Notes: a model not told the origin generated them from the sequence alone. A DNA stretch of 59,898 nt from Bdellovibrio sp. CG22_combo_CG10-13_8_21_14_all_39_27 (GCA_002786715.1 PCTW01000034.1:1-59898), one strand, 5' to 3'. Shown: positions 1 through 59,898, numbered from the stretch's first letter. Numbers and translations are program-made.

Positions 1-145
1 TCGTGAGGGGTAGGCAAAAGGTAGTCAAAAAATAGATTTTTCAAGAATGCTTGAGAAAATTCACGAAAGGTACGAAGCTGCAAAGATGATCTAAACTATT
101 AGAAACAAGTTATTGTTATTAATAAATTTTGGAAGATTTAAGAGA

Positions 146-169
146 CCACCACTCGAAATCAAGTGGTGG
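146..169 (-). terminator. hairpin overlapping the tmRNA 3' end
   Basis: CCACCACT (146-153) and AGTGGTGG (162-169) form a perfect 8-bp stem with an 8-nt loop. The stem includes the encoded CCA end of the tmRNA. The following sequence on the minus strand (TCTCTTAAATC) is only moderately T-rich, so this may be a terminator or a processing structure. The precursor 3' end cannot be decided from sequence. Confidence 0.5.
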
Positions 170-536
170 AGGTGGCGGGAATCGAACCCGCGTCCGAAGC
201 AGCGTTGGAAGAGCGGAACTACGTGTGTAGTCAGCGGTTATCGCCAGCTGACAAGGCTACATCAGTTGCGTGCACCGAGTGAACCTCGGGTGTTTTTTTA
301 CGAAGTGTTCCCGACGGATCTTCGAAGCCGAGTTAATCTGCCGACTTAAACAGGAGTGCTATATTCTGTTTCTCGGCAATAGCGCCTCAAGCTAGAGAGA
401 CTGCAAATTAGGCAGCCATAGCTACAGAATCAAAAGAGTCTGCATTTAAGTTTGATCGTCTTTTTACCGGGCCTGACGATCAACCCGGACACGCCCACCA
501 ATCCTCAGTCCACCCCGTCGAAACCAGGGCACCCCC
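164..536 (-). ncRNA. ssrA: transfer-messenger RNA (tmRNA)
   Basis: Read on the minus strand, the RNA starts with GGGGGTGCCCTGG and the TTTCGACGGGG block typical of tmRNA 5' ends. It closes with a tRNA-like T arm (GGGTTCGATTCCCGCC) and an encoded CCA at 164-166. The tag reading frame ends GCTATGGCTGCCTAA and reads ADSFDSVAMAA then stop, taking GCA as the resume codon; the resume position is inferred. About 373 nt is normal for a one-piece tmRNA. It rescues stalled ribosomes together with SmpB, whose gene is at 18712-19161. A candidate minus-strand promoter lies just upstream, with TTGCTA (578-583) and TATTCT (554-559) 18 bp apart. Confidence 0.95.
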
Positions 537-637
537 AAAATTGATTGCTACTCAGAATATGATAGCAGAATTGGCTTTAGCAAGGGAGAGCGCTTTAATA
601 GTGAAAAAGACTGGGTTTTGAGCCAGCTTTTCTTAGA

Positions 638-684
638 CGAGTCAGGACTTTGGCTTTATTTTAAGCCAGTCAACTCGCCTTTTT
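638..684 (+). terminator. composite stem-loop with T tract
   Basis: CGAGT (638-642) pairs with ACTCG (673-677). Inside it, GAC pairs with GTC and TGGCTT (651-656) with AAGCCA (663-668). A TTTTT run follows at 680-684. This has the shape of a plus-strand Rho-independent terminator, but no plus-strand gene lies directly upstream. It could isolate the toxin-antitoxin promoter from antisense transcription of the tmRNA region. Confidence 0.4.
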
Positions 685-726
685 GATATATATTTATATA
701 TATAGTATTATATATATGTGTATATA
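685..726 (+). promoter_or_regulatory. TA-repeat promoter/operator of the toxin-antitoxin pair
   Basis: A 42-bp stretch made almost wholly of TA dinucleotides (GATATATATTTATATATATAG and onward) lies directly before the GGAGG ribosome binding site of the antitoxin gene. It contains several overlapping -10-like hexamers and symmetric half-sites. Antitoxins of this class usually bind their own promoter, so this is the likely operator; the exact site cannot be fixed by eye. Confidence 0.45.
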
Positions 727-737
727 ACGGAGGCCTT

Positions 738-977
738 ATGGGAAAGCCCTTAATGATTCATGAAGATGACGATTTGAAGATCGAGCAATTAAAGGCGAGA
801 ACCAATGCCAAGTCGAAGGTGGAAGTGGTGAGACAAGCGCTTTTGCTATTAGAGAAAGAAGTGAAACGCCAAGAGCGCATGAAGCAATGGGAAGTTGCCG
901 TTCATGCTGTTGGTGATTCTGGTCTGAGTGTGCAAAAAGAATTTAAAAATAAAAAACGATTTCAAGAGGTCGAATGA
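738..977 (+). CDS. ribbon-helix-helix (MazE/RelB-like) antitoxin
   Basis: A 79-residue, strongly charged protein. Residues 8-45 fit a ribbon-helix-helix fold: a short strand (LMIHEDDDLK), a helix (IEQLKARTNA), then SKVEVVRQALLLLEKEV, the pattern that follows the turn in RHH antitoxins. The lysine-rich C-terminal tail (about 50-79) would be the toxin-binding part. ATG is preceded by GGAGG at good spacing, and the last four bases (ATGA) overlap the toxin start, so the two are translated together. It probably neutralises the downstream MazF-like toxin and represses the shared promoter. RHH family assignment is confident; the subfamily is not. Confidence 0.8.
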   Translation: MGKPLMIHEDDDLKIEQLKARTNAKSKVEVVRQALLLLEKEVKRQERMKQWEVAVHAVGDSGLSVQKEFKNKKRFQEVE

Positions 978-1321
978 TCATTCCCAAAAAATGGTTTGTC
1001 TATGTGGTGGATCTTGAGCCGCGCGTGGGAACAAAGCCTGGTAAGCAGCGGCCGTGTTTGTGTATTCAGCCTTCTGAGTTTTGTGAGATGGGATTAAAGT
1101 CTGCGGTGGTTTTGCCCATTACAACCAATGTGAAAAAAAAGGCGAAGCCACTGCGGGTGAATGTGGCGAAAGGTATTTGCCAACTTTCGAAAGAGAGTGA
1201 TGTTATGGTGGATCAGATGTTAGCTTGGGATGTTTCATTGTTTCGTGAAGAGCTGGGAGAATTGCCTCTGCATCTTCAAGAGGAAGTTCGCGTGGCACTG
1301 TTGGATTTTTTAGATTTATAA
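974..1321 (+). CDS. MazF/PemK-family endoribonuclease toxin
   Basis: A 115-residue protein with the MazF layout: N-terminal VYVVDLEPRVGTKPGKQRP (the conserved G-x-E/K-x-x-K-x-RP loop), a central VVLPITTN strand, LRVNVAK, and a late SDVMVDQMLAWDV segment. The conserved Arg of KQRP and the Thr pair of PITT match the catalytic region of mRNA interferases. It overlaps the antitoxin by 4 bp. The TSUP permease gene starts 11 bp after the stop, so it may be read through. Expected to cleave RNA when free of antitoxin; cleavage specificity cannot be predicted. Confidence 0.88.
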   Translation: MIIPKKWFVYVVDLEPRVGTKPGKQRPCLCIQPSEFCEMGLKSAVVLPITTNVKKKAKPLRVNVAKGICQLSKESDVMVDQMLAWDVSLFREELGELPLHLQEEVRVALLDFLDL

Positions 1322-1332
1322 AGGAAATTGTT

Positions 1333-2115
1333 ATGCTCTCGCTTGTTATTATTGCCTTAACCGCCTTTGGAGTTTCCCTTCTTACTTTCTTTAGTGGCTT
1401 TGGACTCGGAACCATTTTGTTGCCGGTGTTTGCGCTGTGGTTTCCATTGGAGATTGCAGTGGCGATGACGGCGATCGTGCATCTTATGAATAATCTTTTT
1501 AAGTTTTTTCTCGTGCGCAAGTTTGTCAATTTTAAGGTGGTGCTGAGCTTTGGGGTGCCGGCGATTATCGCGGCCTTTATTGGTGCGATTTTGTTGCAAG
1601 GATTGTCGCTCAATCCGACTCACTTTACTTATGAGCTAGGCGATCGCGTTTTTGATGTGACCCTGATCAAGCTGGTGATGGCACTGATTATTATTTTCTT
1701 TACGCTGTTTGAGTTGATTCCCTTTTTAAAGAAATTATCTTTCTCAAAAAGATTTATGCCCATCGGTGGCGCGCTCAGTGGTTTTTTTGGCGGACTCTCC
1801 GGTCACCAAGGCGCTTTGCGATCCGCTTTTTTAAGCAAGCTCGATTTGAGTAAAGAGCAATTTGTCGCCACGGGAACGGTGATCGCGTGCTTGGTGGATC
1901 TGTCGCGCTTGGCGATTTACACCAATCGTTTTCATTTGCACGGCAATGATCATCAGATGACTGTCGTGAGTGTGGTGGTGGCCACCCTCGCCGCTTTTGC
2001 TGGTGCTTATATCGGCAGTCGCGTGTTGAAGAAAATCACTATGCATATCGTCCAAAATCTTGTGTCGTTTGGACTGATCGTACTCGCCGTTTTACTTGGT
2101 ATGGGAATTATTTAG
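1333..2115 (+). CDS. TSUP (TauE/SafE, DUF81) family permease
   Basis: A 260-residue integral membrane protein with about eight hydrophobic segments in two similar halves, typical of the TSUP family that exports sulfite, sulfoacetate or other organosulfur anions. The family signature appears as GFGLGTILLPV in the first half and as GGLSGHQGALRSAFL in the second, which keeps the conserved glycines and Arg. The ATG follows AAGGAAATTGTT. Substrate is unknown. The gene lies 11 bp downstream of the toxin and its 3' end overlaps the convergent cytochrome gene by 8 bp. Confidence 0.85.
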   Translation: MLSLVIIALTAFGVSLLTFFSGFGLGTILLPVFALWFPLEIAVAMTAIVHLMNNLFKFFLVRKFVNFKVVLSFGVPAIIAAFIGAILLQGLSLNPTHFTYELGDRVFDVTLIKLVMALIIIFFTLFELIPFLKKLSFSKRFMPIGGALSGFFGGLSGHQGALRSAFLSKLDLSKEQFVATGTVIACLVDLSRLAIYTNRFHLHGNDHQMTVVSVVVATLAAFAGAYIGSRVLKKITMHIVQNLVSFGLIVLAVLLGMGII

Positions 2116-2563
2116 ATTCCACAATTTTAAAAGTTTCATGGCAGGCCACACAGGTCGTCATAATGCGATCGACTTCTGTTAAGATTTGTTTTTGATTGAG
2201 CGATGGAACTTTGACGGCCAGGTCATCAAAGCTTTGATGCACTCCCATTCCCATTTTTTTGAAGGTCATCGGCAGTTTCGCCATCAACGCGGGATTTACG
2301 TCTTGGGCCATCGCCATTCCGACTCCAGATGCCGAAGCCTCGACCACTTTGAAATCATCTTGAGAGAGTCCATTGATGATTCCTTTCACGCCTTTTAAGA
2401 GTAAGCGCATTTCTCCAAGAACCAGTTCTCTTTCCTCTGGCGCCAGTGATATTTGCATGCGCTTATCGACTTCGTGGGCGTTACCAAAAACAAATCGGTA
2501 ACCAATAAAGGCCACACTGAGCACCCAAAGAGAGAGCGATAAAAGGGCCAATTTCTTCCACAT
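2108..2563 (-). CDS. membrane-anchored cytochrome c'-like protein
   Basis: A 151-residue protein with one N-terminal hydrophobic segment (about 5-22), then a helical body and a single haem-binding CVACH motif at 138-142 near the C-terminus. C-terminal CxxCH after a four-helix body is the arrangement of cytochrome c' and c556. The uncleaved-looking anchor would hold it on the periplasmic side of the inner membrane. It starts 1 bp after the MarR-family gene, so the two form an operon and the regulator likely controls it. Roles known for relatives include electron transfer and NO binding; none can be chosen here. Confidence 0.7.
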   Translation of the reverse strand: MWKKLALLSLSLWVLSVAFIGYRFVFGNAHEVDKRMQISLAPEERELVLGEMRLLLKGVKGIINGLSQDDFKVVEASASGVGMAMAQDVNPALMAKLPMTFKKMGMGVHQSFDDLAVKVPSLNQKQILTEVDRIMTTCVACHETFKIVESK

Positions 2564-2564
2564 A

Positions 2565-2996
2565 CTAACCTCGTTTTAAATTTTCTGCCATTTGCTCAAG
2601 AACTCGATGAACGATCTTGAGCTCATTAGCACTTATTCCATCAGTTGCGTGGGCCAGCTTTTTGAGGGCAATGGGACGCAACTTGGTTTTTAATTGTTGC
2701 CCTTTCTTGGTGAGAAAAATGCGGGCCGAACGCTGATCTTCTTCGTTCTCTTTTTTGTTGATCAATCCTTCTTCGCTCATTTTTTTTAAGGTCCGAGCGA
2801 GATTCCCTTTTGTTTGCATGGTTTTTTGAAGCAAATCGTTCTGAACCAATCCATCCTCATCCCAAAGTCGGTTGAGGATGATCCATTGCTCAAAATTAAT
2901 ATCAATTCCACTTTCAAAAAACTGATGAAAGATCTGGCCTTTGAGCAAGCTCGTGACCTTGTAAAGTTTGAATCCTAAGATGTCGTCTAGCTTCAT
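2565..2996 (-). CDS. MarR-family transcriptional regulator
   Basis: A 143-residue winged-helix protein. Residues about 30-110 show the MarR pattern: FEQWIILNRLWDEDGL, the recognition-helix region NDLLQKTMQTKGNLARTLKKMSEEGLI, and the wing KKENEEDQRSARIFLTKKG. It is co-transcribed with the cytochrome c'-like gene 1 bp downstream. The start codon sits at the edge of a perfect palindrome covering the promoter, which suggests autorepression. No Shine-Dalgarno sequence precedes the ATG, and the predicted transcript begins within a few bases of it, so it may be translated as a leaderless mRNA. Confidence 0.9.
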   Translation of the reverse strand: MKLDDILGFKLYKVTSLLKGQIFHQFFESGIDINFEQWIILNRLWDEDGLVQNDLLQKTMQTKGNLARTLKKMSEEGLINKKENEEDQRSARIFLTKKGQQLKTKLRPIALKKLAHATDGISANELKIVHRVLEQMAENLKRG

Positions 2997-3034
2997 TTGG
3001 TTATCATGATAACCAAATAGTTAAAAAAAGTCAA
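2995..3034 (-). promoter_or_regulatory. sigma-70-type promoter with embedded 24-bp palindromic operator
   Basis: On the minus strand, TTGACT (3029-3034) and TATCAT (3006-3011) are spaced by exactly 17 bp. A perfect 24-bp palindrome (2995-3018, centre TATCATGATA, arms ATTTGGT/ACCAAAT) covers the -10 box, the likely start site and the first two bases of the MarR start codon. MarR proteins bind such palindromes, so this is the probable autorepression site. Confidence 0.8.
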
Positions 3035-3042
3035 GGGATGGG

Positions 3043-3942
3043 TTAAAAGTGCGACTGGAGCTTATTGCTAGCGAAATCGATAAAGGTTCGCAAGCGCAGG
3101 GGCATGGACTTGCTGGGAGGATAGATCAGGTGAATGCCTCGCCTTCCCGCAGAGAAAGTGGGCAGAATGCGAACCAGTTCCCCAGAGAGCAATTGATCGC
3201 GGCAATAAAAATCGGGAATCAGCGCGATGCCTTTGTGTTTCATCACTAATGAATAAAGAACGGGAAAACTGTTACAGGCGAATCGAGTTTTAAGATCAGC
3301 TTGTTTTATGATTTCACCTAAAGGATCGAATTCGATATTTTGATCGAGCTTGATGAAGGTGAGCATCTTGTGAGTACTCAAATCTTTCTTCGTCAGAGGA
3401 GAACCATACTTTTTAAGATAGTTTGGGGTCGCGACGAGAATGAGTTCGACATCTCCAATCTTCTTTTGGATCAGATTGGAATCATCGAGTTTGCCGATGC
3501 GAAAGGCCAAGTCGATATTCTGTTTGGTCAGATCAACAAAATCGTTGGCCAGAATCACATCGAAATTTATTTCAGGATAAAGATCGTTAAAGTCAGTGAT
3601 CAAATCTCCCAACAGAGTGTGTCCGAAATCTTCAGGAGCCGACAAACGCAAGATTCCTTGCAGCTTTTGACTTTGCTCCGATAATTGCGACAACTCTGCT
3701 TCCATATCCTTAATCAGGGGATAAGTTTTCAAATACAAGCTATGGCCCGCAGTGGTTGCAGTCACACTGCGAGTGGTCCGACGGAGCAGTTGAACATTGA
3801 GTTCTTTTTCCAAACGACTAATCGCTTTCGAGATCCGTGATTTGGGTTGCTTCAGCGCCCGCGCCGCCTGGGTAAAACTACCTAATTCTAATACCTTAGT
3901 GAACGTTTTCAGCAAATTGAGGTCAAGTTGATTGTTCACCAT
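3043..3942 (-). CDS. LysR-type transcriptional regulator
   Basis: A 299-residue protein with an N-terminal LysR helix-turn-helix (about 6-65: LNLLKTFTKVLELGSFTQAARALKQPKSRISKAISRLEKELNVQLLRRTTRS) followed by an effector-binding domain. It is closest in style to the AaeR/DmlR group, which have RxIAxLE and RTTR motifs. I chose the ATG at 3942 because the HTH begins there; the longer frame would add 23 unrelated residues. It is divergent from the YceI-like gene 102 bp away, so it may control the yceI-like/ygiD-like pair. Inducer unknown. Confidence 0.88.
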   Translation of the reverse strand: MVNNQLDLNLLKTFTKVLELGSFTQAARALKQPKSRISKAISRLEKELNVQLLRRTTRSVTATTAGHSLYLKTYPLIKDMEAELSQLSEQSQKLQGILRLSAPEDFGHTLLGDLITDFNDLYPEINFDVILANDFVDLTKQNIDLAFRIGKLDDSNLIQKKIGDVELILVATPNYLKKYGSPLTKKDLSTHKMLTFIKLDQNIEFDPLGEIIKQADLKTRFACNSFPVLYSLVMKHKGIALIPDFYCRDQLLSGELVRILPTFSAGRRGIHLIYPPSKSMPLRLRTFIDFASNKLQSHF

Positions 3943-4043
3943 ATGAAACAGTGTATTCCAAAAATGTCTCCTTTTGCAACAATCAAATATGACCGATGAT
4001 AATCCCAACATCCCTTGGGGGTTTTATTTTTAAGGAGAAATTT

Positions 4044-4592
4044 ATGAAGAAAATAGCCGTCTTACTCGCCTCGCTCTTATTTTTAGGTTCTGCTTTTGCT
4101 GCTGAAATTGATTCTGGTGCCTCCACTTTTAAATGGTCTGCCACTAAAAAAGTGGGTTCTGGTCACAGCGGTACCATTCCTCTCAAATCTCAAACTGCGC
4201 AGTTTGATAAAAAAGGAAATCTTGTTAGTGGAGAATTCGTGATGGATCTCGCCAATTTTGACGTCATCGATCTTGAAGGTGAATGGAAAGAAAAATTTCT
4301 CACTCACGTCAAAAGCGCTGACTTCTTTAACGTCGAGAAGTATCCAACGGCCAAATTGGTCATCACTTCTGTTAAAGGCGATAAAGTTTCAGGCAAGCTC
4401 ACAATTAAAGAAAAAACCAATGACATTTCTTTTAAAGTGAAAAAAGACAAGTCTGGTTACAAAGGCACACTGACTTTCGATCGCACCAAGTTTGATATGA
4501 TCTACGGATCAGGAAACTTTTTTAAAGAATTGACTGCTGATAAAGTGATCAACAATGATGTCAAAGTTGAATTCTCTGTAGCTGTTAAGTAA
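4044..4592 (+). CDS. YceI-family periplasmic lipid-binding protein
   Basis: A 182-residue protein with a clear signal peptide (MKKIAVLLASLLFLGSAFA, then AEID). The mature part follows YceI: STFKWSATKKVGSGHSG near the start, GEFVMDLANFDV, FFNVEKYPTAKLVITSV, and a final NDVKVEFSVAVK strand. The family forms a lipocalin-like barrel that binds isoprenoid-type lipids. The start at 4044 is set by TAAGGAG 7 bp upstream and by the signal peptide. A dioxygenase gene follows after 27 bp with its own AAGGAGG, suggesting an operon divergent from the LysR gene. Confidence 0.88.
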   Translation: MKKIAVLLASLLFLGSAFAAEIDSGASTFKWSATKKVGSGHSGTIPLKSQTAQFDKKGNLVSGEFVMDLANFDVIDLEGEWKEKFLTHVKSADFFNVEKYPTAKLVITSVKGDKVSGKLTIKEKTNDISFKVKKDKSGYKGTLTFDRTKFDMIYGSGNFFKELTADKVINNDVKVEFSVAVK

Positions 4593-4619
4593 TAGGCCGT
4601 AGGCATAAGGAGGATTAAA

Positions 4620-5363
4620 ATGAATATTTCAAATCCCCTTATGCCTCTTCTTTTTGTCGGTCACGGTTCTCCCCTTCTCGCCATCCAAGAAAACTCTTTT
4701 ACTGAAGAATGGAAAAGTATCGCTCGCAAAATTCCAAAACCCGAAGCTATTGTCGTGATCTCTGCTCATTGGGTCCGAGATCAACGTTTTGTAACCGGGC
4801 AAGTTCAACCTCCGCAAATTTTCGATTTCTATGGCTTTCCCGAACAACTTTACCAAACCAAGTATAGAGTGAAAGGCAATCCCGAATTGGCCCAGAGTTT
4901 AGGCTTTGAGCTCAATCATGAATGGGGAATTGATCACGGTGCCTGGTGTGTGCTTAAAATTATGTATCCTGATGCCGACATTCCAGTGATTGAAATTAGT
5001 CTTAAACGCAACGACACTCCCGAATCATTAATGGCCTTAGGGAAGCAACTCAAAACTCTGAGATCGAAAAAAATTTTACTGATGGGAAGTGGAAACTTGG
5101 TTCACAATCTTAGCAAAATTAATTTTCACTCACCAAATCAAGTCCCCTCTTGGGCGAGTGATTTTGAAACAGATGTTATGAGTAAAATCAAAAATAAAAA
5201 CTATCAGGCCATCACTCCTTCGCCAATAGCGCATCCAAGTCCAGAGCATCTCTGGCCCTTGTTTCCCATTCTTGGCGCCGTTGAAGAAACAGATCGTCTG
5301 CAAGTTTTCAATCAACGCTTTGACTTAGGCTCGATTGCCATGACTTCACTCTATTTTCAATAG
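4620..5363 (+). CDS. ygiD: DODA-type extradiol aromatic ring-opening dioxygenase (YgiD-like)
   Basis: A 247-residue LigB-family enzyme. VGHGSP (His15), SAHW (His50) and GSGNLVHN (His162) match the three metal-binding histidines of E. coli YgiD/4,5-DOPA dioxygenase, and DHGAW (about 105-109) is the conserved active-site segment. Length is right for the family (about 250-270). Expected reaction: extradiol cleavage of a catechol-type substrate; the physiological substrate is unknown. AAGGAGG precedes the ATG. Likely co-transcribed with the YceI-like gene. Confidence 0.87.
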   Translation: MNISNPLMPLLFVGHGSPLLAIQENSFTEEWKSIARKIPKPEAIVVISAHWVRDQRFVTGQVQPPQIFDFYGFPEQLYQTKYRVKGNPELAQSLGFELNHEWGIDHGAWCVLKIMYPDADIPVIEISLKRNDTPESLMALGKQLKTLRSKKILLMGSGNLVHNLSKINFHSPNQVPSWASDFETDVMSKIKNKNYQAITPSPIAHPSPEHLWPLFPILGAVEETDRLQVFNQRFDLGSIAMTSLYFQ

Positions 5364-5409
5364 CTTAGATTATTGCTTTTGGTCTCTTTTCTTCGTAACC
5401 TATTATCCT

Positions 5410-6486
5410 ATGAAAAAGACTCTCATTCTTATTGCTGTCCTTTTTTCGAGCTCCCTATTTGCGACGAGAGCAGATTTTATCGCTCGTGAGTTTTGCCAAA
5501 AAGATTCGCGCTTGAAGAAGAATTATTGCTTAGAGATGATGGAGTTTGCTTACCGCTCGCCTTTCCCTAAAAAAGGCACTGTCCTTTTGATTCCAGGCTT
5601 TTTTCAAAACGTTAATATCTGGCATCTCGATCCTGAGAAAGGGGTCTCCGTTGCACGCTACTTGATGGAGAAATTTGGCCTACACCCGTTTGTTCTTCAC
5701 GTGCGTGGTATAGGTCATTCCGACTACGTGAAAGATTCAAATATGGATGATATTGCCATCGACGATATTCCGCGAGCGATTGATGAATTGAGCACGCTCT
5801 CAGGTGGGCCCATTTATGTGATGGGACATTCTCAAGGTGCGATTACAGCAGCTGCTTCACTCTCCGGTCTCACTCGTTGTGGGAAAAAGAATTGCTTTAA
5901 ACCGGAAGTGGCCGAACTTCGTCAGAGCAAAGTTAAAAAATTGGCCATGCTTGCAGGTAATCTTGCGATGTCGATTGATCGTGAAGATAATTTTCTTTTG
6001 CCTTTGATGAAGCTCGCTGATTCAAAAATTCTTCGCAGCACTCTTCGCGCGATTGATGAAATTGACGTCAAGCTTGTAACTTCACTCACTGGTCCAGTGG
6101 CCTTTTTAAACTACTGGGAAAATCTTTATCTACTAGAAAATGCCCCTGATGATTCTCGCCGTGCTCTTTGGAAAAAATCAGTTGATACTTCGAGCGCCGA
6201 GATTGTGATTCAATTTGCTGAAGGAATTGAAAATCGCAATATTCAATGTGTTGGTGGCACTGCCTATTCTAAAGGTGCTGAGAATTTAAAATTGCCCGTT
6301 GTTCAACAAACTTATGATCAAGATGAATTGGCAGAATGGGAGGCCACTCGACGCGATACTTTTGAGCATATTGGCTCCCAAAATAAGAAATTTCTGTTAG
6401 TTAAAAATCGCGCCCACGAAGACTTTTTTATGAATAAAAATCTGCATTCTGACCTTGATTCTGTGGTTGAATTTTTATACCAATAA
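5410..6486 (+). CDS. secreted alpha/beta hydrolase
   Basis: A 358-residue protein with a signal peptide (MKKTLILIAVLFSSSLFA). The alpha/beta hydrolase core is clear: VLLIPGFFQN (oxyanion region), VRGIGHSD, and the nucleophile elbow GHSQGA with Ser141. NRAHEDFF near the C-terminus carries the likely catalytic His. Several cysteines (CQK, CLEM, CGKKNC, CVGG) could form disulfides in the periplasm. It may be a lipase or esterase, but the substrate is not predictable. No strong ribosome binding site is visible before the ATG. Confidence 0.8.
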   Translation: MKKTLILIAVLFSSSLFATRADFIAREFCQKDSRLKKNYCLEMMEFAYRSPFPKKGTVLLIPGFFQNVNIWHLDPEKGVSVARYLMEKFGLHPFVLHVRGIGHSDYVKDSNMDDIAIDDIPRAIDELSTLSGGPIYVMGHSQGAITAAASLSGLTRCGKKNCFKPEVAELRQSKVKKLAMLAGNLAMSIDREDNFLLPLMKLADSKILRSTLRAIDEIDVKLVTSLTGPVAFLNYWENLYLLENAPDDSRRALWKKSVDTSSAEIVIQFAEGIENRNIQCVGGTAYSKGAENLKLPVVQQTYDQDELAEWEATRRDTFEHIGSQNKKFLLVKNRAHEDFFMNKNLHSDLDSVVEFLYQ

Positions 6487-6593
6487 TTAAAGGCACTATT
6501 TGCAAAACCCTGACTCGTAACTATTCGTAATTACGTTATTCCATTATCTCATTTATACTCATTTAAATAATTCCAATTACCGAAAAGAGATTT

Positions 6594-8855
6594 ATGTCGA
6601 GTTATCGAAAGCTAGTACTTTTTCTTATTTTTCTCATGGCCTTTGGTTGTGGGAAAAAGGCGAGTGTCACGCGTACCACTCTCACCTTAGGTGCAATTAA
6701 TCTTTCACAAAATGGCGATGTCTATGTCACTGCCAAAAATATGGACCTAAATCAATTTCAAAGTTTTATCATTACCAGTGACACCGATACTTTTGATATT
6801 CCAAATGGAAACTGGATTTTTCATGGTTACCATTGGGATGGTGGCGGAGCACTCGCCGGAAACTTTTTTTGTGGATCACAAACAATGGCCCTTATTGGTG
6901 GAGATGCAATAGTTGATCTTAATTTAACTCAGGCCAACTGTCTCTTGCCACAATTTACCGATGCTACAGCCACAGATCTTTCTCTCGTTCAAACGATTGA
7001 TGTCACTCATTGTAATGACCTCTCGACAGTCATTGGTGGCTCAGTCAACTGTGATACCCATCCCTCTTATGGAAAATCGTTCCGAGTTATCATTCCTGAA
7101 ATCATTGTCTCTGATCCTAATCAACCTGCGATTTCGACTGGAAAGTTCATCGCATCGCCTTGTTACGCTATTAGTGCAGGGGTATCGAGAAATTCTCTCA
7201 CTCTTAGAATTCCAAGCGGAAATGCCAATATGCCCTTTCCCTTTTTAATAAGATCGTTTGATCAAGTTTCTTGTACTGGAGTTATACAAGACACAAAATT
7301 TCCGAGAGGACTTTTGAGTCTTAACACGACAGAACGCAAAGTCATTGATGATACAACCCCTACTCCTGATGTGACTTCAATTTACGTTAAATTTTTTCCA
7401 GCGGGGGGAACAGAACTTTCACTCAATCCTGCATCAGTGAATATCCCAGCTGAGACCATATATAATTTTGATCTTTCTAAGTTTGTCACTGGTGGTATTG
7501 GCACCATTACCTATACTCTCAGTTCGGGAACTGGTTCATTGACAGGTTCAGTTTATACGCCAAGTGGCTCTCCTGAAACAGCCATTATCAACGTAAGTGA
7601 TGATACCGGATTAATTATTCCACTGACTCTTGTAAGCTATTCAGCGATACTTCAAGACTTCACAACTTCCACATCTTACGGTTGGGCTTCAACTCGCTCA
7701 AGTGTTGGCAATAATCTCATTGCTGCGAATACAATTTCCCAATCAGCTGCCAATGCAGTTCGACTGGCAAAAGATCCGTCTGATTCACTCATCGGCATTC
7801 TGAGTGAAGGTCCATCGACCAATATCTGCACGAGATCAGATGTGTTAAACACAACACCGTGGTCGATTCCTGCTGGTGCTTTAACGATCACAAATCCGAG
7901 TATGACTTTAAGCTCTATTTCAAATGAAGCGAGTTTAAATGATACAGATACAGTGAACACAAACTCATCTTATATTTTTGGTACAACGACTCCCACCTCT
8001 CCGGGATTAGATTATACTTTTTCCGTTTTCTTAAAAGCTGGGACTTCAAATATTGCCAATGTTTACCTTCAAGATGCAGGCTCTAGTTGTGTTTGTCTTG
8101 TTGTTGATCTCTCCACTGGTGCATCAACAAATTGTTCTTTTTGTGGTGGCGGAACAAGTGGGGTTATCCCCTATCCAAATGGTTGGTATCAAGTCTGGAT
8201 GAAAGAAAATCGTGCAGGTTCTGGTATTTATCCTCGAATATATCCTGCTTGGAACTCAGCGCTCTCGCCATCTCTAAATATGCTCTCAACGGGGAATATT
8301 CTTGCCTGGGGAGCACAGTTAGAAAATAGCTCGTCTCCAAGCTCTCCCATTGTTACTACCGGTACTGCCGTAACACGCACTGCTGATTCATTATCAGAAT
8401 CTACGTTTGCAGCGACAATAAACAAAAACCAAGGGACATTTCTTTTATTCTGGAACAATCAATTAGATGCCACCCCGGGATCGCTCCTCAATTTCATCTT
8501 TAATGCCTCACCAACGGATGCAGGAATTAGATTTCACAAAGACGGAGCTGGTAGAGTGGTTGCAACAATTACTCGAGATGGTGCAGCTACGGACGTAGTA
8601 ACATCTGGAATCAATTTACTCGACGGAAACAACAAGTATTTATTCTCTTACGATGCGACTTCTATGTTGAGTCTATTGAATGATAATACCCAAGTTTATA
8701 ACGGGATTCGCTCTTCAGTCTCAACCAATTCCTATGATAAAGCATGGCTAGGCTCAACTGACGGTGTTAATGATCCTTCGAAATTGATTATGAAAAAAAT
8801 TTACTATTGGAGTGTTAATTTTTCAGATGTTGTCTTGAAGCAAATGATTCCTTAA
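6594..8855 (+). CDS. large surface lipoprotein with phage-fibre-like and lectin-like modules
   Basis: A 753-residue lipoprotein: lipobox AFGC with Cys19. Residues about 20-240 are an unassigned beta-rich region. Residues about 400-600 match the pattern of the head-spike/tail-fibre carbohydrate-binding module common in phage proteins: STNICTRSDVLNTTPW, DYTFSVFLKAGTSNIANVYL, NGWYQVWMKEN, ILAWGAQLENSS, then VTRTADSLS. Residues about 600-753 look like a LamG/concanavalin-like sandwich (GTFLLFWNNQLD, IRFHKDGAGRVVATITRDG, LFSYDA). The gene stands alone between intergenic gaps. It likely sits on the cell surface and binds glycans or a partner cell; that role is inference. Confidence 0.75.
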   Translation: MSSYRKLVLFLIFLMAFGCGKKASVTRTTLTLGAINLSQNGDVYVTAKNMDLNQFQSFIITSDTDTFDIPNGNWIFHGYHWDGGGALAGNFFCGSQTMALIGGDAIVDLNLTQANCLLPQFTDATATDLSLVQTIDVTHCNDLSTVIGGSVNCDTHPSYGKSFRVIIPEIIVSDPNQPAISTGKFIASPCYAISAGVSRNSLTLRIPSGNANMPFPFLIRSFDQVSCTGVIQDTKFPRGLLSLNTTERKVIDDTTPTPDVTSIYVKFFPAGGTELSLNPASVNIPAETIYNFDLSKFVTGGIGTITYTLSSGTGSLTGSVYTPSGSPETAIINVSDDTGLIIPLTLVSYSAILQDFTTSTSYGWASTRSSVGNNLIAANTISQSAANAVRLAKDPSDSLIGILSEGPSTNICTRSDVLNTTPWSIPAGALTITNPSMTLSSISNEASLNDTDTVNTNSSYIFGTTTPTSPGLDYTFSVFLKAGTSNIANVYLQDAGSSCVCLVVDLSTGASTNCSFCGGGTSGVIPYPNGWYQVWMKENRAGSGIYPRIYPAWNSALSPSLNMLSTGNILAWGAQLENSSSPSSPIVTTGTAVTRTADSLSESTFAATINKNQGTFLLFWNNQLDATPGSLLNFIFNASPTDAGIRFHKDGAGRVVATITRDGAATDVVTSGINLLDGNNKYLFSYDATSMLSLLNDNTQVYNGIRSSVSTNSYDKAWLGSTDGVNDPSKLIMKKIYYWSVNFSDVVLKQMIP

Positions 8856-8957
8856 TCGTAACTTCACCTGCCCTTTTCTTGAGGCATTTAATCAAGTTTA
8901 ACAACAGGCATTGTCTAAATTAAATTGCACAAAGCTCTAATAATCTTAGGGAAAACC

Positions 8958-8985
8958 TTTAACTGGGCCAATTTTTATATATAAT
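8958..8985 (+). promoter_or_regulatory. candidate promoter of the pal operon
   Basis: TTTAAC (8958-8963) and TATAAT (8980-8985) are 16 bp apart in a very AT-rich gap before pal. The distance to the ATG (9062) gives a leader of about 70 nt with TAAGGAG near its end. The -35 box is weak, so the -10 is the main evidence. Confidence 0.5.
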
Positions 8986-9061
8986 AATGTGGATAATCAA
9001 TATTTAACAAAAGAGAATTTCTCTTCGTTTCATTGCTCAATCTAATAAGGAGTCCATTACC

Positions 9062-9577
9062 ATGAAAAAACTGTTGTCATTCACGACCCTAGCCCTTTGC
9101 TTCACAGCTCTCACACTTTCAAGCTGTGGAACTCCAAAGAAAAAAACGACTACTGATCCAGATATCTCATCTGTTGAGCAGCAAGAAAATATGGGCGACA
9201 TGGCCCTTGAACTCAATGGTGATTCAGATTCAATGAAGGCCGGTGGTCTTCAAACTGTTTACTTTGATTTCAATTCTCACACACTTCGCTCAGATACTCG
9301 TATGAGCCTAGATGCTAACGTTGCTTTCCTTAAAGACAATGCATCTGTTTCAGTTCAAGTTGAAGGTCACTGTGACGAAAGAGGCGGAGTTCAGTACAAC
9401 TTGGCCCTTGGTGAGCGTCGTGCAAAAGCTGTTCGTGAGTACCTCGTATCTAACGGAATCGCAGGAAGCAGAATCACGACTATTTCGTTCGGAAAAGAGC
9501 GTCCAATTACTTTTGGACATGACGAAGGTTCTTGGTCAAAAAATCGTCGCGGAAATTTCGTAGTTACTGCAAAATAA
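9062..9577 (+). CDS. pal: peptidoglycan-associated lipoprotein Pal
   Basis: A 171-residue lipoprotein with lipobox LSSC (Cys22), an acidic linker, and an OmpA C-terminal domain (about 63-171). VYFDFNSHTLR, VEGHCDERGGVQYNLALGERRAKAVREYL and SFGKERPI are the standard Pal motifs; the Asp and Arg of DERG and of the later helix bind meso-diaminopimelate. It tethers the outer membrane to peptidoglycan and works with Tol proteins, which are not in this window. ATG follows TAAGGAG. First of four closely spaced lipoprotein genes. Confidence 0.95.
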   Translation: MKKLLSFTTLALCFTALTLSSCGTPKKKTTTDPDISSVEQQENMGDMALELNGDSDSMKAGGLQTVYFDFNSHTLRSDTRMSLDANVAFLKDNASVSVQVEGHCDERGGVQYNLALGERRAKAVREYLVSNGIAGSRITTISFGKERPITFGHDEGSWSKNRRGNFVVTAK

Positions 9578-9583
9578 TATGAG

Positions 9584-9883
9584 ATGGTTAAAACTTTAAT
9601 TGCCTTTATTTTAGTATTCATTCTTGGGGCGTGCGGTCTAGCGACAACACGCCCTAAAATGGAAATGGCCCTAGCCCAAACTGCCTTTCTCGCAGCTAAA
9701 AAAGCTGAAGCTCAATCCCAAGCCCCCAACCTCTATCGAAAAGCTGAATTCTATTATCTCAAAGCCAAGAGTGCTTACAAAAGAAAATATTTTAATAAGG
9801 CCAAGCAATACGCTGTCCTTTCGCAAAAGTTTTCAGAGCAAGCAGAGTACGCTGCGAAAAAGAACCCAGCACCAGCTAAATAA
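9584..9883 (+). CDS. small DUF4398-type lipoprotein
   Basis: A 99-residue lipoprotein (lipobox LGAC, Cys17). The mature part is helical with the DUF4398 look: MALAQTAFLAAKKAEAQSQAPNLYRKAEFYYLKAKSAY, then NKAKQYAVLSQKFSEQAEYAAKK. DUF4398 proteins often neighbour OmpA/Pal-family genes, as here (6 bp after pal). Alternating Ala and Lys suggests a short helical hairpin in the periplasm. Probably assists cell envelope organisation with Pal; no enzymatic residues are seen. Confidence 0.75.
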   Translation: MVKTLIAFILVFILGACGLATTRPKMEMALAQTAFLAAKKAEAQSQAPNLYRKAEFYYLKAKSAYKRKYFNKAKQYAVLSQKFSEQAEYAAKKNPAPAK

Positions 9884-9901
9884 ACTTTCGGAGCACTTAA
9901 T

Positions 9902-10672
9902 ATGTTTCACAGAAAAATGATTTTGAGTTTAGCACTGCTTTTAATTGTTGTTTCATGTAAGACTCGTGAGCAAATTGCTCGAGAACAAATGGTCGATAGT
10001 CTGGCCGTGCAAGTTGGTGATTCCCAAAAATTATCTGCCGATGTCACAGTTCGCTTACAAAATCTCGAAGAGAGAATTAGTAGTGTTAATGGAATGGTGG
10101 AAGAGTCTACTCATAAAAGCAAAATCTCTACCGAAGAGCGCTTCAAAAAAATTGAAGAGCGAATGATTGTCATTGAAACCCAAAATATCGAACTTAATAA
10201 GAGCCTGAATCAATTAAGAAGTGAATCAGAGGCTCAAAAAAAATATCTCGAAGATGTCCTAAGTACGTTAGGAAAACTCTCTGGAACATCAGCTAAAAAA
10301 TCTAAGGCTGGAGGTTCTGATTACGATGAAGGTATGGCGCTTTATAAGAGAGGTAAATACAAAGAAGCCAAAGATATTCTGATTGGTCTCTACACTGGTA
10401 AAAAAGTAAAAGGTAATCAATATGCTCGAGTCATTCATAATTTAGGAATGATTGAATATATGGACAAAAAGAATGATCAAGCGATTGCTTATTTTGTTCA
10501 GCTTCTGAACGAACACTCGAAGTCGAGTTATAACCGCAATGGAATGCTTGTCCTTACAAAAACATTTTTGCGTTTAAATAAAAAAGATGAGGCCCGTGCA
10601 ACGGCCGAAGAACTGGCCAAGCGCTACCCTGGAAGCAAGGAAGCGGACAATGCCGCAAAGTTGGTAAAATAA
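9902..10672 (+). CDS. CpoB/YbgF-like coiled-coil TPR lipoprotein
   Basis: A 256-residue lipoprotein with lipobox VVSC (Cys19). Residues about 35-125 form a coiled coil (VTVRLQNLEERI, FKKIEERMIVIETQNIELNKSLNQL). Residues about 138-256 contain tetratricopeptide repeats (YDEGMALYKRGKYKEAKDIL, ARVIHNLGMIEYMDKKNDQAIAYF, GMLVLTKTFLRLNKKDEARATAEELAKRYPGSKEADNA). This order and the position after pal match CpoB/YbgF, except that E. coli CpoB is soluble and this one is lipidated. It ends 1 bp before the next gene. Confidence 0.85.
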   Translation: MFHRKMILSLALLLIVVSCKTREQIAREQMVDSLAVQVGDSQKLSADVTVRLQNLEERISSVNGMVEESTHKSKISTEERFKKIEERMIVIETQNIELNKSLNQLRSESEAQKKYLEDVLSTLGKLSGTSAKKSKAGGSDYDEGMALYKRGKYKEAKDILIGLYTGKKVKGNQYARVIHNLGMIEYMDKKNDQAIAYFVQLLNEHSKSSYNRNGMLVLTKTFLRLNKKDEARATAEELAKRYPGSKEADNAAKLVK

Positions 10673-10673
10673 T

Positions 10674-12284
10674 ATGAAACGCTCATTGCTTTTAGTTCCG
10701 TTACTTTTCCTTACCCAAGCATGTACAAATTTGTTTGATTCAAATTCATATGTCGTCAAAGGACTAGATAAAGACAAGCTTAGTATTGTCTATACTCACA
10801 ACCTCACGGGTGAAACACATCCCTGTGGTTGTCGCCATTTTCCTTTGGGAGGACTTCCGCAGGTGGCCGGAAAACTCAATGAGCTCAAAAAAACCTCCGA
10901 CGTTATCTTTGTCGATGTCGGCGATTCGTTTTTCCCAACGATCCAAGTTCCCAAAGAGCAAAAAGAATCTCAAATCTTAAATGCCAATGAACTCTCTTAT
11001 GCCCTTTCTGAAATTGGTCTCAATTTTCATGTTCCGGGTGACTATGATCTCGCTCCCGGTATTGAAGAATATAAGAAGATTGTTGCGAATAAAAAATATG
11101 TCGTTCTTGTTTCAAACCTCAAAGATGAAAATCTCTTTCCCCATAAGAAATGGGCATTGATTGAAAAAGGTCCTCATAAGATTGCTTTAATTGGTTTGGT
11201 TAATCCAGCGATTTACCCTTCTGCAACTGCAAGCTTTTTTACTGATCCGAAAGTGGCCCTCAAAGAAATATTAAAAGAGGCTGAAGCCAAGGGTGTTAAG
11301 AGCAACGACCCTTTCTCAAGAGTGATTGTCTTTTCTCACTCTGGAATGGACTTCGATGAACAGCTGGCCAAAGATTTTCCTAATATTGATTGGATTGCCG
11401 GTGCGCATACTCAAAACTTTACCACTCACCCTCAACAAGAAGGCAATACCAAGATTGTTCAGGTGCTCTCTAAGAATCATTACTTAGGAAATATCACCAT
11501 TGCTCTTGATGCCAGTAAAGATAAAGATTCATACTCTATTATTGAAGTGCGAGAAGAGCTTTCAAAGCTTCTCGATCCAAACCCATGGACAGCATGGATT
11601 GATCAGCACAGAACTAAAATTAATCAAATTAAAGAACGCGAAATGCAACTCGTAACCAAGTCCACAGGGGTAGAACCCTTTATGTCCGCGCGAAGTTGTC
11701 TCGACTGTCACGGCGAACAGGCCCAGAAATGGATGAGTACTCCTCACTCTCTAGCCTATATCACTCTACTCAATGCCAAAGAACAAAACAATCCTTCATG
11801 CATTGGCTGTCACTCACTTGGCTTCCAGAGTCCTCAAGGCTTTTCTAATATGGACGATATTGTTCATTTTAAAGATGTAGAAGCTGATAAAAAAGCCGCT
11901 CACATGGAAGAGTATCTTAAAGAGTTAAAGCAAAGCTTTGGCAAGATCGCCTCTGTTCGCAAGCTTGATCACACTCAAATTTTAAAGCATGCTAAAAAAT
12001 GGCAAGGCTTAGAAGACAAATTCAAGGTTCAAGATAATTATATGAACGTGCAATGTCTCAATTGCCATAGTTTTGCGGCTGATCATCCTTTCGATGACAA
12101 AAGCAAGCGTCTCGATCGCCAAGCGGCCCTCGATGGAATGAAGGCGAAATGTTTAAACTGTCACAGTGCTGAGCAAGCTCCTGAATGGTATATCAAAAAA
12201 GAAAATGGATTGCCTGGTGCTCTCGATGAAAAACTCTTTCAAAAGAATATCAAGGCCGTTGGTTGTCCTTTAATGGCCAAGTGA
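10674..12284 (+). CDS. lipoprotein with metallophosphatase-like and tetrahaem cytochrome domains
   Basis: A 536-residue lipoprotein (lipobox TQAC, Cys17). Residues about 35-300 follow the 5'-nucleotidase/UshA metallophosphatase fold, but the usual metal-ligand motifs are altered: the DxH site reads THNLTG, GNHE reads PGDYDL, and GHxH reads GAHT; VGD and SHSG remain. An extra PCGCRH motif follows strand 1. Residues about 340-505 contain four haem-binding CxxCH motifs (CLDCH, CIGCH, CLNCH, CLNCH). This resembles the nucleotidase/cytochrome c554 fusions known in Deltaproteobacteria. Likely a periplasmic redox protein and perhaps not a phosphatase. Its 3' end overlaps the convergent hydrolase gene by 15 bp. 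Confidence 0.82.
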   Translation: MKRSLLLVPLLFLTQACTNLFDSNSYVVKGLDKDKLSIVYTHNLTGETHPCGCRHFPLGGLPQVAGKLNELKKTSDVIFVDVGDSFFPTIQVPKEQKESQILNANELSYALSEIGLNFHVPGDYDLAPGIEEYKKIVANKKYVVLVSNLKDENLFPHKKWALIEKGPHKIALIGLVNPAIYPSATASFFTDPKVALKEILKEAEAKGVKSNDPFSRVIVFSHSGMDFDEQLAKDFPNIDWIAGAHTQNFTTHPQQEGNTKIVQVLSKNHYLGNITIALDASKDKDSYSIIEVREELSKLLDPNPWTAWIDQHRTKINQIKEREMQLVTKSTGVEPFMSARSCLDCHGEQAQKWMSTPHSLAYITLLNAKEQNNPSCIGCHSLGFQSPQGFSNMDDIVHFKDVEADKKAAHMEEYLKELKQSFGKIASVRKLDHTQILKHAKKWQGLEDKFKVQDNYMNVQCLNCHSFAADHPFDDKSKRLDRQAALDGMKAKCLNCHSAEQAPEWYIKKENGLPGALDEKLFQKNIKAVGCPLMAK

Positions 12285-13103
12285 TTCAAGAAGATTTAAG
12301 AATTCTGCTTGATAGCGACGATTTTCGATAAAGAAAACGTCTGTGTGACTTCCCTGGGCCAAATCCCAAACAAATTTACGTTCTGTGGTTAAGCGCTCAG
12401 CAATTCGCTTACCAAAGTACGACTCTACCACTCGATCTTTTTCCCCATAAACCACCAAGACTGGCATTTTAAAATTTGGAATATCATCGTAAGGTGAAAA
12501 CTTGTCACTCACTAAGATAAAAGCGAGAGGCGAAAAAATAAAGGTCGGCCAAAATCCTTTGAGCTTACGAAAAGCAATATCTTTGTAAGAATCAAAAGTT
12601 GAATCAAGGACTAAAAGACTAATCTCATCGTTATGTCGAAAGTCGCGCAGAGATCGCATGGCCACGGCACCCCCAAGGCTTTGTCCGAGCACGATAAAAG
12701 TCTTGCCTTTGGTCTCTTTGAATTTTTCATAGGCCAAATTAATCGCGGCCATTGAATCTTGATAGACGCCTTCTTTGTCAGCGTCTCCCTCTGAAATTCC
12801 ATACTCGCGATAATCAAAAGTAAAAATATCGTAACCATGCTGAGCAAGCCACCCGATATTCATCCAGTGCGAAGACATATTTTGGGCGTTGCCATGAAAT
12901 TGAACAATTAACCCTTTCTTCTTTTTTGCAGTTGAAGGAATCAACCAGCCACTGAGCTTAGTCCCATCTTCAGACTTAAACTCAATGGTTTGATACTCGA
13001 GTTTAAATTGGGTGGGTTCGTAATACATCACACTGTCTGGTTGATAAAAAACACTAGTACAGCTAGAGAGAAAAAGTACTGATAATAGAAGAAGTCTTTT
13101 CAT
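12270..13103 (-). CDS. alpha/beta hydrolase lipoprotein (BEM46-like)
   Basis: A 277-residue protein with a lipobox (LSSC, Cys15). The hydrolase core is complete: VQFHGNAQN (oxyanion, residues about 68-75), FDYREYGISEG, the nucleophile elbow GQSLGG (Ser142), VVYGEKDRVV (acid) and GSHTD (His). This pattern matches the BEM46/YfhR group of membrane-associated hydrolases. Lipidation places it at a membrane facing the periplasm. Substrate unknown. The next gene upstream on this strand ends 12 bp before its start. Confidence 0.83.
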   Translation of the reverse strand: MKRLLLLSVLFLSSCTSVFYQPDSVMYYEPTQFKLEYQTIEFKSEDGTKLSGWLIPSTAKKKKGLIVQFHGNAQNMSSHWMNIGWLAQHGYDIFTFDYREYGISEGDADKEGVYQDSMAAINLAYEKFKETKGKTFIVLGQSLGGAVAMRSLRDFRHNDEISLLVLDSTFDSYKDIAFRKLKGFWPTFIFSPLAFILVSDKFSPYDDIPNFKMPVLVVYGEKDRVVESYFGKRIAERLTTERKFVWDLAQGSHTDVFFIENRRYQAEFLNLLESLGH

Positions 13104-13115
13104 AGGAGAATTGTC

Positions 13116-14882
13116 CTAAAAGGAGTGCTCAAAGCCAAGAACTATTGAATCACTTTTGCTTTTTTTATCTAAGCCATATGTATGTAAGGCTTCAAAACTT
13201 AATACTTGATTACGATTGAGAGAATAACCCGTAGCAATAGATGAGCTCCATTCGCGAATAAATTCAGAATATAAGAGTTCTGACTTCAAACGATTTTTTA
13301 AACGATGAAAGCGTTGAACCAATCCCACTTCGAGCGAAGGTCCGGGGCTCCATCTTTTCTCGCCATGATTAAGGAAATGCACCTCGGCTTTTAAAAGTGA
13401 ATAGGCCAAAGCTTGCTGATTCCAAAAACCGAATCCGTAGCCAGCACCGCCTTCGACAAAATGAGAGCGCTGATCGCTGGCAATATTCACTCTCCAAGAA
13501 AGGGCACGATCAAGCGAGTCTACAGCATTCAAAGCTGAAACATGAAAATAATCAAAACGATTAAGGGACCATTTTTTTTGATCGTATTCGTATCTTATAT
13601 TGGCCTTAAAAAATTCAAATTCTGAGAAGGGAATAAATCCTCCGTCCCTCTTGAGTTGATGATGGGAAAACGGAGCAAGATCGACAGAAGCCCAATCTTT
13701 ATTCACTTTTAAACCTACTAATCGAGAATCATGAGCGAGCAAAGGATTGCTAAGAGGAGTTTCAAACTCAGGTGGTGCTTTTATAGGCAACAGGGATCTC
13801 GCCTTCAAAGCCTTATCAAATTGAGCTTGATCGAGCTTTCCACTTTTTGATTTCTGCCATTCGAGATAGGCCAAGTAAGCATTACAGACGTCAGCTGATT
13901 CTTCGTCTTCAATTTTCTTTTCATTTGCGATTATTGCATTTAAAGACTCACGATCTCGAGACTCTAGATTCTCTTTTTGAAGAATAAAGCGGGCCTTTAC
14001 GCTCATTCGATTCTTGGTCTTTTCAAAGGAATTGAATTGATCAAAAAGTTTTCGAACAGTCTCAGCAGGCGTCCAAAAAAAAGCTTTTGAATCGATCAGT
14101 TTTAGAGAAGGGCGCGCATAATTGATGGGCCAAAAGAGTTGATATGAGCAATTTTCGTCCAAGAAATAATAATCAAACCATGAATTATTGAGTAGCTCCC
14201 AGAGGTGCAGAAGAAATCGTTTTCTTTCCATGGGGCTTAGCGGGAGTTCAAACTCCCACATATCACGAGACTCAACTTCAGAATACTCTAGTACTTTCTC
14301 ATAAAAGGGAGTGATGGAATAATAACCTTTGTAGCCACCCATTAAACCTTTCCACGCGTAAGCTAAGGTGCCGTCAGTACCAGGTGTGTTGGCCGCAAAA
14401 TTAATTCCATAATCTAAAAGGTCTGGTGTCATTTTTTCGGGATGAGTTTTAATTCTTAAAAAAGTATGTCCAAAAACAGAGGCTGGATTATTGGGAAAAC
14501 TGGCAGCAAAAATCATCCAAATTTGCATCGCCCCCATCTGCTGCTCAAACTTTTGAAGCCGCTCACAGCGAACTTCTCTCTTTTGAATTAGTCTTTGATC
14601 AATGAGGAATTGCGCTCTCGCCGGAAACGCACACTCAAACTCTTCTTTATTAAATCCAACTCTTCGACGATCGTTAGCGGCCGCTATATTTTCTTTTAAC
14701 TCAGCCAGCGGATCGACCGGTCCTTGTGGAGCTAAAAAGAAAGCGCCTGAATCGACTTCGGATTTGCTTGATCGATAATGTAAAAGAAGATTCCATTCAC
14801 GACTTTGGGCCACGTCCTCAAGGTCACTGGCCGAAACAGAAAAAATGAGAGAGGAAATAAGAAAAAAAAAGGGAAGGCGCAT
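13116..14882 (-). CDS. DUF4105 (Lnb-type) secreted protein
   Basis: A 588-residue exported protein (signal peptide MRLPFFFLISSLIFSVSAS). Residues about 120-330 carry the DUF4105 core: NNPASVFGHTFLRI, DYGINFAANTPG, YSITPFYEKVLEY and DENCSYQLFWPINYARP. The Cys and His in these motifs are conserved and suggest a papain/NlpC-like hydrolase. The C-terminal third is beta-strand rich, like an outer-membrane barrel or adapter. The 14882 start is preferred because GGGAAGG lies just upstream and the signal peptide starts there. Follows the DUF3015 gene by 23 bp. Function unknown; the family name Lnb comes from lacto-N-biosidase neighbours. Confidence 0.78.
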   Translation of the reverse strand: MRLPFFFLISSLIFSVSASDLEDVAQSREWNLLLHYRSSKSEVDSGAFFLAPQGPVDPLAELKENIAAANDRRRVGFNKEEFECAFPARAQFLIDQRLIQKREVRCERLQKFEQQMGAMQIWMIFAASFPNNPASVFGHTFLRIKTHPEKMTPDLLDYGINFAANTPGTDGTLAYAWKGLMGGYKGYYSITPFYEKVLEYSEVESRDMWEFELPLSPMERKRFLLHLWELLNNSWFDYYFLDENCSYQLFWPINYARPSLKLIDSKAFFWTPAETVRKLFDQFNSFEKTKNRMSVKARFILQKENLESRDRESLNAIIANEKKIEDEESADVCNAYLAYLEWQKSKSGKLDQAQFDKALKARSLLPIKAPPEFETPLSNPLLAHDSRLVGLKVNKDWASVDLAPFSHHQLKRDGGFIPFSEFEFFKANIRYEYDQKKWSLNRFDYFHVSALNAVDSLDRALSWRVNIASDQRSHFVEGGAGYGFGFWNQQALAYSLLKAEVHFLNHGEKRWSPGPSLEVGLVQRFHRLKNRLKSELLYSEFIREWSSSIATGYSLNRNQVLSFEALHTYGLDKKSKSDSIVLGFEHSF

Positions 14883-14905
14883 GACCTTCCCATTATAGAG
14901 AGAAA

Positions 14906-15364
14906 TTAAAATAAAGCGCAATGACCTTTTAGCTCAGGTCCTAAAACTTGAACAGTATTTACAACCATGTCTTCCCCTGTCATTTGAGAATTCATTGGTA
15001 AGTTGCGAGCTTTTTGACTGAACATTGTTGAACCTACTGAATCACAACCAAACGTGGCAGCATAAGCGGTTACATACTCGCCCTGTCCTTGCGCCATTTC
15101 AATTTTCAAACGATCTGAATTGAAATTGGCAAAGTGCAGAGACTCTTCAAATCTTTTCACAATAGAGTGCTTGGCACAGCCAGAAGTCCCTGATGTAGTC
15201 CCAAATATTTGATTAGAAAAAGTTGCGTTCGTAATTGTTCTTGTTGTTGCTGAAACGAGCGTTGTCTTGGGAGCTACTTGCCATCCTAAACCACATCCCG
15301 TTGAGCTGTCGCCGGCCCATGCAGAAACTGAAAGTAATCCTAATACCAGTGCTAAAATCTTCAT
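14906..15364 (-). CDS. DUF3015 family periplasmic protein
   Basis: A 152-residue exported protein (signal peptide MKILALVLGLLSVSAWA). The mature start GCGLGW, then VSATTRTITNATFSNQIFGTTSGTSGC, is the DUF3015 signature; members are common in Bdellovibrionota and some Gammaproteobacteria and have no known function. The ATG at 15364 has AAGGAGG at ideal distance. It precedes the DUF4105 gene by 23 bp, so the two are likely co-transcribed. Confidence 0.85.
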   Translation of the reverse strand: MKILALVLGLLSVSAWAGDSSTGCGLGWQVAPKTTLVSATTRTITNATFSNQIFGTTSGTSGCAKHSIVKRFEESLHFANFNSDRLKIEMAQGQGEYVTAYAATFGCDSVGSTMFSQKARNLPMNSQMTGEDMVVNTVQVLGPELKGHCALF

Positions 15365-15497
15365 GAATCCCTCCTTGGTGTTCAATATTCGTTACAAATC
15401 TCCCTTATTATCCTCTAGTTTTGAGTCAATTTCAAAGGTGCCAAATCAGCTCTCTCTATGCTAGCATTCTGGCTCAAAACGTCATTTCGGAGTTTAA

Positions 15498-16592
15498 TTG
15501 AGTAAAACACTTGTGCTAGGCATTGAAACCAGTTGCGACGACACGTCGGTTTGCCTGCTTGAGGCAAGTGAAAACATTCGTCCCAAAATTCTCTCCATTA
15601 AAACTTTTTCCCAAGATCAGATCTTGAAAAAATGGGGTGGAGTCGTCCCTGAGATTGCCGCTCGCAATCACGTGATGAAACTAGAGCCGTTAATGGAAGA
15701 ATGTTTCGTTGAAGCGGGAAAGTCTCCCTCTGACGTCAATTTTATTGGTGTCACTGCCATGCCTGGATTATTAGGTCCGCTCCTAACTGGACTCAATGGT
15801 GCCAAGACTCTGGCCTTGTTATTTAAACTCCCCATTGTTCCCGTCAATCATCTCTACGCTCATATCGAAGCTATTCATTTAAGTGAAGATATTGAATACC
15901 CTTATTTGGGAGTGATCGTCAGTGGCGGTCATTCGCTTTTTGTATTAGTCGATTCTCCTATTGATATTGAAGTGATTGGTACAACCATCGACGACGCCGC
16001 TGGAGAAGCCTTTGATAAAGGCGGAAAAATTTTGGGGCTAGGTTATCCTGCTGGCAAAATCATTGATGAACGTGCGCAAAAAGGCGAAACAGGGCATTAC
16101 ACTTTTCCAATAGGACTTCGCGATTCAAAAGATTCCAATCTTTCATACTCGGGGGTTAAAACATCTGTCAGAGTTATGCTGGAAAAAGAACCTGATCTCT
16201 TAAATGATGAAGTTAAAATGAATAACGTCTGTGCAGCTTATCAACAGGCGATAGTAGACGCCATTGCGCTTAAACTTAAATACGCCCTTCAAATTGCCAA
16301 AGATAAAACGACTTTAAAAGATTTGCCCATTGTCGTCGGCGGTGGAGTTGCGGCCAACAGCGGACTTCGCAAAACCCTAGGTCAAAAATTTCAAGATGTT
16401 CATTTTGTAGAACCTCAATATTGTACTGACAACGCCGCCATGATCGCCCATTTCGCTTGGCGCGCTCGTGCAGATTGGAAAATACCTTTTCCTCAATGCC
16501 TTACGATTGATGCCCATTCGAGAATGTTATCAAAAGATGAAGTCTTTCAAATGGCGAGAGATCGCGCCCATCATTTAAAGGATAAACGGTGA
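15498..16592 (+). CDS. tsaD: tRNA threonylcarbamoyladenosine synthase subunit TsaD
   Basis: A 364-residue ASKHA-fold protein. GIETSCDDTSV opens the nucleotide fold, HLYAHIEA supplies the metal-binding HxxxH (His118, His122), and VSGGHS, DDAAGEAFDK and GGGVAANSGLR are family motifs. It transfers the threonylcarbamoyl group to A37 of ANN-decoding tRNAs. The start is TTG at 15498, preceded by CGGAG; no better in-frame start exists. Its last four bases (GTGA) overlap the ksgA start, so the two are translationally coupled. Confidence 0.97.
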   Translation: MSKTLVLGIETSCDDTSVCLLEASENIRPKILSIKTFSQDQILKKWGGVVPEIAARNHVMKLEPLMEECFVEAGKSPSDVNFIGVTAMPGLLGPLLTGLNGAKTLALLFKLPIVPVNHLYAHIEAIHLSEDIEYPYLGVIVSGGHSLFVLVDSPIDIEVIGTTIDDAAGEAFDKGGKILGLGYPAGKIIDERAQKGETGHYTFPIGLRDSKDSNLSYSGVKTSVRVMLEKEPDLLNDEVKMNNVCAAYQQAIVDAIALKLKYALQIAKDKTTLKDLPIVVGGGVAANSGLRKTLGQKFQDVHFVEPQYCTDNAAMIAHFAWRARADWKIPFPQCLTIDAHSRMLSKDEVFQMARDRAHHLKDKR

Positions 16593-17395
16593 AGCATCAA
16601 GTATCGGCCAATAAATCTCTCGGGCAACATTTTTTAAGAGATCAAGAAGTGATCTTCAGCATTACTGAAAATTTCAAAGATCAAGCTGATGCCATTATTG
16701 AAGTTGGCCCGGGTCCAGCAGTGTTAACTCCTGCTCTGGCTTCGCTCAATCTTCCTTTTCATGTCATTGAAAAAGATGATCGCTTTCCAGAACTACTCGC
16801 AAAGTATCTTCCAAAAGATCATATTCATCTGCAAGATGCGCTTGAAATCAATTATGACGAATTTATAAAAGCGACTTTTCCCCAAGCGAAATCTTTGTGG
16901 CTTGTCAGTAACCTGCCTTACAATGTGGGAACACCGCTTTCAATTCTTTTCTTAAGATGCCCTGCGATCAAATATATGAGCTTGATGTATCAAAAAGAAG
17001 TGGGAGAAAAGATTTATTCTTTTGCTCAAAAACAAAAAAATGCAGCGAACTCGCTGGGGACATTAGTCCTCACCTATTTTGATGTGAAGCTGTTAATTAA
17101 AGTTCCCCCTATGGCCTTTGAACCGCCGCCGAAAGTCGATTCCGTGGTGCTCAGTTTCGTCAGATTAGAAAATCCCGCCATTGCCTATGAACAATTAGAT
17201 TCTTTTGAGAAGTTTTTGCGAACTCTCTTTGCTCAAAATAGAAAGCAAATGGGGAATTTCTTACGATCAAGCTTTAGTCCTGAAAAGCTACAAGCTGCTT
17301 TTTCAGCGATCGATGTTCCGCTTACGGCAAGAGCAGAAACACTAACCTTGGAACAAGTCCAAGAGCTCTACAAATTATTAAGCGTTAAGGAATAA
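16589..17395 (+). CDS. ksgA: 16S rRNA (adenine-N6)-dimethyltransferase KsgA/RsmA
   Basis: A 268-residue Rossmann methyltransferase. SLGQHFLRD opens the protein, IEVGPGPAVLT is the SAM-binding glycine loop, and NLPYN (108-112) is the adenine-methylation motif. PPKVDSVVLSF leads into the C-terminal rRNA-binding helices. It dimethylates two adjacent adenines near the 16S 3' end. GTG start at 16589 overlaps tsaD by 4 bp. A FadL-like gene starts 2 bp after the stop. Confidence 0.96.
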   Translation: MKHQVSANKSLGQHFLRDQEVIFSITENFKDQADAIIEVGPGPAVLTPALASLNLPFHVIEKDDRFPELLAKYLPKDHIHLQDALEINYDEFIKATFPQAKSLWLVSNLPYNVGTPLSILFLRCPAIKYMSLMYQKEVGEKIYSFAQKQKNAANSLGTLVLTYFDVKLLIKVPPMAFEPPPKVDSVVLSFVRLENPAIAYEQLDSFEKFLRTLFAQNRKQMGNFLRSSFSPEKLQAAFSAIDVPLTARAETLTLEQVQELYKLLSVKE

Positions 17396-17397
17396 AT

Positions 17398-18702
17398 ATG
17401 TTGAAAATCTTTTCATTCATTTTTTGCGCTCTCAGTACTTCTGCCTTCGCTAGCTTTCCCGACTATTTTGGAACGGCCGTTTCTACCGCTTCGATTGGAA
17501 ATCAGGCCAGCGCCAATCATCAAGATGCTGCCAATGTCTATTATCATCCTTCAATGGCAGGTTTCGCCAAGAAAGTTTCCTTCGCTGGTTCCATCTCTAC
17601 GGCCCAAACATCTTTTCCTGAGATTAATGGCGTGATCAAGAAGAACACGGCCACTTCATCGACAACGGAATCTGGTAGCGTTCGCACTGACTACCCTAAC
17701 TACCAAAGTTATACTCTCAATTTCATTTTACCCTTGCGTTACGAAAATGCTGGTTCACTTGGATTCTTTTTATCTGCCCCAATTGGTACCATGGTCGAAC
17801 AAAGTTCAGGTCATCCAGAATGGCCGGAATATGTGATGTATCGTGCGCGTTATCGTCGAACACAAGTGCATCTCAATTATGCCCAACCGATTGGTGATCA
17901 ATTTTCAATTTCCATCGGAGCCTTCTTAGGGTTTCAAGCTTCGGCGAAAGTTGAAACTCAGGTTTCTCTCGGAAATAATTTTGGTTCACAAGCGACGGCT
18001 TCTTCTAAAGTAAAGCCCTCTGTCGGCGCCGTCATTGGAGCTTCCTATCGCTACGATGATCAAATGCTCAATTTTACCTACCAACAAGAAATGAAAACTA
18101 ATCTTGAATCTGAAGCCTTTGGTGAAATCGTCGATCCGTCGATCTCACTCATTAACATCTCGATTAATAGTCTAATGTTTTACGATCCTCATACCTTTAG
18201 AATTCAGTGGAGCAAGAAAACTGATGCCATTGAATTGATGACCGGTGTGGACTACCAGATGTGGTCAAACTACCGCCCTCCTACAATCCAAGTGATCAAT
18301 CAAGGAGGAAGCGTTAAAGGATCAAATGATTTTGAAAAACTTAATCTTAGAAATACGTTTACGCCCAAATTGGGAACTCGTTTTTTCCTTAATGATTCAC
18401 TCTCTTTCTCTGGTGGCTTGAGCTATCGCCAAAGTCCAATCGAGGGCGATTTTTCAGGTAGTGGAAATTCGATTGATCTCGATACTTGGATTTACGCCTT
18501 GGGAAGTGAGTATCGATTTGATTTTCTTGATCACGTCATAAAATTAGGTGCTTCATTCCAGTATCAAAAATTGGAAGATAGAAAAGTAACGAAGTCCTCA
18601 GGTCTTGAAAACGGTGGGACTGGACAAAAGATTGGTGCACCTGGATATAATGTAGGTGGTGACGTAAAAGTGGCCATGCTAGGATTATCTATTCTTTTCT
18701 AG
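17398..18702 (+). CDS. FadL/OmpP1-type outer membrane transporter
   Basis: A 434-residue beta-barrel protein with a signal peptide (MLKIFSFIFCALSTSAFA). The mature N-terminus (TAVSTASIGNQASANHQDAANVYYHPSMAGF) matches the FadL hatch region, where the Asn-Pro-Ala-like motif becomes YYHPSMAG. Alternating strands end in an aromatic-poor LGLSILF. The family passes hydrophobic compounds such as long-chain fatty acids across the outer membrane. Starts 2 bp after ksgA and runs into smpB 9 bp later, so this is one operon. Confidence 0.8.
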   Translation: MLKIFSFIFCALSTSAFASFPDYFGTAVSTASIGNQASANHQDAANVYYHPSMAGFAKKVSFAGSISTAQTSFPEINGVIKKNTATSSTTESGSVRTDYPNYQSYTLNFILPLRYENAGSLGFFLSAPIGTMVEQSSGHPEWPEYVMYRARYRRTQVHLNYAQPIGDQFSISIGAFLGFQASAKVETQVSLGNNFGSQATASSKVKPSVGAVIGASYRYDDQMLNFTYQQEMKTNLESEAFGEIVDPSISLINISINSLMFYDPHTFRIQWSKKTDAIELMTGVDYQMWSNYRPPTIQVINQGGSVKGSNDFEKLNLRNTFTPKLGTRFFLNDSLSFSGGLSYRQSPIEGDFSGSGNSIDLDTWIYALGSEYRFDFLDHVIKLGASFQYQKLEDRKVTKSSGLENGGTGQKIGAPGYNVGGDVKVAMLGLSILF

Positions 18703-18711
18703 GAGAAAGAA

Positions 18712-19161
18712 TTGGGTATTAAAGTCATAGAAAGAAATAAAAAGGCCGGATTTGAGTTTTTCCTTATCGAAAAATTTGAAGCTGGTATTGTGCTTAAAGG
18801 TACTGAAGTGAAAGCGCTTAGGGCTGGCAAAGTATCACTCGCAGAAGCCTATGTTCATATCGATGAAAAAGGTGAAACGTGGCTTTATAATATGAATATT
18901 GCTCAATATGAGTTTGGTAATATTAATAATCATGAAGAAGGCAGAAAAAGAAAGCTACTCCTTCATAAAGAACAAGCTCTTGATATCTACCATCGCATGA
19001 AGGCTGAGCGACTAACTCTTATTCCAACTCAAATTTACTTTAAAGACTCAATGGTTAAGATTGAAATTGCTCTTGCGAAAGGCAAGCAACTTCACGATAA
19101 ACGTGCCACTGAGGCCAAGCGCGATGTTGAGAAGAAACTTCGCCGTGGAGACTACGACTAG
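18712..19161 (+). CDS. smpB: SsrA-binding protein SmpB
   Basis: A 149-residue protein with all SmpB hallmarks: IERNKKAGFEFFL, GIVLKGTEVKALRAGKVSL, IAQYEFGNINNHE, RKRKLLLHK and the basic C-terminal tail KRDVEKKLRRGDYD, which acts in the mRNA channel. It binds tmRNA, encoded at 164-536. TTG start at 18712 follows AGGAGAAAGAA. The last four bases overlap the convergent exchanger gene. Confidence 0.97.
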   Translation: MGIKVIERNKKAGFEFFLIEKFEAGIVLKGTEVKALRAGKVSLAEAYVHIDEKGETWLYNMNIAQYEFGNINNHEEGRKRKLLLHKEQALDIYHRMKAERLTLIPTQIYFKDSMVKIEIALAKGKQLHDKRATEAKRDVEKKLRRGDYD

Positions 19162-20096
19162 GTCCAATAAATAATCATGCCGATATAAGACCCAAGAAAA
19201 AGAACTCCCGGAATTTTTCCAAAGTTTTTCTTAAAAAGATATAATCCAAGCATGAAAAAAGCAGCACCCATGAGCACTTGCCATTCCACCCAATAATTAT
19301 CTTTAATTTCGATTCCTTGAAAACCCAGCGTACCTAAAATAAAAGCGACATTAAAAATATTAGAGCCAATAATATTACCGGTAATAATATCCGTATTTTT
19401 CTTTTTGATACTCGCAACGAGCGCAGTCACGAACTCTGGAAAAGAAGTTCCAAAGGCCACAAAGATGGCAGAGATCACAAACTCTGAAATACCTAATTCT
19501 TTTGCAATCGCCGAACCTGAAGAAACTAAATACTCACCACCGAGATAGAGCAACACGAAGCCTGCAAACAATTTAGCAATGATGCCAATTCCAAGTACAA
19601 CGACTTCTCGTTCATCTTCATCATCATGAACATGCTTCGTTTGTCTCTGTTTTTTCATCTCGTGAAAAGTGAAACCCAAAAAGAACGTGAAAAAACTTAA
19701 AAGCATGAGACTCATTAACCAATCAATTCTCTTCCACCAAAGAACAACACCTAAGAGCAATGTCACCACAATGTGGTAAATGAATTGCATAAAAATTTCT
19801 TTCCTTAGGATATAGAGATTCGCAAAGATTCCTGATAAACCTAAAATGAGAAAAAGATTGGCGACGTTGGATCCCACAACATTTCCCATCGCCATTGCCG
19901 GTACACCTCGGTAAGCAGCAAGGTGAGAAACAAATAATTCTGGCAATGAAGTTCCAAAGCCAATGAGAACAAGTCCAATGACCAATGGAGATAAACCAAA
20001 ATACTTACCTATTTTTTCTGCTGCTTCAAGCGCGAGCTCAGCCCCGAAATAAAGGGCAACAATAGAACCTACGAGTAGCAAAACTTGCAACCACAT
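19158..20096 (-). CDS. CaCA-family Na+/Ca2+ exchanger (YrbG-like)
   Basis: A 312-residue protein with about ten membrane segments in two inverted halves. Each half has an alpha-repeat: GFGTSLPELFVSHLAA with GNVVGSNVANLFLILG, and AFGTSFPEFVTALVAS with GNIIGSNIFNVAFILG. The conserved Glu in each PE motif binds Ca2+. A charged loop (KKQRQTKHVHDDEDERE) separates the halves. It exchanges Ca2+ for Na+ or H+ across the inner membrane. Its 3' end overlaps smpB by 4 bp. Confidence 0.92.
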   Translation of the reverse strand: MWLQVLLLVGSIVALYFGAELALEAAEKIGKYFGLSPLVIGLVLIGFGTSLPELFVSHLAAYRGVPAMAMGNVVGSNVANLFLILGLSGIFANLYILRKEIFMQFIYHIVVTLLLGVVLWWKRIDWLMSLMLLSFFTFFLGFTFHEMKKQRQTKHVHDDEDEREVVVLGIGIIAKLFAGFVLLYLGGEYLVSSGSAIAKELGISEFVISAIFVAFGTSFPEFVTALVASIKKKNTDIITGNIIGSNIFNVAFILGTLGFQGIEIKDNYWVEWQVLMGAAFFMLGLYLFKKNFGKIPGVLFLGSYIGMIIYWT

Positions 20097-20159
20097 GACG
20101 AATCCTCCATACTGGAATCAGATTAAATGTTAACTGAAAATCAGTAAAAGGACGAGAAG

Positions 20160-20627
20160 ATGAAGGAACATCTTAGACAAATTGGTGAAAAAAAATTTCT
20201 CCTTTATGCGATTTTGTTTTGTTTCTTTGGTGATCTTGTATTGGCGCGCTATCTTTTTGTCAAATTCGCTGATCGGCAAACATTTAATGAAATGCTTCAA
20301 ATTGCCTTAAATAGCCAGGGAACGGAAATGTCTGGTATTGCTCAGGCAGATCTCGACGCGACCTTTGCACTCATTGTGAATACCCTACTCTTTTTCCTGA
20401 CTTTAATGATTTTGCTTCATCTCATCAATTATTTCTTCTTTTCCAAAAAGAAAAACTTTGCCTTTCGCTATGTCACCGCCCTTGTTTGGGTCGGTTCACC
20501 AAGTTGTATTATGTTGGGATTAAGCTATGTTCGAATGCCAATTGTCTCTCTGATTTTTATTGTTCAGGGAATACTCTACGGATACGTTGCCCGTGGTCTT
20601 TGGAATTATCCTTGGGATAAAAATTAA
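20160..20627 (+). CDS. hypothetical membrane protein, about four segments
   Basis: A 155-residue protein not assigned to a family. It has hydrophobic segments near 14-34, 70-92, 104-120 and 125-143. A charged loop (FFFSKKKNFAFRY) after the second segment suggests a cytoplasmic side, and the overall arrangement recalls small YIP1-like proteins. AGGACGAGAAG precedes the ATG. It is divergent from the exchanger and its last four bases overlap the convergent gene at 20624. Confidence 0.65.
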   Translation: MKEHLRQIGEKKFLLYAILFCFFGDLVLARYLFVKFADRQTFNEMLQIALNSQGTEMSGIAQADLDATFALIVNTLLFFLTLMILLHLINYFFFSKKKNFAFRYVTALVWVGSPSCIMLGLSYVRMPIVSLIFIVQGILYGYVARGLWNYPWDKN

Positions 20628-21544
20628 AATTCAGGAACGATGAAAGAAGATTTTTGGGGTTCAGTCCAAAAGGGCAATGGATAAATTTCATTTTGTAAAA
20701 AACGCTGCCCAGAGATCGCTAGTAGAAAAGATTCAAATGCTCTAGGGTGACTCACCACAAGTTCAAGATCGTGATCATAAATAAAAATGTTCAATGCTTT
20801 TTCAATTTTCTTGATAATGTCGAGTCTCGCGACAGCTCCTTCTTCTAGATCAGAGAGGGCCACAAGATCTTTTTTATGAATAATCTTAGCGCGCCATAAT
20901 TCAATCAAAAGAATATTGACGTTGCTCTCATAGAGAGAAAAATGCTGAGGAAACTGATGTCTCAAGTAGGCCATACGAGACATGATCATCAAAGATGTAT
21001 TCCCAAAGGAATCAAATGAGATATTAAATATATCGAGTAACTGATCGTAATAGCGACTCCAAATCCAAAGATCGAGAGGCCGATTCCAATAGGGTAAATA
21101 GCCCTTTTTCAAACGTCGTTTAAACGATCGCGATAACAAGTGTTGATCCGCACTCTTTTGGAGAATATCTTTTTGGGCATCAAACTCATCATCGAGGTTG
21201 CGATTGCGTTCGTATTGCTTGGGATTTTCATCAAGGATAGAACGATCTTCGGATAAAAGTTTTAAAATCCGTTTTTGAACATTAGTGACACTTTCAACGG
21301 GACATTGACTCATGCCTGGGCATTTCAGATTGCAATCTTGGCAAGCTGGTTTTGACAGCGGAAAATCAACAACAAGAGAATGGGTACCATAACGATCAAG
21401 CCATCGGCCAACAGCTTCGTCCCCATTTACACCTTGTTCGTCTTTTACTTGAAGTACATTTTTAAGGAACCATCTATCACTGTCTGGAAAATATTCAATG
21501 AGACAAAAAAAGAAATTATCTTGTCGACTGCCCTTGAGGCTCAT
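20624..21544 (-). CDS. hypothetical protein with cysteine cluster, possibly RNase H-fold (DUF429-like)
   Basis: A 306-residue protein counted from ATG 21544. A cysteine-rich motif (ACQDCNLKCPGMSQC, about 68-82) may bind zinc or an FeS cluster. The N-terminal pattern (FFFCLIEYFPDSDRWFL, then LVVDFPLSKP) recalls the beta-strands of DUF429 predicted nucleases. The ATG has GCGGGA directly abutting it, which is poor spacing. The frame stays open upstream and encodes IERKNIAGMSLKG, which looks like a better domain start, so the true start may be further upstream. Likely follows the kinase gene in one operon. Confidence 0.6.
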   Translation of the reverse strand: MSLKGSRQDNFFFCLIEYFPDSDRWFLKNVLQVKDEQGVNGDEAVGRWLDRYGTHSLVVDFPLSKPACQDCNLKCPGMSQCPVESVTNVQKRILKLLSEDRSILDENPKQYERNRNLDDEFDAQKDILQKSADQHLLSRSFKRRLKKGYLPYWNRPLDLWIWSRYYDQLLDIFNISFDSFGNTSLMIMSRMAYLRHQFPQHFSLYESNVNILLIELWRAKIIHKKDLVALSDLEEGAVARLDIIKKIEKALNIFIYDHDLELVVSHPRAFESFLLAISGQRFLQNEIYPLPFWTEPQKSSFIVPEF

Positions 21545-21582
21545 TCCCGCAATGTTCTTGCGCTCGATAAAATGGCTCCCGT

Positions 21583-22596
21583 TTAAAGATCTATCGGAGG
21601 CATCACCGAAAAATCGAGAACTTTCATTTGATGATGCTCAACTGATCTCTTAACAATCTCAGCTTTGCTTGGCGGATGAATAAGTAAAAAACATCCTCCA
21701 CCACCGGCACCACAAACCTTAAGCCCCAATTCCGGAACCTCTTTTTTAATTGTAGCATAAAGTTCAGCCATAGCGGATGACACTATTCCTGGAAATAATT
21801 CTTTTCTGGCCGCCCCTTCTTGAGCGATCAACTCCACCAATTCTTGAAATTTGCCAGATTTTAATGCGCTGTATGCTTTGCTACTTAATTCAGCAATAGC
21901 ACTTAAACCATTTCTCATTTTAGGATTTTGATCAAAAAAACCTTTATAGACTTCCCAATTATTTATGCCAGAGAGACGTGCTTGACCGCTATATACCAGA
22001 GTCAAATGTGACTCCAAAGCTTGGGCCAACTCAGGGCTGTAGCATTGCTCTACAATGACCTTCTCTTCATTCGCCTTAAGCGCCAGAACTCCGCCGTAAA
22101 GAGCTGGGTAATAATCTTGATAACCAGCAGGACCGGAATCTAAAATTCTCGCTTCAATGCTATTAACAACTTTAATAGCGAGAGAACGGTCGAGATCTTT
22201 TTTGTAATAGTCACACAAAGCAGAATAGAGGGTAACACCCATGGCCGATGAGCCACCAAGACCAGCTCCAGCTGGAGAACCAGACTCTAACTCGACTTTG
22301 AGATGCGAATGGGCGGAAAAATAATGGAGAATTTGAGCGACAAAACTGAGTTCTTTAAAATGATCGCCACGCAACTTTGAATCTACAAAATCTTCGCAGG
22401 GATAATAAGTTTCAGATTGATAGTCGCGGCTCACAATTAAAACTCCAGGCTTTTCTATTTTGCTGATAACAGCGCGGGCCTTGAGTGAAGTTGCGACGTT
22501 CAGAGTTACGACGTCAGGTAAAATAAGATTGATCGGGTTGAGATCAAGAGTTCCTCCTAAAAGGTCGACTCTTACCGATCCGCTTGTTTCAGTCAT
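21583..22596 (-). CDS. GHMP-family sugar kinase (heptose/fucose kinase-like)
   Basis: A 337-residue GHMP kinase. GSVRVDLLGGTLDL binds the sugar, SPAGAGLGGSSAMGVTL is the phosphate-binding loop, GYQDYYPALYGGVLAL and VCGAGGGGCFLL are the third family motifs. These resemble HddA-type D-glycero-D-manno-heptose 7-phosphate kinases and L-fucose kinases. The ATG at 22596 lies inside the last codons of hpt (8-bp overlap), giving translational coupling. A longer frame from 22683 would add 29 residues read from inside hpt and is less likely. Substrate not resolved. Confidence 0.85.
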   Translation of the reverse strand: MTETSGSVRVDLLGGTLDLNPINLILPDVVTLNVATSLKARAVISKIEKPGVLIVSRDYQSETYYPCEDFVDSKLRGDHFKELSFVAQILHYFSAHSHLKVELESGSPAGAGLGGSSAMGVTLYSALCDYYKKDLDRSLAIKVVNSIEARILDSGPAGYQDYYPALYGGVLALKANEEKVIVEQCYSPELAQALESHLTLVYSGQARLSGINNWEVYKGFFDQNPKMRNGLSAIAELSSKAYSALKSGKFQELVELIAQEGAARKELFPGIVSSAMAELYATIKKEVPELGLKVCGAGGGGCFLLIHPPSKAEIVKRSVEHHQMKVLDFSVMPPIDL

Positions 22597-23107
22597 TTTT
22601 ATAAATTCCGATATAAGGGAGTTCTCTATAGGCGCCGGCATAATCAAGACCGTATCCAATAACAAAATGGTCTTCGATTTCAAACGCCAAGTAATCGATT
22701 TTTACTTGATGCTTAATTCTTGCTGGTTTGTAGAGAAGAGAACAAAGTTTTAAAGAAGCGGGATTTCTTTTTTCTAAGAGATGCATAAGCGAAGAAAGAG
22801 TCAATCCTGTATCTACGATATCTTCGATCAAGAGAACGTGCTTTCCTGTCATCTCTTTTTTTACATCCATATTAATTTTAACGTTGCCTGAACTCTCAGT
22901 GCCATCGCCATATGAAGAAGCGCTCATGAATTCGAGTTGTACGGGAACTTTGATATGACGAATGAGATCTGCGCAAAACATAAAGGCACCATTCAAAATG
23001 CCTACGATCATCAACTCTTTACCTGCATAGTCGCGATTGATTTGTTCAGCTAACTCAACAACGCGCTTTTGAATTTTTTCTTCAGATACGAATACATCTA
23101 CCGCCAT
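22589..23107 (-). CDS. hpt: hypoxanthine phosphoribosyltransferase
   Basis: A 172-residue type I phosphoribosyltransferase. LLIEDIVDTGLTL is the PRPP-binding loop, MSASSYGDGTESSG is the flexible catalytic loop, and VIGYGLDYAGAYRELPYIGIY is the purine-binding C-terminus. It salvages hypoxanthine or guanine to IMP or GMP. ATG follows AAGGAG. It lies 66 bp downstream of tdk, so the two salvage genes may share a transcript, and it overlaps the kinase gene. Confidence 0.96.
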   Translation of the reverse strand: MAVDVFVSEEKIQKRVVELAEQINRDYAGKELMIVGILNGAFMFCADLIRHIKVPVQLEFMSASSYGDGTESSGNVKINMDVKKEMTGKHVLLIEDIVDTGLTLSSLMHLLEKRNPASLKLCSLLYKPARIKHQVKIDYLAFEIEDHFVIGYGLDYAGAYRELPYIGIYKND

Positions 23108-23173
23108 ATGAACTCCTTAAGACCCTTAGTATATAAGAGTCTTAAGAAGAGATAAATGTCTTATGTGTCTTAA

Positions 23174-23812
23174 TTAGCGTAATTCTTGGCTTTGCTCTTG
23201 ATCTTTAAACAGAAGAGAAAAGGCCAATTGATCTTTTTCTTCTTCTTCGTAATCAAAATGGGTACGGCAACGAGCTTCATAAAGGTCGCTCTCGCCTACC
23301 AAAACCTGATCTTTAGTATCACTTGGCTTACGGAAAGTTTTACTCGCAGGAGAGCCACAAACTGTGCATATGGCTTGAATTTTATCCACTCTATCGGCCA
23401 TAGCAAGAAGCTCTGGAATTGGACCAAAAGGTGCACCTGTATAGTCTTGGTCAAGACCTGCGCAAATCACTCGAATACCGCGCTTGGCCAGCTTACCAAT
23501 GACTTTTAAGACTGAAGAATCAAAAAACTGAACTTCATCGATGGCCACAACGCGAGTGGAATCGAAAAGCTTTTGCAAAATTTCAATGGCATTGGAGACC
23601 GGAGTTGCTTCGCAAGTCAGTGAAGAATGCGAGACAACGTCTGATTCGTGATAACGATTATCAATTGCCGGTTTAAAAATTTGAACTTTTTGACGAGCGA
23701 TTTGCGCTCTACGTACACGACGAATAAGTTCTTCTGTTTTCCCCGAAAACATCGGGCCGCAAACAACTTCAATACTGCCGTTTAAAAATGGTGAAAAATG
23801 AGGTGAAACCAC
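23174..23812 (-). CDS. tdk: thymidine kinase
   Basis: A 212-residue type II thymidine kinase. [14 protein letters not shown] carries the P-loop (19-26), [14 protein letters not shown] is the Walker B and catalytic Glu, and [14 protein letters not shown] is the nucleoside-binding lasso. Zinc ligands are CTVCG and the later CRTH. It phosphorylates thymidine in the salvage pathway. GTG start at 23812 follows AAGGGAG by 7 bases. A (CA)7 repeat lies in the predicted 5' untranslated region. Confidence 0.95.
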
Positions 23813-23845
23813 GTGCCGACTCCCTTGATCAAATGTCTCTAGTTC

Positions 23846-23894
23846 TGTGTGTGTGTGTGAGTTCTATTTTTACGGGGCCTAAAAGTTTTGTAAA
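23846..23894 (-). promoter_or_regulatory. candidate tdk promoter with (CA)7 repeat
   Basis: On the minus strand TTTACA (23889-23894) and TAAAAA (23867-23872) are 16 bp apart. A pure dinucleotide repeat of seven CA units (23846-23859) follows where the transcript should start. The repeat is 33 bp upstream of the GTG start codon. Box quality is only moderate. Confidence 0.4.
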
Positions 23895-23995
23895 TGAAGA
23901 GATTCAATCAACTCTTTGAGTCAATCGGTCATTCCAATAAGTTACGATCCAAACTTTTTCTATCAGGGAAAGTTTTTTGGCCAACGCAATACGAC

Positions 23996-24685
23996 TTAAA
24001 GATAAACAAGATTCATCACAAACATGCCAACCGAGATGAACATGATAAGTCCTAAAAAGAGAAACAGAACAACCGGAGAGAGCACGACCATTGAAGCCTG
24101 CATCTTGGACATTCCCAAATTCTCTCTCATACCTGCATAGAGATACACCAAGCCTGCAGCATGACGAATCATTGGGCCAATTAATGGAATCAGAAGCATA
24201 ACATGACCAGCAAAGGATTGATTGATCACTTGTTTAATTGAAGCACTAGAATCATCAACTTTAAAGAGTTGAGCAAAAAAAGTAATAAGCATTTCCCAAA
24301 ACTTTGCATAGATCCAGAGTGAAAGAGGAAAGAAGACCACCTCAAAAAGAACTCCCATAAGTGAATGAACACGACTCATTTTAACGAAAGATGAAAGAAA
24401 GAAATTGGCCATTTCACCATCGAACAGTTGCTCACTTACATGAACGCCCCAATTGAGACCTATCAATTCAAACATGGCGTGTGCAATCACAAAAAGCCAA
24501 GAGATCGATAAAAATTCGATAAAACTTAAAGACCATCTTTCTTCAGCTGTTGCTGATGGCACCGACTCGCCCTCTTGGATGAGAGAAAGTTGCGGTTTAT
24601 GACTTTCACGTTCAATTCGCAACTGCCTTTGAATTTGAAACGGATGAAAAATATTGAAAAAATAAAGTCCTAACATTTCTTTCAT
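23996..24685 (-). CDS. YIP1-like membrane protein in the Gld-type operon
   Basis: A 229-residue integral membrane protein with about five hydrophobic segments. A cytoplasmic N-terminal part (FNIFHPFQIQRQLRIERESHK) precedes a YIP1-like layout (SISWLFVIAHAMFELIGL, VVFFPLSLWIYAKFWEMLITFFAQLF, HVMLLIPLIGPMIRHAAGLVYLYAGMREN). The ATG overlaps the DUF4340 gene by 4 bp, so it is the last gene of the five-gene operon. Function unknown; co-expression suggests a membrane partner of the ABC system. Confidence 0.65.
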   Translation of the reverse strand: MKEMLGLYFFNIFHPFQIQRQLRIERESHKPQLSLIQEGESVPSATAEERWSLSFIEFLSISWLFVIAHAMFELIGLNWGVHVSEQLFDGEMANFFLSSFVKMSRVHSLMGVLFEVVFFPLSLWIYAKFWEMLITFFAQLFKVDDSSASIKQVINQSFAGHVMLLIPLIGPMIRHAAGLVYLYAGMRENLGMSKMQASMVVLSPVVLFLFLGLIMFISVGMFVMNLVYL

Positions 24686-26025
24686 AACAAATAATCCTTT
24701 TCACGCATCGGGATCGGCTTAACAAAAGTATACAACAAATTTTTCTCTCTATCCCAAATAAGTCCTTCTCCTGAACTTGTCCCAACTGAGTACTTTCGTC
24801 CATTGATCAAAATATCAAAGCCCCATTCGACTGAACTCACCTCAGGAGAATCAACAGCAACAGTTATCGCCCTTTGTCTCAAGAAGAAATTCAACTGCGT
24901 ACAGGCCTGTTGGCGAAGCACTCGATTTGAAGTCGGCTTGATCAGGCGGCAATGCTCTTCAATTTTCTCAGGAAGCTCAATTTGCATTTGGACCTTATCA
25001 AATATTAATTCAACAACATTGTCATCAGGCCAATCGAGAGACATTTTCCAATAATCCTGAACAGGTCTAAAGAAAGGAGTCACGTGATCTGCTTGCATAA
25101 TATAAATGTCTTCTTCATTATCAATCTTAGCAAAGTATTGCTTGGACTTAGGTTCCCAATAAAGTTTCAGTGATAGCTGCTTATTAGCGCCTTTTAAGAT
25201 GATTTCACTTTTAAGTTCGCCCTCTAGTTTTTGATCGATGACCACTTTGGCAGCAGTCAAAGACATGATGTCTTGAAAGTTATGGTTAAAAGATTCGATA
25301 TCTAGCCCCACTCCATTCGGAGGAGAGGGAATGCTGGTATTTTGTAAAATAGAAAGTGAATAGGCTTTATTGCGGAAGCTTTTGATTTCAATCGAATCAA
25401 GATTATCTAAGAATAGAAGTTGTTCACGTTTGATTAATCGGGCGTCGTAGAAAAAATTTTGATCAAGTTCAATCAAGCTTTTAAATTTCTTATATCGCAT
25501 ATCAGATCGATGAGCTTGATTTTGCATATAAATTTCATCGGCAGGCCTATTATCGAAGGCAATGACAATCTTTTTTTCAAGGCCGTCATCTACTTCCATA
25601 TAAAAAGATTGATCGAATTCTAATTTTTTCCCAAGTTTAAACGTCAACTCTTTATTTGAAAACTTAAACAGCAGCACTTCTTTATCTGAGTCACTGGCAA
25701 ACATTGATTCGTAGGGAACCTTTACGAGCTCTTCTTTACTTAAAATGCGAGATACTCGAAGTCCAGAAAGTTCATTAAAGAAGGCATCAACATTGCGCTG
25801 ATCAACTAACTTTTTTGGACTCACAGTGAAGAAGGACTTTCCTTCAACGATGATGGAAAAATTGTTCCCCGAAAAAGCTTTTAGTTCACCAAGTTCACTA
25901 GGATTAAAAAGCATTGTTTGCTGTTCTTTCGTTTCTCTTTTGCTCACTTCAGCTTTTTCTTCAAAGAAGTAGACTGAAGTCGTTAAGAGAACAGCAATAC
26001 CCAAAAGAATGAGGGTCCCTTTCAT
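24682..26025 (-). CDS. DUF4340 domain protein
   Basis: A 447-residue protein with one N-terminal membrane anchor (GTLILLGIAVLLTTSVYFF) and a large periplasmic part. Repeated strands with an RVSRILSKEEL and a DGLEKKIVIAF pattern match DUF4340, a family typically next to GldG-like genes. It overlaps both neighbours by 4 bp. It probably acts with the Gld-type ABC complex outside the membrane; no catalytic site is seen. Confidence 0.82.
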   Translation of the reverse strand: MKGTLILLGIAVLLTTSVYFFEEKAEVSKRETKEQQTMLFNPSELGELKAFSGNNFSIIVEGKSFFTVSPKKLVDQRNVDAFFNELSGLRVSRILSKEELVKVPYESMFASDSDKEVLLFKFSNKELTFKLGKKLEFDQSFYMEVDDGLEKKIVIAFDNRPADEIYMQNQAHRSDMRYKKFKSLIELDQNFFYDARLIKREQLLFLDNLDSIEIKSFRNKAYSLSILQNTSIPSPPNGVGLDIESFNHNFQDIMSLTAAKVVIDQKLEGELKSEIILKGANKQLSLKLYWEPKSKQYFAKIDNEEDIYIMQADHVTPFFRPVQDYWKMSLDWPDDNVVELIFDKVQMQIELPEKIEEHCRLIKPTSNRVLRQQACTQLNFFLRQRAITVAVDSPEVSSVEWGFDILINGRKYSVGTSSGEGLIWDREKNLLYTFVKPIPMREKDYLL

Positions 26026-27545
26026 AATTTCGACCTACGCCGATAGAAAGCGATAGAGATAATGACTAAAATCAATGGACTGAAAACAACAGAGAAATAA
26101 AAGATCGTCCCAATCAATGGGCCAGAGATAAAAACCGGCTCATCTCTTAAGGTTGGAATATTGAATGAAATGAGCTCATCAGCTCCTGCTAACCAAGCAA
26201 CAGAATTTAAAACTAAATTGAAGTTTTTAGAAAAACGAGCATAAGAATTTAAAATAAAATTTGAAGTCCCAAAAGCCACGACTTTAGCCTTAGTGTCTTT
26301 ATCTGATGATATCGCCATGAGCCCTATTGGTCCTTGAGTATCTACTTTATCGTCATAAGACATCTTGCCTGTCAGCAATTCTTTTGGATTCTTATCTGCC
26401 CAACTGGCAGGAAAGGGAGTCGTCTCGGCCAGCACTTCAGCTTTTTCAGAATTATCCACTATCATCACTGAACTAGAGAGCGGAAAGAAAACGCCTTCAA
26501 TTCCTTTGGTAACGGGATGATCTGGATTGAGCTTCTCTACTATTGGCACAGTACCATTGGATTGATTAACATGTTTCAGTCGATCGAGGACCAAATCGTT
26601 AGAAATGCTAATATCATATTCAGTAATAAGCTTTCTTAGCGCTCCAAGTTTATCTCCATTGATTTGAGGATCAAGAGCGACCAGAAGCTTGCCGCCATTT
26701 TTGAGATAATCTCTCAACACTTTAATTTCTGAATCAAAAAATCCTTCTTTAGGTCCCCAAATAACAACAACGCTCACAGCAGAAGAGATTTCATTTACCT
26801 GGCTTAAGGCAATTTCTTGAATAAGATAATTACTGTTGGTCAGTAGAACTTTCAAAGCACTTAAACCATCTTTACTTTGTTCTTGCCATGAGATTTCGCC
26901 ATGACCTGTTACAACTCCGATAAGTGGATCTTCTCTTTTACTAAGTCTAACCATGGCATTTACAAGATGAAGCTCATCGACATCTTCGACGATTAGGTTT
27001 TTCCCCTTATATTCGACAACGACAGAATTATTCTTAGTGACGTTATACTTTTGAACTAAATGGGGCATCAATTCAATATCGACAAAATCTATCTGAACAT
27101 TTGATTTTTGAAATTTAAAAAGCTCAAGGAGTTGGCGAAAAGAACCAAAGTCCGCTTTTCTTGAAAAAACAATAAAAGTGACTTCTTCATCAATTGATTT
27201 CAAGACTTGGGCCGTTTGCTGAGTCAGAGTATTTGACTTGCGTGATGTAAAATCCCATTGAATAGGATGCTTAAAACTCACATAATTGATAAGCCCGAGG
27301 ATAAAGAAGACAAGCAATCCATTTATCGCGTGAACTAAAAATCTTTTAAACTGTTCCGATTGATAAAGAAAAGAAAAGCGGGGCTTGTCCAAGAGGAAGA
27401 CAAACACAGAGAGAGACAAATTAAAGATCGTTATTGACCCACAAATAGTGAGTTCATCTGGAATTGAAATCCACAAGCCGATCGCTACAAAATAGAGGAC
27501 CACATTGACGACGAGACAGAGGTTGATGAAAAATTTCTTATTCAT
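26022..27545 (-). CDS. GldG-like auxiliary component of a gliding-type ABC transporter
   Basis: A 507-residue protein with two N-terminal membrane segments, a third near 100 and one at the C-terminus (IFYFSVVFSPLILVIISIAFY). Between them is the ABC-type uncharacterised transport domain (Gld): DFTSRKSNTLTQQTAQVLKSI, VIWGPKEGFFDSEIKVLRDYLKNGGKLLVALDP. The ATG at 27545 is chosen because GAGGAG lies 6 bases before it and because it overlaps the permease stop as TAATG. The in-frame ATG two codons earlier abuts the ribosome binding site. Confidence 0.87.
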   Translation of the reverse strand: MNKKFFINLCLVVNVVLYFVAIGLWISIPDELTICGSITIFNLSLSVFVFLLDKPRFSFLYQSEQFKRFLVHAINGLLVFFILGLINYVSFKHPIQWDFTSRKSNTLTQQTAQVLKSIDEEVTFIVFSRKADFGSFRQLLELFKFQKSNVQIDFVDIELMPHLVQKYNVTKNNSVVVEYKGKNLIVEDVDELHLVNAMVRLSKREDPLIGVVTGHGEISWQEQSKDGLSALKVLLTNSNYLIQEIALSQVNEISSAVSVVVIWGPKEGFFDSEIKVLRDYLKNGGKLLVALDPQINGDKLGALRKLITEYDISISNDLVLDRLKHVNQSNGTVPIVEKLNPDHPVTKGIEGVFFPLSSSVMIVDNSEKAEVLAETTPFPASWADKNPKELLTGKMSYDDKVDTQGPIGLMAISSDKDTKAKVVAFGTSNFILNSYARFSKNFNLVLNSVAWLAGADELISFNIPTLRDEPVFISGPLIGTIFYFSVVFSPLILVIISIAFYRRRSKL

Positions 27546-28288
27546 TACCATCTCCTCGATCGCAAACTAATCCACGTCAAGTGCAAGAAGAACCCGATGA
27601 ACGAGAAATAATAAACAATATTGTAATTTTTGACGGCTCCACGAGCAAAGACTTCATAATGAAAGGCTAGGCTCATGTACTGAAGCATTTGAGCGACAAT
27701 ATAATTTTGAGTAGCATTGGCCGAAATGATAAGTAACATTTGCCCCATAAGAAGAGAAAAACCGAGGAGGGCAGCAATGATTTGGTTTTCAGTTAAAGAT
27801 GATGCAAAAAGTCCGGCTGAAACATAGCAAGCCAGCGAAAAAAGAAGTCCCGTATAACCTGAAATCACGACACTCCAGTTAGAATATCCTGAAGCAGCAA
27901 GAACAATGGGAAAGATCACCGTTAATAGCAAAAGAAAAGACATGGTCAACATACCACTAAACAATTTACCTAAAATAATTTGAACATCGCTCAAGTCCGA
28001 CATGAAGAGCAGTTCGATGGTGTGAAGCTTTTTCTCTTCAGCAAAAGATCTCATCGTGACTAAGGGAGTTAGGAACATCAAAAGAAAATTCATTATGCCA
28101 AATGTTGGTACGATAACAGAATTTGTTAATGAACTCTGATTCCATTCATTTGACGAAATAATATAATTAAAAAAGAGCCAGCCCACGATAACGATAAAGA
28201 GAGCAGCAATGATATAGATCAGGGGAGAGAGGAAGGTATCTTTTGTTTCGCGTTTAGCAATTATCCAAATGCCTTTAAAAAAGATCAT
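27545..28288 (-). CDS. GldF-like ABC-2 type permease
   Basis: A 247-residue ABC-2 permease with six predicted membrane segments. The early KRETKDTFLSPLIYIIAALFIVIVGWLFFNYI and the RSFAEEKKLHTIELLFMSDLSDVQIILGKLF segment are typical of the GldF/NosY-type family. It forms the membrane part of the ABC complex with the ATPase upstream, whose 3' end it overlaps by 4 bp. Its stop shares one base with the next gene's start. Confidence 0.88.
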   Translation of the reverse strand: MIFFKGIWIIAKRETKDTFLSPLIYIIAALFIVIVGWLFFNYIISSNEWNQSSLTNSVIVPTFGIMNFLLMFLTPLVTMRSFAEEKKLHTIELLFMSDLSDVQIILGKLFSGMLTMSFLLLLTVIFPIVLAASGYSNWSVVISGYTGLLFSLACYVSAGLFASSLTENQIIAALLGFSLLMGQMLLIISANATQNYIVAQMLQYMSLAFHYEVFARGAVKNYNIVYYFSFIGFFLHLTWISLRSRRW

Positions 28289-29211
28289 CGCGCATCTCCA
28301 CTGGTTGCCACCTTGAAGAGATCTTCCAAGCTTTGTTCTTTCTCTGATAGACCAATTAAACCTGCATTTTTTTGGATGAAGTAGCGAGAGATATCATCGC
28401 GAGTATCTTTTCCTGTTCGAGACATACACTCAACCGTATAAATTGAATTAACAAATTCTCTTTTAACTACTTCTAAATCAAACATCATCTCCATTTCTTT
28501 CTGCCAAACATCATTCCAAATTTTGATCTGAGCATTGACGATTTGTCTCGGAGTATACTTTCTCTGAATATCTTCTATCGGTCCACTTTCTACGATATGC
28601 CCCTTGTTGATAATGGTGATCTCATCACACATCAGTTTCACTTCATGAAGAAGATGGGTCGAAAGAAGAACAGTATGTTTATGCTTAAGGCTTTTGATAA
28701 AAGTTCTCATCTCATCTAAAGCGACAGGGTCTAGTCCTACAGTTGGTTCATCCAAAATAATAATTTCTGGATTATGAATAAGGGCCTGTGCTATTCCTAC
28801 TCTCTGCTTGTAACCCTTTGAGAGGTTTCCGACTGCGCGATCTGCAACTTGAGTAAGACCACAGTCATGGAGAATTTCATCGACAGTAAATCCATGACTT
28901 CCCTTGAGCGTTCGAATATCGAGAACGAATTTTAGGTATTCTTTAACTTTCATGGCTGAATAAAGAGGAGGATTCTCAGGTAAAAATCCTATTTTCTCCT
29001 GGGCGACCTCAGGTAAGCCAAAGATGGTAACATTTCCAGAAGTTGGAACGAGCAATCCACTGATAATTTTCATACAGGTACTTTTGCCTGCACCGTTGGG
29101 TCCTAAAAATCCATGGATGGAGCCCTTCTTAACTTTGAAGCTCACCTTGTTTAAGGCCAGAGTTCCAGGATAGGATTTTGAAATATTGCTCAGTTCTAAC
29201 GCTATTTCCAA
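28285..29211 (-). CDS. GldA-like ABC transporter ATPase
   Basis: A 308-residue ATPase. Walker A is GFLGPNGAGKST (about 34-45), the ABC signature is LSKGYKQR, Walker B is IIILDEPTVGLD, and the H-loop is LLSTHLLHEV. The C-terminal 80 residues are the dimer/regulatory part seen in GldA and multidrug-type ATPases. First gene of the operon. In Bacteroidetes GldAFG supports gliding; homologous clusters occur in gliding and predatory Deltaproteobacteria. Whether it drives motility here is inference. Confidence 0.9.
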   Translation of the reverse strand: MEIALELSNISKSYPGTLALNKVSFKVKKGSIHGFLGPNGAGKSTCMKIISGLLVPTSGNVTIFGLPEVAQEKIGFLPENPPLYSAMKVKEYLKFVLDIRTLKGSHGFTVDEILHDCGLTQVADRAVGNLSKGYKQRVGIAQALIHNPEIIILDEPTVGLDPVALDEMRTFIKSLKHKHTVLLSTHLLHEVKLMCDEITIINKGHIVESGPIEDIQRKYTPRQIVNAQIKIWNDVWQKEMEMMFDLEVVKREFVNSIYTVECMSRTGKDTRDDISRYFIQKNAGLIGLSEKEQSLEDLFKVATSGDAR

Positions 29212-29322
29212 TGAGTCACCTTAAAAGAGGAAAAATGTTCTTCTTTTTTAGCATTTATGTCTCAAAATGAACAACCTTTCTCCAAAGCTAAAGAGCATGA
29301 TTAAAGCGCTCGAAAAGGATGT

Positions 29323-30300
29323 ATGAATCAAGTTAAGCGCTTTTTAAACCTGACCAAAATGGCCAAGAATATTGTCATCACGACTCACGTGCACCCAGAT
29401 GCCGATGGTATTGGGAGTGAAATCGCCCTATGCCTTGCCCTCCGGTCGATGGGGAAAAACGCTGTCTGCGTAAATGAAGAACCTCTCATGGACCGCTACT
29501 GCTATCTAGATGCGCAAGATGTTGTCATGAGCTTTCCTGAGTACAAAAAGAAAAATAAAGAATTTAATATCGATTTGTTTATCGTCACCGATACAAACAG
29601 TTTGGAGAGAATTGGCGCCAAAACACAAACTCTCGTATCTCATGCCAAAGACCTGCTCTTTATCGATCATCACCCTTGCCCTAAAGAGCTCAAGGCCATT
29701 CATTGTGTTGATACAAATATGGCCGCCACTGGTGAATTGGTTGGAAATTTAATTGAAGAGTTAGGAGTAAAGTTCACCAAAGAAATGGCTCTCGCAATTT
29801 ATACATCAATTTTAATAGACACCAGTTCTTTCCGCTATCCAACTGTTACTGGGGATACTCACCGCCTGATCGCGAAACTCATGGATACGGGAGTTGAACC
29901 ACCCTTTGCCTATAATCAAATTTATGGAGCAAAAAAAATCTCTTATATGCAGCTTCTTGGGACAGTTCTGGCCAGCGCTCAATCGAGTTCTGATGGAAAA
30001 ATCGCATGGATTAAGATGACAGATCGCGAACTTGAAAAGTTCAACGTCGAACACGAAGACACACATGGTTTCATTAATCATTTACTCATTCTAGATAAAG
30101 TCAAAGTGGCATGCATGTTTCGAGAAAGTAACGGCCATGTCAAAGTAAGTTTGAGATCTGCAGGTGATGTGGATGTCGGAATTATGGCGCAAGCTCTCGG
30201 TGGTGGAGGACATGACCATTCTGCTGCTACAATCGTAGAAAACAAAGGTATTGATGACGTCATCAAGTCAACAGTCGAAAAAATCAAACTCATGCTTTAA
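29323..30300 (+). CDS. nrnA: DHH/DHHA1 phosphoesterase (NrnA-like nanoRNase/pAp phosphatase)
   Basis: A 325-residue protein. THVHPDADGIGSEIAL (about 21-36), IVTDTN, LLFIDHHPCP (the DHH motif) and LIDTSSFRYPTV are the metal-binding motifs I-IV; the DHHA1 domain ends with ALGGGGHDHSAA. This matches NrnA, which degrades short oligoribonucleotides and 3'-phosphoadenosine 5'-phosphate. ATG at 29323 follows AAAAGGATGT. A 19-codon ORF overlaps its start by 4 bp. Divergent from the Gld operon. Confidence 0.92.
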   Translation: MNQVKRFLNLTKMAKNIVITTHVHPDADGIGSEIALCLALRSMGKNAVCVNEEPLMDRYCYLDAQDVVMSFPEYKKKNKEFNIDLFIVTDTNSLERIGAKTQTLVSHAKDLLFIDHHPCPKELKAIHCVDTNMAATGELVGNLIEELGVKFTKEMALAIYTSILIDTSSFRYPTVTGDTHRLIAKLMDTGVEPPFAYNQIYGAKKISYMQLLGTVLASAQSSSDGKIAWIKMTDRELEKFNVEHEDTHGFINHLLILDKVKVACMFRESNGHVKVSLRSAGDVDVGIMAQALGGGGHDHSAATIVENKGIDDVIKSTVEKIKLML

Positions 30301-30301
30301 T

Positions 30302-30817
30302 TTATTTTTCTAGAATTTTAGAGAGTGCCTCGCGCTCTTTATCATTAAAAGCGAAAGCCCCCGTAGACAAAATACTTTTTAATTTTTCTGTCGTTTCGGG
30401 ACTATTGGGATCATTTTTATCGACATCACTTGCTAGAACATGACCTTCACTTGGCTCAACATGTTCCCCAACTGCTGGCTCTTCTTTGACGATTGCAGCC
30501 ACCTGTTTCTGCTCAGGAGGATTCAAGACCTTTTCAGGAATAATTGAAGTCTTCGGTATTTCAATTGGCTTTTCTTTCATGAACTCAGAAGTCTGTTTAT
30601 TAGCTTCATTGATCATCAACTTCTTTTGGCCACGACCCGTCTGATGGGCTTCTACTTTTTGACGAATCTCACTAGCACTCAATGAAGGCTGCTTAATCTC
30701 CGCTCTCTTCATTGAACGATTATGATGAGAAGTTCCTGCAGACTGTTCAGCTTCTCCAGCGTTGGTCTGTTTTGAAATTGTTTTTTGAATAGAATTTTGT
30801 GACCCCATCACTCTCAT
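30302..30817 (-). CDS. hydrophilic hypothetical protein
   Basis: A 171-residue protein with no signal peptide or membrane segment and no recognised family. It is rich in Lys, Glu, Gln, Ser and Pro and probably disordered through about residue 140. A final helix (SPETTEKLKSILSTGAFAFNDKEREALSKILEK) is the only ordered-looking part and could be a partner-binding motif. The start may be the ATG at 30817 or the one three codons later (MGSQNS). Its stop ends 2 bp from the end of the convergent nrnA-like gene. Confidence 0.55.
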   Translation of the reverse strand: MRVMGSQNSIQKTISKQTNAGEAEQSAGTSHHNRSMKRAEIKQPSLSASEIRQKVEAHQTGRGQKKLMINEANKQTSEFMKEKPIEIPKTSIIPEKVLNPPEQKQVAAIVKEEPAVGEHVEPSEGHVLASDVDKNDPNSPETTEKLKSILSTGAFAFNDKEREALSKILEK

Positions 30818-30907
30818 AATTCCATTATGCCACTACTTTTTAAGTGAAATCTGCCTGGGAAAATTGATTCATGTCCTTAAAAGAGCGTTTGTAACTAAAT
30901 AGCTAAA

Positions 30908-31123
30908 ATGACATTGCTGAGGTCTTACTTGACTAATATTATTGGCGGAAAAATAACCGATATTCTCAATTGCGTAATCGCACTGTTTTCAAAAAGTGAG
31001 GCTTATAAGTCATTGATTCAGAGGAAATTTATTCCTGTATCTAAAGTTCAGGAAAAATTTTCCGACCTGAATATTGAACAGAAAATCAAACCTGATATGC
31101 TTAAGGCCGGCTTAAATAATTAA
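30908..31123 (+). CDS. small hypothetical protein
   Basis: A 71-residue ORF with plausible codon use and balanced composition (TNIIGGKITDILNCVIALFSKSEAYKSL near the start). No ribosome binding site precedes the ATG at 30908. A TTG at 30929 in the same frame has GAGG about 7 bases upstream and may be the real start. No family recognised; could be a weakly translated gene or chance. Confidence 0.4.
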   Translation: MTLLRSYLTNIIGGKITDILNCVIALFSKSEAYKSLIQRKFIPVSKVQEKFSDLNIEQKIKPDMLKAGLNN

Positions 31124-31275
31124 GCATTTCAGTCAGAGATTTTTAAGTTTAATGTGTGGTGTGTATTAAAAAAATTACCCGGGACCTTTTGAGTTGTACG
31201 TTTATTGCGATGGTACGTGTGTGGAAAAGAGCTACTGGGAACAAAGAGGACATCGTTCTTTTTGAGGGTAAAATT

Positions 31276-31929
31276 ATGAATCTGACAATTATTAAAAAAT
31301 CACGTGCTCTTCTCCTGTCTGTGGTCCTTGTAGGAGCTTCGGCTTTTACAGCAAGTTGTGGTAACGGTGACTCTTCAGTGAATTTAAAAATTCCTGGAGT
31401 AAATGGTCCAACCGTAACACTTCAACAAGATAATGTTTTGATCTCTATGGTATTTGAAAATGTTCAACTTGATGGCGGGTTGAGATATGCGATTCCAAAG
31501 TATAAGAATTCTTATATGGAACTTTCGCCTGATCTCCAGTCGAGCGGAACTCTCTTTTCAATCTCTGTAAGTTTGACCGATGTTTTCGATTCAAATCTTC
31601 AGCTTCTCGACCCACAAAGCTTGCCAGGTGGACGTGCTCTTCCAGGTGTAGCAACAGGTCGTTTACCTGCAGTTGCTTTTTCAATTCCTAAGTTTCATAA
31701 CATTTCATTTTACTTAGGACCTAAGTTCTTTGGTATCTTTATGCCGGTGAACCTTGATATTGATCAAGCGATCGTTACAGCAAGATTCTACACTGGTAAA
31801 ATCCGCGCTGGTAACTTATCTCTTGTAGGTAAAGATGCTAACGGTGAAAACTCAGGCTTCTTGCTACTCTTAGACTTGTCTTCAACTGTTCAAAAGCAAT
31901 TGAAGAAAGTAATGAATCAATACAACTAA
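31276..31929 (+). CDS. hypothetical lipoprotein
   Basis: A 217-residue lipoprotein: basic N-terminus MNLTIIKKSR, hydrophobic core, lipobox TASC with Cys28. The mature part is beta-rich (VTLQQDNVLISMVFENVQLDGGLRYAIPKYKNSYMELSPDLQSSGTLFSISVSL) and not assigned to a family. The ATG at 31276 is chosen because the signal sequence begins there and GAGGG lies 10 bp upstream. A strong terminator follows 27 bp after the stop. Probably an outer membrane component. Confidence 0.75.
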   Translation: MNLTIIKKSRALLLSVVLVGASAFTASCGNGDSSVNLKIPGVNGPTVTLQQDNVLISMVFENVQLDGGLRYAIPKYKNSYMELSPDLQSSGTLFSISVSLTDVFDSNLQLLDPQSLPGGRALPGVATGRLPAVAFSIPKFHNISFYLGPKFFGIFMPVNLDIDQAIVTARFYTGKIRAGNLSLVGKDANGENSGFLLLLDLSSTVQKQLKKVMNQYN

Positions 31930-31955
31930 TTATTGATAGGACAATTGCTTTACCT

Positions 31956-31982
31956 AAGGCCTCTCTACGGAGAGGCCTTTTT
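31956..31982 (+). terminator. Rho-independent terminator after the lipoprotein gene
   Basis: AAGGCCTCTC (31956-31965) and GAGAGGCCTT (31970-31979) form a perfect 10-bp stem with loop TACG. A T run follows at 31978-31982. The stop codon of the convergent minus-strand gene at 31965 lies inside the hairpin, so that gene's mRNA also ends with this stem, without a matching T run. Confidence 0.9.
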
Positions 31983-33563
31983 CTTTGGTTCTCTCAAGAC
32001 AGAAATGACCCAACGGCCTCTTGTTTCGACACTATTTTCAAGTTTAATAAACAATGGCGTCTGCTTTGAAGAACTATCAATATCATTAACGATGTAAAAT
32101 TTTTCTCCGATCACTCCAACCACATTCCAAAGTCCGACGTGATTATTAGTATCAATCATAAGCTTAATAAAAATGAGACTGACTGGTTCATCAGCAGAAC
32201 CTAATTTATCAAACTCTTTCATTTCTGCGAGAGCGTCACGTGTTTGATAGGATTTTAATCTAAGTTCAAGTTTTGATTTTGTAATTGGCGTAAAAACATA
32301 GTCTTTCTTAAACTTCTTCATATTAACAATCACTGAAGGAAGTTTCTCATTCGCATGCAAAGTATCAATTGCGATTTGGATGGCTGATTTTTCAGGCGCA
32401 GGAGGTGGAGTTGGTGTTGGCTTTGGAGTCGGCACAGGTGTCGGCGCGACAGTGACCATTGGAATAGGAGTCGGCTTCGGCGTTGGAAGCGGTGTTGGCT
32501 TTGGAGTAGGTACTGGCGTCGGTGCGGGTGTAGCCTCTGCGAAAAGAAAATCTCCTAGCCCTTTCATTTCAAATTCTTTTAAAGCACCAGGCAAAAACAA
32601 ATCTCCCTGAAGATAGCGCTTCTTCTCAACTAAAAGCTTTCTTCTAATCAAAGGGAACAAAGCATCGAGCCATTCATAGTTACGCTCTTTTGTTTTAAAA
32701 GTATTGATAAAGCGATCTATACAAGCTTCACCAAACCCTCCTTGATTAATGACTGACATGATATGAGATTGCAAAATGAGATCTCTCGCCTGAGGAGATC
32801 TTGAAATTCCATAAAGATCGTCATTTTCTGAACAGATCATTTGAATGGCATCGGTTCTCTCTTTGCAACTTGAAATTAATTGATTGACGAGAATTTTCAT
32901 ATCTTTATTCTTTGAGCTCTCCAATCTTTTTTGAAGAATTCTAATCGTCAAATTGGAAGCCTGATCTTTTAAAAATCCTTTTACCCAATCTTCTCTTTGA
33001 GAACTATTAAGAACTGGAATTGCTTTTAAGTTAAGATCGCTCATATAACGAACTTGAGACCGTTTAATAAACTTTTTCATTTCATCTGTTTGAGGAACGC
33101 AAGATTTAAAAAGTGTATTCCAATCGACAGGGCACAGTGTAGGCTCCCCCGTCAGTTGATGAATAAGAACATGATGGTCTTTAAGGGATTCTGCGAGATA
33201 ACTAATGGCCAATAACCGAAACAGATACCTTAAGTAATGCACATTCTCCGAGAATGAAGAATTAGGACAGCTCGCTTGAGGTAATTCAAAATCCCAAAAT
33301 CGAAACAGATCAAAGGAAACATCAGATATATTATCTTCGAAATAGCGATCATATTTTTTTTGTTCTCTAAATATCAGTTGCTTACTTTGAGGAAGGACTT
33401 CTATATCAGGGTCAGTTGCACCAATCCAGTGACCTGTGTCCTGCTCTCCTAATTGAGAGAAAGCGTACTCCTCTGCAGAGTAAGCCGCCAGCGACAAACC
33501 TATGATAAGGGAGAACGTTAATAGTAATTTAGCGAACAAGCGCCAAACTAAGTAACGGAACAT
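31965..33563 (-). CDS. secreted protein with Pro/Thr-rich linker, last gene of the TRAP operon
   Basis: A 532-residue exported protein (signal peptide about 1-30, LLLTFSLIIGLSLAAYSA). Residues about 30-340 are helical with several cysteines and no recognised domain. Residues about 345-392 are a repetitive PTP linker (units like PTPKPTP and PTPVPTP). Residues about 395-532 form a compact C-terminal domain (VNMKKFKKDYVFTPITKSKLELRLKSYQTRDALAEM, NHVGLWNVVGVIGEKFYIVNDI). The ATG lies inside the end of dctM (35-bp overlap) with only AGGG nearby. A linker of this type often spans the periplasm or wall; role unknown. Confidence 0.72.
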   Translation of the reverse strand: MFRYLVWRLFAKLLLTFSLIIGLSLAAYSAEEYAFSQLGEQDTGHWIGATDPDIEVLPQSKQLIFREQKKYDRYFEDNISDVSFDLFRFWDFELPQASCPNSSFSENVHYLRYLFRLLAISYLAESLKDHHVLIHQLTGEPTLCPVDWNTLFKSCVPQTDEMKKFIKRSQVRYMSDLNLKAIPVLNSSQREDWVKGFLKDQASNLTIRILQKRLESSKNKDMKILVNQLISSCKERTDAIQMICSENDDLYGISRSPQARDLILQSHIMSVINQGGFGEACIDRFINTFKTKERNYEWLDALFPLIRRKLLVEKKRYLQGDLFLPGALKEFEMKGLGDFLFAEATPAPTPVPTPKPTPLPTPKPTPIPMVTVAPTPVPTPKPTPTPPPAPEKSAIQIAIDTLHANEKLPSVIVNMKKFKKDYVFTPITKSKLELRLKSYQTRDALAEMKEFDKLGSADEPVSLIFIKLMIDTNNHVGLWNVVGVIGEKFYIVNDIDSSSKQTPLFIKLENSVETRGRWVISVLREPKKKASP

Positions 33564-34794
33564 AGGTGATAATCCCTAGAGCTAAAATTAATAAAATGAG
33601 ATATGGGATACAGGCTCGATAGAGCTCTGTGACCGGCCTTTCAAATCGAAAGGAACTAATGAAAAGATTTATTCCTACCGGTGGAGTGATATAACCAATT
33701 TCAAGATTGGCCAAGAAGATGATGGCCAAGTGGACAGGATCAACTCCAAATTCTTTCGCTATTGGAACAATCAGTGGCACAACCACAATAATGGCGCTAA
33801 AAATATCCATGAGTGCACCAACAATGAGCAAGAATATATTTAAGAAGAAGAGGAATGAATACTTGTTGGTTAAATACTCTCTCATAAAATCGAGAATTTT
33901 CATGGGGATTTCTTCATCCACTAACCAATTGGTAAATCCTAAAGCACAGCAAAGAATGAGGAGGATTCCTCCAACTAAACTCATACTCTCTTTTGTCACT
34001 CTTGGAATATCTTTAAAAGGATCAAGATCTTTATAAATGAAACACTCAATGACAAATATATAAAAGGCCGTTAAGGAAGCAGCTTCAGTTGTGGTAACAA
34101 ATCCACCATAAATTCCAATGAGAATGGCCACTGGTAAAAGGGCCTCCCAAATACAACCTTTAAAAGCAACCCAGACATCGGTCCAAATCAATTTTTTAGT
34201 TGTTGTTCTATTTGCTTTAACTCCATTCATTACGGCCCATGTCGAAAGGACAACAATCAAAAGAATTCCAGGAAGAATGCCCGCTCTAAACAAACTGTCG
34301 ATATCAACTTTGGCCACCATTCCATAAAGGATGATCGGGAGTGAAGGTGGAAAGAGTAAGCCGAGTGAACCTGAAGTGGTAATTAATCCAAGTGAGAATT
34401 TTTCGCTATACCCTTCATTCATTAAGATAGGATAAAGCAATCCACCGAGTGCGATAATAGTAACACCTGAGGCACCAGTAAAAGCAGTGAAAAAGGCACA
34501 AACAACAAGGCCCATGATGGCAACACCACCTGGCAACCATCCCAAAAGTGCATCAGAAAGTTTGAGCAATCTTTGAGGAGATTTCGACTCGGCCATCATG
34601 TAGCCTGCGAAAGTAAATAAGGGAATGGTTAAAATACTAGGCTGTGATGAAACTTTATATATTTCAATGGCGATGGCCGAAAGTTGTACATCGGAAATAT
34701 GAAAGGCCGTCATCGCGGCAAGACCCAAAATCACAAATAATGGAGTACCTAAAATCGCTAGAAGAAAAATTCCAAGCGCAGCTGCTATGGCCAT
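33529..34794 (-). CDS. dctM: TRAP transporter large permease DctM
   Basis: A 421-residue membrane protein with about twelve segments. GASGVTIIALGGLLYPILMNEGYSEKFSLGLITTSGSLGLLFPPSLPIILYG and NLEIGYITPPVGINLFI are the conserved DctM sequences. It forms the ion-coupled transport domain and works with DctQ and DctP. It overlaps dctQ by the TAATG stop/start motif. The substrate is probably a carboxylate or, as for spirochaete TatT-linked systems, a hydrophobic ligand; undecided. Confidence 0.93.
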   Translation of the reverse strand: MAIAAALGIFLLAILGTPLFVILGLAAMTAFHISDVQLSAIAIEIYKVSSQPSILTIPLFTFAGYMMAESKSPQRLLKLSDALLGWLPGGVAIMGLVVCAFFTAFTGASGVTIIALGGLLYPILMNEGYSEKFSLGLITTSGSLGLLFPPSLPIILYGMVAKVDIDSLFRAGILPGILLIVVLSTWAVMNGVKANRTTTKKLIWTDVWVAFKGCIWEALLPVAILIGIYGGFVTTTEAASLTAFYIFVIECFIYKDLDPFKDIPRVTKESMSLVGGILLILCCALGFTNWLVDEEIPMKILDFMREYLTNKYSFLFFLNIFLLIVGALMDIFSAIIVVVPLIVPIAKEFGVDPVHLAIIFLANLEIGYITPPVGINLFISSFRFERPVTELYRACIPYLILLILALGIITYVPLLSLALVR

Positions 34795-35294
34795 TAGTGA
34801 GCTCCTTTGTTTTTAGAATCAAAGGACAGAATAAATTTAAGAATAAAACGAATACCAATTATGGAAAATCCAAAAGGAATAATACCAACTAAGAAACGAG
34901 AATGAATGCCTAAAAAAACTTCTTTTCCAAACTCAGCTTCGACGAGGACAAAATCCCAAGATAATTTGACGAAGACAATCAGAACGATACTACTGGCCAA
35001 ATTAATGATTCGATTAACCATTAAATGAGCTCGCCACATTCTTTTACTTTCAAAATATTTTCCCAAGATATCAATTCCAATATGGGTTCCCTTCCCTGTT
35101 GCCAAAGCTCCACCTAAAAAGGCACTGAGAAAAACAAGGTGGCGAACGAGAGGTTCCAACCACATAAAAGAAGAGTTAAACCATCTCATCACGATGATTG
35201 CCATAGAGCAGATAATCATGAGCAATACCGTCACAAAGAGAGCGCCTGTTACGGCCTTCTCGATTCCATCGTCAATTGTCGACAACCACTTCAT
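34794..35294 (-). CDS. dctQ: TRAP transporter small permease DctQ
   Basis: A 166-residue protein with four membrane segments in DctQ order: VTGALFVTVLLMIICSMAIIVMRW, LVRHLVFLSAFLGGALATGKGTHIGIDIL, IVLIVFVKLSW and VGIIPFGFSIIGIRFIL. The central GGALATGKGTHIGID is the family motif. It holds DctM and the substrate-binding protein together. Sits 15 bp after dctP. Confidence 0.9.
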   Translation of the reverse strand: MKWLSTIDDGIEKAVTGALFVTVLLMIICSMAIIVMRWFNSSFMWLEPLVRHLVFLSAFLGGALATGKGTHIGIDILGKYFESKRMWRAHLMVNRIINLASSIVLIVFVKLSWDFVLVEAEFGKEVFLGIHSRFLVGIIPFGFSIIGIRFILKFILSFDSKNKGAH

Positions 35295-35309
35295 TCAAAA
35301 CTCCTAAAC

Positions 35310-36281
35310 TTATTTCATAGCCTTGCTTAGTTGATCGAGGGCTCCTGGAGTAAAGAGTTTTCCAGTTAATTTTTTCACAATTCCCGATCTTAAACTCATT
35401 GACTTGTCATTGTCAGATTTTGGAAATTTAACGAATTTGATTCCTTGCTCTTTCATCGCGGCAAGTGCGTCTTCATTATCTTTTGCATTCGCCTTATTGA
35501 CTTCATCTATATACTTCGTGGCGAGTTCTTGAACTATTTTTTGAGTTGCTGCTGGTATTTTATCCCATGCTTTGTTGTCTACAAGAAAAGCCCCTGTCGA
35601 GAAAGCTAAAGGGAAATCTAATAAATATTTTATTTTGGTATTCCATTGAAGAGCGATGATTCCCAGTGGTGGAGCATAAGCAGCTTGAACGATACCGGTG
35701 GAAAGAGAAGAAAGAACATCGGGTAACGGAAGAGGAACAGATACAAGGTTCAAAGCTTCAACCATGCTAGAAACGAGGTGATCTCCTTCCCAAGCCCAAA
35801 TTTTTAGCCCTTTTAAACTTTCAAGATCTTTTGGCTCTTGTTGCGAAACAAAGTAAACTAAACCGATTTCAAAAAAGCCTAAATTCTTAAAATTATTTTT
35901 TGAGAATTCTTTATCAAAATAAGGAGCTAGTTTTTTAACTGTTCCCATGGCCTTTTCTCTATCTGCACCAAAGGTAAAGGGAATCTCTACAACCCGGACG
36001 TCACCATAAATTTCACCAAGGGTTTTTCCTGTGAAAACCCCCCCTTGTAGTTGCCCAATACGAATTTTTTTCAAGACATCGGGCTCATCCCCTTGAGTAC
36101 CACCAAAATAAAATTTAATTTTAACTTCATCATTTGTGGCCTTCTCAATTTCTTTTCCCATTTTCTTCATATTGTTGGCCCAACTTGTTCCCTCTGGTGC
36201 AAGTACTCCCACCTTTAAGGTCGTTTTGCCGTGAACAACAGTTGTAAAAATGAAGAGCGAAAGTAATGTAATGAATTTCAT
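35310..36281 (-). CDS. dctP: TRAP transporter substrate-binding protein DctP
   Basis: A 323-residue periplasmic protein with signal peptide (MKFITLLSLFIFTTVVHG). LKVGVLAPEGTSWANNMKKMGKEIEKAT starts the mature fold, and GLKIWAWEGDHLVSSMVEAL replaces the usual GLKIR segment whose Arg binds carboxylates; here Trp-Ala-Trp follows Lys-Ile. That change suggests a ligand other than a C4-dicarboxylate, as for TatP-like proteins. Twenty-two bp after the TatT-like gene. Confidence 0.88.
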   Translation of the reverse strand: MKFITLLSLFIFTTVVHGKTTLKVGVLAPEGTSWANNMKKMGKEIEKATNDEVKIKFYFGGTQGDEPDVLKKIRIGQLQGGVFTGKTLGEIYGDVRVVEIPFTFGADREKAMGTVKKLAPYFDKEFSKNNFKNLGFFEIGLVYFVSQQEPKDLESLKGLKIWAWEGDHLVSSMVEALNLVSVPLPLPDVLSSLSTGIVQAAYAPPLGIIALQWNTKIKYLLDFPLAFSTGAFLVDNKAWDKIPAATQKIVQELATKYIDEVNKANAKDNEDALAAMKEQGIKFVKFPKSDNDKSMSLRSGIVKKLTGKLFTPGALDQLSKAMK

Positions 36282-36303
36282 TTGTAGTCCTTTTAGCTAG
36301 ATA

Positions 36304-37272
36304 TTAAAAAATGTCCTTTTTGTATTTTTTGATAAGACTATAGCGCTTGAGAGCGATGGCCTGGAAAAGCCTCATTTTTTCTTCTTTGAATTCCAGAGGA
36401 ACATCTGTTCCAGGTGCTCTTATTAAGAGTTGATTCAATTTAGTTTGAGCCTTTTCTAATTGGGCCGCATACTCATTAAAGACATCTTCATCTTCAAGTG
36501 GAATCGCATAGTATTCCAAAATTGATGATTGTATGACGTAGTTGTAGGGATATTTTTTAAGAGCAGCTTTAAAAATTTCAAATCCCTTCTCTGGGTTTCC
36601 CCCCAGCATGCGCGGACGTCCAGCTTCATAGGAACCATAGAAAAGAGCACAAGCCCCATAATTAATTTCTGGCTCTTTGTCACAAACCCAATCAAACATT
36701 CCTTTAACAATCGGAAGTTGTGAAATGAGAGACATATTTTCTCTTTGAAGGTTGATGAATCCGCCCCAAGCTTGAGCAATATAAAATAGGGCTTGATGGT
36801 TTTTCTCATTATGAGAAAGCTCAGAATCGAGCACCTTTTTCACTCCACCTTCTTGCGCTATTCCCTTGGTAAGATCATCCAAAGTTACTCCATGATCTTC
36901 TAGATATGTGAGTCCGTGAGCAATGCTTTTTGAATAACTCACAAGCGTTCTTTGCTTATTTACGCTATTTGATTTTTCTGAGTACTTATCATCGAGATAA
37001 AGAGTTTCATAAACCCCAAAACCTGCACCAGCATGGGCCTTAATGGCAGCCACCAAAAGATCAGAATCTTTGGGCTTAATTCCAAGCAAGCCTTCCATCA
37101 TCATGATATTTCCAGGCATACCTTCTGCAAGCGCATTCCAATCAGCTTCACGTTGAAGCTCATCCGTCGCTTCTAACAAAACGGGAGTCGTGGTTCCGAT
37201 CGCCATTCTTCTAATTGAAGAACAGCCACTTGTTGCTACTAAGAGAATAAGAAATGAAGGCCAAAATTTCAT
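36304..37272 (-). CDS. TatT-like TRAP-associated TPR lipoprotein
   Basis: A 322-residue lipoprotein (lipobox TSGC, Cys17). Residues about 45-320 are helical tetratricopeptide-like repeats; MPGNIMMMEGLLGIKPKDSDLLVAAIKAHAGAGFGV and ALFYGSYEAGRPRMLGGNPEKGFEIFKAALKKYPYNY are TatT family features. In Treponema pallidum the homologue Tp0956 binds the TRAP substrate protein and forms a trimer. First gene of the TRAP operon here, so it likely delivers ligand to DctP. Confidence 0.85.
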   Translation of the reverse strand: MKFWPSFLILLVATSGCSSIRRMAIGTTTPVLLEATDELQREADWNALAEGMPGNIMMMEGLLGIKPKDSDLLVAAIKAHAGAGFGVYETLYLDDKYSEKSNSVNKQRTLVSYSKSIAHGLTYLEDHGVTLDDLTKGIAQEGGVKKVLDSELSHNEKNHQALFYIAQAWGGFINLQRENMSLISQLPIVKGMFDWVCDKEPEINYGACALFYGSYEAGRPRMLGGNPEKGFEIFKAALKKYPYNYVIQSSILEYYAIPLEDEDVFNEYAAQLEKAQTKLNQLLIRAPGTDVPLEFKEEKMRLFQAIALKRYSLIKKYKKDIF

Positions 37273-37416
37273 GCTACTGTCCCTTTAAATGAACCTAACC
37301 TATTGAAAAGACTTTTCGAATAGGATGCCTTAGTTTACAGGGGTTTACAACTCAGGGGAAAAAAGGGGTCATCTTTACCGAGGGTTAGCTAGCTTTATTC
37401 TTGCACCGAATCGTGC

Positions 37417-37652
37417 TACAATAACCCTACGTCTTTACTACGACGAGCTATAGTTTTCGCTGAATTAGACCGAAAAGAGGTCCATTAGCTAAAGCATCCT
37501 CTAAATGGTAAAAAGATGTGTTCTTTCAAAAGGAGTTGCTAGTTGAGGTCAAAGCCTTTTAACTTGCACTGAAATCTCGGGCCCTAGCTCTTTGTGAGTA
37601 GCTCAGATTTCAGTTGAACAAAAACTGAATGAGTCTACTTAGGAGTAGGGAT
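37417..37652 (+). promoter_or_regulatory. promoter and structured leader of a small basic protein gene
   Basis: An extended -10 (TGCTACAAT, with TACAAT at 37417-37422) is followed by about 225 nt without coding but with several stems. AGCTA (37446-37450) pairs with TAGCT (37486-37490) around an inner GACC/GGTC stem. ACTGAAATCT (37568-37577) pairs perfectly with AGATTTCAGT (37605-37614). CTACT (37635-37639) pairs with AGTAG (37644-37648), placing the AGGAG ribosome binding site in its loop and stem. No known riboswitch consensus fits; a regulatory leader or a stable RNA are both possible. The rest of this gap (37273-37416) holds G-rich sequence and no gene I can see. Confidence 0.55.
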
Positions 37653-37832
37653 ATGAAACCAGCAAAGACAGATTTATCACAAACCAACGAAACACCGACT
37701 ATTACGATCAACAAAGATCTAAGAAGTTACGGTCTTCGCACTTCAAAGAATCTTTCTTTGAGACCAACACGTTCTGTAAAGAACATCAAAAGTGTTCGTC
37801 CAAAAGCCGCTAAAGTAGCTGACAAGGCTTAA
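37653..37832 (+). CDS. 59-residue basic hypothetical protein
   Basis: A 59-residue protein, strongly basic in its second half (LRSYGLRTSKNLSLRPTRSVKNIK, then KAAKVADKA). It has no signal peptide or membrane segment and no family I recognise; composition suits nucleic acid binding or a short-lived structural role. ATG at 37653 is set by TTAGGAG 8 bases upstream; an in-frame ATG 24 bp earlier lacks one. A long structured leader precedes it. Confidence 0.65.
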   Translation: MKPAKTDLSQTNETPTITINKDLRSYGLRTSKNLSLRPTRSVKNIKSVRPKAAKVADKA

Positions 37833-37841
37833 GCGAGTTGA

Positions 37842-38324
37842 TTATTTTGAGTCGTATAGTTTCTGAAGTTTTTTAACAGCGTCTTCTCGAGAGAGCTCAA
37901 GTTCTGCTGTTCTCTTGCCATGAATAAATTCTAGATAGTTTTTCCGAGCAATAAAAAGATTATTAATATAGGTTGAATGAATCGCTTTCAACTCTTTAAA
38001 ACAAAGCTTTCTCTCTTCTTTTGAAAGTTTGTTACTAGGTAAATTCGGTTTAGAGAGATCTGCTTTATCCGTCTTTTCTGTTAAAACGATGGTTGAGAAC
38101 TCACCGTTGCAAACTCTCCCTTTGTGCTCAATATATCTTTCAACTTCATCTCGAATTTTTTCAATGCGATTGGGAAACTCTTCAGATTTAAGTGTTTTTA
38201 AACCCTCTAGATCTCCTCTTATCTCTAGAGTAATTTCAAAAGGAGTATCAGGAGCACTTACCGGAACAGAACCTCCACGAGGTTCAGCCGCTGCGAGACT
38301 GATAATGAGGAAAAGAAAATTCAT
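37842..38324 (-). CDS. secreted hypothetical protein
   Basis: A 160-residue protein with a short signal sequence (MNFLFLIISLAAAEP). The mature part is helical and charged (RIEKIRDEVERYIEHKGRVC, SKEERKLCFKELKAIHSTYINNLFIARKNYLEFIHG) with two cysteines that may pair. It lies 4 bp downstream of the DUF167 gene, so it is in the same operon. No family assigned. Confidence 0.65.
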   Translation of the reverse strand: MNFLFLIISLAAAEPRGGSVPVSAPDTPFEITLEIRGDLEGLKTLKSEEFPNRIEKIRDEVERYIEHKGRVCNGEFSTIVLTEKTDKADLSKPNLPSNKLSKEERKLCFKELKAIHSTYINNLFIARKNYLEFIHGKRTAELELSREDAVKKLQKLYDSK

Positions 38325-38328
38325 GACA

Positions 38329-38682
38329 CTACTCTTTTACAACTTTGGACCATTTCTCTAAATAGTACTTAATGTCTTTGTGGTCTGTAAAATGAAAGGA
38401 CACTTGAAATCTCTTAGACTTCCCTTTTTCTCCCGAGATGAAAAGAACATCCCGTTTAGCAATACCCAATGATTTCGCAACGTATTCGCGAATTCTTTCA
38501 TTCGCCTCGCCATCAATGGGACGTGCGTTAACAGCAACGATCATAAAATCTGCAGAAATCTCGATTCTTTCTTTTTTTGAACCCGGTTTGGCACGAACGA
38601 TTATTTCAAGCACTAATTCATTTTCTGATTGCTTGATAACTTTAATTGCCGGAGAAAATTGAAGGAGTTGATCAAGCTCCAT
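38329..38682 (-). CDS. DUF167 (YggU/UPF0235) family protein
   Basis: A 117-residue protein. LEIIVRAKPGSKKERIEI, VAVNARPIDGEANERIREYVAKSLGIAKRDVLFISGEKGKSKRFQV is the DUF167 signature, a small alpha/beta fold widespread in bacteria with no settled function. The ATG at 38682 is preferred because the domain starts soon after. A TTG at 38721 in the same frame has AGG upstream and cannot be excluded. It overlaps the end of maf by 11 bp. Confidence 0.78.
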   Translation of the reverse strand: MELDQLLQFSPAIKVIKQSENELVLEIIVRAKPGSKKERIEISADFMIVAVNARPIDGEANERIREYVAKSLGIAKRDVLFISGEKGKSKRFQVSFHFTDHKDIKYYLEKWSKVVKE

Positions 38683-39334
38683 GAAAGAGTTTTCTCCACT
38701 CACCTTTTTTATCTTTATCAAAACCTAAGAATATTCTTAATTCATCAATAAAGTCAGCGAGAGGAAATCCCACCACATTTGAATAAGAACCTTCAAGTTC
38801 AGCAATAAAAGTTAAACCCTTACCTTGAATTCCATAGGCTCCAGCTTTGTCGAGAGACTCATCTGTTTTTAAATAATTTTCTAAAATATCATCCGCGATT
38901 TGATCAAAAGTCACTGCAGACAAGACTGAAAAAAGAGTTTCACGATATGATTTCTTCGCGACATCCCAACAACCAATATAAACTCCGGTTGCAACGACGT
39001 GAGTTTTTCCTGAAAGTTCCTTTAACATTTCACGAGCATCATTTCGGTCTTCAGGCTTGCCGTAGATCTTTCCCTCGAAACCAACCACTGTGTCTGAGGC
39101 GACCACGAGTGGGAAATATTCTGTCCCAAATCCAGACTTTGTTTTCAAACGATCAAAAACGGCACGACCTTTGAGTCCGGCCAAGTCTTCCGCAATCTCT
39201 TCAGGCGCATCAAACATGCTCTCTTCAGGAACATCGCTGGTGATGACTTCAAAAGGAATATCCATCCAACCTAACAATTCTTTGCGACGAGGACTTTGAC
39301 TGGCGAGAACGAGAGAGTATTTATTTGTAGACAT
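38672..39334 (-). CDS. maf: Maf-family nucleoside triphosphate pyrophosphatase
   Basis: A 220-residue Maf protein. LVLASQSPRRKELLGWM is the triphosphate-binding start, VVASDTVVGFEGKIYGKPEDR holds the catalytic Asp and KPxD loop, and KAGAYGIQGKG and VVGFPLADF are the other motifs. Maf proteins hydrolyse non-canonical or modified nucleotides (dTTP/UTP type or m7GTP type). The start overlaps the upstream FecR gene by 14 bp. Subtype undecided. Confidence 0.93.
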   Translation of the reverse strand: MSTNKYSLVLASQSPRRKELLGWMDIPFEVITSDVPEESMFDAPEEIAEDLAGLKGRAVFDRLKTKSGFGTEYFPLVVASDTVVGFEGKIYGKPEDRNDAREMLKELSGKTHVVATGVYIGCWDVAKKSYRETLFSVLSAVTFDQIADDILENYLKTDESLDKAGAYGIQGKGLTFIAELEGSYSNVVGFPLADFIDELRIFLGFDKDKKGEWRKLFHGA

Positions 39335-40709
39335 TGATAATTTTCCAAAAAGGTTTTTTTTCTGAGTTTAAAGGTTCGCGATCTGTATTTACCAATTGAA
39401 TTGATTCTTTGTAAATGTGATATCTGTTCATGGCCTTCTCAAAAAAGCGCGGCCCATATTCTAAAGCGGAAAGCTTCTCTCCTCTGTCCTCTAGGCGCTT
39501 TGAGAGCTTCTCTGCTGATAATAAGTTGGTGGTCTCAATACGGCGAGTAAATTCCTGTAAAAAGGCGACTCTCTGCTTCAGTTCACTTTTTTCTGCTGAA
39601 AAAGGGGTCCATAAGCGATAACCGTAATCAGTTGCGAGCGCTTCTTTTGATAAATCTTGATGGAGAAAAGTTCCGTAACGATCCATCATAAACTCTCTTG
39701 TAAGATAAATCGTTGGGATATTGCTAGTCACAAATTCACCCATGGCAAAGATACTCTCTGCAGGGAATTCTTGGAATGACCTTCCTTTTGCATCAATCTG
39801 ACACCACTTTCCGACTGGAGGAGTGGTCACTTGTCTGTTTTCAAAACCTCGGTAATAAAGAGAGACATCTTCGTTAATCTTGGCTTCTTTCTGGCTTAAT
39901 TGCTCCGGTGTGCGCAGCTTAAAAAAGGACTCCGAGCCTGTAAGCACAACAGCTTCAACCGCCAAGTTCTTTCCAAAAAGAGTTCCGTTTGGAAGAACCA
40001 AAAATGTATAGACCGGTTTAAACTTAACTTCTTTTCGCTCTTCCATTTTTTTGTTCAGACGCTCGTATTGCAACATTGATACTGACTTTTCTTCGATCAA
40101 GGCAAAAAGATTTTCTTCATCAATTTGAGGAACGATTTCCTCGGCATTATTAGCTTCATACATTTTCATGGGAAAATAGAGAACATCGGTTTCCTTCAAA
40201 GGATTTGGAGTAAACTGACTCTGGGACCGAGATAGCCATAAAACATTACCGGTATTGAGTCTTACAAAGTAAAAAATTTCTTCAGGACTGACATTCACCT
40301 CTTGAATTGAAACTGAGGTTTGTGGTGAAAGACGGACCATTGTTCCATCAAAAAGATAGAGCCAAAGATAGCCATTATCGTTGGTTGAAATTTCATCACC
40401 TTCGTAAACCGTAGATAAATACTGAACTCTAGAGAAGCCCAGTCCACGATAGACGCGACAATCTCCAGAACAATCCATTACTCTTGCCACAGGTTCTGTG
40501 CGACCAATCTCTCTTAAGTTATGCTCCCAATCGGGAATCATTTTTTTGACTTCCAATTCTCGTTTCCATTGAGAAAAATCTGTCCACTGAGTGGTTGTGG
40601 TATTCTCCCAGTCAATAATTGATATTTTTTCTCCGCGAAATCGCCCTGCAGCATCTGCCCAACTTGGGGAACTCATCACAAAAAAGAATAAGAGTATAAA
40701 TAAACGCAT
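39321..40709 (-). CDS. secreted FecR-domain protein
   Basis: A 462-residue exported protein (signal peptide MRLFILLFFFVMSSPSWA). Residues about 75-165 match a FecR-like domain: ARVMDCSGDCRVYRGLGF, VYEGDEISTNDNGYLWLYLFDGTMVRLSPQTSVSIQEV, VRLNTGNVLWLS. Such domains occur outside sigma-factor control systems in periplasmic proteins of Deltaproteobacteria. The C-terminal half is helical and unassigned. First gene of a four-gene operon with maf, DUF167 and the secreted protein. Confidence 0.78.
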   Translation of the reverse strand: MRLFILLFFFVMSSPSWADAAGRFRGEKISIIDWENTTTTQWTDFSQWKRELEVKKMIPDWEHNLREIGRTEPVARVMDCSGDCRVYRGLGFSRVQYLSTVYEGDEISTNDNGYLWLYLFDGTMVRLSPQTSVSIQEVNVSPEEIFYFVRLNTGNVLWLSRSQSQFTPNPLKETDVLYFPMKMYEANNAEEIVPQIDEENLFALIEEKSVSMLQYERLNKKMEERKEVKFKPVYTFLVLPNGTLFGKNLAVEAVVLTGSESFFKLRTPEQLSQKEAKINEDVSLYYRGFENRQVTTPPVGKWCQIDAKGRSFQEFPAESIFAMGEFVTSNIPTIYLTREFMMDRYGTFLHQDLSKEALATDYGYRLWTPFSAEKSELKQRVAFLQEFTRRIETTNLLSAEKLSKRLEDRGEKLSALEYGPRFFEKAMNRYHIYKESIQLVNTDREPLNSEKKPFWKIINVYK

Positions 40710-40852
40710 ACACTCTCATCGCCAAAGAGCTGATTCGGCCCAATTTTTTATCACTTTACAGAGGGAGAAGGCAGGAATGTCCCTACCCAAAAGGCCATTC
40801 GGCCGTTAAGATGGCCAGTATTTGAAAATCGTTTTTTGAGAAGGAGATCAAG

Positions 40853-43800
40853 GTGTCTGACGCAAATAATCAAGAATGGGAATCAGAGAGCACGCAGTTT
40901 TCATTTGTTGAGACAGAACATCAGATTCTGAAATTTTGGAAAGAAAACAAAATTTTTCAAAAAACTTTGGAAAAAACCAAAAGCGCTGCCCCTTATATTT
41001 TTTATGATGGTCCTCCTTTTGCGACAGGCCTTCCTCATCACGGCCACCTCGTTGGCGGAATTTTAAAAGATGCCGTACCTCGCTATTGGACTATGAAAGG
41101 TCGATATGTTGAACGCCGCTTTGGTTGGGATTGCCACGGACTCCCGGTTGAACATGAGATCGATAAAAAATTAGGCATGAGTGCTCAAGATGCTGTTAAG
41201 CAATTTGGCGTTGCTGGATACAATAACGAATGCCGGGCCATCGTGAGTCGCTATGTGAAAGAATGGGAAAAAACAGTAACACGAATTGGTCGCTGGGTTG
41301 ATTTCGAAAATGATTATAAAACCATGGATACCGATTTCATGGAATCAATCTGGTGGGTTTTCAAATCTCTATGGGATAAGAATCTGATCTATCAAGGAAC
41401 TCGCGTCGTTCCTTTCTCGACGGCCCTAGGAACAGTTCTTTCTAACTTTGAAGCCGGACAAAACTACCAAGATGTTCAAGATCCAGCGATCACCATTCTC
41501 TTTAAATTGAAAGATGAAGATGCTTATATCGCAGCTTGGACCACAACTCCTTGGACCCTTCCTTCAAACCTTGCACTCTGTGCAGGTGCTGACATTGATT
41601 ACGTTAAAGTTAGAGATGAAGACAAAAAGATTGTTTTCTATATCGCCAAAGAGCGACTTGAGTCTTATTCCAAGAAAAGAAATTTCACTGAACTTGAAAC
41701 ATTGAAAGGCAGTGCACTCAAAGGCAAGCGCTATGAGCCTCTACTTCCTTACTTCAAGCACTTTGAAAGCGATGGAGCTTTTACTGTTTTAAACGATGAC
41801 TACGTAACAACAGATGCAGGTACAGGAGTGGTTCACATCGCTCCAGGTTTTGGTGAAGACGATAATCGTGTCATGAAAGAAGCTGGCCTTGCTGCAGTCT
41901 TTGCCTGTCCAGTAGATGATGCAGGTAAATTTACCAAAGAGATCACTGACTTCGTAGGTCTTTATGTCAAAGACGCCGACAAAGAAATCATCAAGAAACT
42001 CAAAGACGAAAATAAACTTTATGAGCAAAGCGTTCTGGTTCACAGCTACCCTTATTGCTATCGTTCAGACACTCCTTTGATCTACAAGGCGATTCCTTCT
42101 TGGTACGTCAAAGTTGAAGAGATTAAAGATCGCCTGCTGAAATCAAATGCCCAAATCAATTGGGTTCCTGATCACATCAAAGATGGTCGATTTGGAAAAT
42201 GGTTGGAAGGCGCACGCGATTGGTCCATTTCGAGAAATCGTGTTTGGGGAACTCCTCTTCCAATTTGGAAGAATACTGAAACTGGAAACTTTGTTTGCAT
42301 CGGCTCCATTGAAGAGCTTAAAAAGTATTCTGGTGTCGAAGTTGATGATCTTCACCGAGAGTTCGTTGATGATATCGAGTTTAAAGTCGCCGGAGAAGAA
42401 GGGACATATAAACGCATTACTGAAGTCCTCGACTGTTGGTTCGAATCTGGCTCAATGCCTTACGCCCAACTCCACTACCCTTTTGAAAATAAAGAAATTT
42501 TTGACCAAGGTTTTCCAGCCGAATTTATTGCTGAAGGTTTGGATCAAACTCGTGGATGGTTTTACACTCTCACTATTTTATCAACAGCGCTTTTTGATAA
42601 ACCAGCGTTTAAAAATGTTATCGTCAACGGCATCGTCATGGCCGAAGATGGCAAAAAGATGAGTAAGCGCTTAAAGAACTATACGGCGCCAGATGAATTG
42701 ATGGAGCACTTTGGAGCTGATGCTCTAAGACTCTATCTCATCAACTCAGGTTTAGTAAAAGCTGAAGAGCAACGCTTCTCAGATACTGGCGTTAAAGACA
42801 TGGTAAGACGTGCTCTTCTACCATGGTACAACTCCTTCAAGTTCTTCTCTACTTATGCCAAGGTTGATAGCTGGAATTGTCGTGAGCATCTTGAGTTTGG
42901 CGATAACATCGTCGACAACTGGATCATCTCGAAACTTCAAACTCTAAAAAAGAATATTGCTTTTGAAATGGAACAATACAAACTGTACAACGTTGTTCCT
43001 CAGCTGTTTAACTTCATCGAAGATTTAACCAATTGGTATATCCGTCTCAATCGTAATCGTTTTTGGGGAGAGGGTTTAACTGCAGACAAAAAGCATGCTT
43101 ATTCCACTCTCTACACATGTATCAAAGAAGTTTCTCAAGCCATGGCGCCTTTTGCTCCATTCTTGTCGGAATTTGTTTATCAAGAGCTTCTCGCCTTTGA
43201 TCCCTTTGCTGGCAAAAAAGAAGTGAACAAAATTGAAACTGATGTTCCCGAATCAATCCATTTAACGACATACCCTGAAGCAGATGACAAAAAAATCAAT
43301 CGCACTCTAGAAGAAGCTGTTGATCGTATGCAACAGATTATTCTATTGGGACGTCAGAAGAGAAATCAGGTATCGATAAAAGTGAAGACTCCTCTAAAGA
43401 GATTAACAGTTATTCACAAGGATCAGGCTCTTTTAACTGAAATTAAAAAGCTTGAAGAGTATATTCGCGTTGAGCTCAATATTAAGAATATTGAGTATTC
43501 ACATGATGAAGAAAAGTACATCAACCTTTATGCCAAACCAAACCTTCCCGTTTTAGGAAAAAAACTAGGCAAAGAGATGGGCAAGTACATGAAGCTCATT
43601 CAAAGTGTTAAGAGTGATGATCTTAATAAGCTTGAAGAAGCTGGTTCTATTACATTAGGTGGTATGGATTTTTCACCAAACGATTTTCTCATTTTTAGAG
43701 AAGCCAAACCAGGTACAGAAGCTCTCTCAAATCGTCTTATCAGCATCGACATTGATGTGGTTCTTGATCGCGACCTTATTCTCGAAGGCTTGGCCCGAGA

Positions 43801-44029
43801 AGTGGTCAACCGCATTCAAAGAACACGAAAAGAGATTGGCCTAAATGTTGAAGATAGAATTGAAATCGCTTATTCCACAGAGGGTGATTTAGCTGATGCG
43901 ATTAAATTGCATGAAAAATACATCACTCAGGAAACACTATGCTCATCTTTGCTTGCAGGTAAACCGACACAACATCAATTTGAAATTGATGAGCATAAGC
44001 TGACTCTTGATGTAAATAAAAAGGCTTAA
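40853..44029 (+). CDS. ileS: isoleucyl-tRNA synthetase, type 2 (eukaryote-like)
   Basis: A 1058-residue class I synthetase. The HIGH motif is PHHGH (61-65) and the KMSKS loop is KMSKRLKNY (602-606), the form found in type 2 and eukaryotic enzymes rather than KMSKSLGN. A long editing domain lies at about 190-400 and the tRNA-binding C-terminal region has no zinc-finger ending. Length also fits type 2 (about 1030-1060) rather than E. coli type 1 (938). GTG start at 40853 follows GAAGGAGAT. Type 2 enzymes are commonly less sensitive to mupirocin. Confidence 0.95.
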   Translation: MSDANNQEWESESTQFSFVETEHQILKFWKENKIFQKTLEKTKSAAPYIFYDGPPFATGLPHHGHLVGGILKDAVPRYWTMKGRYVERRFGWDCHGLPVEHEIDKKLGMSAQDAVKQFGVAGYNNECRAIVSRYVKEWEKTVTRIGRWVDFENDYKTMDTDFMESIWWVFKSLWDKNLIYQGTRVVPFSTALGTVLSNFEAGQNYQDVQDPAITILFKLKDEDAYIAAWTTTPWTLPSNLALCAGADIDYVKVRDEDKKIVFYIAKERLESYSKKRNFTELETLKGSALKGKRYEPLLPYFKHFESDGAFTVLNDDYVTTDAGTGVVHIAPGFGEDDNRVMKEAGLAAVFACPVDDAGKFTKEITDFVGLYVKDADKEIIKKLKDENKLYEQSVLVHSYPYCYRSDTPLIYKAIPSWYVKVEEIKDRLLKSNAQINWVPDHIKDGRFGKWLEGARDWSISRNRVWGTPLPIWKNTETGNFVCIGSIEELKKYSGVEVDDLHREFVDDIEFKVAGEEGTYKRITEVLDCWFESGSMPYAQLHYPFENKEIFDQGFPAEFIAEGLDQTRGWFYTLTILSTALFDKPAFKNVIVNGIVMAEDGKKMSKRLKNYTAPDELMEHFGADALRLYLINSGLVKAEEQRFSDTGVKDMVRRALLPWYNSFKFFSTYAKVDSWNCREHLEFGDNIVDNWIISKLQTLKKNIAFEMEQYKLYNVVPQLFNFIEDLTNWYIRLNRNRFWGEGLTADKKHAYSTLYTCIKEVSQAMAPFAPFLSEFVYQELLAFDPFAGKKEVNKIETDVPESIHLTTYPEADDKKINRTLEEAVDRMQQIILLGRQKRNQVSIKVKTPLKRLTVIHKDQALLTEIKKLEEYIRVELNIKNIEYSHDEEKYINLYAKPNLPVLGKKLGKEMGKYMKLIQSVKSDDLNKLEEAGSITLGGMDFSPNDFLIFREAKPGTEALSNRLISIDIDVVLDRDLILEGLAREVVNRIQRTRKEIGLNVEDRIEIAYSTEGDLADAIKLHEKYITQETLCSSLLAGKPTQHQFEIDEHKLTLDVNKKA

Positions 44030-44872
44030 ATGCTGAGACTAATGATTATTTTGTTAATGGGATTGAACGTGGCTTATGCTGCGGCCAATCCTATCAATAA
44101 TTACTTTAGCTATGATAAAAAAATTATCGATTGTTCAGATTATGAATTTAGAAACTATGTTCTCCCTCAAGTAAAAAATATTATTTCTGAATTTTACCTT
44201 TTCTTAAGAAAGGTCGATCCTATCAATAACGATTTAGTTAATCTCAAGCTTGAAATCCAATCACTCTTTTATACATGGGATGACCTCTCAAATTTATGTG
44301 CAAAAGATCAGACCAAGTGTAATAACGAGCTAAGCAGCTTTTATAAGCAGGCTGGAGTCGTAGATAAAAGAATCACAACCTTGCAATCTCAACAATTGCT
44401 TGTTGGTCCGATCGACAATTTTATGATTGATAACCGACTTTTTCTCACCCATACCCTTTATGAACTCGCCAACCTCAATTATCGATTGGTTCACAAAATC
44501 GAACGTTTAATGGTTAAAACCTCTGCAAACAATGAAAATATAAGTGCCGAATTACGATTTGAGCTTCAACCCGTCATCCAAGAAATGAAATTAACTAGTG
44601 AGTTGATGCTAGCTTCCCTGATGGGGGAAGAGCTTCGAGATAATATAAATTTCGTCTATATGAATTACATTAAGCTCCTTGAAGATTTTGTCGTGAGAAA
44701 AAATAATAAGGACTATTTGATAGAAGGACTCGAAGAAACAAATATTGCTTGGAATACTTTTCATATGAAGATGACCAAGGGTCTCCGCAGTGTCGCTCCC
44801 TCCAATATGAATTTAATTACGACCATGCACAATCGATGGGTTGGCATTCTCAAGGTCATTCTCGATAGATAA
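44030..44872 (+). CDS. secreted helical hypothetical protein
   Basis: A 280-residue protein with signal peptide (MLRLMIILLMGLNVAYA). The mature part is predicted mostly helical (VLPQVKNIISEFYLFLRKV, FMIDNRLFLTHTLYELANLNYRLVHKIERLMVKT), resembling a helical bundle; two cysteines (CSDY, CAKDQTKC) could pair. Its ATG directly follows the ileS stop codon with no gap. No family recognised. Confidence 0.65.
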   Translation: MLRLMIILLMGLNVAYAAANPINNYFSYDKKIIDCSDYEFRNYVLPQVKNIISEFYLFLRKVDPINNDLVNLKLEIQSLFYTWDDLSNLCAKDQTKCNNELSSFYKQAGVVDKRITTLQSQQLLVGPIDNFMIDNRLFLTHTLYELANLNYRLVHKIERLMVKTSANNENISAELRFELQPVIQEMKLTSELMLASLMGEELRDNINFVYMNYIKLLEDFVVRKNNKDYLIEGLEETNIAWNTFHMKMTKGLRSVAPSNMNLITTMHNRWVGILKVILDR

Positions 44873-44900
44873 AAAAAAGCCCCTGATTTCTCAGGGGCTT
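44871..44900 (-). terminator. terminator of rpsU
   Basis: AAGCCCCTGA (44877-44886) and TCAGGGGCTT (44891-44900) form a perfect 10-bp stem with a 4-base loop. Eight A residues at 44871-44878 give a T run on the minus strand, so it terminates rpsU. The plus strand has only AAAAT beyond it, so it is weaker for the convergent gene. Confidence 0.9.
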
Positions 44901-44927
44901 AAAATAATCATCTTTGAATTTGAGATC

Positions 44928-45149
44928 TTAGTAAACGCGTCCTTCACGAGCGGGTTTCTTTCTTCTCTTTTCGGCCGCTGCATTTTTTTCTTTCAGACGG
45001 ACAGATGGCTTTTTGTACTCTTGACGCTTGCGATATTCACGAACAACACCGTACGCCTCGCAAATTCTTTTGAATTTTCTGAGTGAGCGTTCTACGCCGT
45101 ACTTGTCATCAATCGTTACAGTCGCTGCTGAATGTTTTGAGCTTGTCAT
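44928..45149 (-). CDS. rpsU: 30S ribosomal protein S21
   Basis: A 73-residue very basic protein. VERSLRKFKRICEAYGVVREYRKRQEYKKPSVRLKEKNAAAEKRRKK is the bS21 pattern, with an N-terminal TVTIDDKYG strand. It binds near the 16S 3' end. A strong AAGGAGGTGA precedes the ATG, unusually complementary to anti-SD. Promoter at 45217-45245 and terminator at 44871-44900 bound a monocistronic unit. Confidence 0.94.
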   Translation of the reverse strand: MTSSKHSAATVTIDDKYGVERSLRKFKRICEAYGVVREYRKRQEYKKPSVRLKEKNAAAEKRRKKPAREGRVY

Positions 45150-45216
45150 CTTTAGTCACCTCCTTCTCGTGGCGTTGTGGCCTTCTACTGAAGGGTTTTA
45201 CAATTTTAGATGGGTT

Positions 45217-45245
45217 AAGTTAGGATGAGCGCTCCCCAGTGTCAA
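45217..45245 (-). promoter_or_regulatory. promoter of rpsU
   Basis: On the minus strand TTGACA (45240-45245) and TAACTT (45217-45222) are 17 bp apart, a consensus -35 with an acceptable -10. The start site would be about 60 bp before the rpsU ATG. It lies in the 114-bp gap shared with divergent rarA. Confidence 0.75.
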
Positions 45246-45263
45246 TGAAAACTAGGATTTTTA

Positions 45264-46529
45264 ATGACTAAACGCAATGCAAGCAACAACCAAGCAAACC
45301 TCTTTGAGCAAGCTCAAACTCAGAGAGTAAAATCCTCAACTCCTCTCTCGCATCAAGCGAGACCTGAAAAGCTTGAACAGTTTCAGGGTATTACTCAACT
45401 TCAAAACAAGTATCCTTTCCTAAAACGCGAGATCACTCCCAGTTTGATTCTGTGGGGACCTCCAGGCACTGGCAAAACAACTCTGGCCCAACTTCTGGCC
45501 GATCGTTCGGGAAAAGAGTTTTATCGCTTTAACGCCGTCTTGAGTGGTGTTCCCGAGCTGCGCAAACTGATTGAGCGGGCCAATGAAATGCGCCAGATGT
45601 TTCACAAAGAGTGCATTATTTTTATTGATGAAATTCACCGTTTTAGTCGGTCACAGCAGGATGCCCTCTTACCGTATGTAGAGGCCGGTGATTTTCAGTT
45701 AATCGGAGCTACCACAGAGAATCCCAAAACTTCTGTCAATCGCGCTCTTCTTTCCCGCGTTCAAACAGTTGAGCTCGAGCGCTTATCGATGGAACAAATT
45801 CAGGAAATGTTAACGCTGACAAAACAACGCTTTGACCTCGACGTCACGAATGAAGCTATCACGCTTATTTCAAAAGTTTGTGGTGGAGATGCACGCATCT
45901 CTCTCAATGCTCTCGATCTGGTTTCTCAGCAGAAACAGAGTATGAGCCTTGAAGACCTCGAGCGCTTAGTCGTTGAGAACGCTCGCCAATACGACAAGTC
46001 TCAAGATCGTCATTACGATGTCATCTCTGCTTTTATTAAATCATTGAGAGGATCAGATCCCAATGCCGCCATTTTGTGGTTGGCAGTCATGCTCGATGGT
46101 GGCGAAGATCCGGTTTTTATCGCCCGTCGTTTGGTTATTTTCGCCAGTGAAGATATTGGCAATGCTGATCCTACCGCTCTCAACCTCGCTCTGGCCGGAC
46201 TTGAGGCCGTCAAGAATATCGGAATGCCTGAGGCGCGAATCAATCTCGCTCAAGTGACAACTTATTTGGCAAGCACTGTGAAAAGTAATGCCAGCTATGT
46301 GGCCATTAATGAAGCCCTCGAGTTTGTTCGCCAGCATCCGACTCTTGAAGTGCCAAGACATCTCAGAAACCTCGACGATCAAATTTCAAACTATAAATAT
46401 CCTCATAGTTTTCAAAATCATTTTGTGAAACAAGATTATGGGCCAGGAAGAATTCCCCAGTTCTATCGTCCGTCTGATGAAGGACGCGAGAAAAACATCA
46501 AAGCTCGCCTGAGCGAGCTTTGGAATTAA
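45264..46529 (+). CDS. rarA: replication-associated recombination AAA+ ATPase RarA
   Basis: A 421-residue AAA+ protein of the RarA/MgsA/WRNIP1 family. Walker A is GPPGTGKT (65-72), Walker B FIDEIHRF, sensor 1 GATTEN, Arg finger region LLSR, and the C-terminal part has GSDPNAAILWLAVMLDGGEDPVFIARRLV and PHSFQNHFVKQDY, typical of RarA. It acts at stalled replication forks. The ATG follows AGGATTTTT. A short helical palindrome lies in its last codons (46500-46521). Confidence 0.94.
   Translation: MTKRNASNNQANLFEQAQTQRVKSSTPLSHQARPEKLEQFQGITQLQNKYPFLKREITPSLILWGPPGTGKTTLAQLLADRSGKEFYRFNAVLSGVPELRKLIERANEMRQMFHKECIIFIDEIHRFSRSQQDALLPYVEAGDFQLIGATTENPKTSVNRALLSRVQTVELERLSMEQIQEMLTLTKQRFDLDVTNEAITLISKVCGGDARISLNALDLVSQQKQSMSLEDLERLVVENARQYDKSQDRHYDVISAFIKSLRGSDPNAAILWLAVMLDGGEDPVFIARRLVIFASEDIGNADPTALNLALAGLEAVKNIGMPEARINLAQVTTYLASTVKSNASYVAINEALEFVRQHPTLEVPRHLRNLDDQISNYKYPHSFQNHFVKQDYGPGRIPQFYRPSDEGREKNIKARLSELWN
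46500..46521. repeat. inverted repeat in the end of rarA
   Basis: AAAGCTCGC (46500-46508) and GCGAGCTTT (46513-46521) form a perfect 9-bp stem with loop CTGA inside the last rarA codons. Neither strand has a T run directly after it, so termination is uncertain. Converging rarA and endonuclease genes may both use it. Confidence 0.5.
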
Positions 46530-46552
46530 TGACTTAATTTAATTTTTAAGAA

Positions 46553-47383
46553 TTAGAAGTCTTTGATTTGAGAAACCAACTCTGGTTGATCGATGAATGG
46601 GTTTCTGTTCCCTTGCATCTTTTCAATCATGTCGTTTCTTTCCATTTCATCTGAATCAACGGGATCCATTTCATTCCACTTACGAAGGTAAGTTTCTTGC
46701 TGTGGAGAAATTGAGATTTTGTAACGTACAGAGAAGTAAAAAAGAGCGCGGGCAACGTTTCCTTTGTGCTCACTTGGTGGCTCAAAGTACATTCCGCTTC
46801 CTTTATTGTTTCCATAGTAAGAAGCATCACAGTTATCAACTGGATCGCCATCTACTTCTGCAAATTCATTGTTTCCTCTGATTGAGTTCGCCTTGCTATC
46901 TGTTGGATAGAGATGGTGAAGATCAGATTTTTGCATTTCATTTGGAAAGTTTTTTGTGAATTTAGACTGTGGCCAAGTGTGCTCACAGTTAATGTTGTTA
47001 TTATTAGGAATGCGATCTGGGCCTACGCCTGAAGAAGATGTGAAATTCTTGTGGCAGTAAACATCATTGATATAATAGCCGTTTGAACCTTCTTCTAAGT
47101 GAAGCTTACCAAACAGAACTTTTCTAGCTGTGTTGTAACCTAAAACTTTAGTCTGTGTACAACGACCTTGACCGTTATTAAGACCACAGTCATCTACCAA
47201 TAAGTCGCGCTTATCTTTACCTAAGTAGATATGGGCTTTTACTAAAATAGCGTAAAGCTCATTTTTTAATTTTTCATCTTGTAGGGAGGCTTTTTGTTCA
47301 ATGAACGAAGTTGGATAATAGTTTTCAATAGCAGCGAAGACAGATAGCGGTAAAAAGCAGAGAGCAATGAATAGTTTTTTCAC
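46553..47383 (-). CDS. secreted endonuclease I family nuclease
   Basis: A 276-residue protein with signal peptide (MKKLFIALCFLPLSVFA). The active site pattern is NCEHTWPQSKF (His135 as general base), SDLHHLYPTDSKANSIRGNNEF (metal-binding Asn) and several cysteines for disulfides (CGL, RCTQ, CHKN, NCE, NCD). This matches EndA/Vvn/BsnA nucleases that degrade DNA or RNA outside the cytoplasm. In a predatory bacterium it could digest prey nucleic acids; that is inference. Confidence 0.92.
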   Translation of the reverse strand: MKKLFIALCFLPLSVFAAIENYYPTSFIEQKASLQDEKLKNELYAILVKAHIYLGKDKRDLLVDDCGLNNGQGRCTQTKVLGYNTARKVLFGKLHLEEGSNGYYINDVYCHKNFTSSSGVGPDRIPNNNNINCEHTWPQSKFTKNFPNEMQKSDLHHLYPTDSKANSIRGNNEFAEVDGDPVDNCDASYYGNNKGSGMYFEPPSEHKGNVARALFYFSVRYKISISPQQETYLRKWNEMDPVDSDEMERNDMIEKMQGNRNPFIDQPELVSQIKDF

Positions 47384-47604
47384 ATGACCTTCCCGTTTTA
47401 AATCTTTGAGTATTTAAACCATTTTTCTATTACTCTGGCTAATACTTTTTACAAGCCCAACCTAATCCTGACAATTATCTCATTGCGCATCGCCGCAATG
47501 CAATTTTTTGATCCTTACTCTTTGTGACACTAAGGGTTTAAGCTTGATGTGTTTAGTCGGTCATGCTAAAAATTTCACACTTTGTATCTTATATAGGGGT
47601 TTTT

Positions 47605-48009
47605 ATGCGCAAATTATTAGTCGCCGTTCTCGTTCTCACTTCCACTTCACTCTTTGCTCAATCAGAAATGAAAGGATCAAAGTGTCTTGATATTTTAACA
47701 GACGGACACCGTCGTGATTCACAAAATTTCACTATCAACCTTAATGATTATGATGCTCCAGACTTTGGTAAAGACTATTTAGCGCAGGCCATTTTTGCAG
47801 TTAAAAATTTAGTTCAAAAAGAAGGATGCTCTCGTCAGGACATTAACTTCGGAAAAGGACCACTGGGTAAATCACACTCACGTTGCAAGTTTATTCAACC
47901 AGGAATGCATAACTCACTAGCTTGTTATATCGAAACCAATCTCGGTTATTTTCAAGTTTCTTACGACTATTTAGGGACAGCAAACGTCTTCTTTAGTCGC
48001 TGGGATTAA
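47605..48009 (+). CDS. secreted hypothetical protein
   Basis: A 134-residue protein with signal peptide (MRKLLVAVLVLTSTSLFA). The mature part has four cysteines (KCLD, GCSRQ, RCKF, ACYI) and ends with a strand-rich VSYDYLGTANVFFSRWD. No family recognised. The ATG at 47605 is chosen because the signal peptide starts there and AGGGG is 5 bp upstream. Its stop overlaps the convergent small gene by 4 bp. Confidence 0.7.
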   Translation: MRKLLVAVLVLTSTSLFAQSEMKGSKCLDILTDGHRRDSQNFTINLNDYDAPDFGKDYLAQAIFAVKNLVQKEGCSRQDINFGKGPLGKSHSRCKFIQPGMHNSLACYIETNLGYFQVSYDYLGTANVFFSRWD

Positions 48010-48176
48010 TTTAAATAAACCTGCTTAAGTCTTTCCTTCACTTCATACTCTGAAGTTTTTTCGAAAGTTCTATCCAGCGCCATGAGCAACTGGAGTGGCA
48101 TTTGGTTTTTACCAATGTAGTGCTTTGATTTGGATTGAAGTCCTCTAATTCTTTTATTCGCTCTTTTCTTTGCCAC
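48006..48176 (-). CDS. 56-residue basic hypothetical protein (GTG start)
   Basis: Read on the minus strand from GTG at 48176: MAKKRANKRIRGLQSKSK, then HYIGKNQMPLQLLMALDR and a charged helix ending KERLKQVYLN. GAGGAGG lies 5 bases before the GTG, among the strongest ribosome binding sites in the window. The N-terminus is very basic and suggests RNA or DNA binding; the rest looks like one or two helices. No family recognised. It overlaps the convergent secreted-protein gene by 4 bp. Confidence 0.7.
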   Translation of the reverse strand: MAKKRANKRIRGLQSKSKHYIGKNQMPLQLLMALDRTFEKTSEYEVKERLKQVYLN

Positions 48177-48468
48177 TAGTGCCTCCTCAAACGTTCAGCA
48201 ATCTGGCCAGTAACAGCCAATTGTAAAGATTTCATCAATATTAAGAGAGAACTGAAATTCAGCTGATTGAAATCACAGTAAACTAAAACTTCTTAATATT
48301 TTTAAGTACTTAGCGACAGTACAACAATTCCTATTTTTGCCACCCATTTGTTGCAGTTAACTGCTACTGGCTCGTATTGTGGGTAGCTGGTGACTTTTAC
48401 AAGGGCCCTTCAACGCAGTACCAACAAGTGCTATGAAGTCGGGGCACAACGCAAACACGGAGAGAGAA

Positions 48469-48828
48469 ATGAGAATATTAGCCTTGCTAACCCTATTGTT
48501 ATCGTCACAAGCCTTTGCCACTGGCGGATTTGACTGTGCTACAAAAGATGGATCAGTGGCCATCTCTGGCACCACTGGCAGATTTTACGGCAATCCCTTG
48601 ATTGGTGAGTTGATTCTCACTGTCGATGGAGCTGAAGCGAAAATTTCCAAGGATCATATTCTTGGTTACTGGAACATGGATACAGAGCTCAAGCTCATCG
48701 CCATCGATGAAGAATATGTTGAGCCCGTTGTTACTTTGAAAGTTAAGCAAAGTCGTTTCTCAGATAAGTTCAAAGGAACTATTCAATTGAAAGATCGCAC
48801 TGAAAAAATTGAATGTATTGTCGAGTAA
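48469..48828 (+). CDS. small secreted hypothetical protein
   Basis: A 119-residue protein with signal peptide (MRILALLTLLLSSQAFA). The mature part is beta-rich (GSVAISGTTGRFYGNPLIGELILTVDG, VTLKVKQSRFSDKFKGTIQLKD) and has two cysteines (FDCAT, IECIVE) near the two ends that may pair. GGAGAG precedes the ATG at 48469. The 292-bp gap upstream holds a 12-bp palindrome (48353-48364, GCAGTTAACTGC) and no other gene I can see. Confidence 0.7.
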   Translation: MRILALLTLLLSSQAFATGGFDCATKDGSVAISGTTGRFYGNPLIGELILTVDGAEAKISKDHILGYWNMDTELKLIAIDEEYVEPVVTLKVKQSRFSDKFKGTIQLKDRTEKIECIVE

Positions 48829-48840
48829 CTTTTAAGATCA

Positions 48841-48876
48841 TCAAAAAAGAAAAGGCCGGAATATCCGGCCTTTTTT
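48841..48876. terminator. bidirectional Rho-independent terminator
   Basis: AAGGCCGGA (48852-48860) and TCCGGCCTT (48864-48872) form a perfect 9-bp stem with loop ATA. T residues to 48876 serve the plus-strand gene; the A-rich run from 48843 serves the minus-strand E2 gene that ends at 48898. Confidence 0.9.
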
Positions 48877-48897
48877 AATTCTCAATTTCAATAGAAG

Positions 48898-50193
48898 TTA
48901 AAAGAGTGAGCTTGGATCCATATTTTCAAGATTCAATTTCACTGCATTTAAGAACCTGCCACCAAGCTCGCCATCAACCAAACGATGATCGTAAGTGTGA
49001 GTTCCATACATCATATCGCGAATCGCGATAGCATTATCATCAGTGACAATGGGACGCTTCTTGATCACCCCTGAAGCAAAAATCCCCAACTGAGGTTGCA
49101 GAATCACCGGAGTAGCCATAAGAGTTCCAAATGAACCGACGTTGGTGAAAGTAAATGTTCCACCAGTGAGATCGTCCATTGTGAGTTTTTTACTGCGAGC
49201 TTTTTGGGCCAGCTCGTTCACTTTACGAGCGATGCCCGTGATGTTGAGGGAGTCAGCACTCTTGATATTTGGAACCACCAAACCATTACCAGGAACAGCA
49301 ACGGCACAACCAAGATTGATGTCTTTCTTAAGGATGATGTTATCACCATCAATAGAAGCATTAACCATAGGGAACTCGCGAAGGGCTTGTACAATGGCGT
49401 AAAGAATAAAGTGAGTATAAGTGAGGCTGAAGCCTTCTTGCTTTTGGAATTCTTTCTTAAATCCTTCTCTGAATTTTACCAATTTAGACATATCGATTTC
49501 ATCGATGGAATTGACGTGAGGAGAAGTGAGCTTAGATTCAACCATGTTGCGAGCAATCGCTTTTCTCATATTATCCATAGGGATAATTTCAACGCGTTCA
49601 CCACTGGCCGTGACACTGGCCACGCCAGCGGGACGAGCCGGAGCGGCGGCAGGAGCTGCAGCTTTGGCAGCTGGAGCGGCTCCACCTTTTCTCGAAGCTA
49701 AATAATTTTCGAAGTCTTCTTTATTTACACGCCCACCAGCACCTGTGCCTTGAACGTTAGCAAGTTCAGATAATGCAACACCAGCTTCTTTCGCCATGGC
49801 GCGAACAAGCGGAGTATAAAAACGACGACCTTCTTCAACTGCTGGAGCGGCCACTGGAGCTGCTGCTGCAACAGGCGCGCTTGCTGCCGGAGCTGCGGCT
49901 GCTTTTGGAGCTGCTGGAGTAGCGGCTGCGCCACCACCACTAAAAGCCACTGAAGTATCATCTTCTATTTCGGCAACTTTAATACCAACATCAACAGTTG
50001 TGCCTTCAGGAAAAAGAATCGCTTCAACTCTTCCTTTCATGGGAGAGGGAATTTCTGACTCTACTTTATCGGTCGAGATTTCAAACAAGATCTCGTCGAT
50101 CTCAATCATATCGCCCGCTTTTTTATGCCATTTAGTGATCGTACCGTTTGTAATCGACTCACCCATTTTTGGCATTACGATTTCATGTTTCAT
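48898..50193 (-). CDS. 2-oxoacid dehydrogenase dihydrolipoamide acyltransferase (E2)
   Basis: A 431-residue E2 protein. One lipoyl domain (1-78) with the lipoylated Lys in STDKVESE (Lys43), an Ala/Pro-rich linker (about 85-120), an E3-binding domain (about 126-165), a second Ala/Pro linker, then the catalytic domain (about 205-431) with YDHRLVDGELGG near the end. The substrate class (pyruvate, 2-oxoglutarate or branched-chain) is not certain; the form resembles branched-chain E2. It lies 30 bp after the E3 gene; no E1 gene is in the window. Confidence 0.9.
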   Translation of the reverse strand: MKHEIVMPKMGESITNGTITKWHKKAGDMIEIDEILFEISTDKVESEIPSPMKGRVEAILFPEGTTVDVGIKVAEIEDDTSVAFSGGGAAATPAAPKAAAAPAASAPVAAAAPVAAPAVEEGRRFYTPLVRAMAKEAGVALSELANVQGTGAGGRVNKEDFENYLASRKGGAAPAAKAAAPAAAPARPAGVASVTASGERVEIIPMDNMRKAIARNMVESKLTSPHVNSIDEIDMSKLVKFREGFKKEFQKQEGFSLTYTHFILYAIVQALREFPMVNASIDGDNIILKKDINLGCAVAVPGNGLVVPNIKSADSLNITGIARKVNELAQKARSKKLTMDDLTGGTFTFTNVGSFGTLMATPVILQPQLGIFASGVIKKRPIVTDDNAIAIRDMMYGTHTYDHRLVDGELGGRFLNAVKLNLENMDPSSLF

Positions 50194-50223
50194 TTTATTT
50201 CTCCTTAAAAATCATTTTTATAA

Positions 50224-51615
50224 TTAAAAATTGAGGGCGCGACCTTTTGAAGCGAGAACTGATTCGGCCAACCACTCTCCAAGAGTTGGATGGGGATGAA
50301 TTGTCGCGAAGATCTCTTCGTCAATTCCTTCCATCGTTCTAAAAAGGGCATACTCATGAATCAACTCAGTCGCCTGGGCCCCAACGATATGAGCGCCAAG
50401 CATTTCTCCATGCTTGCCCATAAGGGTTTTAACGAAGCCAACTGTCTCATTTGAAGCAACGGCTTTTCCGTTTGCAGTAAAAGGAAGTTTACCAACTTTA
50501 TATTCGATACCTTTTTCTTTTAAAGCGCGCTCAGTGTAACCAACGCTCGCCACTTGTGGCTGGCAATAAGTACAACCAGCAATATTCATCTTATCTATTT
50601 TGTGGGGATGGAGTCCTGCGAGATGTTCAGCAGCGACGACGCCTTCGTGAGAAGCAGCGTGGGCCAAGAGAGGTGGTCCTGAGACATCACCGATGGCATA
50701 TATATTGGGAACCGAAGTTTGGTACATATCATTCACAGCAATAAAGCCTCGCTCGGTTTTTATCCCAACAGCTTCAAAGCCATTATTTTCGATATTACCT
50801 GTCATACCAACAGCAATGAGTCCCATTTCAAATTTGTACTCTTTCTTTTGGCCAGCTTCCATACAAGAAATCGTCACATCTTTACCGTTGTTTTTAGCCT
50901 TCACATCTGTGATGCCAAGACTCATCTTAATACCGTACTTCTTGTAGGCTTTTTCAACTTCAACAGAAGAGTCGGTGTCTTCGATTGGCAAAAGATTTTT
51001 TTGCATTTCAAAGATATGGACATCAACGCCAAAAGCATTCCAGAAATAAGCGAACTCAACACCAATCGCGCCAGCACCAATGATGCCGATTGATTTTGGA
51101 AGTTCTTCAAGCTTAATCGCTTCCCATGCGCCGATCAGTCTTTTTCCGTCGTGCTCGAGCCCCGGAAAAGTTCTGTAGTGGGCACCAGTGGCCAAAATAA
51201 TATTTTTCGCTTCTAAAGTGTCAGTATGTCCTTTTGGACTCTTCACTTCGATTTGCGTTTTGCTTTTTAATTTACCAGTTCCTTCAAAAACTTCAATTTT
51301 GTTTTTCTTCATCAAGAAGCCAACACCTTTTGAAATTTTGTCAGAAATATCTTTAGCTCTTTTAACGGCTTGAGAGCCATCAAGAGATTTGATCTCGATA
51401 TTAATTCCGAGCCCTTTGAAATCATCTTTAGCTTCGTGAACCGAGTGAGCTGATTTCAAAACCGCTTTAGTTGGAATACAACCGCGATTTAAACAAACAC
51501 CACCTAATTTATCAGATTCGATGATGGCGACTTTTTTTCCTAATTGGCTGGCGCGAATGGCGGCAACATATCCACCAGGTCCACTTCCCATGACGATAAC
51601 GTCAAAACTTTTCAT
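50224..51615 (-). CDS. lpdA: dihydrolipoyl dehydrogenase (E3)
   Basis: A 463-residue flavoprotein. GSGPGGYVAAIRASQLG binds FAD, CLNRGCIPTK holds the redox disulfide (Cys41/Cys46), GAGAIGVEFAYFWN binds NAD, AIGDVSGPPLLAHAASHEG is the second FAD motif, and ATIHPHPTLGE supplies the catalytic His-Glu near the C-terminus. It reoxidises the lipoyl group of the E2 encoded directly downstream. Confidence 0.96.
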   Translation of the reverse strand: MKSFDVIVMGSGPGGYVAAIRASQLGKKVAIIESDKLGGVCLNRGCIPTKAVLKSAHSVHEAKDDFKGLGINIEIKSLDGSQAVKRAKDISDKISKGVGFLMKKNKIEVFEGTGKLKSKTQIEVKSPKGHTDTLEAKNIILATGAHYRTFPGLEHDGKRLIGAWEAIKLEELPKSIGIIGAGAIGVEFAYFWNAFGVDVHIFEMQKNLLPIEDTDSSVEVEKAYKKYGIKMSLGITDVKAKNNGKDVTISCMEAGQKKEYKFEMGLIAVGMTGNIENNGFEAVGIKTERGFIAVNDMYQTSVPNIYAIGDVSGPPLLAHAASHEGVVAAEHLAGLHPHKIDKMNIAGCTYCQPQVASVGYTERALKEKGIEYKVGKLPFTANGKAVASNETVGFVKTLMGKHGEMLGAHIVGAQATELIHEYALFRTMEGIDEEIFATIHPHPTLGEWLAESVLASKGRALNF

Positions 51616-51693
51616 GTTTTAATCCTTAAAGTTTGAGTCTTAATTTAAGCTCTGATATAACCTGACAATTTTTAAGGTCACGGGTCTTTTATG

Positions 51694-51715
51694 TCAACGA
51701 AAGTTCGTTGATTTT
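51694..51715. repeat. short perfect inverted repeat
   Basis: TCAACGA (51694-51700) and TCGTTGA (51705-51711) form a 7-bp stem with loop AAGT, followed by TTTT. It lies in the gap between divergent lpdA and the exonuclease gene, so an operator or a small terminator are both possible. Confidence 0.4.
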
Positions 51716-51739
51716 AAGCACTTATCTAAAAGGAAACCA

Positions 51740-52639
51740 TTGATTTTAGCTGATTCAGAACGCGACGCATTGTTAGAAATATTCCCACGCGGAGTGGTGG
51801 CCCTTGATATCGAGACAACTGGCCTCTCGCCGCTTGTCGACAAAATCATTGAATTATCAGCCTTTAAGGTAACTCCCGATGGAATTTCAACCTTCGACCA
51901 ATTAATAAATCCAGAAATTAAAATTCCTCAGTTCACTATCGATATCCATGGAATCAAAGACGAAGATGTGGCCAACATGCCCACAATTAAAGATGTCCTC
52001 CCCCACTTTGTTCAATTTGCAGATGATCTTCCCTTGATTGCTCACAACGCAAAATTTGATATTGGCTTTATTATTTTTTGGTTGCATCGAATGGGTATGA
52101 GTTTCAAATCAAATGAAGTTTATTGCTCTGTTAAGTATTCTCGCATGGTTTTTAAAACAGAAGTCGAAAACCACAAGCTTGGCACACTCGCTGAAACTCT
52201 CAATATTCCCTTACTTAATCATCACCGCGCCCTAGATGATGCCTATGCCTCCCTGATGATTTTTGCCAAAGGAATGATTAAGCAGAAACGAGACCAGGGA
52301 AAAGTCTATTTGGGCGAAAGCTTACTCTTTAAACTTTTTGACTTCAAAAAAAATAAAGACCTCGATATTCCTGAAAAGCTTATCGGGCTTATTTCTAAGA
52401 TTGAGAAGAAGCAAGTTATCGATATCAAATATAATGGCGGCAGCCGTCGCGGTGAATTTCGCCCTATAAGACCCATCTCGCTTCTCCCCCTTCCTGAGGG
52501 CAATGTTCTCTACGCCCATTGTCTAGAAAGCGATGTCTACAAGTCCTTTGCTCTTAAAAAAATTTCGGAGTTTCGAGAACTTAACGCCGACGAGCTGAAG
52601 AAGCGCTTAGATCAATTGGCAAAATCGAAAAAGAAATAA
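51740..52639 (+). CDS. DEDDh 3'-5' exonuclease with C-terminal WYL-like domain
   Basis: A 299-residue protein. Residues about 15-180 are a DnaQ/epsilon-type exonuclease: ALDIETTGLS (exo I), IAHNAKFDIGF (exo II), HHRALDDAYAS (exo III with the DEDDh His). Residues about 205-290 read like a WYL domain: ISKIEKKQVIDIKYNGGSRRGEFRPIRPISLL, VLYAHCLESDVYKSFALKKISEF. WYL domains usually sense nucleotides or nucleic acid ends in regulators. Start is TTG at 51740 with AAGGAAACC upstream. A small membrane protein follows 12 bp later. Confidence 0.8.
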   Translation: MILADSERDALLEIFPRGVVALDIETTGLSPLVDKIIELSAFKVTPDGISTFDQLINPEIKIPQFTIDIHGIKDEDVANMPTIKDVLPHFVQFADDLPLIAHNAKFDIGFIIFWLHRMGMSFKSNEVYCSVKYSRMVFKTEVENHKLGTLAETLNIPLLNHHRALDDAYASLMIFAKGMIKQKRDQGKVYLGESLLFKLFDFKKNKDLDIPEKLIGLISKIEKKQVIDIKYNGGSRRGEFRPIRPISLLPLPEGNVLYAHCLESDVYKSFALKKISEFRELNADELKKRLDQLAKSKKK

Positions 52640-52651
52640 TATACAGGTGTT

Positions 52652-52894
52652 ATGAAAAATTTCATCAATGCGTCGAACTGGTTTTACCGTCTCCAACAAT
52701 TGGTGATTCTCATTCTTCATTTCGTTCTTCTCTATTGGATGTTTTACGCCCTCACAGAGTCTGGAAGTCTAACGACTTTTGAAGTCTCTATGCACTTTGT
52801 AGGAATGGCGATTTTTGGAGCCTCACTTATTCGTGGCTGTGCCTATTGGGCCCGTTACCACCATCTCAAAGAACAAACTCAAAACCATGCTTGA
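52652..52894 (+). CDS. small membrane protein
   Basis: An 80-residue protein with two hydrophobic segments (LVILILHFVLLYWMFYAL and VSMHFVGMAIFGASLIRGCAYWA) and a hydrophilic tail. No family recognised. It sits between the exonuclease gene (12-bp gap) and the radical SAM gene, which its 3' end overlaps by 8 bp, so all three are likely co-transcribed. Confidence 0.6.
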   Translation: MKNFINASNWFYRLQQLVILILHFVLLYWMFYALTESGSLTTFEVSMHFVGMAIFGASLIRGCAYWARYHHLKEQTQNHA

Positions 52895-53903
52895 TTCATC
52901 TTTAGAATTTGAGAATGACTGGAGAGATGAATTCAAAAATTCATTTCGTTCAACTCACAAGCTCCATCAATTTCTAGGTTTTGAAATACCCAAAACAGAT
53001 TACCCCCTTTTTATTCCAGTACGATTGGCGCTAAAGATAAAAGAACTCGGCCAACAAAGCTCTCTTTGGAAGCAGTTTGTTCCTTCGACTTTGGAAAATG
53101 AGGATAAGGGACTTGTTGATCCGATTGGTGATCTCGTTCACTCAAAGCCAGGTCAACTCATCCACCGTTATCAAAATCGTGCTCTTTTTATGCCGACAAA
53201 TATATGTCCCGTTTTGTGCCGTTATTGCTTTCGCAAAAATGAACTCTTTAATGAAAAAGAACTCTTTGAGGCGAACTTAGTTGAAACGCAAAAATATCTT
53301 CTTGAGCACTCTGAAATCAATGAAATCATTTTCAGCGGTGGAGATCCTTTTATACTATCAGATGAAAAGCTTGCAAGTTACATAGATTTTTTTGCATCAA
53401 TTAAATCCATTAAGCATCTTCGCTTTCACACGCGAATACCTGTGATTTTGCCATCTCGAATTAATCAGCCACTGCTAGAGGTATTAAAAAAGTCCTCAGG
53501 ACATTTTGAAACTATTTCCATCGCCATTCATAGCAATCATGTCGATGAATGGGATCAAGAAATTGAAACTGCTATCATGAAGCTGAATCGCTTAGGTCTC
53601 CAATTGCTATCACAAACGGTTCTTTTAAAAGACGTCAATAACACGGCTCAAGACATAGTCAACTTAATGAACAAACTCGTTAAAAATAAAATTCGACCTT
53701 ACTATCTTCATCACCCCGATAGCGTAAAAGGAGGAATGCATTTTATGGTTCCCCTAGAAGAAGGTCGAAAAATATATTCAGAGCTTAGAGATCAATTACC
53801 CGGATGGGCCATTCCCCAATATATAATCGACCGACCAGATGGCCGAGGAAAACTCCCTGCTTTTAATCCTGAAAGTTTTAACTTTTCAGGTCAATTTATT
53901 TAA
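52887..53903 (+). CDS. KamA/EpmB-family radical SAM lysine aminomutase
   Basis: A 338-residue protein. The radical SAM cluster motif is CPVLCRYC (Cys107, Cys111, Cys114). FSGGDPFILSDEKL and HTRIPVILPSRI follow the lysine 2,3-aminomutase pattern, and the C-terminal HHPDSVKGGMHFMVPLEEG, GWAIPQYIIDRPDGRGKLP includes the PLP-related region. Length near 340 matches EpmB (EF-P beta-lysylation) rather than long KamA enzymes. The ATG at 52887 overlaps the preceding stop and the longer frame would add 24 unrelated residues. EpmA and EF-P are not in the window, so EpmB is likely but unproven. Confidence 0.85.
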   Translation: MLDSSLEFENDWRDEFKNSFRSTHKLHQFLGFEIPKTDYPLFIPVRLALKIKELGQQSSLWKQFVPSTLENEDKGLVDPIGDLVHSKPGQLIHRYQNRALFMPTNICPVLCRYCFRKNELFNEKELFEANLVETQKYLLEHSEINEIIFSGGDPFILSDEKLASYIDFFASIKSIKHLRFHTRIPVILPSRINQPLLEVLKKSSGHFETISIAIHSNHVDEWDQEIETAIMKLNRLGLQLLSQTVLLKDVNNTAQDIVNLMNKLVKNKIRPYYLHHPDSVKGGMHFMVPLEEGRKIYSELRDQLPGWAIPQYIIDRPDGRGKLPAFNPESFNFSGQFI

Positions 53904-54007
53904 TATTTTGTCCGAATTTGCACAAGATTGGACTATTGATCATTCATCTCTAGTGGCGATTCTCATATTCCCCTAAAATAGAATTTAAATCATACATTAG
54001 GGTAAAT

Positions 54008-54646
54008 ATGAATGACACGGTTGCTTCTTTTGCACATGATCTCAGAAATAAAGTTAATATTGTTATCGCCAATCTCGAGCTCTTTGAAAAGAAGATGGAA
54101 TCTGGATTAGCTTGGATTGATACTAAAACTTATTTTGAAAAATCAACGAAGACTTTGCTTACTCTAACTGAGTTTTTAGATGATATGGTCAATCATCATA
54201 TTGAAGTCGAGGTTTCGTTAAATGATTTAATAATCAAAGCTATTGAGACATTTAAAATGTCTCCACTTTTTATTGACTACCAGGTTATTGCATCACCCAT
54301 AGTAACAGTAAATAAAGTTCATATTGATCGTGTAATTTCTAATATTATTCAAAATTCAATTGAGCAAAATGCCACGAGTCTGCAAATTATTTTGAGAAAA
54401 AACTCCATTTCGTTTCATGATAATGGAGGAGGTATTAATTCGGAGGTGCTCTTAAAAATAAAAAGTGGAAGTAAAGCAAGCACCAAAACTCAAGGGCATG
54501 GATTAGGTCTTTTTAGCTTAAAAGACTTATGTGAGAAACATCATTGGAAACTTGAACTTCAAAATCGAAGCAGACATGATTGCCACCCTGTAAAGAACGG
54601 CCTTTTCATCATGATAACTTTTCCCAAGCCCGCATCACATGAGTAG
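54008..54646 (+). CDS. sensorless histidine kinase-like protein
   Basis: A 212-residue protein made only of a dimerisation/phosphoacceptor part (FAHDLRNKVNIV with His10) and a HATPase domain: N box IIQNSIEQNA, G1 HDNGGGI, G2 HGLGLFSLK. It has no sensor or membrane segment, so it must take signal from a partner or act on others in the cytoplasm. The start lies in a hairpin whose arms are CCCTAA and TTAGGG. Its 3' end overlaps the convergent ThiF-like gene by 38 bp. Confidence 0.82.
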   Translation: MNDTVASFAHDLRNKVNIVIANLELFEKKMESGLAWIDTKTYFEKSTKTLLTLTEFLDDMVNHHIEVEVSLNDLIIKAIETFKMSPLFIDYQVIASPIVTVNKVHIDRVISNIIQNSIEQNATSLQIILRKNSISFHDNGGGINSEVLLKIKSGSKASTKTQGHGLGLFSLKDLCEKHHWKLELQNRSRHDCHPVKNGLFIMITFPKPASHE

Positions 54647-55442
54647 TGGCTTTAAGACAAGTGGCATCAAGAGAAATAAATTCTGGCATGATGGGCGTAT
54701 GCTCAGGACTTAATTCGAGATAATCCAAAACAATTCGAGTCGCAACTATTGAATGCCCAAGAAGACAACTGGGGCCAAAAATCGGAACATTTCCGAGCTC
54801 TAATTCTCTGGTAAAATTTTCTAAAACAGTTTGATTCATATACTGTGGAGCTGGTCTCAAATAGGTTTTAATAATTCCTGAAACACGATTATCGTTAGTA
54901 AAGCAATCGGGATGATACATATCTTCAATTGTGTACTCACTTCCAATAAATTTATACAAATGAATTCCCATTCCAATCACGAAACTTGAATAGATTGGCA
55001 GCTTCAACGAATTGGCTTCACGGTGCAAATCGAGGTGAGCCTCTATAGGATAAACATCAATTTCATCGACAACAATATCAACGCCCGTTAAAAAATCACT
55101 AACCATGAGCGAATCGACACCTTGAGGATACATTTGGATCTCAATACTTGGATCAATAGAGAGGAGCATCACTTTTGTTTCTTCAATTTTTGATTTACCA
55201 ATATTTAATTTCGTTGCGATAACTTGCCGATTAATATTGCTCGCTTCAATAATGTCATTATCAGCGATTTTAAACTTCTTCACTCCTAGCCGAGCTAAAG
55301 TTTGGGCCACGCCTGAGCCCATGCCACCTAAGCCAGCAATGGCCACAGTCATTTGGCTTATTTTATTCTGACCTTCCTCTCCATTTATCCAAAAGTGATT
55401 TCTTATAGTTCTCGAATGGTAAAAATCAATTGTTGCTGTCAT
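54609..55442 (-). CDS. ThiF/MoeB/HesA-family E1-like adenylyltransferase
   Basis: A 277-residue protein. AIAGLGGMGSGVAQTLARLGVKKFKIADNDIIEASNINRQVI is the nucleotide-binding core of E1-like enzymes, with the R/N-rich NINRQ motif. VDIVVDEIDVYPIEAHLDLHREANSLKLPIYSS matches the central part. No CxxC pair typical of MoeB zinc binding is seen. The start at 55442 has GGAG 5 bases before ATG; a longer frame adds 12 residues without one. It could adenylate a C-terminal carboxylate of a partner protein or small molecule; none is obvious in the window. Confidence 0.82.
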   Translation of the reverse strand: MTATIDFYHSRTIRNHFWINGEEGQNKISQMTVAIAGLGGMGSGVAQTLARLGVKKFKIADNDIIEASNINRQVIATKLNIGKSKIEETKVMLLSIDPSIEIQMYPQGVDSLMVSDFLTGVDIVVDEIDVYPIEAHLDLHREANSLKLPIYSSFVIGMGIHLYKFIGSEYTIEDMYHPDCFTNDNRVSGIIKTYLRPAPQYMNQTVLENFTRELELGNVPIFGPSCLLGHSIVATRIVLDYLELSPEHTPIMPEFISLDATCLKATTHVMRAWEKLS

Positions 55443-55535
55443 AAAAACTCCGTGAAAATGAACTGTGTCATCATTCATCAGTTTTGCTTTTTTTCAGAGT
55501 AAATTTTTTTTTACCTAAATTAGATTTTTTTTAAC

Positions 55536-56354
55536 CTATTTAACCATGAGTTCTTTAAATGTTTGAAACCATGTGGAAAAGTCTGCGAAGTGGGCATAAT
55601 GACCTTCCGCTTTTGTTTCCAAATAATTTAATAATTCTGAACCTGACCATTTTTGCATGATTTCATCAGTCTTTAAGAATTGGTCAAAGCGAGAAATGAC
55701 GAGCGTCGTCTGAACACCCGCTTTATTGAGATTCTCGAGAATATCTAGTTCATTAGCAAATACAGCACTCCCAAGTGATTCACTTAAGCCACTTCTAAAG
55801 GCAGGGTCAGTCTTTTGGAAGTCCTGAGCTAATAATCCTTTCTCATCTTTTGAATTTGTAAGAGCAGTAAAGAGTGAGGTCACTTCATTGCTATTAGGAT
55901 TTTCAACGTAGAGATATTGAGACTGAGGGAGAGGTTGAAAAAAAGTAGCGACTTCTCCGAGGTCTTTGCCTGGAGAACATTGTACTAATATTAAATTCTG
56001 CGGCTTTACTTTTGCTGCAACTCTCAAAGCAATGTGCCCCCCCAGAGAATGACCAAGCAAATCGAATTTTTGCAAGTCTAAAGCGGTGATCACTTCCTGT
56101 ACAACACATGCCATGAATTCAAGATTGTAGTTATTTTTTTCGAAATGATTTGATTTTCCATGTCCAGGAAGGTCGATGCAATAAAAAGTATAATTTTCCA
56201 AAAGTATTTTTTCTTTAATCAATTTGGAAAAGGATAAATGTGAAGAAGAGTTTCCGTGGATGAGCACGAGAGCCTTCCCTCCATGCCCACTTACTTGAAC
56301 ATTAACAGAACCTTTGGAAGTATTGATAATCTGCATGCTTGTCAATCCCATCAT
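55536..56354 (-). CDS. alpha/beta hydrolase
   Basis: A 272-residue cytoplasmic-looking alpha/beta hydrolase. VLIHGNSSSHLS (oxyanion, His33-Gly34-Asn35), FYCIDLPGHGKS, the nucleophile elbow GHSLGGH (Ser103), VISRFDQFL (acid) and AEGHYAHFAD (His) form the triad. The start at 56354 follows AAGGA; the longer frame is leader sequence. It is divergent from the acyltransferase-like gene across 76 bp. Lactonase, thioesterase or esterase roles are possible. Confidence 0.8.
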   Translation of the reverse strand: MMGLTSMQIINTSKGSVNVQVSGHGGKALVLIHGNSSSHLSFSKLIKEKILLENYTFYCIDLPGHGKSNHFEKNNYNLEFMACVVQEVITALDLQKFDLLGHSLGGHIALRVAAKVKPQNLILVQCSPGKDLGEVATFFQPLPQSQYLYVENPNSNEVTSLFTALTNSKDEKGLLAQDFQKTDPAFRSGLSESLGSAVFANELDILENLNKAGVQTTLVISRFDQFLKTDEIMQKWSGSELLNYLETKAEGHYAHFADFSTWFQTFKELMVK

Positions 56355-56409
56355 TTTTTCCTTTTTACGATTCAAACACAAAAATAAAAGAAAGAACATG
56401 ATTGTCTTT

Positions 56410-56421
56410 CAACTTAAGTTG
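56410..56421. promoter_or_regulatory. 12-bp palindrome before the acyltransferase-like gene
   Basis: CAACTTAAGTTG (56410-56421) is a perfect palindrome 4 bp before the GAGG ribosome binding site and start of the gene at 56431. It lies in the 76-bp gap between two divergent genes and could bind one of the HTH proteins encoded downstream. Confidence 0.4.
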
Positions 56422-56430
56422 CGAGGCTTT

Positions 56431-57159
56431 ATGAACCAACCCTATAATATCATTCACCTAGAATCGCCCTACGAAACTTTAAGTAAATTAGAAGGCCAAT
56501 ACCTTTTCTCAAAGATCTTGGCCTGTCGTTTAAAATCCTACCAACAGCGTTATGGAAACCAGGTCTTTCCTTTTGGCCCTGAAGATTTTCTGAGTGATAT
56601 AGTTGCGATTCAAAGGAACTGCAATCAACAAATCGTTGCGACCTTTAAATATGTCAGTTTCTTATCATGTCAAAATTTTTCAGTAGAGTTTCCTCTGTTC
56701 CATACCATTCAAGACCCTATCAATGACAAGTTCCATCACGAGCTCGTTTCAAATTGGATGTCACAAAATGAAAATTCTAATAAGCAATTTGCCTATATGG
56801 GATCATTTACCAATTATCAGGATTCTCGTCTTGAGATTGATGAAAGAAGATTAATCAAAGATTTGATTACCACTGCCATCGTAGGAATCGTTTTAAGTAA
56901 AAAGATTGATCACATTATCGTTACCGGTATCATTCCAAATGGAGCTTCGAATTATATTCAATGGTTAGGTTTTGAAAAGCTTTGTGAAGAAGTTGTGCTG
57001 GTAAAAGATATCAATCAATCACCGGCCCATATTCTCGTTCTCAATGAATTTTCGAAGGCAAGTCTTTCACTTTATGATAAATACCGAAGTTTTTGGGACG
57101 AGAGAAATTGCATCTCTGTTGAAAACTCAGAAATTAAAGGAAAAGACGAGGCTGCTTAG
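56431..57159 (+). CDS. GNAT/LuxI-like N-acyltransferase candidate
   Basis: A 242-residue protein without a confident family. The first part has R/Y-rich helix then FGPEDFLSDIVAIQ, IVATFKYVSF (a GNAT-like beta2-beta3), then the helical DERRLIKDLITTAIVGIVLSKKIDHIIVTG and NYIQWLGFEKL, the pattern seen in GNAT-fold N-acyl amino acid synthases (FeeM) and acyl-homoserine lactone synthases. If so, it makes an acylated small molecule from acyl-ACP. ATG at 56431 is chosen because GAGG precedes it. Overlaps the convergent HTH gene by 26 bp. Confidence 0.55.
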   Translation: MNQPYNIIHLESPYETLSKLEGQYLFSKILACRLKSYQQRYGNQVFPFGPEDFLSDIVAIQRNCNQQIVATFKYVSFLSCQNFSVEFPLFHTIQDPINDKFHHELVSNWMSQNENSNKQFAYMGSFTNYQDSRLEIDERRLIKDLITTAIVGIVLSKKIDHIIVTGIIPNGASNYIQWLGFEKLCEEVVLVKDINQSPAHILVLNEFSKASLSLYDKYRSFWDERNCISVENSEIKGKDEAA

Positions 57160-58033
57160 GATCATCTATTTTCCACTCAAACAAAGTGTAATCTTCTCCC
57201 GAATAAAGATTTTTTGTTAATGTCGAGTTGGGAAATTTTTCATTGCGACTAAAGTAGCCAACCGTGGAACCAAATCCCAATGAATAAATACAAGTATACT
57301 TATTGCCATAACTCTTCTTCTTTAACGTATCCTGTAATTTATGGGAAAGTGTTTTCTTAACGATAGCTTTTTCAGACGTAAGCTTTATCATTTCGTAGTT
57401 ATATGATTGCTCAACATTATTTGCAACTTCTTCTAAAAAGCAGGAATAACTATCTAAAATAGAAAAATTATTAAACTTTTTGGCGAAAGCTGATTCTTTG
57501 TTTTCAAATGCAGTTTGTTGCCCCAGCCAAAAAAGATCTTCTTCACTGAATCCGAATCCCTTAACTAGCATTGCGTATAAAGCACCGTAGAGCTCCGTGC
57601 TTACAAATTCACATTCCGTATCAGGTGTAAAAAATTGCGATCCGATTTGCAGGGATAAACAGAGTTGTTGACAAAATCCAGGGCCAATATTTTCGTTCAA
57701 GATTTTTAACAGAACGGATCCAATTCGACGAGATGAGAATGCTCCGATCTGATATTCCATTGGGGCCAAATCGCGATGACCCATGAGATATTGTAGGCAG
57801 ACATAATGATCAACTTTTTGATAAACTAAATTCAATGAATTAATGCCTAAATGAGAAATAATTTGTTCAAACCTGTCGAAAGGAAGACTCTTTCCAAGGT
57901 ATAATCTTCTCCATTCATTTCTGGTGACGCCAAGGCGATCTTGCAGTTCATTACCGAGGCAGTCTTTTAAATAAATAATGAGTTCATTAAATTTCTCTAG
58001 TGGAGTTTTTTCATTTGGATTTTTAAAAACCAT
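57134..58033 (-). CDS. HTH regulator-like protein with long unassigned C-terminal domain
   Basis: A 299-residue protein. Residues about 25-70 look like a diverged helix-turn-helix (LGNELQDRLGVTRNEWRRLYLGKSLPFDRFEQIISHL). The rest (about 80-299) is unassigned: EYQIGAFSSRRIGSVLLKILNENIGPGFCQQLCLSLQIGSQFF looks like a V4R/ligand-sensor-type fold, but this is weak. It contains six or more cysteines. GAAGGAGG precedes the ATG, and it starts inside the preceding HTH gene (37-bp overlap), so the two are coupled. Confidence 0.6.
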   Translation of the reverse strand: MVFKNPNEKTPLEKFNELIIYLKDCLGNELQDRLGVTRNEWRRLYLGKSLPFDRFEQIISHLGINSLNLVYQKVDHYVCLQYLMGHRDLAPMEYQIGAFSSRRIGSVLLKILNENIGPGFCQQLCLSLQIGSQFFTPDTECEFVSTELYGALYAMLVKGFGFSEEDLFWLGQQTAFENKESAFAKKFNNFSILDSYSCFLEEVANNVEQSYNYEMIKLTSEKAIVKKTLSHKLQDTLKKKSYGNKYTCIYSLGFGSTVGYFSRNEKFPNSTLTKNLYSGEDYTLFEWKIDDPKQPRLFL

Positions 58034-58815
58034 GAATCCTCCTTCTTTGAAATGTTAATAGTTGCATTTTTATTTAAAAGCGACATGCACCATGCTCTTG
58101 CCCACTCCCCTACAAAATCTCCAATAATAGCATCATTGAAATAAAGATCTTTGTTGATAAATGGACGAGGTTTGAAACTAAGTGTTGATGACAATGCTTT
58201 TTGGTCAAAGTTGAAACTTGCAGTGTGGTTTTGAGTATTTGAGGCCCAACTCTCCAGCAACGTCACAAATCTTGAGTGAACTTGTGTTTCGCTATACCAA
58301 GTCCATCTTTGTCCCCACCACATAGGGTCATTGCATAAAGCAGATGAGAAATCTAAGAGTTGTTTCTCAGTTATGAGCTCGCCATTCATTTTTAACCATT
58401 GAACCATTCTTAAAAAGAGATCGAAGGGATAAAACCGAACTTTGTCTTTAAGTAATAATGGTTCCACTCTTTCTGTTTTCCAAAAATGACGTAAGCTTTC
58501 ATGACCCAACTTTAAAACAATCCACTTTTCAAATTCTGAAACAAAACGAAAACCAATTTGTCCTTGATTCTTATATTGTTGAGGAAGAGCTTGCTGAAAA
58601 TCATTAAAGTGAGCTCTGGCCCTGCGATTAGAAGTGGTCCTGGCCACCCAATCTGGAAATTGAATTTTGAATTGAAACCATTCATCGTGAGAAAGTTCTA
58701 ACAATCCTGTCTCAAGACGAGACAGGATTGATCGAGAGCAATTTAGTCGACTTGCCATTTCTTCTTGCGACAAATTATTTAAATTGCGAATGAATTTGAT
58801 ATCCTCTGGTCCCAT
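57997..58815 (-). CDS. XRE-family HTH protein with long unassigned C-terminal domain
   Basis: A 272-residue protein. Residues about 5-55 are a clear XRE/lambda-type helix-turn-helix (IKFIRNLNNLSQEEMASRLNCSRSILSRLETGLLELS). The remaining 215 residues are aromatic-rich (WKTERVEPLLLKDKVRFYPFDLF, DPMWWGQRWTWY, FVGEWARAWCMSLL) and not assigned to a family; the same broad design as its downstream partner suggests a shared sensor fold. GGAG precedes the ATG. First gene of the pair. Confidence 0.7.
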   Translation of the reverse strand: MGPEDIKFIRNLNNLSQEEMASRLNCSRSILSRLETGLLELSHDEWFQFKIQFPDWVARTTSNRRARAHFNDFQQALPQQYKNQGQIGFRFVSEFEKWIVLKLGHESLRHFWKTERVEPLLLKDKVRFYPFDLFLRMVQWLKMNGELITEKQLLDFSSALCNDPMWWGQRWTWYSETQVHSRFVTLLESWASNTQNHTASFNFDQKALSSTLSFKPRPFINKDLYFNDAIIGDFVGEWARAWCMSLLNKNATINISKKEDSWFLKIQMKKLH

Positions 58816-59012
58816 TTCACTCCATTATTAAAATAACCATAATTGAAAAAGACTGGCTTTGACTAGCTTTCGAGCCCATTGCCGCAAGCGTTGCGTCATA
58901 AACACTCTGCATTTGCACAGATTCTGAAGAATTATGGGACCTCCCTGATTTTCACTTATCCTCTTGGCTATAATTCCCCTTAACTCTCTCCCTCTCTAAA
59001 CAGGATGTTTGT

Positions 59013-59669
59013 ATGCGAGAATTAAAGAAGATTTGGATATTTGAACCTAACAAAGTGCAGCAAGATAGTTATCGCTTTGATCTCGAGGATAATTTTGATG
59101 TCACGTTTTTTGATCATCCACGTCTAGGGTTAATTGAGTATCTTAAGACCCCCAAACCTGACCTTATTTTAAGTGACACTCACTTTGATGGACAACAAGG
59201 TGAGCTTTCGCAATGGATTCACGATTTTTCCCCTGTCGATATTTGGCTTATTCCCTCTGATACCGATCTCAACAACCTCAGAAAATACCAGTCAGCGGGC
59301 ATCAATACATTCATTTCTAAAAATCTTGAAACAAACCTTTTGCTTATAAGTCTTGAAAACTATTTTTCAAAAAGAGAACAACAATCTTCGATGACTGAAT
59401 TGAAGATTGGCAATCACACGATTAAAGATCTCACAAGAACTCAATACAAAATCATTGGGCTATTCCTCGAGCGAAGAGACCGAGAGGTTTCTCGCGAAGA
59501 ATTTCAAAAGAAAATTTGGGGAAATCAGACTGTTCACCACAAAAACTTAAACGTTCAACTGCACCTGTTGCGAAAAAAATTAAATCAATTTCAAATTGAT
59601 ATAAAATCTTTAAAACCTGGCCATTGGACCTTGTGCAGCCATAATGAAGTCCCACGGGTCCAAATATAA
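59013..59669 (+). CDS. OmpR-type response regulator with atypical receiver
   Basis: A 218-residue protein. The receiver (about 6-115) keeps the phosphoacceptor (LILSDTHFDG, Asp55), a Ser where the usual Thr sits (IPSDTD) and the Lys (FISKN), but the N-terminal acidic pair is Glu-Pro instead of Asp-Asp. Residues about 125-215 are a winged helix (LTRTQYKIIGLFLERRDREVSREEFQKKIWGN, NVQLHLLRKKL). A TATAAT box (58969-58974) is 38 bp upstream of the start. It may be phosphorylated by the kinase at 54008, but no pairing is shown. Confidence 0.85.
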   Translation: MRELKKIWIFEPNKVQQDSYRFDLEDNFDVTFFDHPRLGLIEYLKTPKPDLILSDTHFDGQQGELSQWIHDFSPVDIWLIPSDTDLNNLRKYQSAGINTFISKNLETNLLLISLENYFSKREQQSSMTELKIGNHTIKDLTRTQYKIIGLFLERRDREVSREEFQKKIWGNQTVHHKNLNVQLHLLRKKLNQFQIDIKSLKPGHWTLCSHNEVPRVQI

Positions 59670-59759
59670 TATAAAAAACAGGAACTTGGCTTCAAAAGTC
59701 GTCTTTAAATCCTGTTGACAAGAAAACCTCGGGACCTTAATATCCGAAAACACTTTTAT

Positions 59760-59835
59760 GCGGGTATAGCTCAGTTGGTAGAGCGTCTGCTTGCCATGCA
59801 GAAGGTCGCCCGTTCGAATCGGGTTACCCGCTCCA
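59760..59835 (+). tRNA. tRNA-Gly (anticodon GCC)
   Basis: GCGGGTA pairs with TACCCGC in the acceptor stem. The D arm is GCTCAGTTGGTAGAGC, the anticodon arm TCTGC-TTGCCAT-GCAGA carries GCC, and the T arm contains GTTCGAAT. CCA is encoded (59833-59835). Seventy-six bases, no intron. Confidence 0.97.
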
Positions 59836-59850
59836 ATTTTTACCAATCAA

Positions 59851-59898
59851 TCACTCTTTTATAAAACCAAAAGCTTCAGCGACCTGAGGCATGGCTTG
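59851..59898 (-). CDS. partial gene: C-terminus of an unidentified protein
   Basis: On the minus strand the last 15 codons before a TGA (59851-59853) read QAMPQVAEAFGFIKE with no stop up to the window edge. The amphipathic pattern looks like a normal protein end, but 15 codons are too few to identify a family or exclude chance. Confidence 0.4.
   Translation of the reverse strand, partial: QAMPQVAEAFGFIKE

Follow-up and report, generated by a model that had tools for sequence, protein, structure and literature searches.

A candidate acyl-amino-acid signal circuit in Bdellovibrionota, with a LuxI/FeeM-fold acyltransferase beside a pair of H-NOX/V4R-fold regulators

In LuxI/LuxR systems, a LuxI-fold synthase lies beside a DNA-binding regulator with a ligand-type domain, the two being paired one to one, and palindromic operators are present in the promoters of the cluster itself. 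A locus with a similar arrangement, the operators being found in other loci of the same kind, was analysed here in a window of 59,898 nucleotides (the whole stretch of Bdellovibrio sp. DNA that was analysed). It differs from LuxI/LuxR in that the receptor is a pair of XRE-like helix-turn-helix (HTH) proteins with an H-NOX/V4R fold rather than LuxR, and in that a ThiF-type enzyme or a methyltransferase accompanies the synthase. A second group of related systems comprises OxzAB from Pseudoalteromonas and TyzABC and TrzAS from mycobacteria, which are involved in acyl-oxazolone biosynthesis (PMC10404671, PMC12856293). In these systems, as in the locus studied here, an N-acyltransferase with the FeeM/LuxI fold adjoins ThiF; there it cyclises N-acyl amino acids, a reaction that is ATP-dependent in the ThiF homologues TyzB and TrzS (PMC10404671, PMC12856293). 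In contrast, the cluster described here lacks a nitroreductase-type flavin oxidase, includes a dedicated regulator pair, a hydrolase, a histidine kinase (HK) and a response regulator (RR), and its ThiF can be replaced by a methyltransferase. Since it contains neither LuxR nor a nitroreductase, the cluster is a member of neither the LuxI/LuxR nor the oxazolone systems.

The individual components also have described relatives. In its predicted structure the window synthase resembles the N-acyl amino acid synthases of the FeeM type, but it is only about 12% identical to the FeeM chain, is about 60 residues longer and, unlike FeeM, is clustered with regulators and tailoring enzymes. The chemistry predicted for the methyltransferase variants resembles that of the N-acyl alanine methyl esters that exist in Roseovarius, structural analogues of homoserine lactone signals, although the source paper reports no candidate synthase genes and the likeness to the synthase family is one of predicted chemistry only (PMC11580390). 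Residues 100-293 of one regulator, HTH_B, have the predicted fold of the H-NOX, V4R and XylR_N sensor domains, from which HTH_B differs by the lack of a heme motif, the fusion to an N-terminal HTH, its occurrence in a paralogous pair and its great divergence. The window ThiF shares the adenylation fold and the ATP-binding residues of the E1/ThiF/MoeB proteins, whereas the eight ThiFs aligned have no invariant Cys. No description of an acyl-signal system of this type in Bdellovibrionota was found in the open-access papers searched, and neither was such a circuit described there under V4R receptors, FeeM clusters with regulators or Bdellovibrionota acyl amino acids.

The sequence-only reading had listed seven genes at this locus, and all of them were found where it had placed them. 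The first encodes the HK (54008-54646, plus strand), a soluble protein of 212 amino acids without sensor domain (HATPase_c, 1.3e-12; HisKA, weak). It is followed on the minus strand by the ThiF-type adenylating enzyme (54609-55478; PF00899, 1.6e-35), predicted to activate or cyclise the carboxylate of an N-acyl amino acid, and by an alpha/beta hydrolase (55536-56399; Abhydrolase_1, 4.6e-18), the start of which is more likely at 56354 or 56351. The acyltransferase, the candidate signal synthase, lies on the plus strand (56431-57159), and the minus-strand genes of HTH_B (57134-58033), with an N-terminal HTH region and the C-terminal sensor domain, and of its paralogue HTH_A (57997-58815; HTH_3, 2.5e-6) come after it. 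An OmpR-type RR (59013-59669, plus strand; Trans_reg_C, 1.1e-8), a likely member of the circuit, completes the set. The 3' ends of the HK and ThiF genes overlap (54609-54646), as do those of the synthase and HTH_B genes (57134-57159), and the two regulator genes overlap translationally in the same direction (57997-58033). In the protein scan of the window genes HATPase_c, ThiF, Abhydrolase_1, HTH_3 and Trans_reg_C were above the Pfam cut-offs, whereas the synthase and HTH_B had no Pfam match.

Searches of Pfam, NCBIfam, PHROGs, PADLOC and PDB sequences with the synthase sequence gave nothing useful, and the same was true of a profile search against PDB sequences. Its structure was modelled with AlphaFold2 (mean pLDDT 91.5) on the basis of 19 aligned relatives that are 15-33% identical to the window protein. 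Foldseek ranked FeeM (2g0b) first (E 2.7e-7). The joint best VIA-align Z scores in structural re-alignment, 16.7 in both cases, were obtained with FeeM over 176 residues and with BjaI (5w8c) over 191 residues; RpaI (16.3), LasI (15.3), TofI and MesI came next, and ordinary acetyltransferases ranked lower (Z 12-15). The suggestion that 56431-57159 encodes a GNAT/LuxI-like acyltransferase is thus borne out by the predicted structure: the model has a LuxI/FeeM-like fold, from which the acyl acceptor is not readable. A classical acyl-homoserine-lactone synthase using S-adenosylmethionine, coupled to a non-LuxR receptor, would agree with the structural matches to BjaI, RpaI, LasI, TofI and EsaI, but FeeM scores equally well, and homoserine lactone would leave a ThiF or a carboxyl methyltransferase nothing to do, yet 72 of 82 loci have one or the other close to the synthase. 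This explanation is considered very improbable, and FeeM is probably, by analogy, the better functional template. The Autoind_synth model (PF00765) had no match to the synthase or its genome, and none in 14 control genomes either.

The C-terminus of the window synthase is Ala-Ala. A small or aliphatic residue followed by Ala ends 82% of the synthases (58% end in Ala-Ala), compared with 4% and 2%, respectively, of 936 background ORFs (p 2e-43), and in the AlphaFold2 model the tail is predicted to be disordered. A reasonable guess is that it serves as a protease degron limiting the half-life of the synthase. The tmRNA tag of this genome, ADSFDSVAMAA, also ends in Ala-Ala.

The HTH_B protein was modelled with AlphaFold2 as well (pLDDT 91.1). 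The closest structure to residues 100-293 by Z score was Nostoc H-NOX (Z 14.4 over 173 residues), followed by the N-terminal domain of VirS (11.6), Bet3/TRAPPC3 (about 10; one such structure contains bound palmitate) and the domains with which PoxR and MopR sense phenol (about 9.5). Weak Pfam matches to V4R (PF02830; best E 3e-4) were found in 2 of 20 regulator family members, the window member having none. The sensor-like domains of the HTH pair, which had been left unassigned, are therefore sensor-type as supposed and can now be given an H-NOX/V4R/Bet3-type fold on structural matches. HTH_A and HTH_B are related over their length, with a profile-profile match of 280 columns between full-length homologues (probability 99.7). 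The regulators beside the synthase have this combination of HTH and H-NOX/V4R fold, without the LuxR domains Autoind_bind and GerE.

Folds of the H-NOX/V4R type also bind heme, phenols and palmitate. The regulators might respond to heme, nitric oxide or an aromatic from the environment, the product of the acyltransferase being protective or housekeeping and the adjacency of the genes reflecting only regulation by an outside cue. The rank of H-NOX among the matches and the common fold of the phenol sensors MopR and PoxR are in favour of this, but the heme His is not conserved among the regulators (the most frequent His column reaches 22%) and the YxSxR heme motif is present in only 2 of 80 regulator proteins. 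An outside cue does not explain, either, that synthase and regulator diverge together at about 20% identity, and we regard this alternative as improbable. From the model, the HTH_B sensor domain appears to be a hydrophobic-ligand fold without heme, for which a neutral acyl compound would be the candidate ligand.

The pairing of synthase and regulator was examined in 82 synthase loci across Bdellovibrionota. A regulator of the HTH_B family was present within 5 kb of the synthase in 77 of them and directly adjacent in 66, and locus L021 contained all seven window genes, so that the neighbours are indeed conserved together in related genomes. Since this genome has a single copy of the synthase and HTH_B is its only full-length member of the regulator family, the pairing is not due to chance. 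Synthase homologues were found in 78 of the 291 phylum genomes searched (47 of 162 genera), usually as one copy; within the family of the window genome they occurred in 51 of 129 genomes and 25 of 48 genera. The relatives recovered by means of the ThiF alignment belong to Bacteriovoracaceae, Halobacteriovoraceae, Bdellovibrionaceae and Pseudobdellovibrio. In the scan of the genome collection with this alignment, ThiF with synthase and regulator alongside occurred in Bdellovibrionota only, and neither gene lay beside the ThiFs of other phyla, which are more distant. The distances among synthases and among regulators were correlated (r 0.72; 0 of 2000 permutations). The loci are kin to each other, so that this permutation value and the Fisher value given below treat them as more independent than they are, and co-inheritance by itself would produce such a correlation too.

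Near the synthase, ThiF was found in 31 of the 82 loci and a class I SAM methyltransferase in 42. ThiF and METHYLTRANSFERASE alternate: 30 loci have ThiF only, 41 the methyltransferase only, one has both and 10 have neither (Fisher p 1e-12). The term neither means here without ThiF and without the profiled methyltransferase; one of these ten loci (L039) has a different methyltransferase and in two (L024 and L091) the contig ends nearby. When the two states were placed on the synthase tree, seven changes were counted, at least five of them forced by well-supported branches, which indicates that the swap has recurred. Two loci of the same genus with synthases 59% identical differ in this respect (L074 with ThiF, L076 with methyltransferase), and the window, with ThiF, has downstream chromosomal genes (about 52% identity) in common with L036, a methyltransferase locus. 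By analogy, both enzymes can mask the carboxylate, the methyltransferase presumably by making an ester.

Conserved in ThiF are the glycine loop GLGGMGS, the NxNRQ motif, Asn81, Arg84, Lys97, Asp138 and Asp141. No invariant Cys (thioester or zinc ligand) was present in eight aligned ThiFs, and no ubiquitin-like partner was found among the cluster proteins scanned, a set that leaves out small ORFs. The retention of the adenylation residues without an invariant Cys fits cyclisation better than ubiquitin-like transfer. The statement that known circuits have no room for an E1 enzyme has to be abandoned, since in OxzAB, TyzABC and TrzAS the core consists of a FeeM-fold N-acyltransferase together with a ThiF cyclase (PMC10404671, PMC12856293). 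No nitroreductase was found on the window contig (C10), the two PF00881 genes of the genome being on contigs C34 and C87, so that one would not expect an unsaturated, stable oxazolone. Saturated oxazolones are chemically labile. The only PADLOC matches in the locus were due to the ThiF and HTH domains, which are generic, and a defence system was discarded.

In order to search for operators, all palindromes with 5-bp arms were enumerated without bias, and the cluster promoters were compared with those of other genes in these loci, taken as background. The top palindrome, ATTCC-N4-GGAAT, was present in 32 of 383 cluster promoters (16 loci) and in 4 of 934 others (p 4.5e-14, divergent promoters being counted twice). 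These arms were enriched at the 4-bp gap only. A cluster has several such sites, which precede the genes of the synthase, the regulators, ThiF, the methyltransferase, the HK, the ABH (alpha/beta hydrolase) and the RR by 10-60 bp; sites upstream of the kinase gene were seen, for instance, in L072 and L073. In ten whole genomes, 9 of the 14 exact extended sites were inside clusters. Three of the other five, in genomes G000, G044 and G003, fall within coding sequence and were set aside as operators. The remaining two are in promoters, one of them that of an RR relative. Neither the window locus nor the loci most closely related to it contain the ATTCC-N4-GGAAT palindrome, and no palindrome common to the window's own promoters was detected in the palindrome scan. 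A perfect 12-bp palindrome, CAACTTAAGTTG (56410-56421), ends 9 bp before the window synthase and is the only copy in the genome; from its sequence and position it is a candidate operator of this gene. A chance origin is possible for a palindrome of 12 bp.

The locus is therefore best read, with a probability of about 0.6, as a self-regulated acyl-amino-acid signal circuit, LuxI/LuxR-like but with an unrelated receptor. This reading is based on the synthase, the one-to-one receptor-like regulator, the self-directed operators in related loci, the variable head-group chemistry and a putatively unstable synthase. It agrees with the acyl-signal circuit of the sequence-only reading, which stands as regards the synthase beside its regulator and the set conserved in relatives, but not as regards the E1 enzyme. 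In the proposed circuit, the 56431 enzyme would couple an amino acid with an acyl chain. The carboxylate of the resulting N-acyl amino acid would then be adenylated by ThiF and closed to a ring resembling a lactone or an oxazolone, so that its charge would be masked, and in other lineages the SAM methyltransferase would do the equivalent job by capping the carboxylate as methyl ester. The neutral acyl compound, presumably secreted, would be bound by the paired HTH regulators in the pocket of their H-NOX/V4R fold; by attaching to palindromic operators within the promoters of the cluster itself, these proteins would control the expression of the synthase, the tailoring enzyme, the regulators and the HK/RR pair. 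The hydrolase may remove or finish the signal.

The main rival is an oxazolone-type specialised-metabolite (lipid) pathway yielding a membrane lipid, an antibiotic or a stress compound, in which the HTH pair would be an ordinary pathway regulator sensing an intermediate or something else. Its enzymology is identical to that of a signal circuit, the sole difference being whether the product is sensed between cells. FeeM-fold acyltransferase and ThiF together are the core of OxzAB, TyzABC and TrzAS, themselves without a settled physiological role, and planctomycete N-acyl tyrosines are reported to act as antimicrobials (PMC7293339). However, one regulator pair of a single family accompanies the synthase through all the tailoring variants, most of the operator sites belong to the cluster itself, as in a feedback arrangement, and no exporter or resistance gene recurs. 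A pathway of this kind, although a serious competitor, is thus rather unlikely.

If the signal-circuit reading is true, Bdellovibrionota, a phylum known for predators, would have a dedicated communication circuit, the regulators would represent a class of acyl-signal receptors that is new, and lineages swapping the head-group chemistry of the signal would provide a natural experiment. The reading also predicts genes for the biosynthesis of methyl esters related to homoserine lactones, as known from Roseovarius (PMC11580390), and coordination among predatory bacteria could become directly testable by gene deletion. The chances seem about even that this extends to quorum sensing throughout Bdellovibrionota, with HTH/H-NOX-fold pairs as acyl-amino-acid autoinducer receptors and ThiF and methyltransferase cassettes exchanged to change the signal chemistry.

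The accessory genes were analysed as well. The hydrolase has a GHSLG nucleophile elbow with candidate Asp and His residues, and an ABH-type gene lies near the synthase in 40 of the 82 loci. Judging from its sequence, it is possibly a signal degrader, and a biosynthetic role is equally possible. Kinases of about 213 amino acids similar to the window HK are present in L021, L027, L031, L072 and L091, and an RR of the window family in clusters L021, L023, L038 and L040. In genome G021 a remote RR relative is preceded, at a distance of 56 bp, by the cluster operator, and this links the RR with the circuit. An acyl-CoA dehydrogenase gene is in tandem with the synthase in L029, L103 and L108, a fatty acid desaturase is encoded in L124, and a PLP-dependent enzyme lies beside ThiF in L035, L107 and L109; as predicted from their sequences, these enzymes would be compatible with a product composed of an acyl chain and an amino acid.

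An Ala-Ala terminus was found to be conserved in the LuxI/FeeM-fold synthases, being present in 58% of 84 synthase ORFs (loci L021-L135) vs 2% of the background. In the window synthase this ending lies on a predicted disordered tail (C-terminus, 57130-57156), and resembles an ssrA-type degron. The terminal bias was weaker in the ThiF proteins, in which Ala was the last residue in 45%.

The exonuclease and KamA/EpmB-like radical SAM genes located beside the cluster in the window (51740-53903) keep this position in L036, a locus carrying the methyltransferase version. The cassette may therefore be exchanged in place. The two ends of the window are occupied by RNA genes, a tmRNA gene (164-536; tag ADSFDSVAMAA) and tRNA-Gly(gcc) (59760-59832); in L022 a tmRNA also appears to be close to the cluster.

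A near-perfect 20-bp palindrome, AATATGCACTGGTGCATATT, is present in L022 (12387-12406) between HTH_A and the hydrolase gene, and may serve as operator in the clade nearest to the window. The cluster-type operator (ATTCC-N4-GGAAT) was also located outside the cluster, upstream of a response regulator gene related to that of the cluster (L181:2486-2501; G021 contig C19) and upstream of an FkbM-type methyltransferase gene (L178:2796-2811; G114 contig C7). Both genes are candidate regulon members.

Other neighbours of the synthase were observed at two loci. In L028 (7492-9402) it is directly adjoined by deoxyhypusine synthase-like and RimK-like ATP-grasp genes, with no regulator inside its contig stretch. 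In L040 (8113-9273) an argininosuccinate synthase-like gene, possibly involved in the supply or modification of an amino acid head group, overlaps the synthase start by 4 bp.
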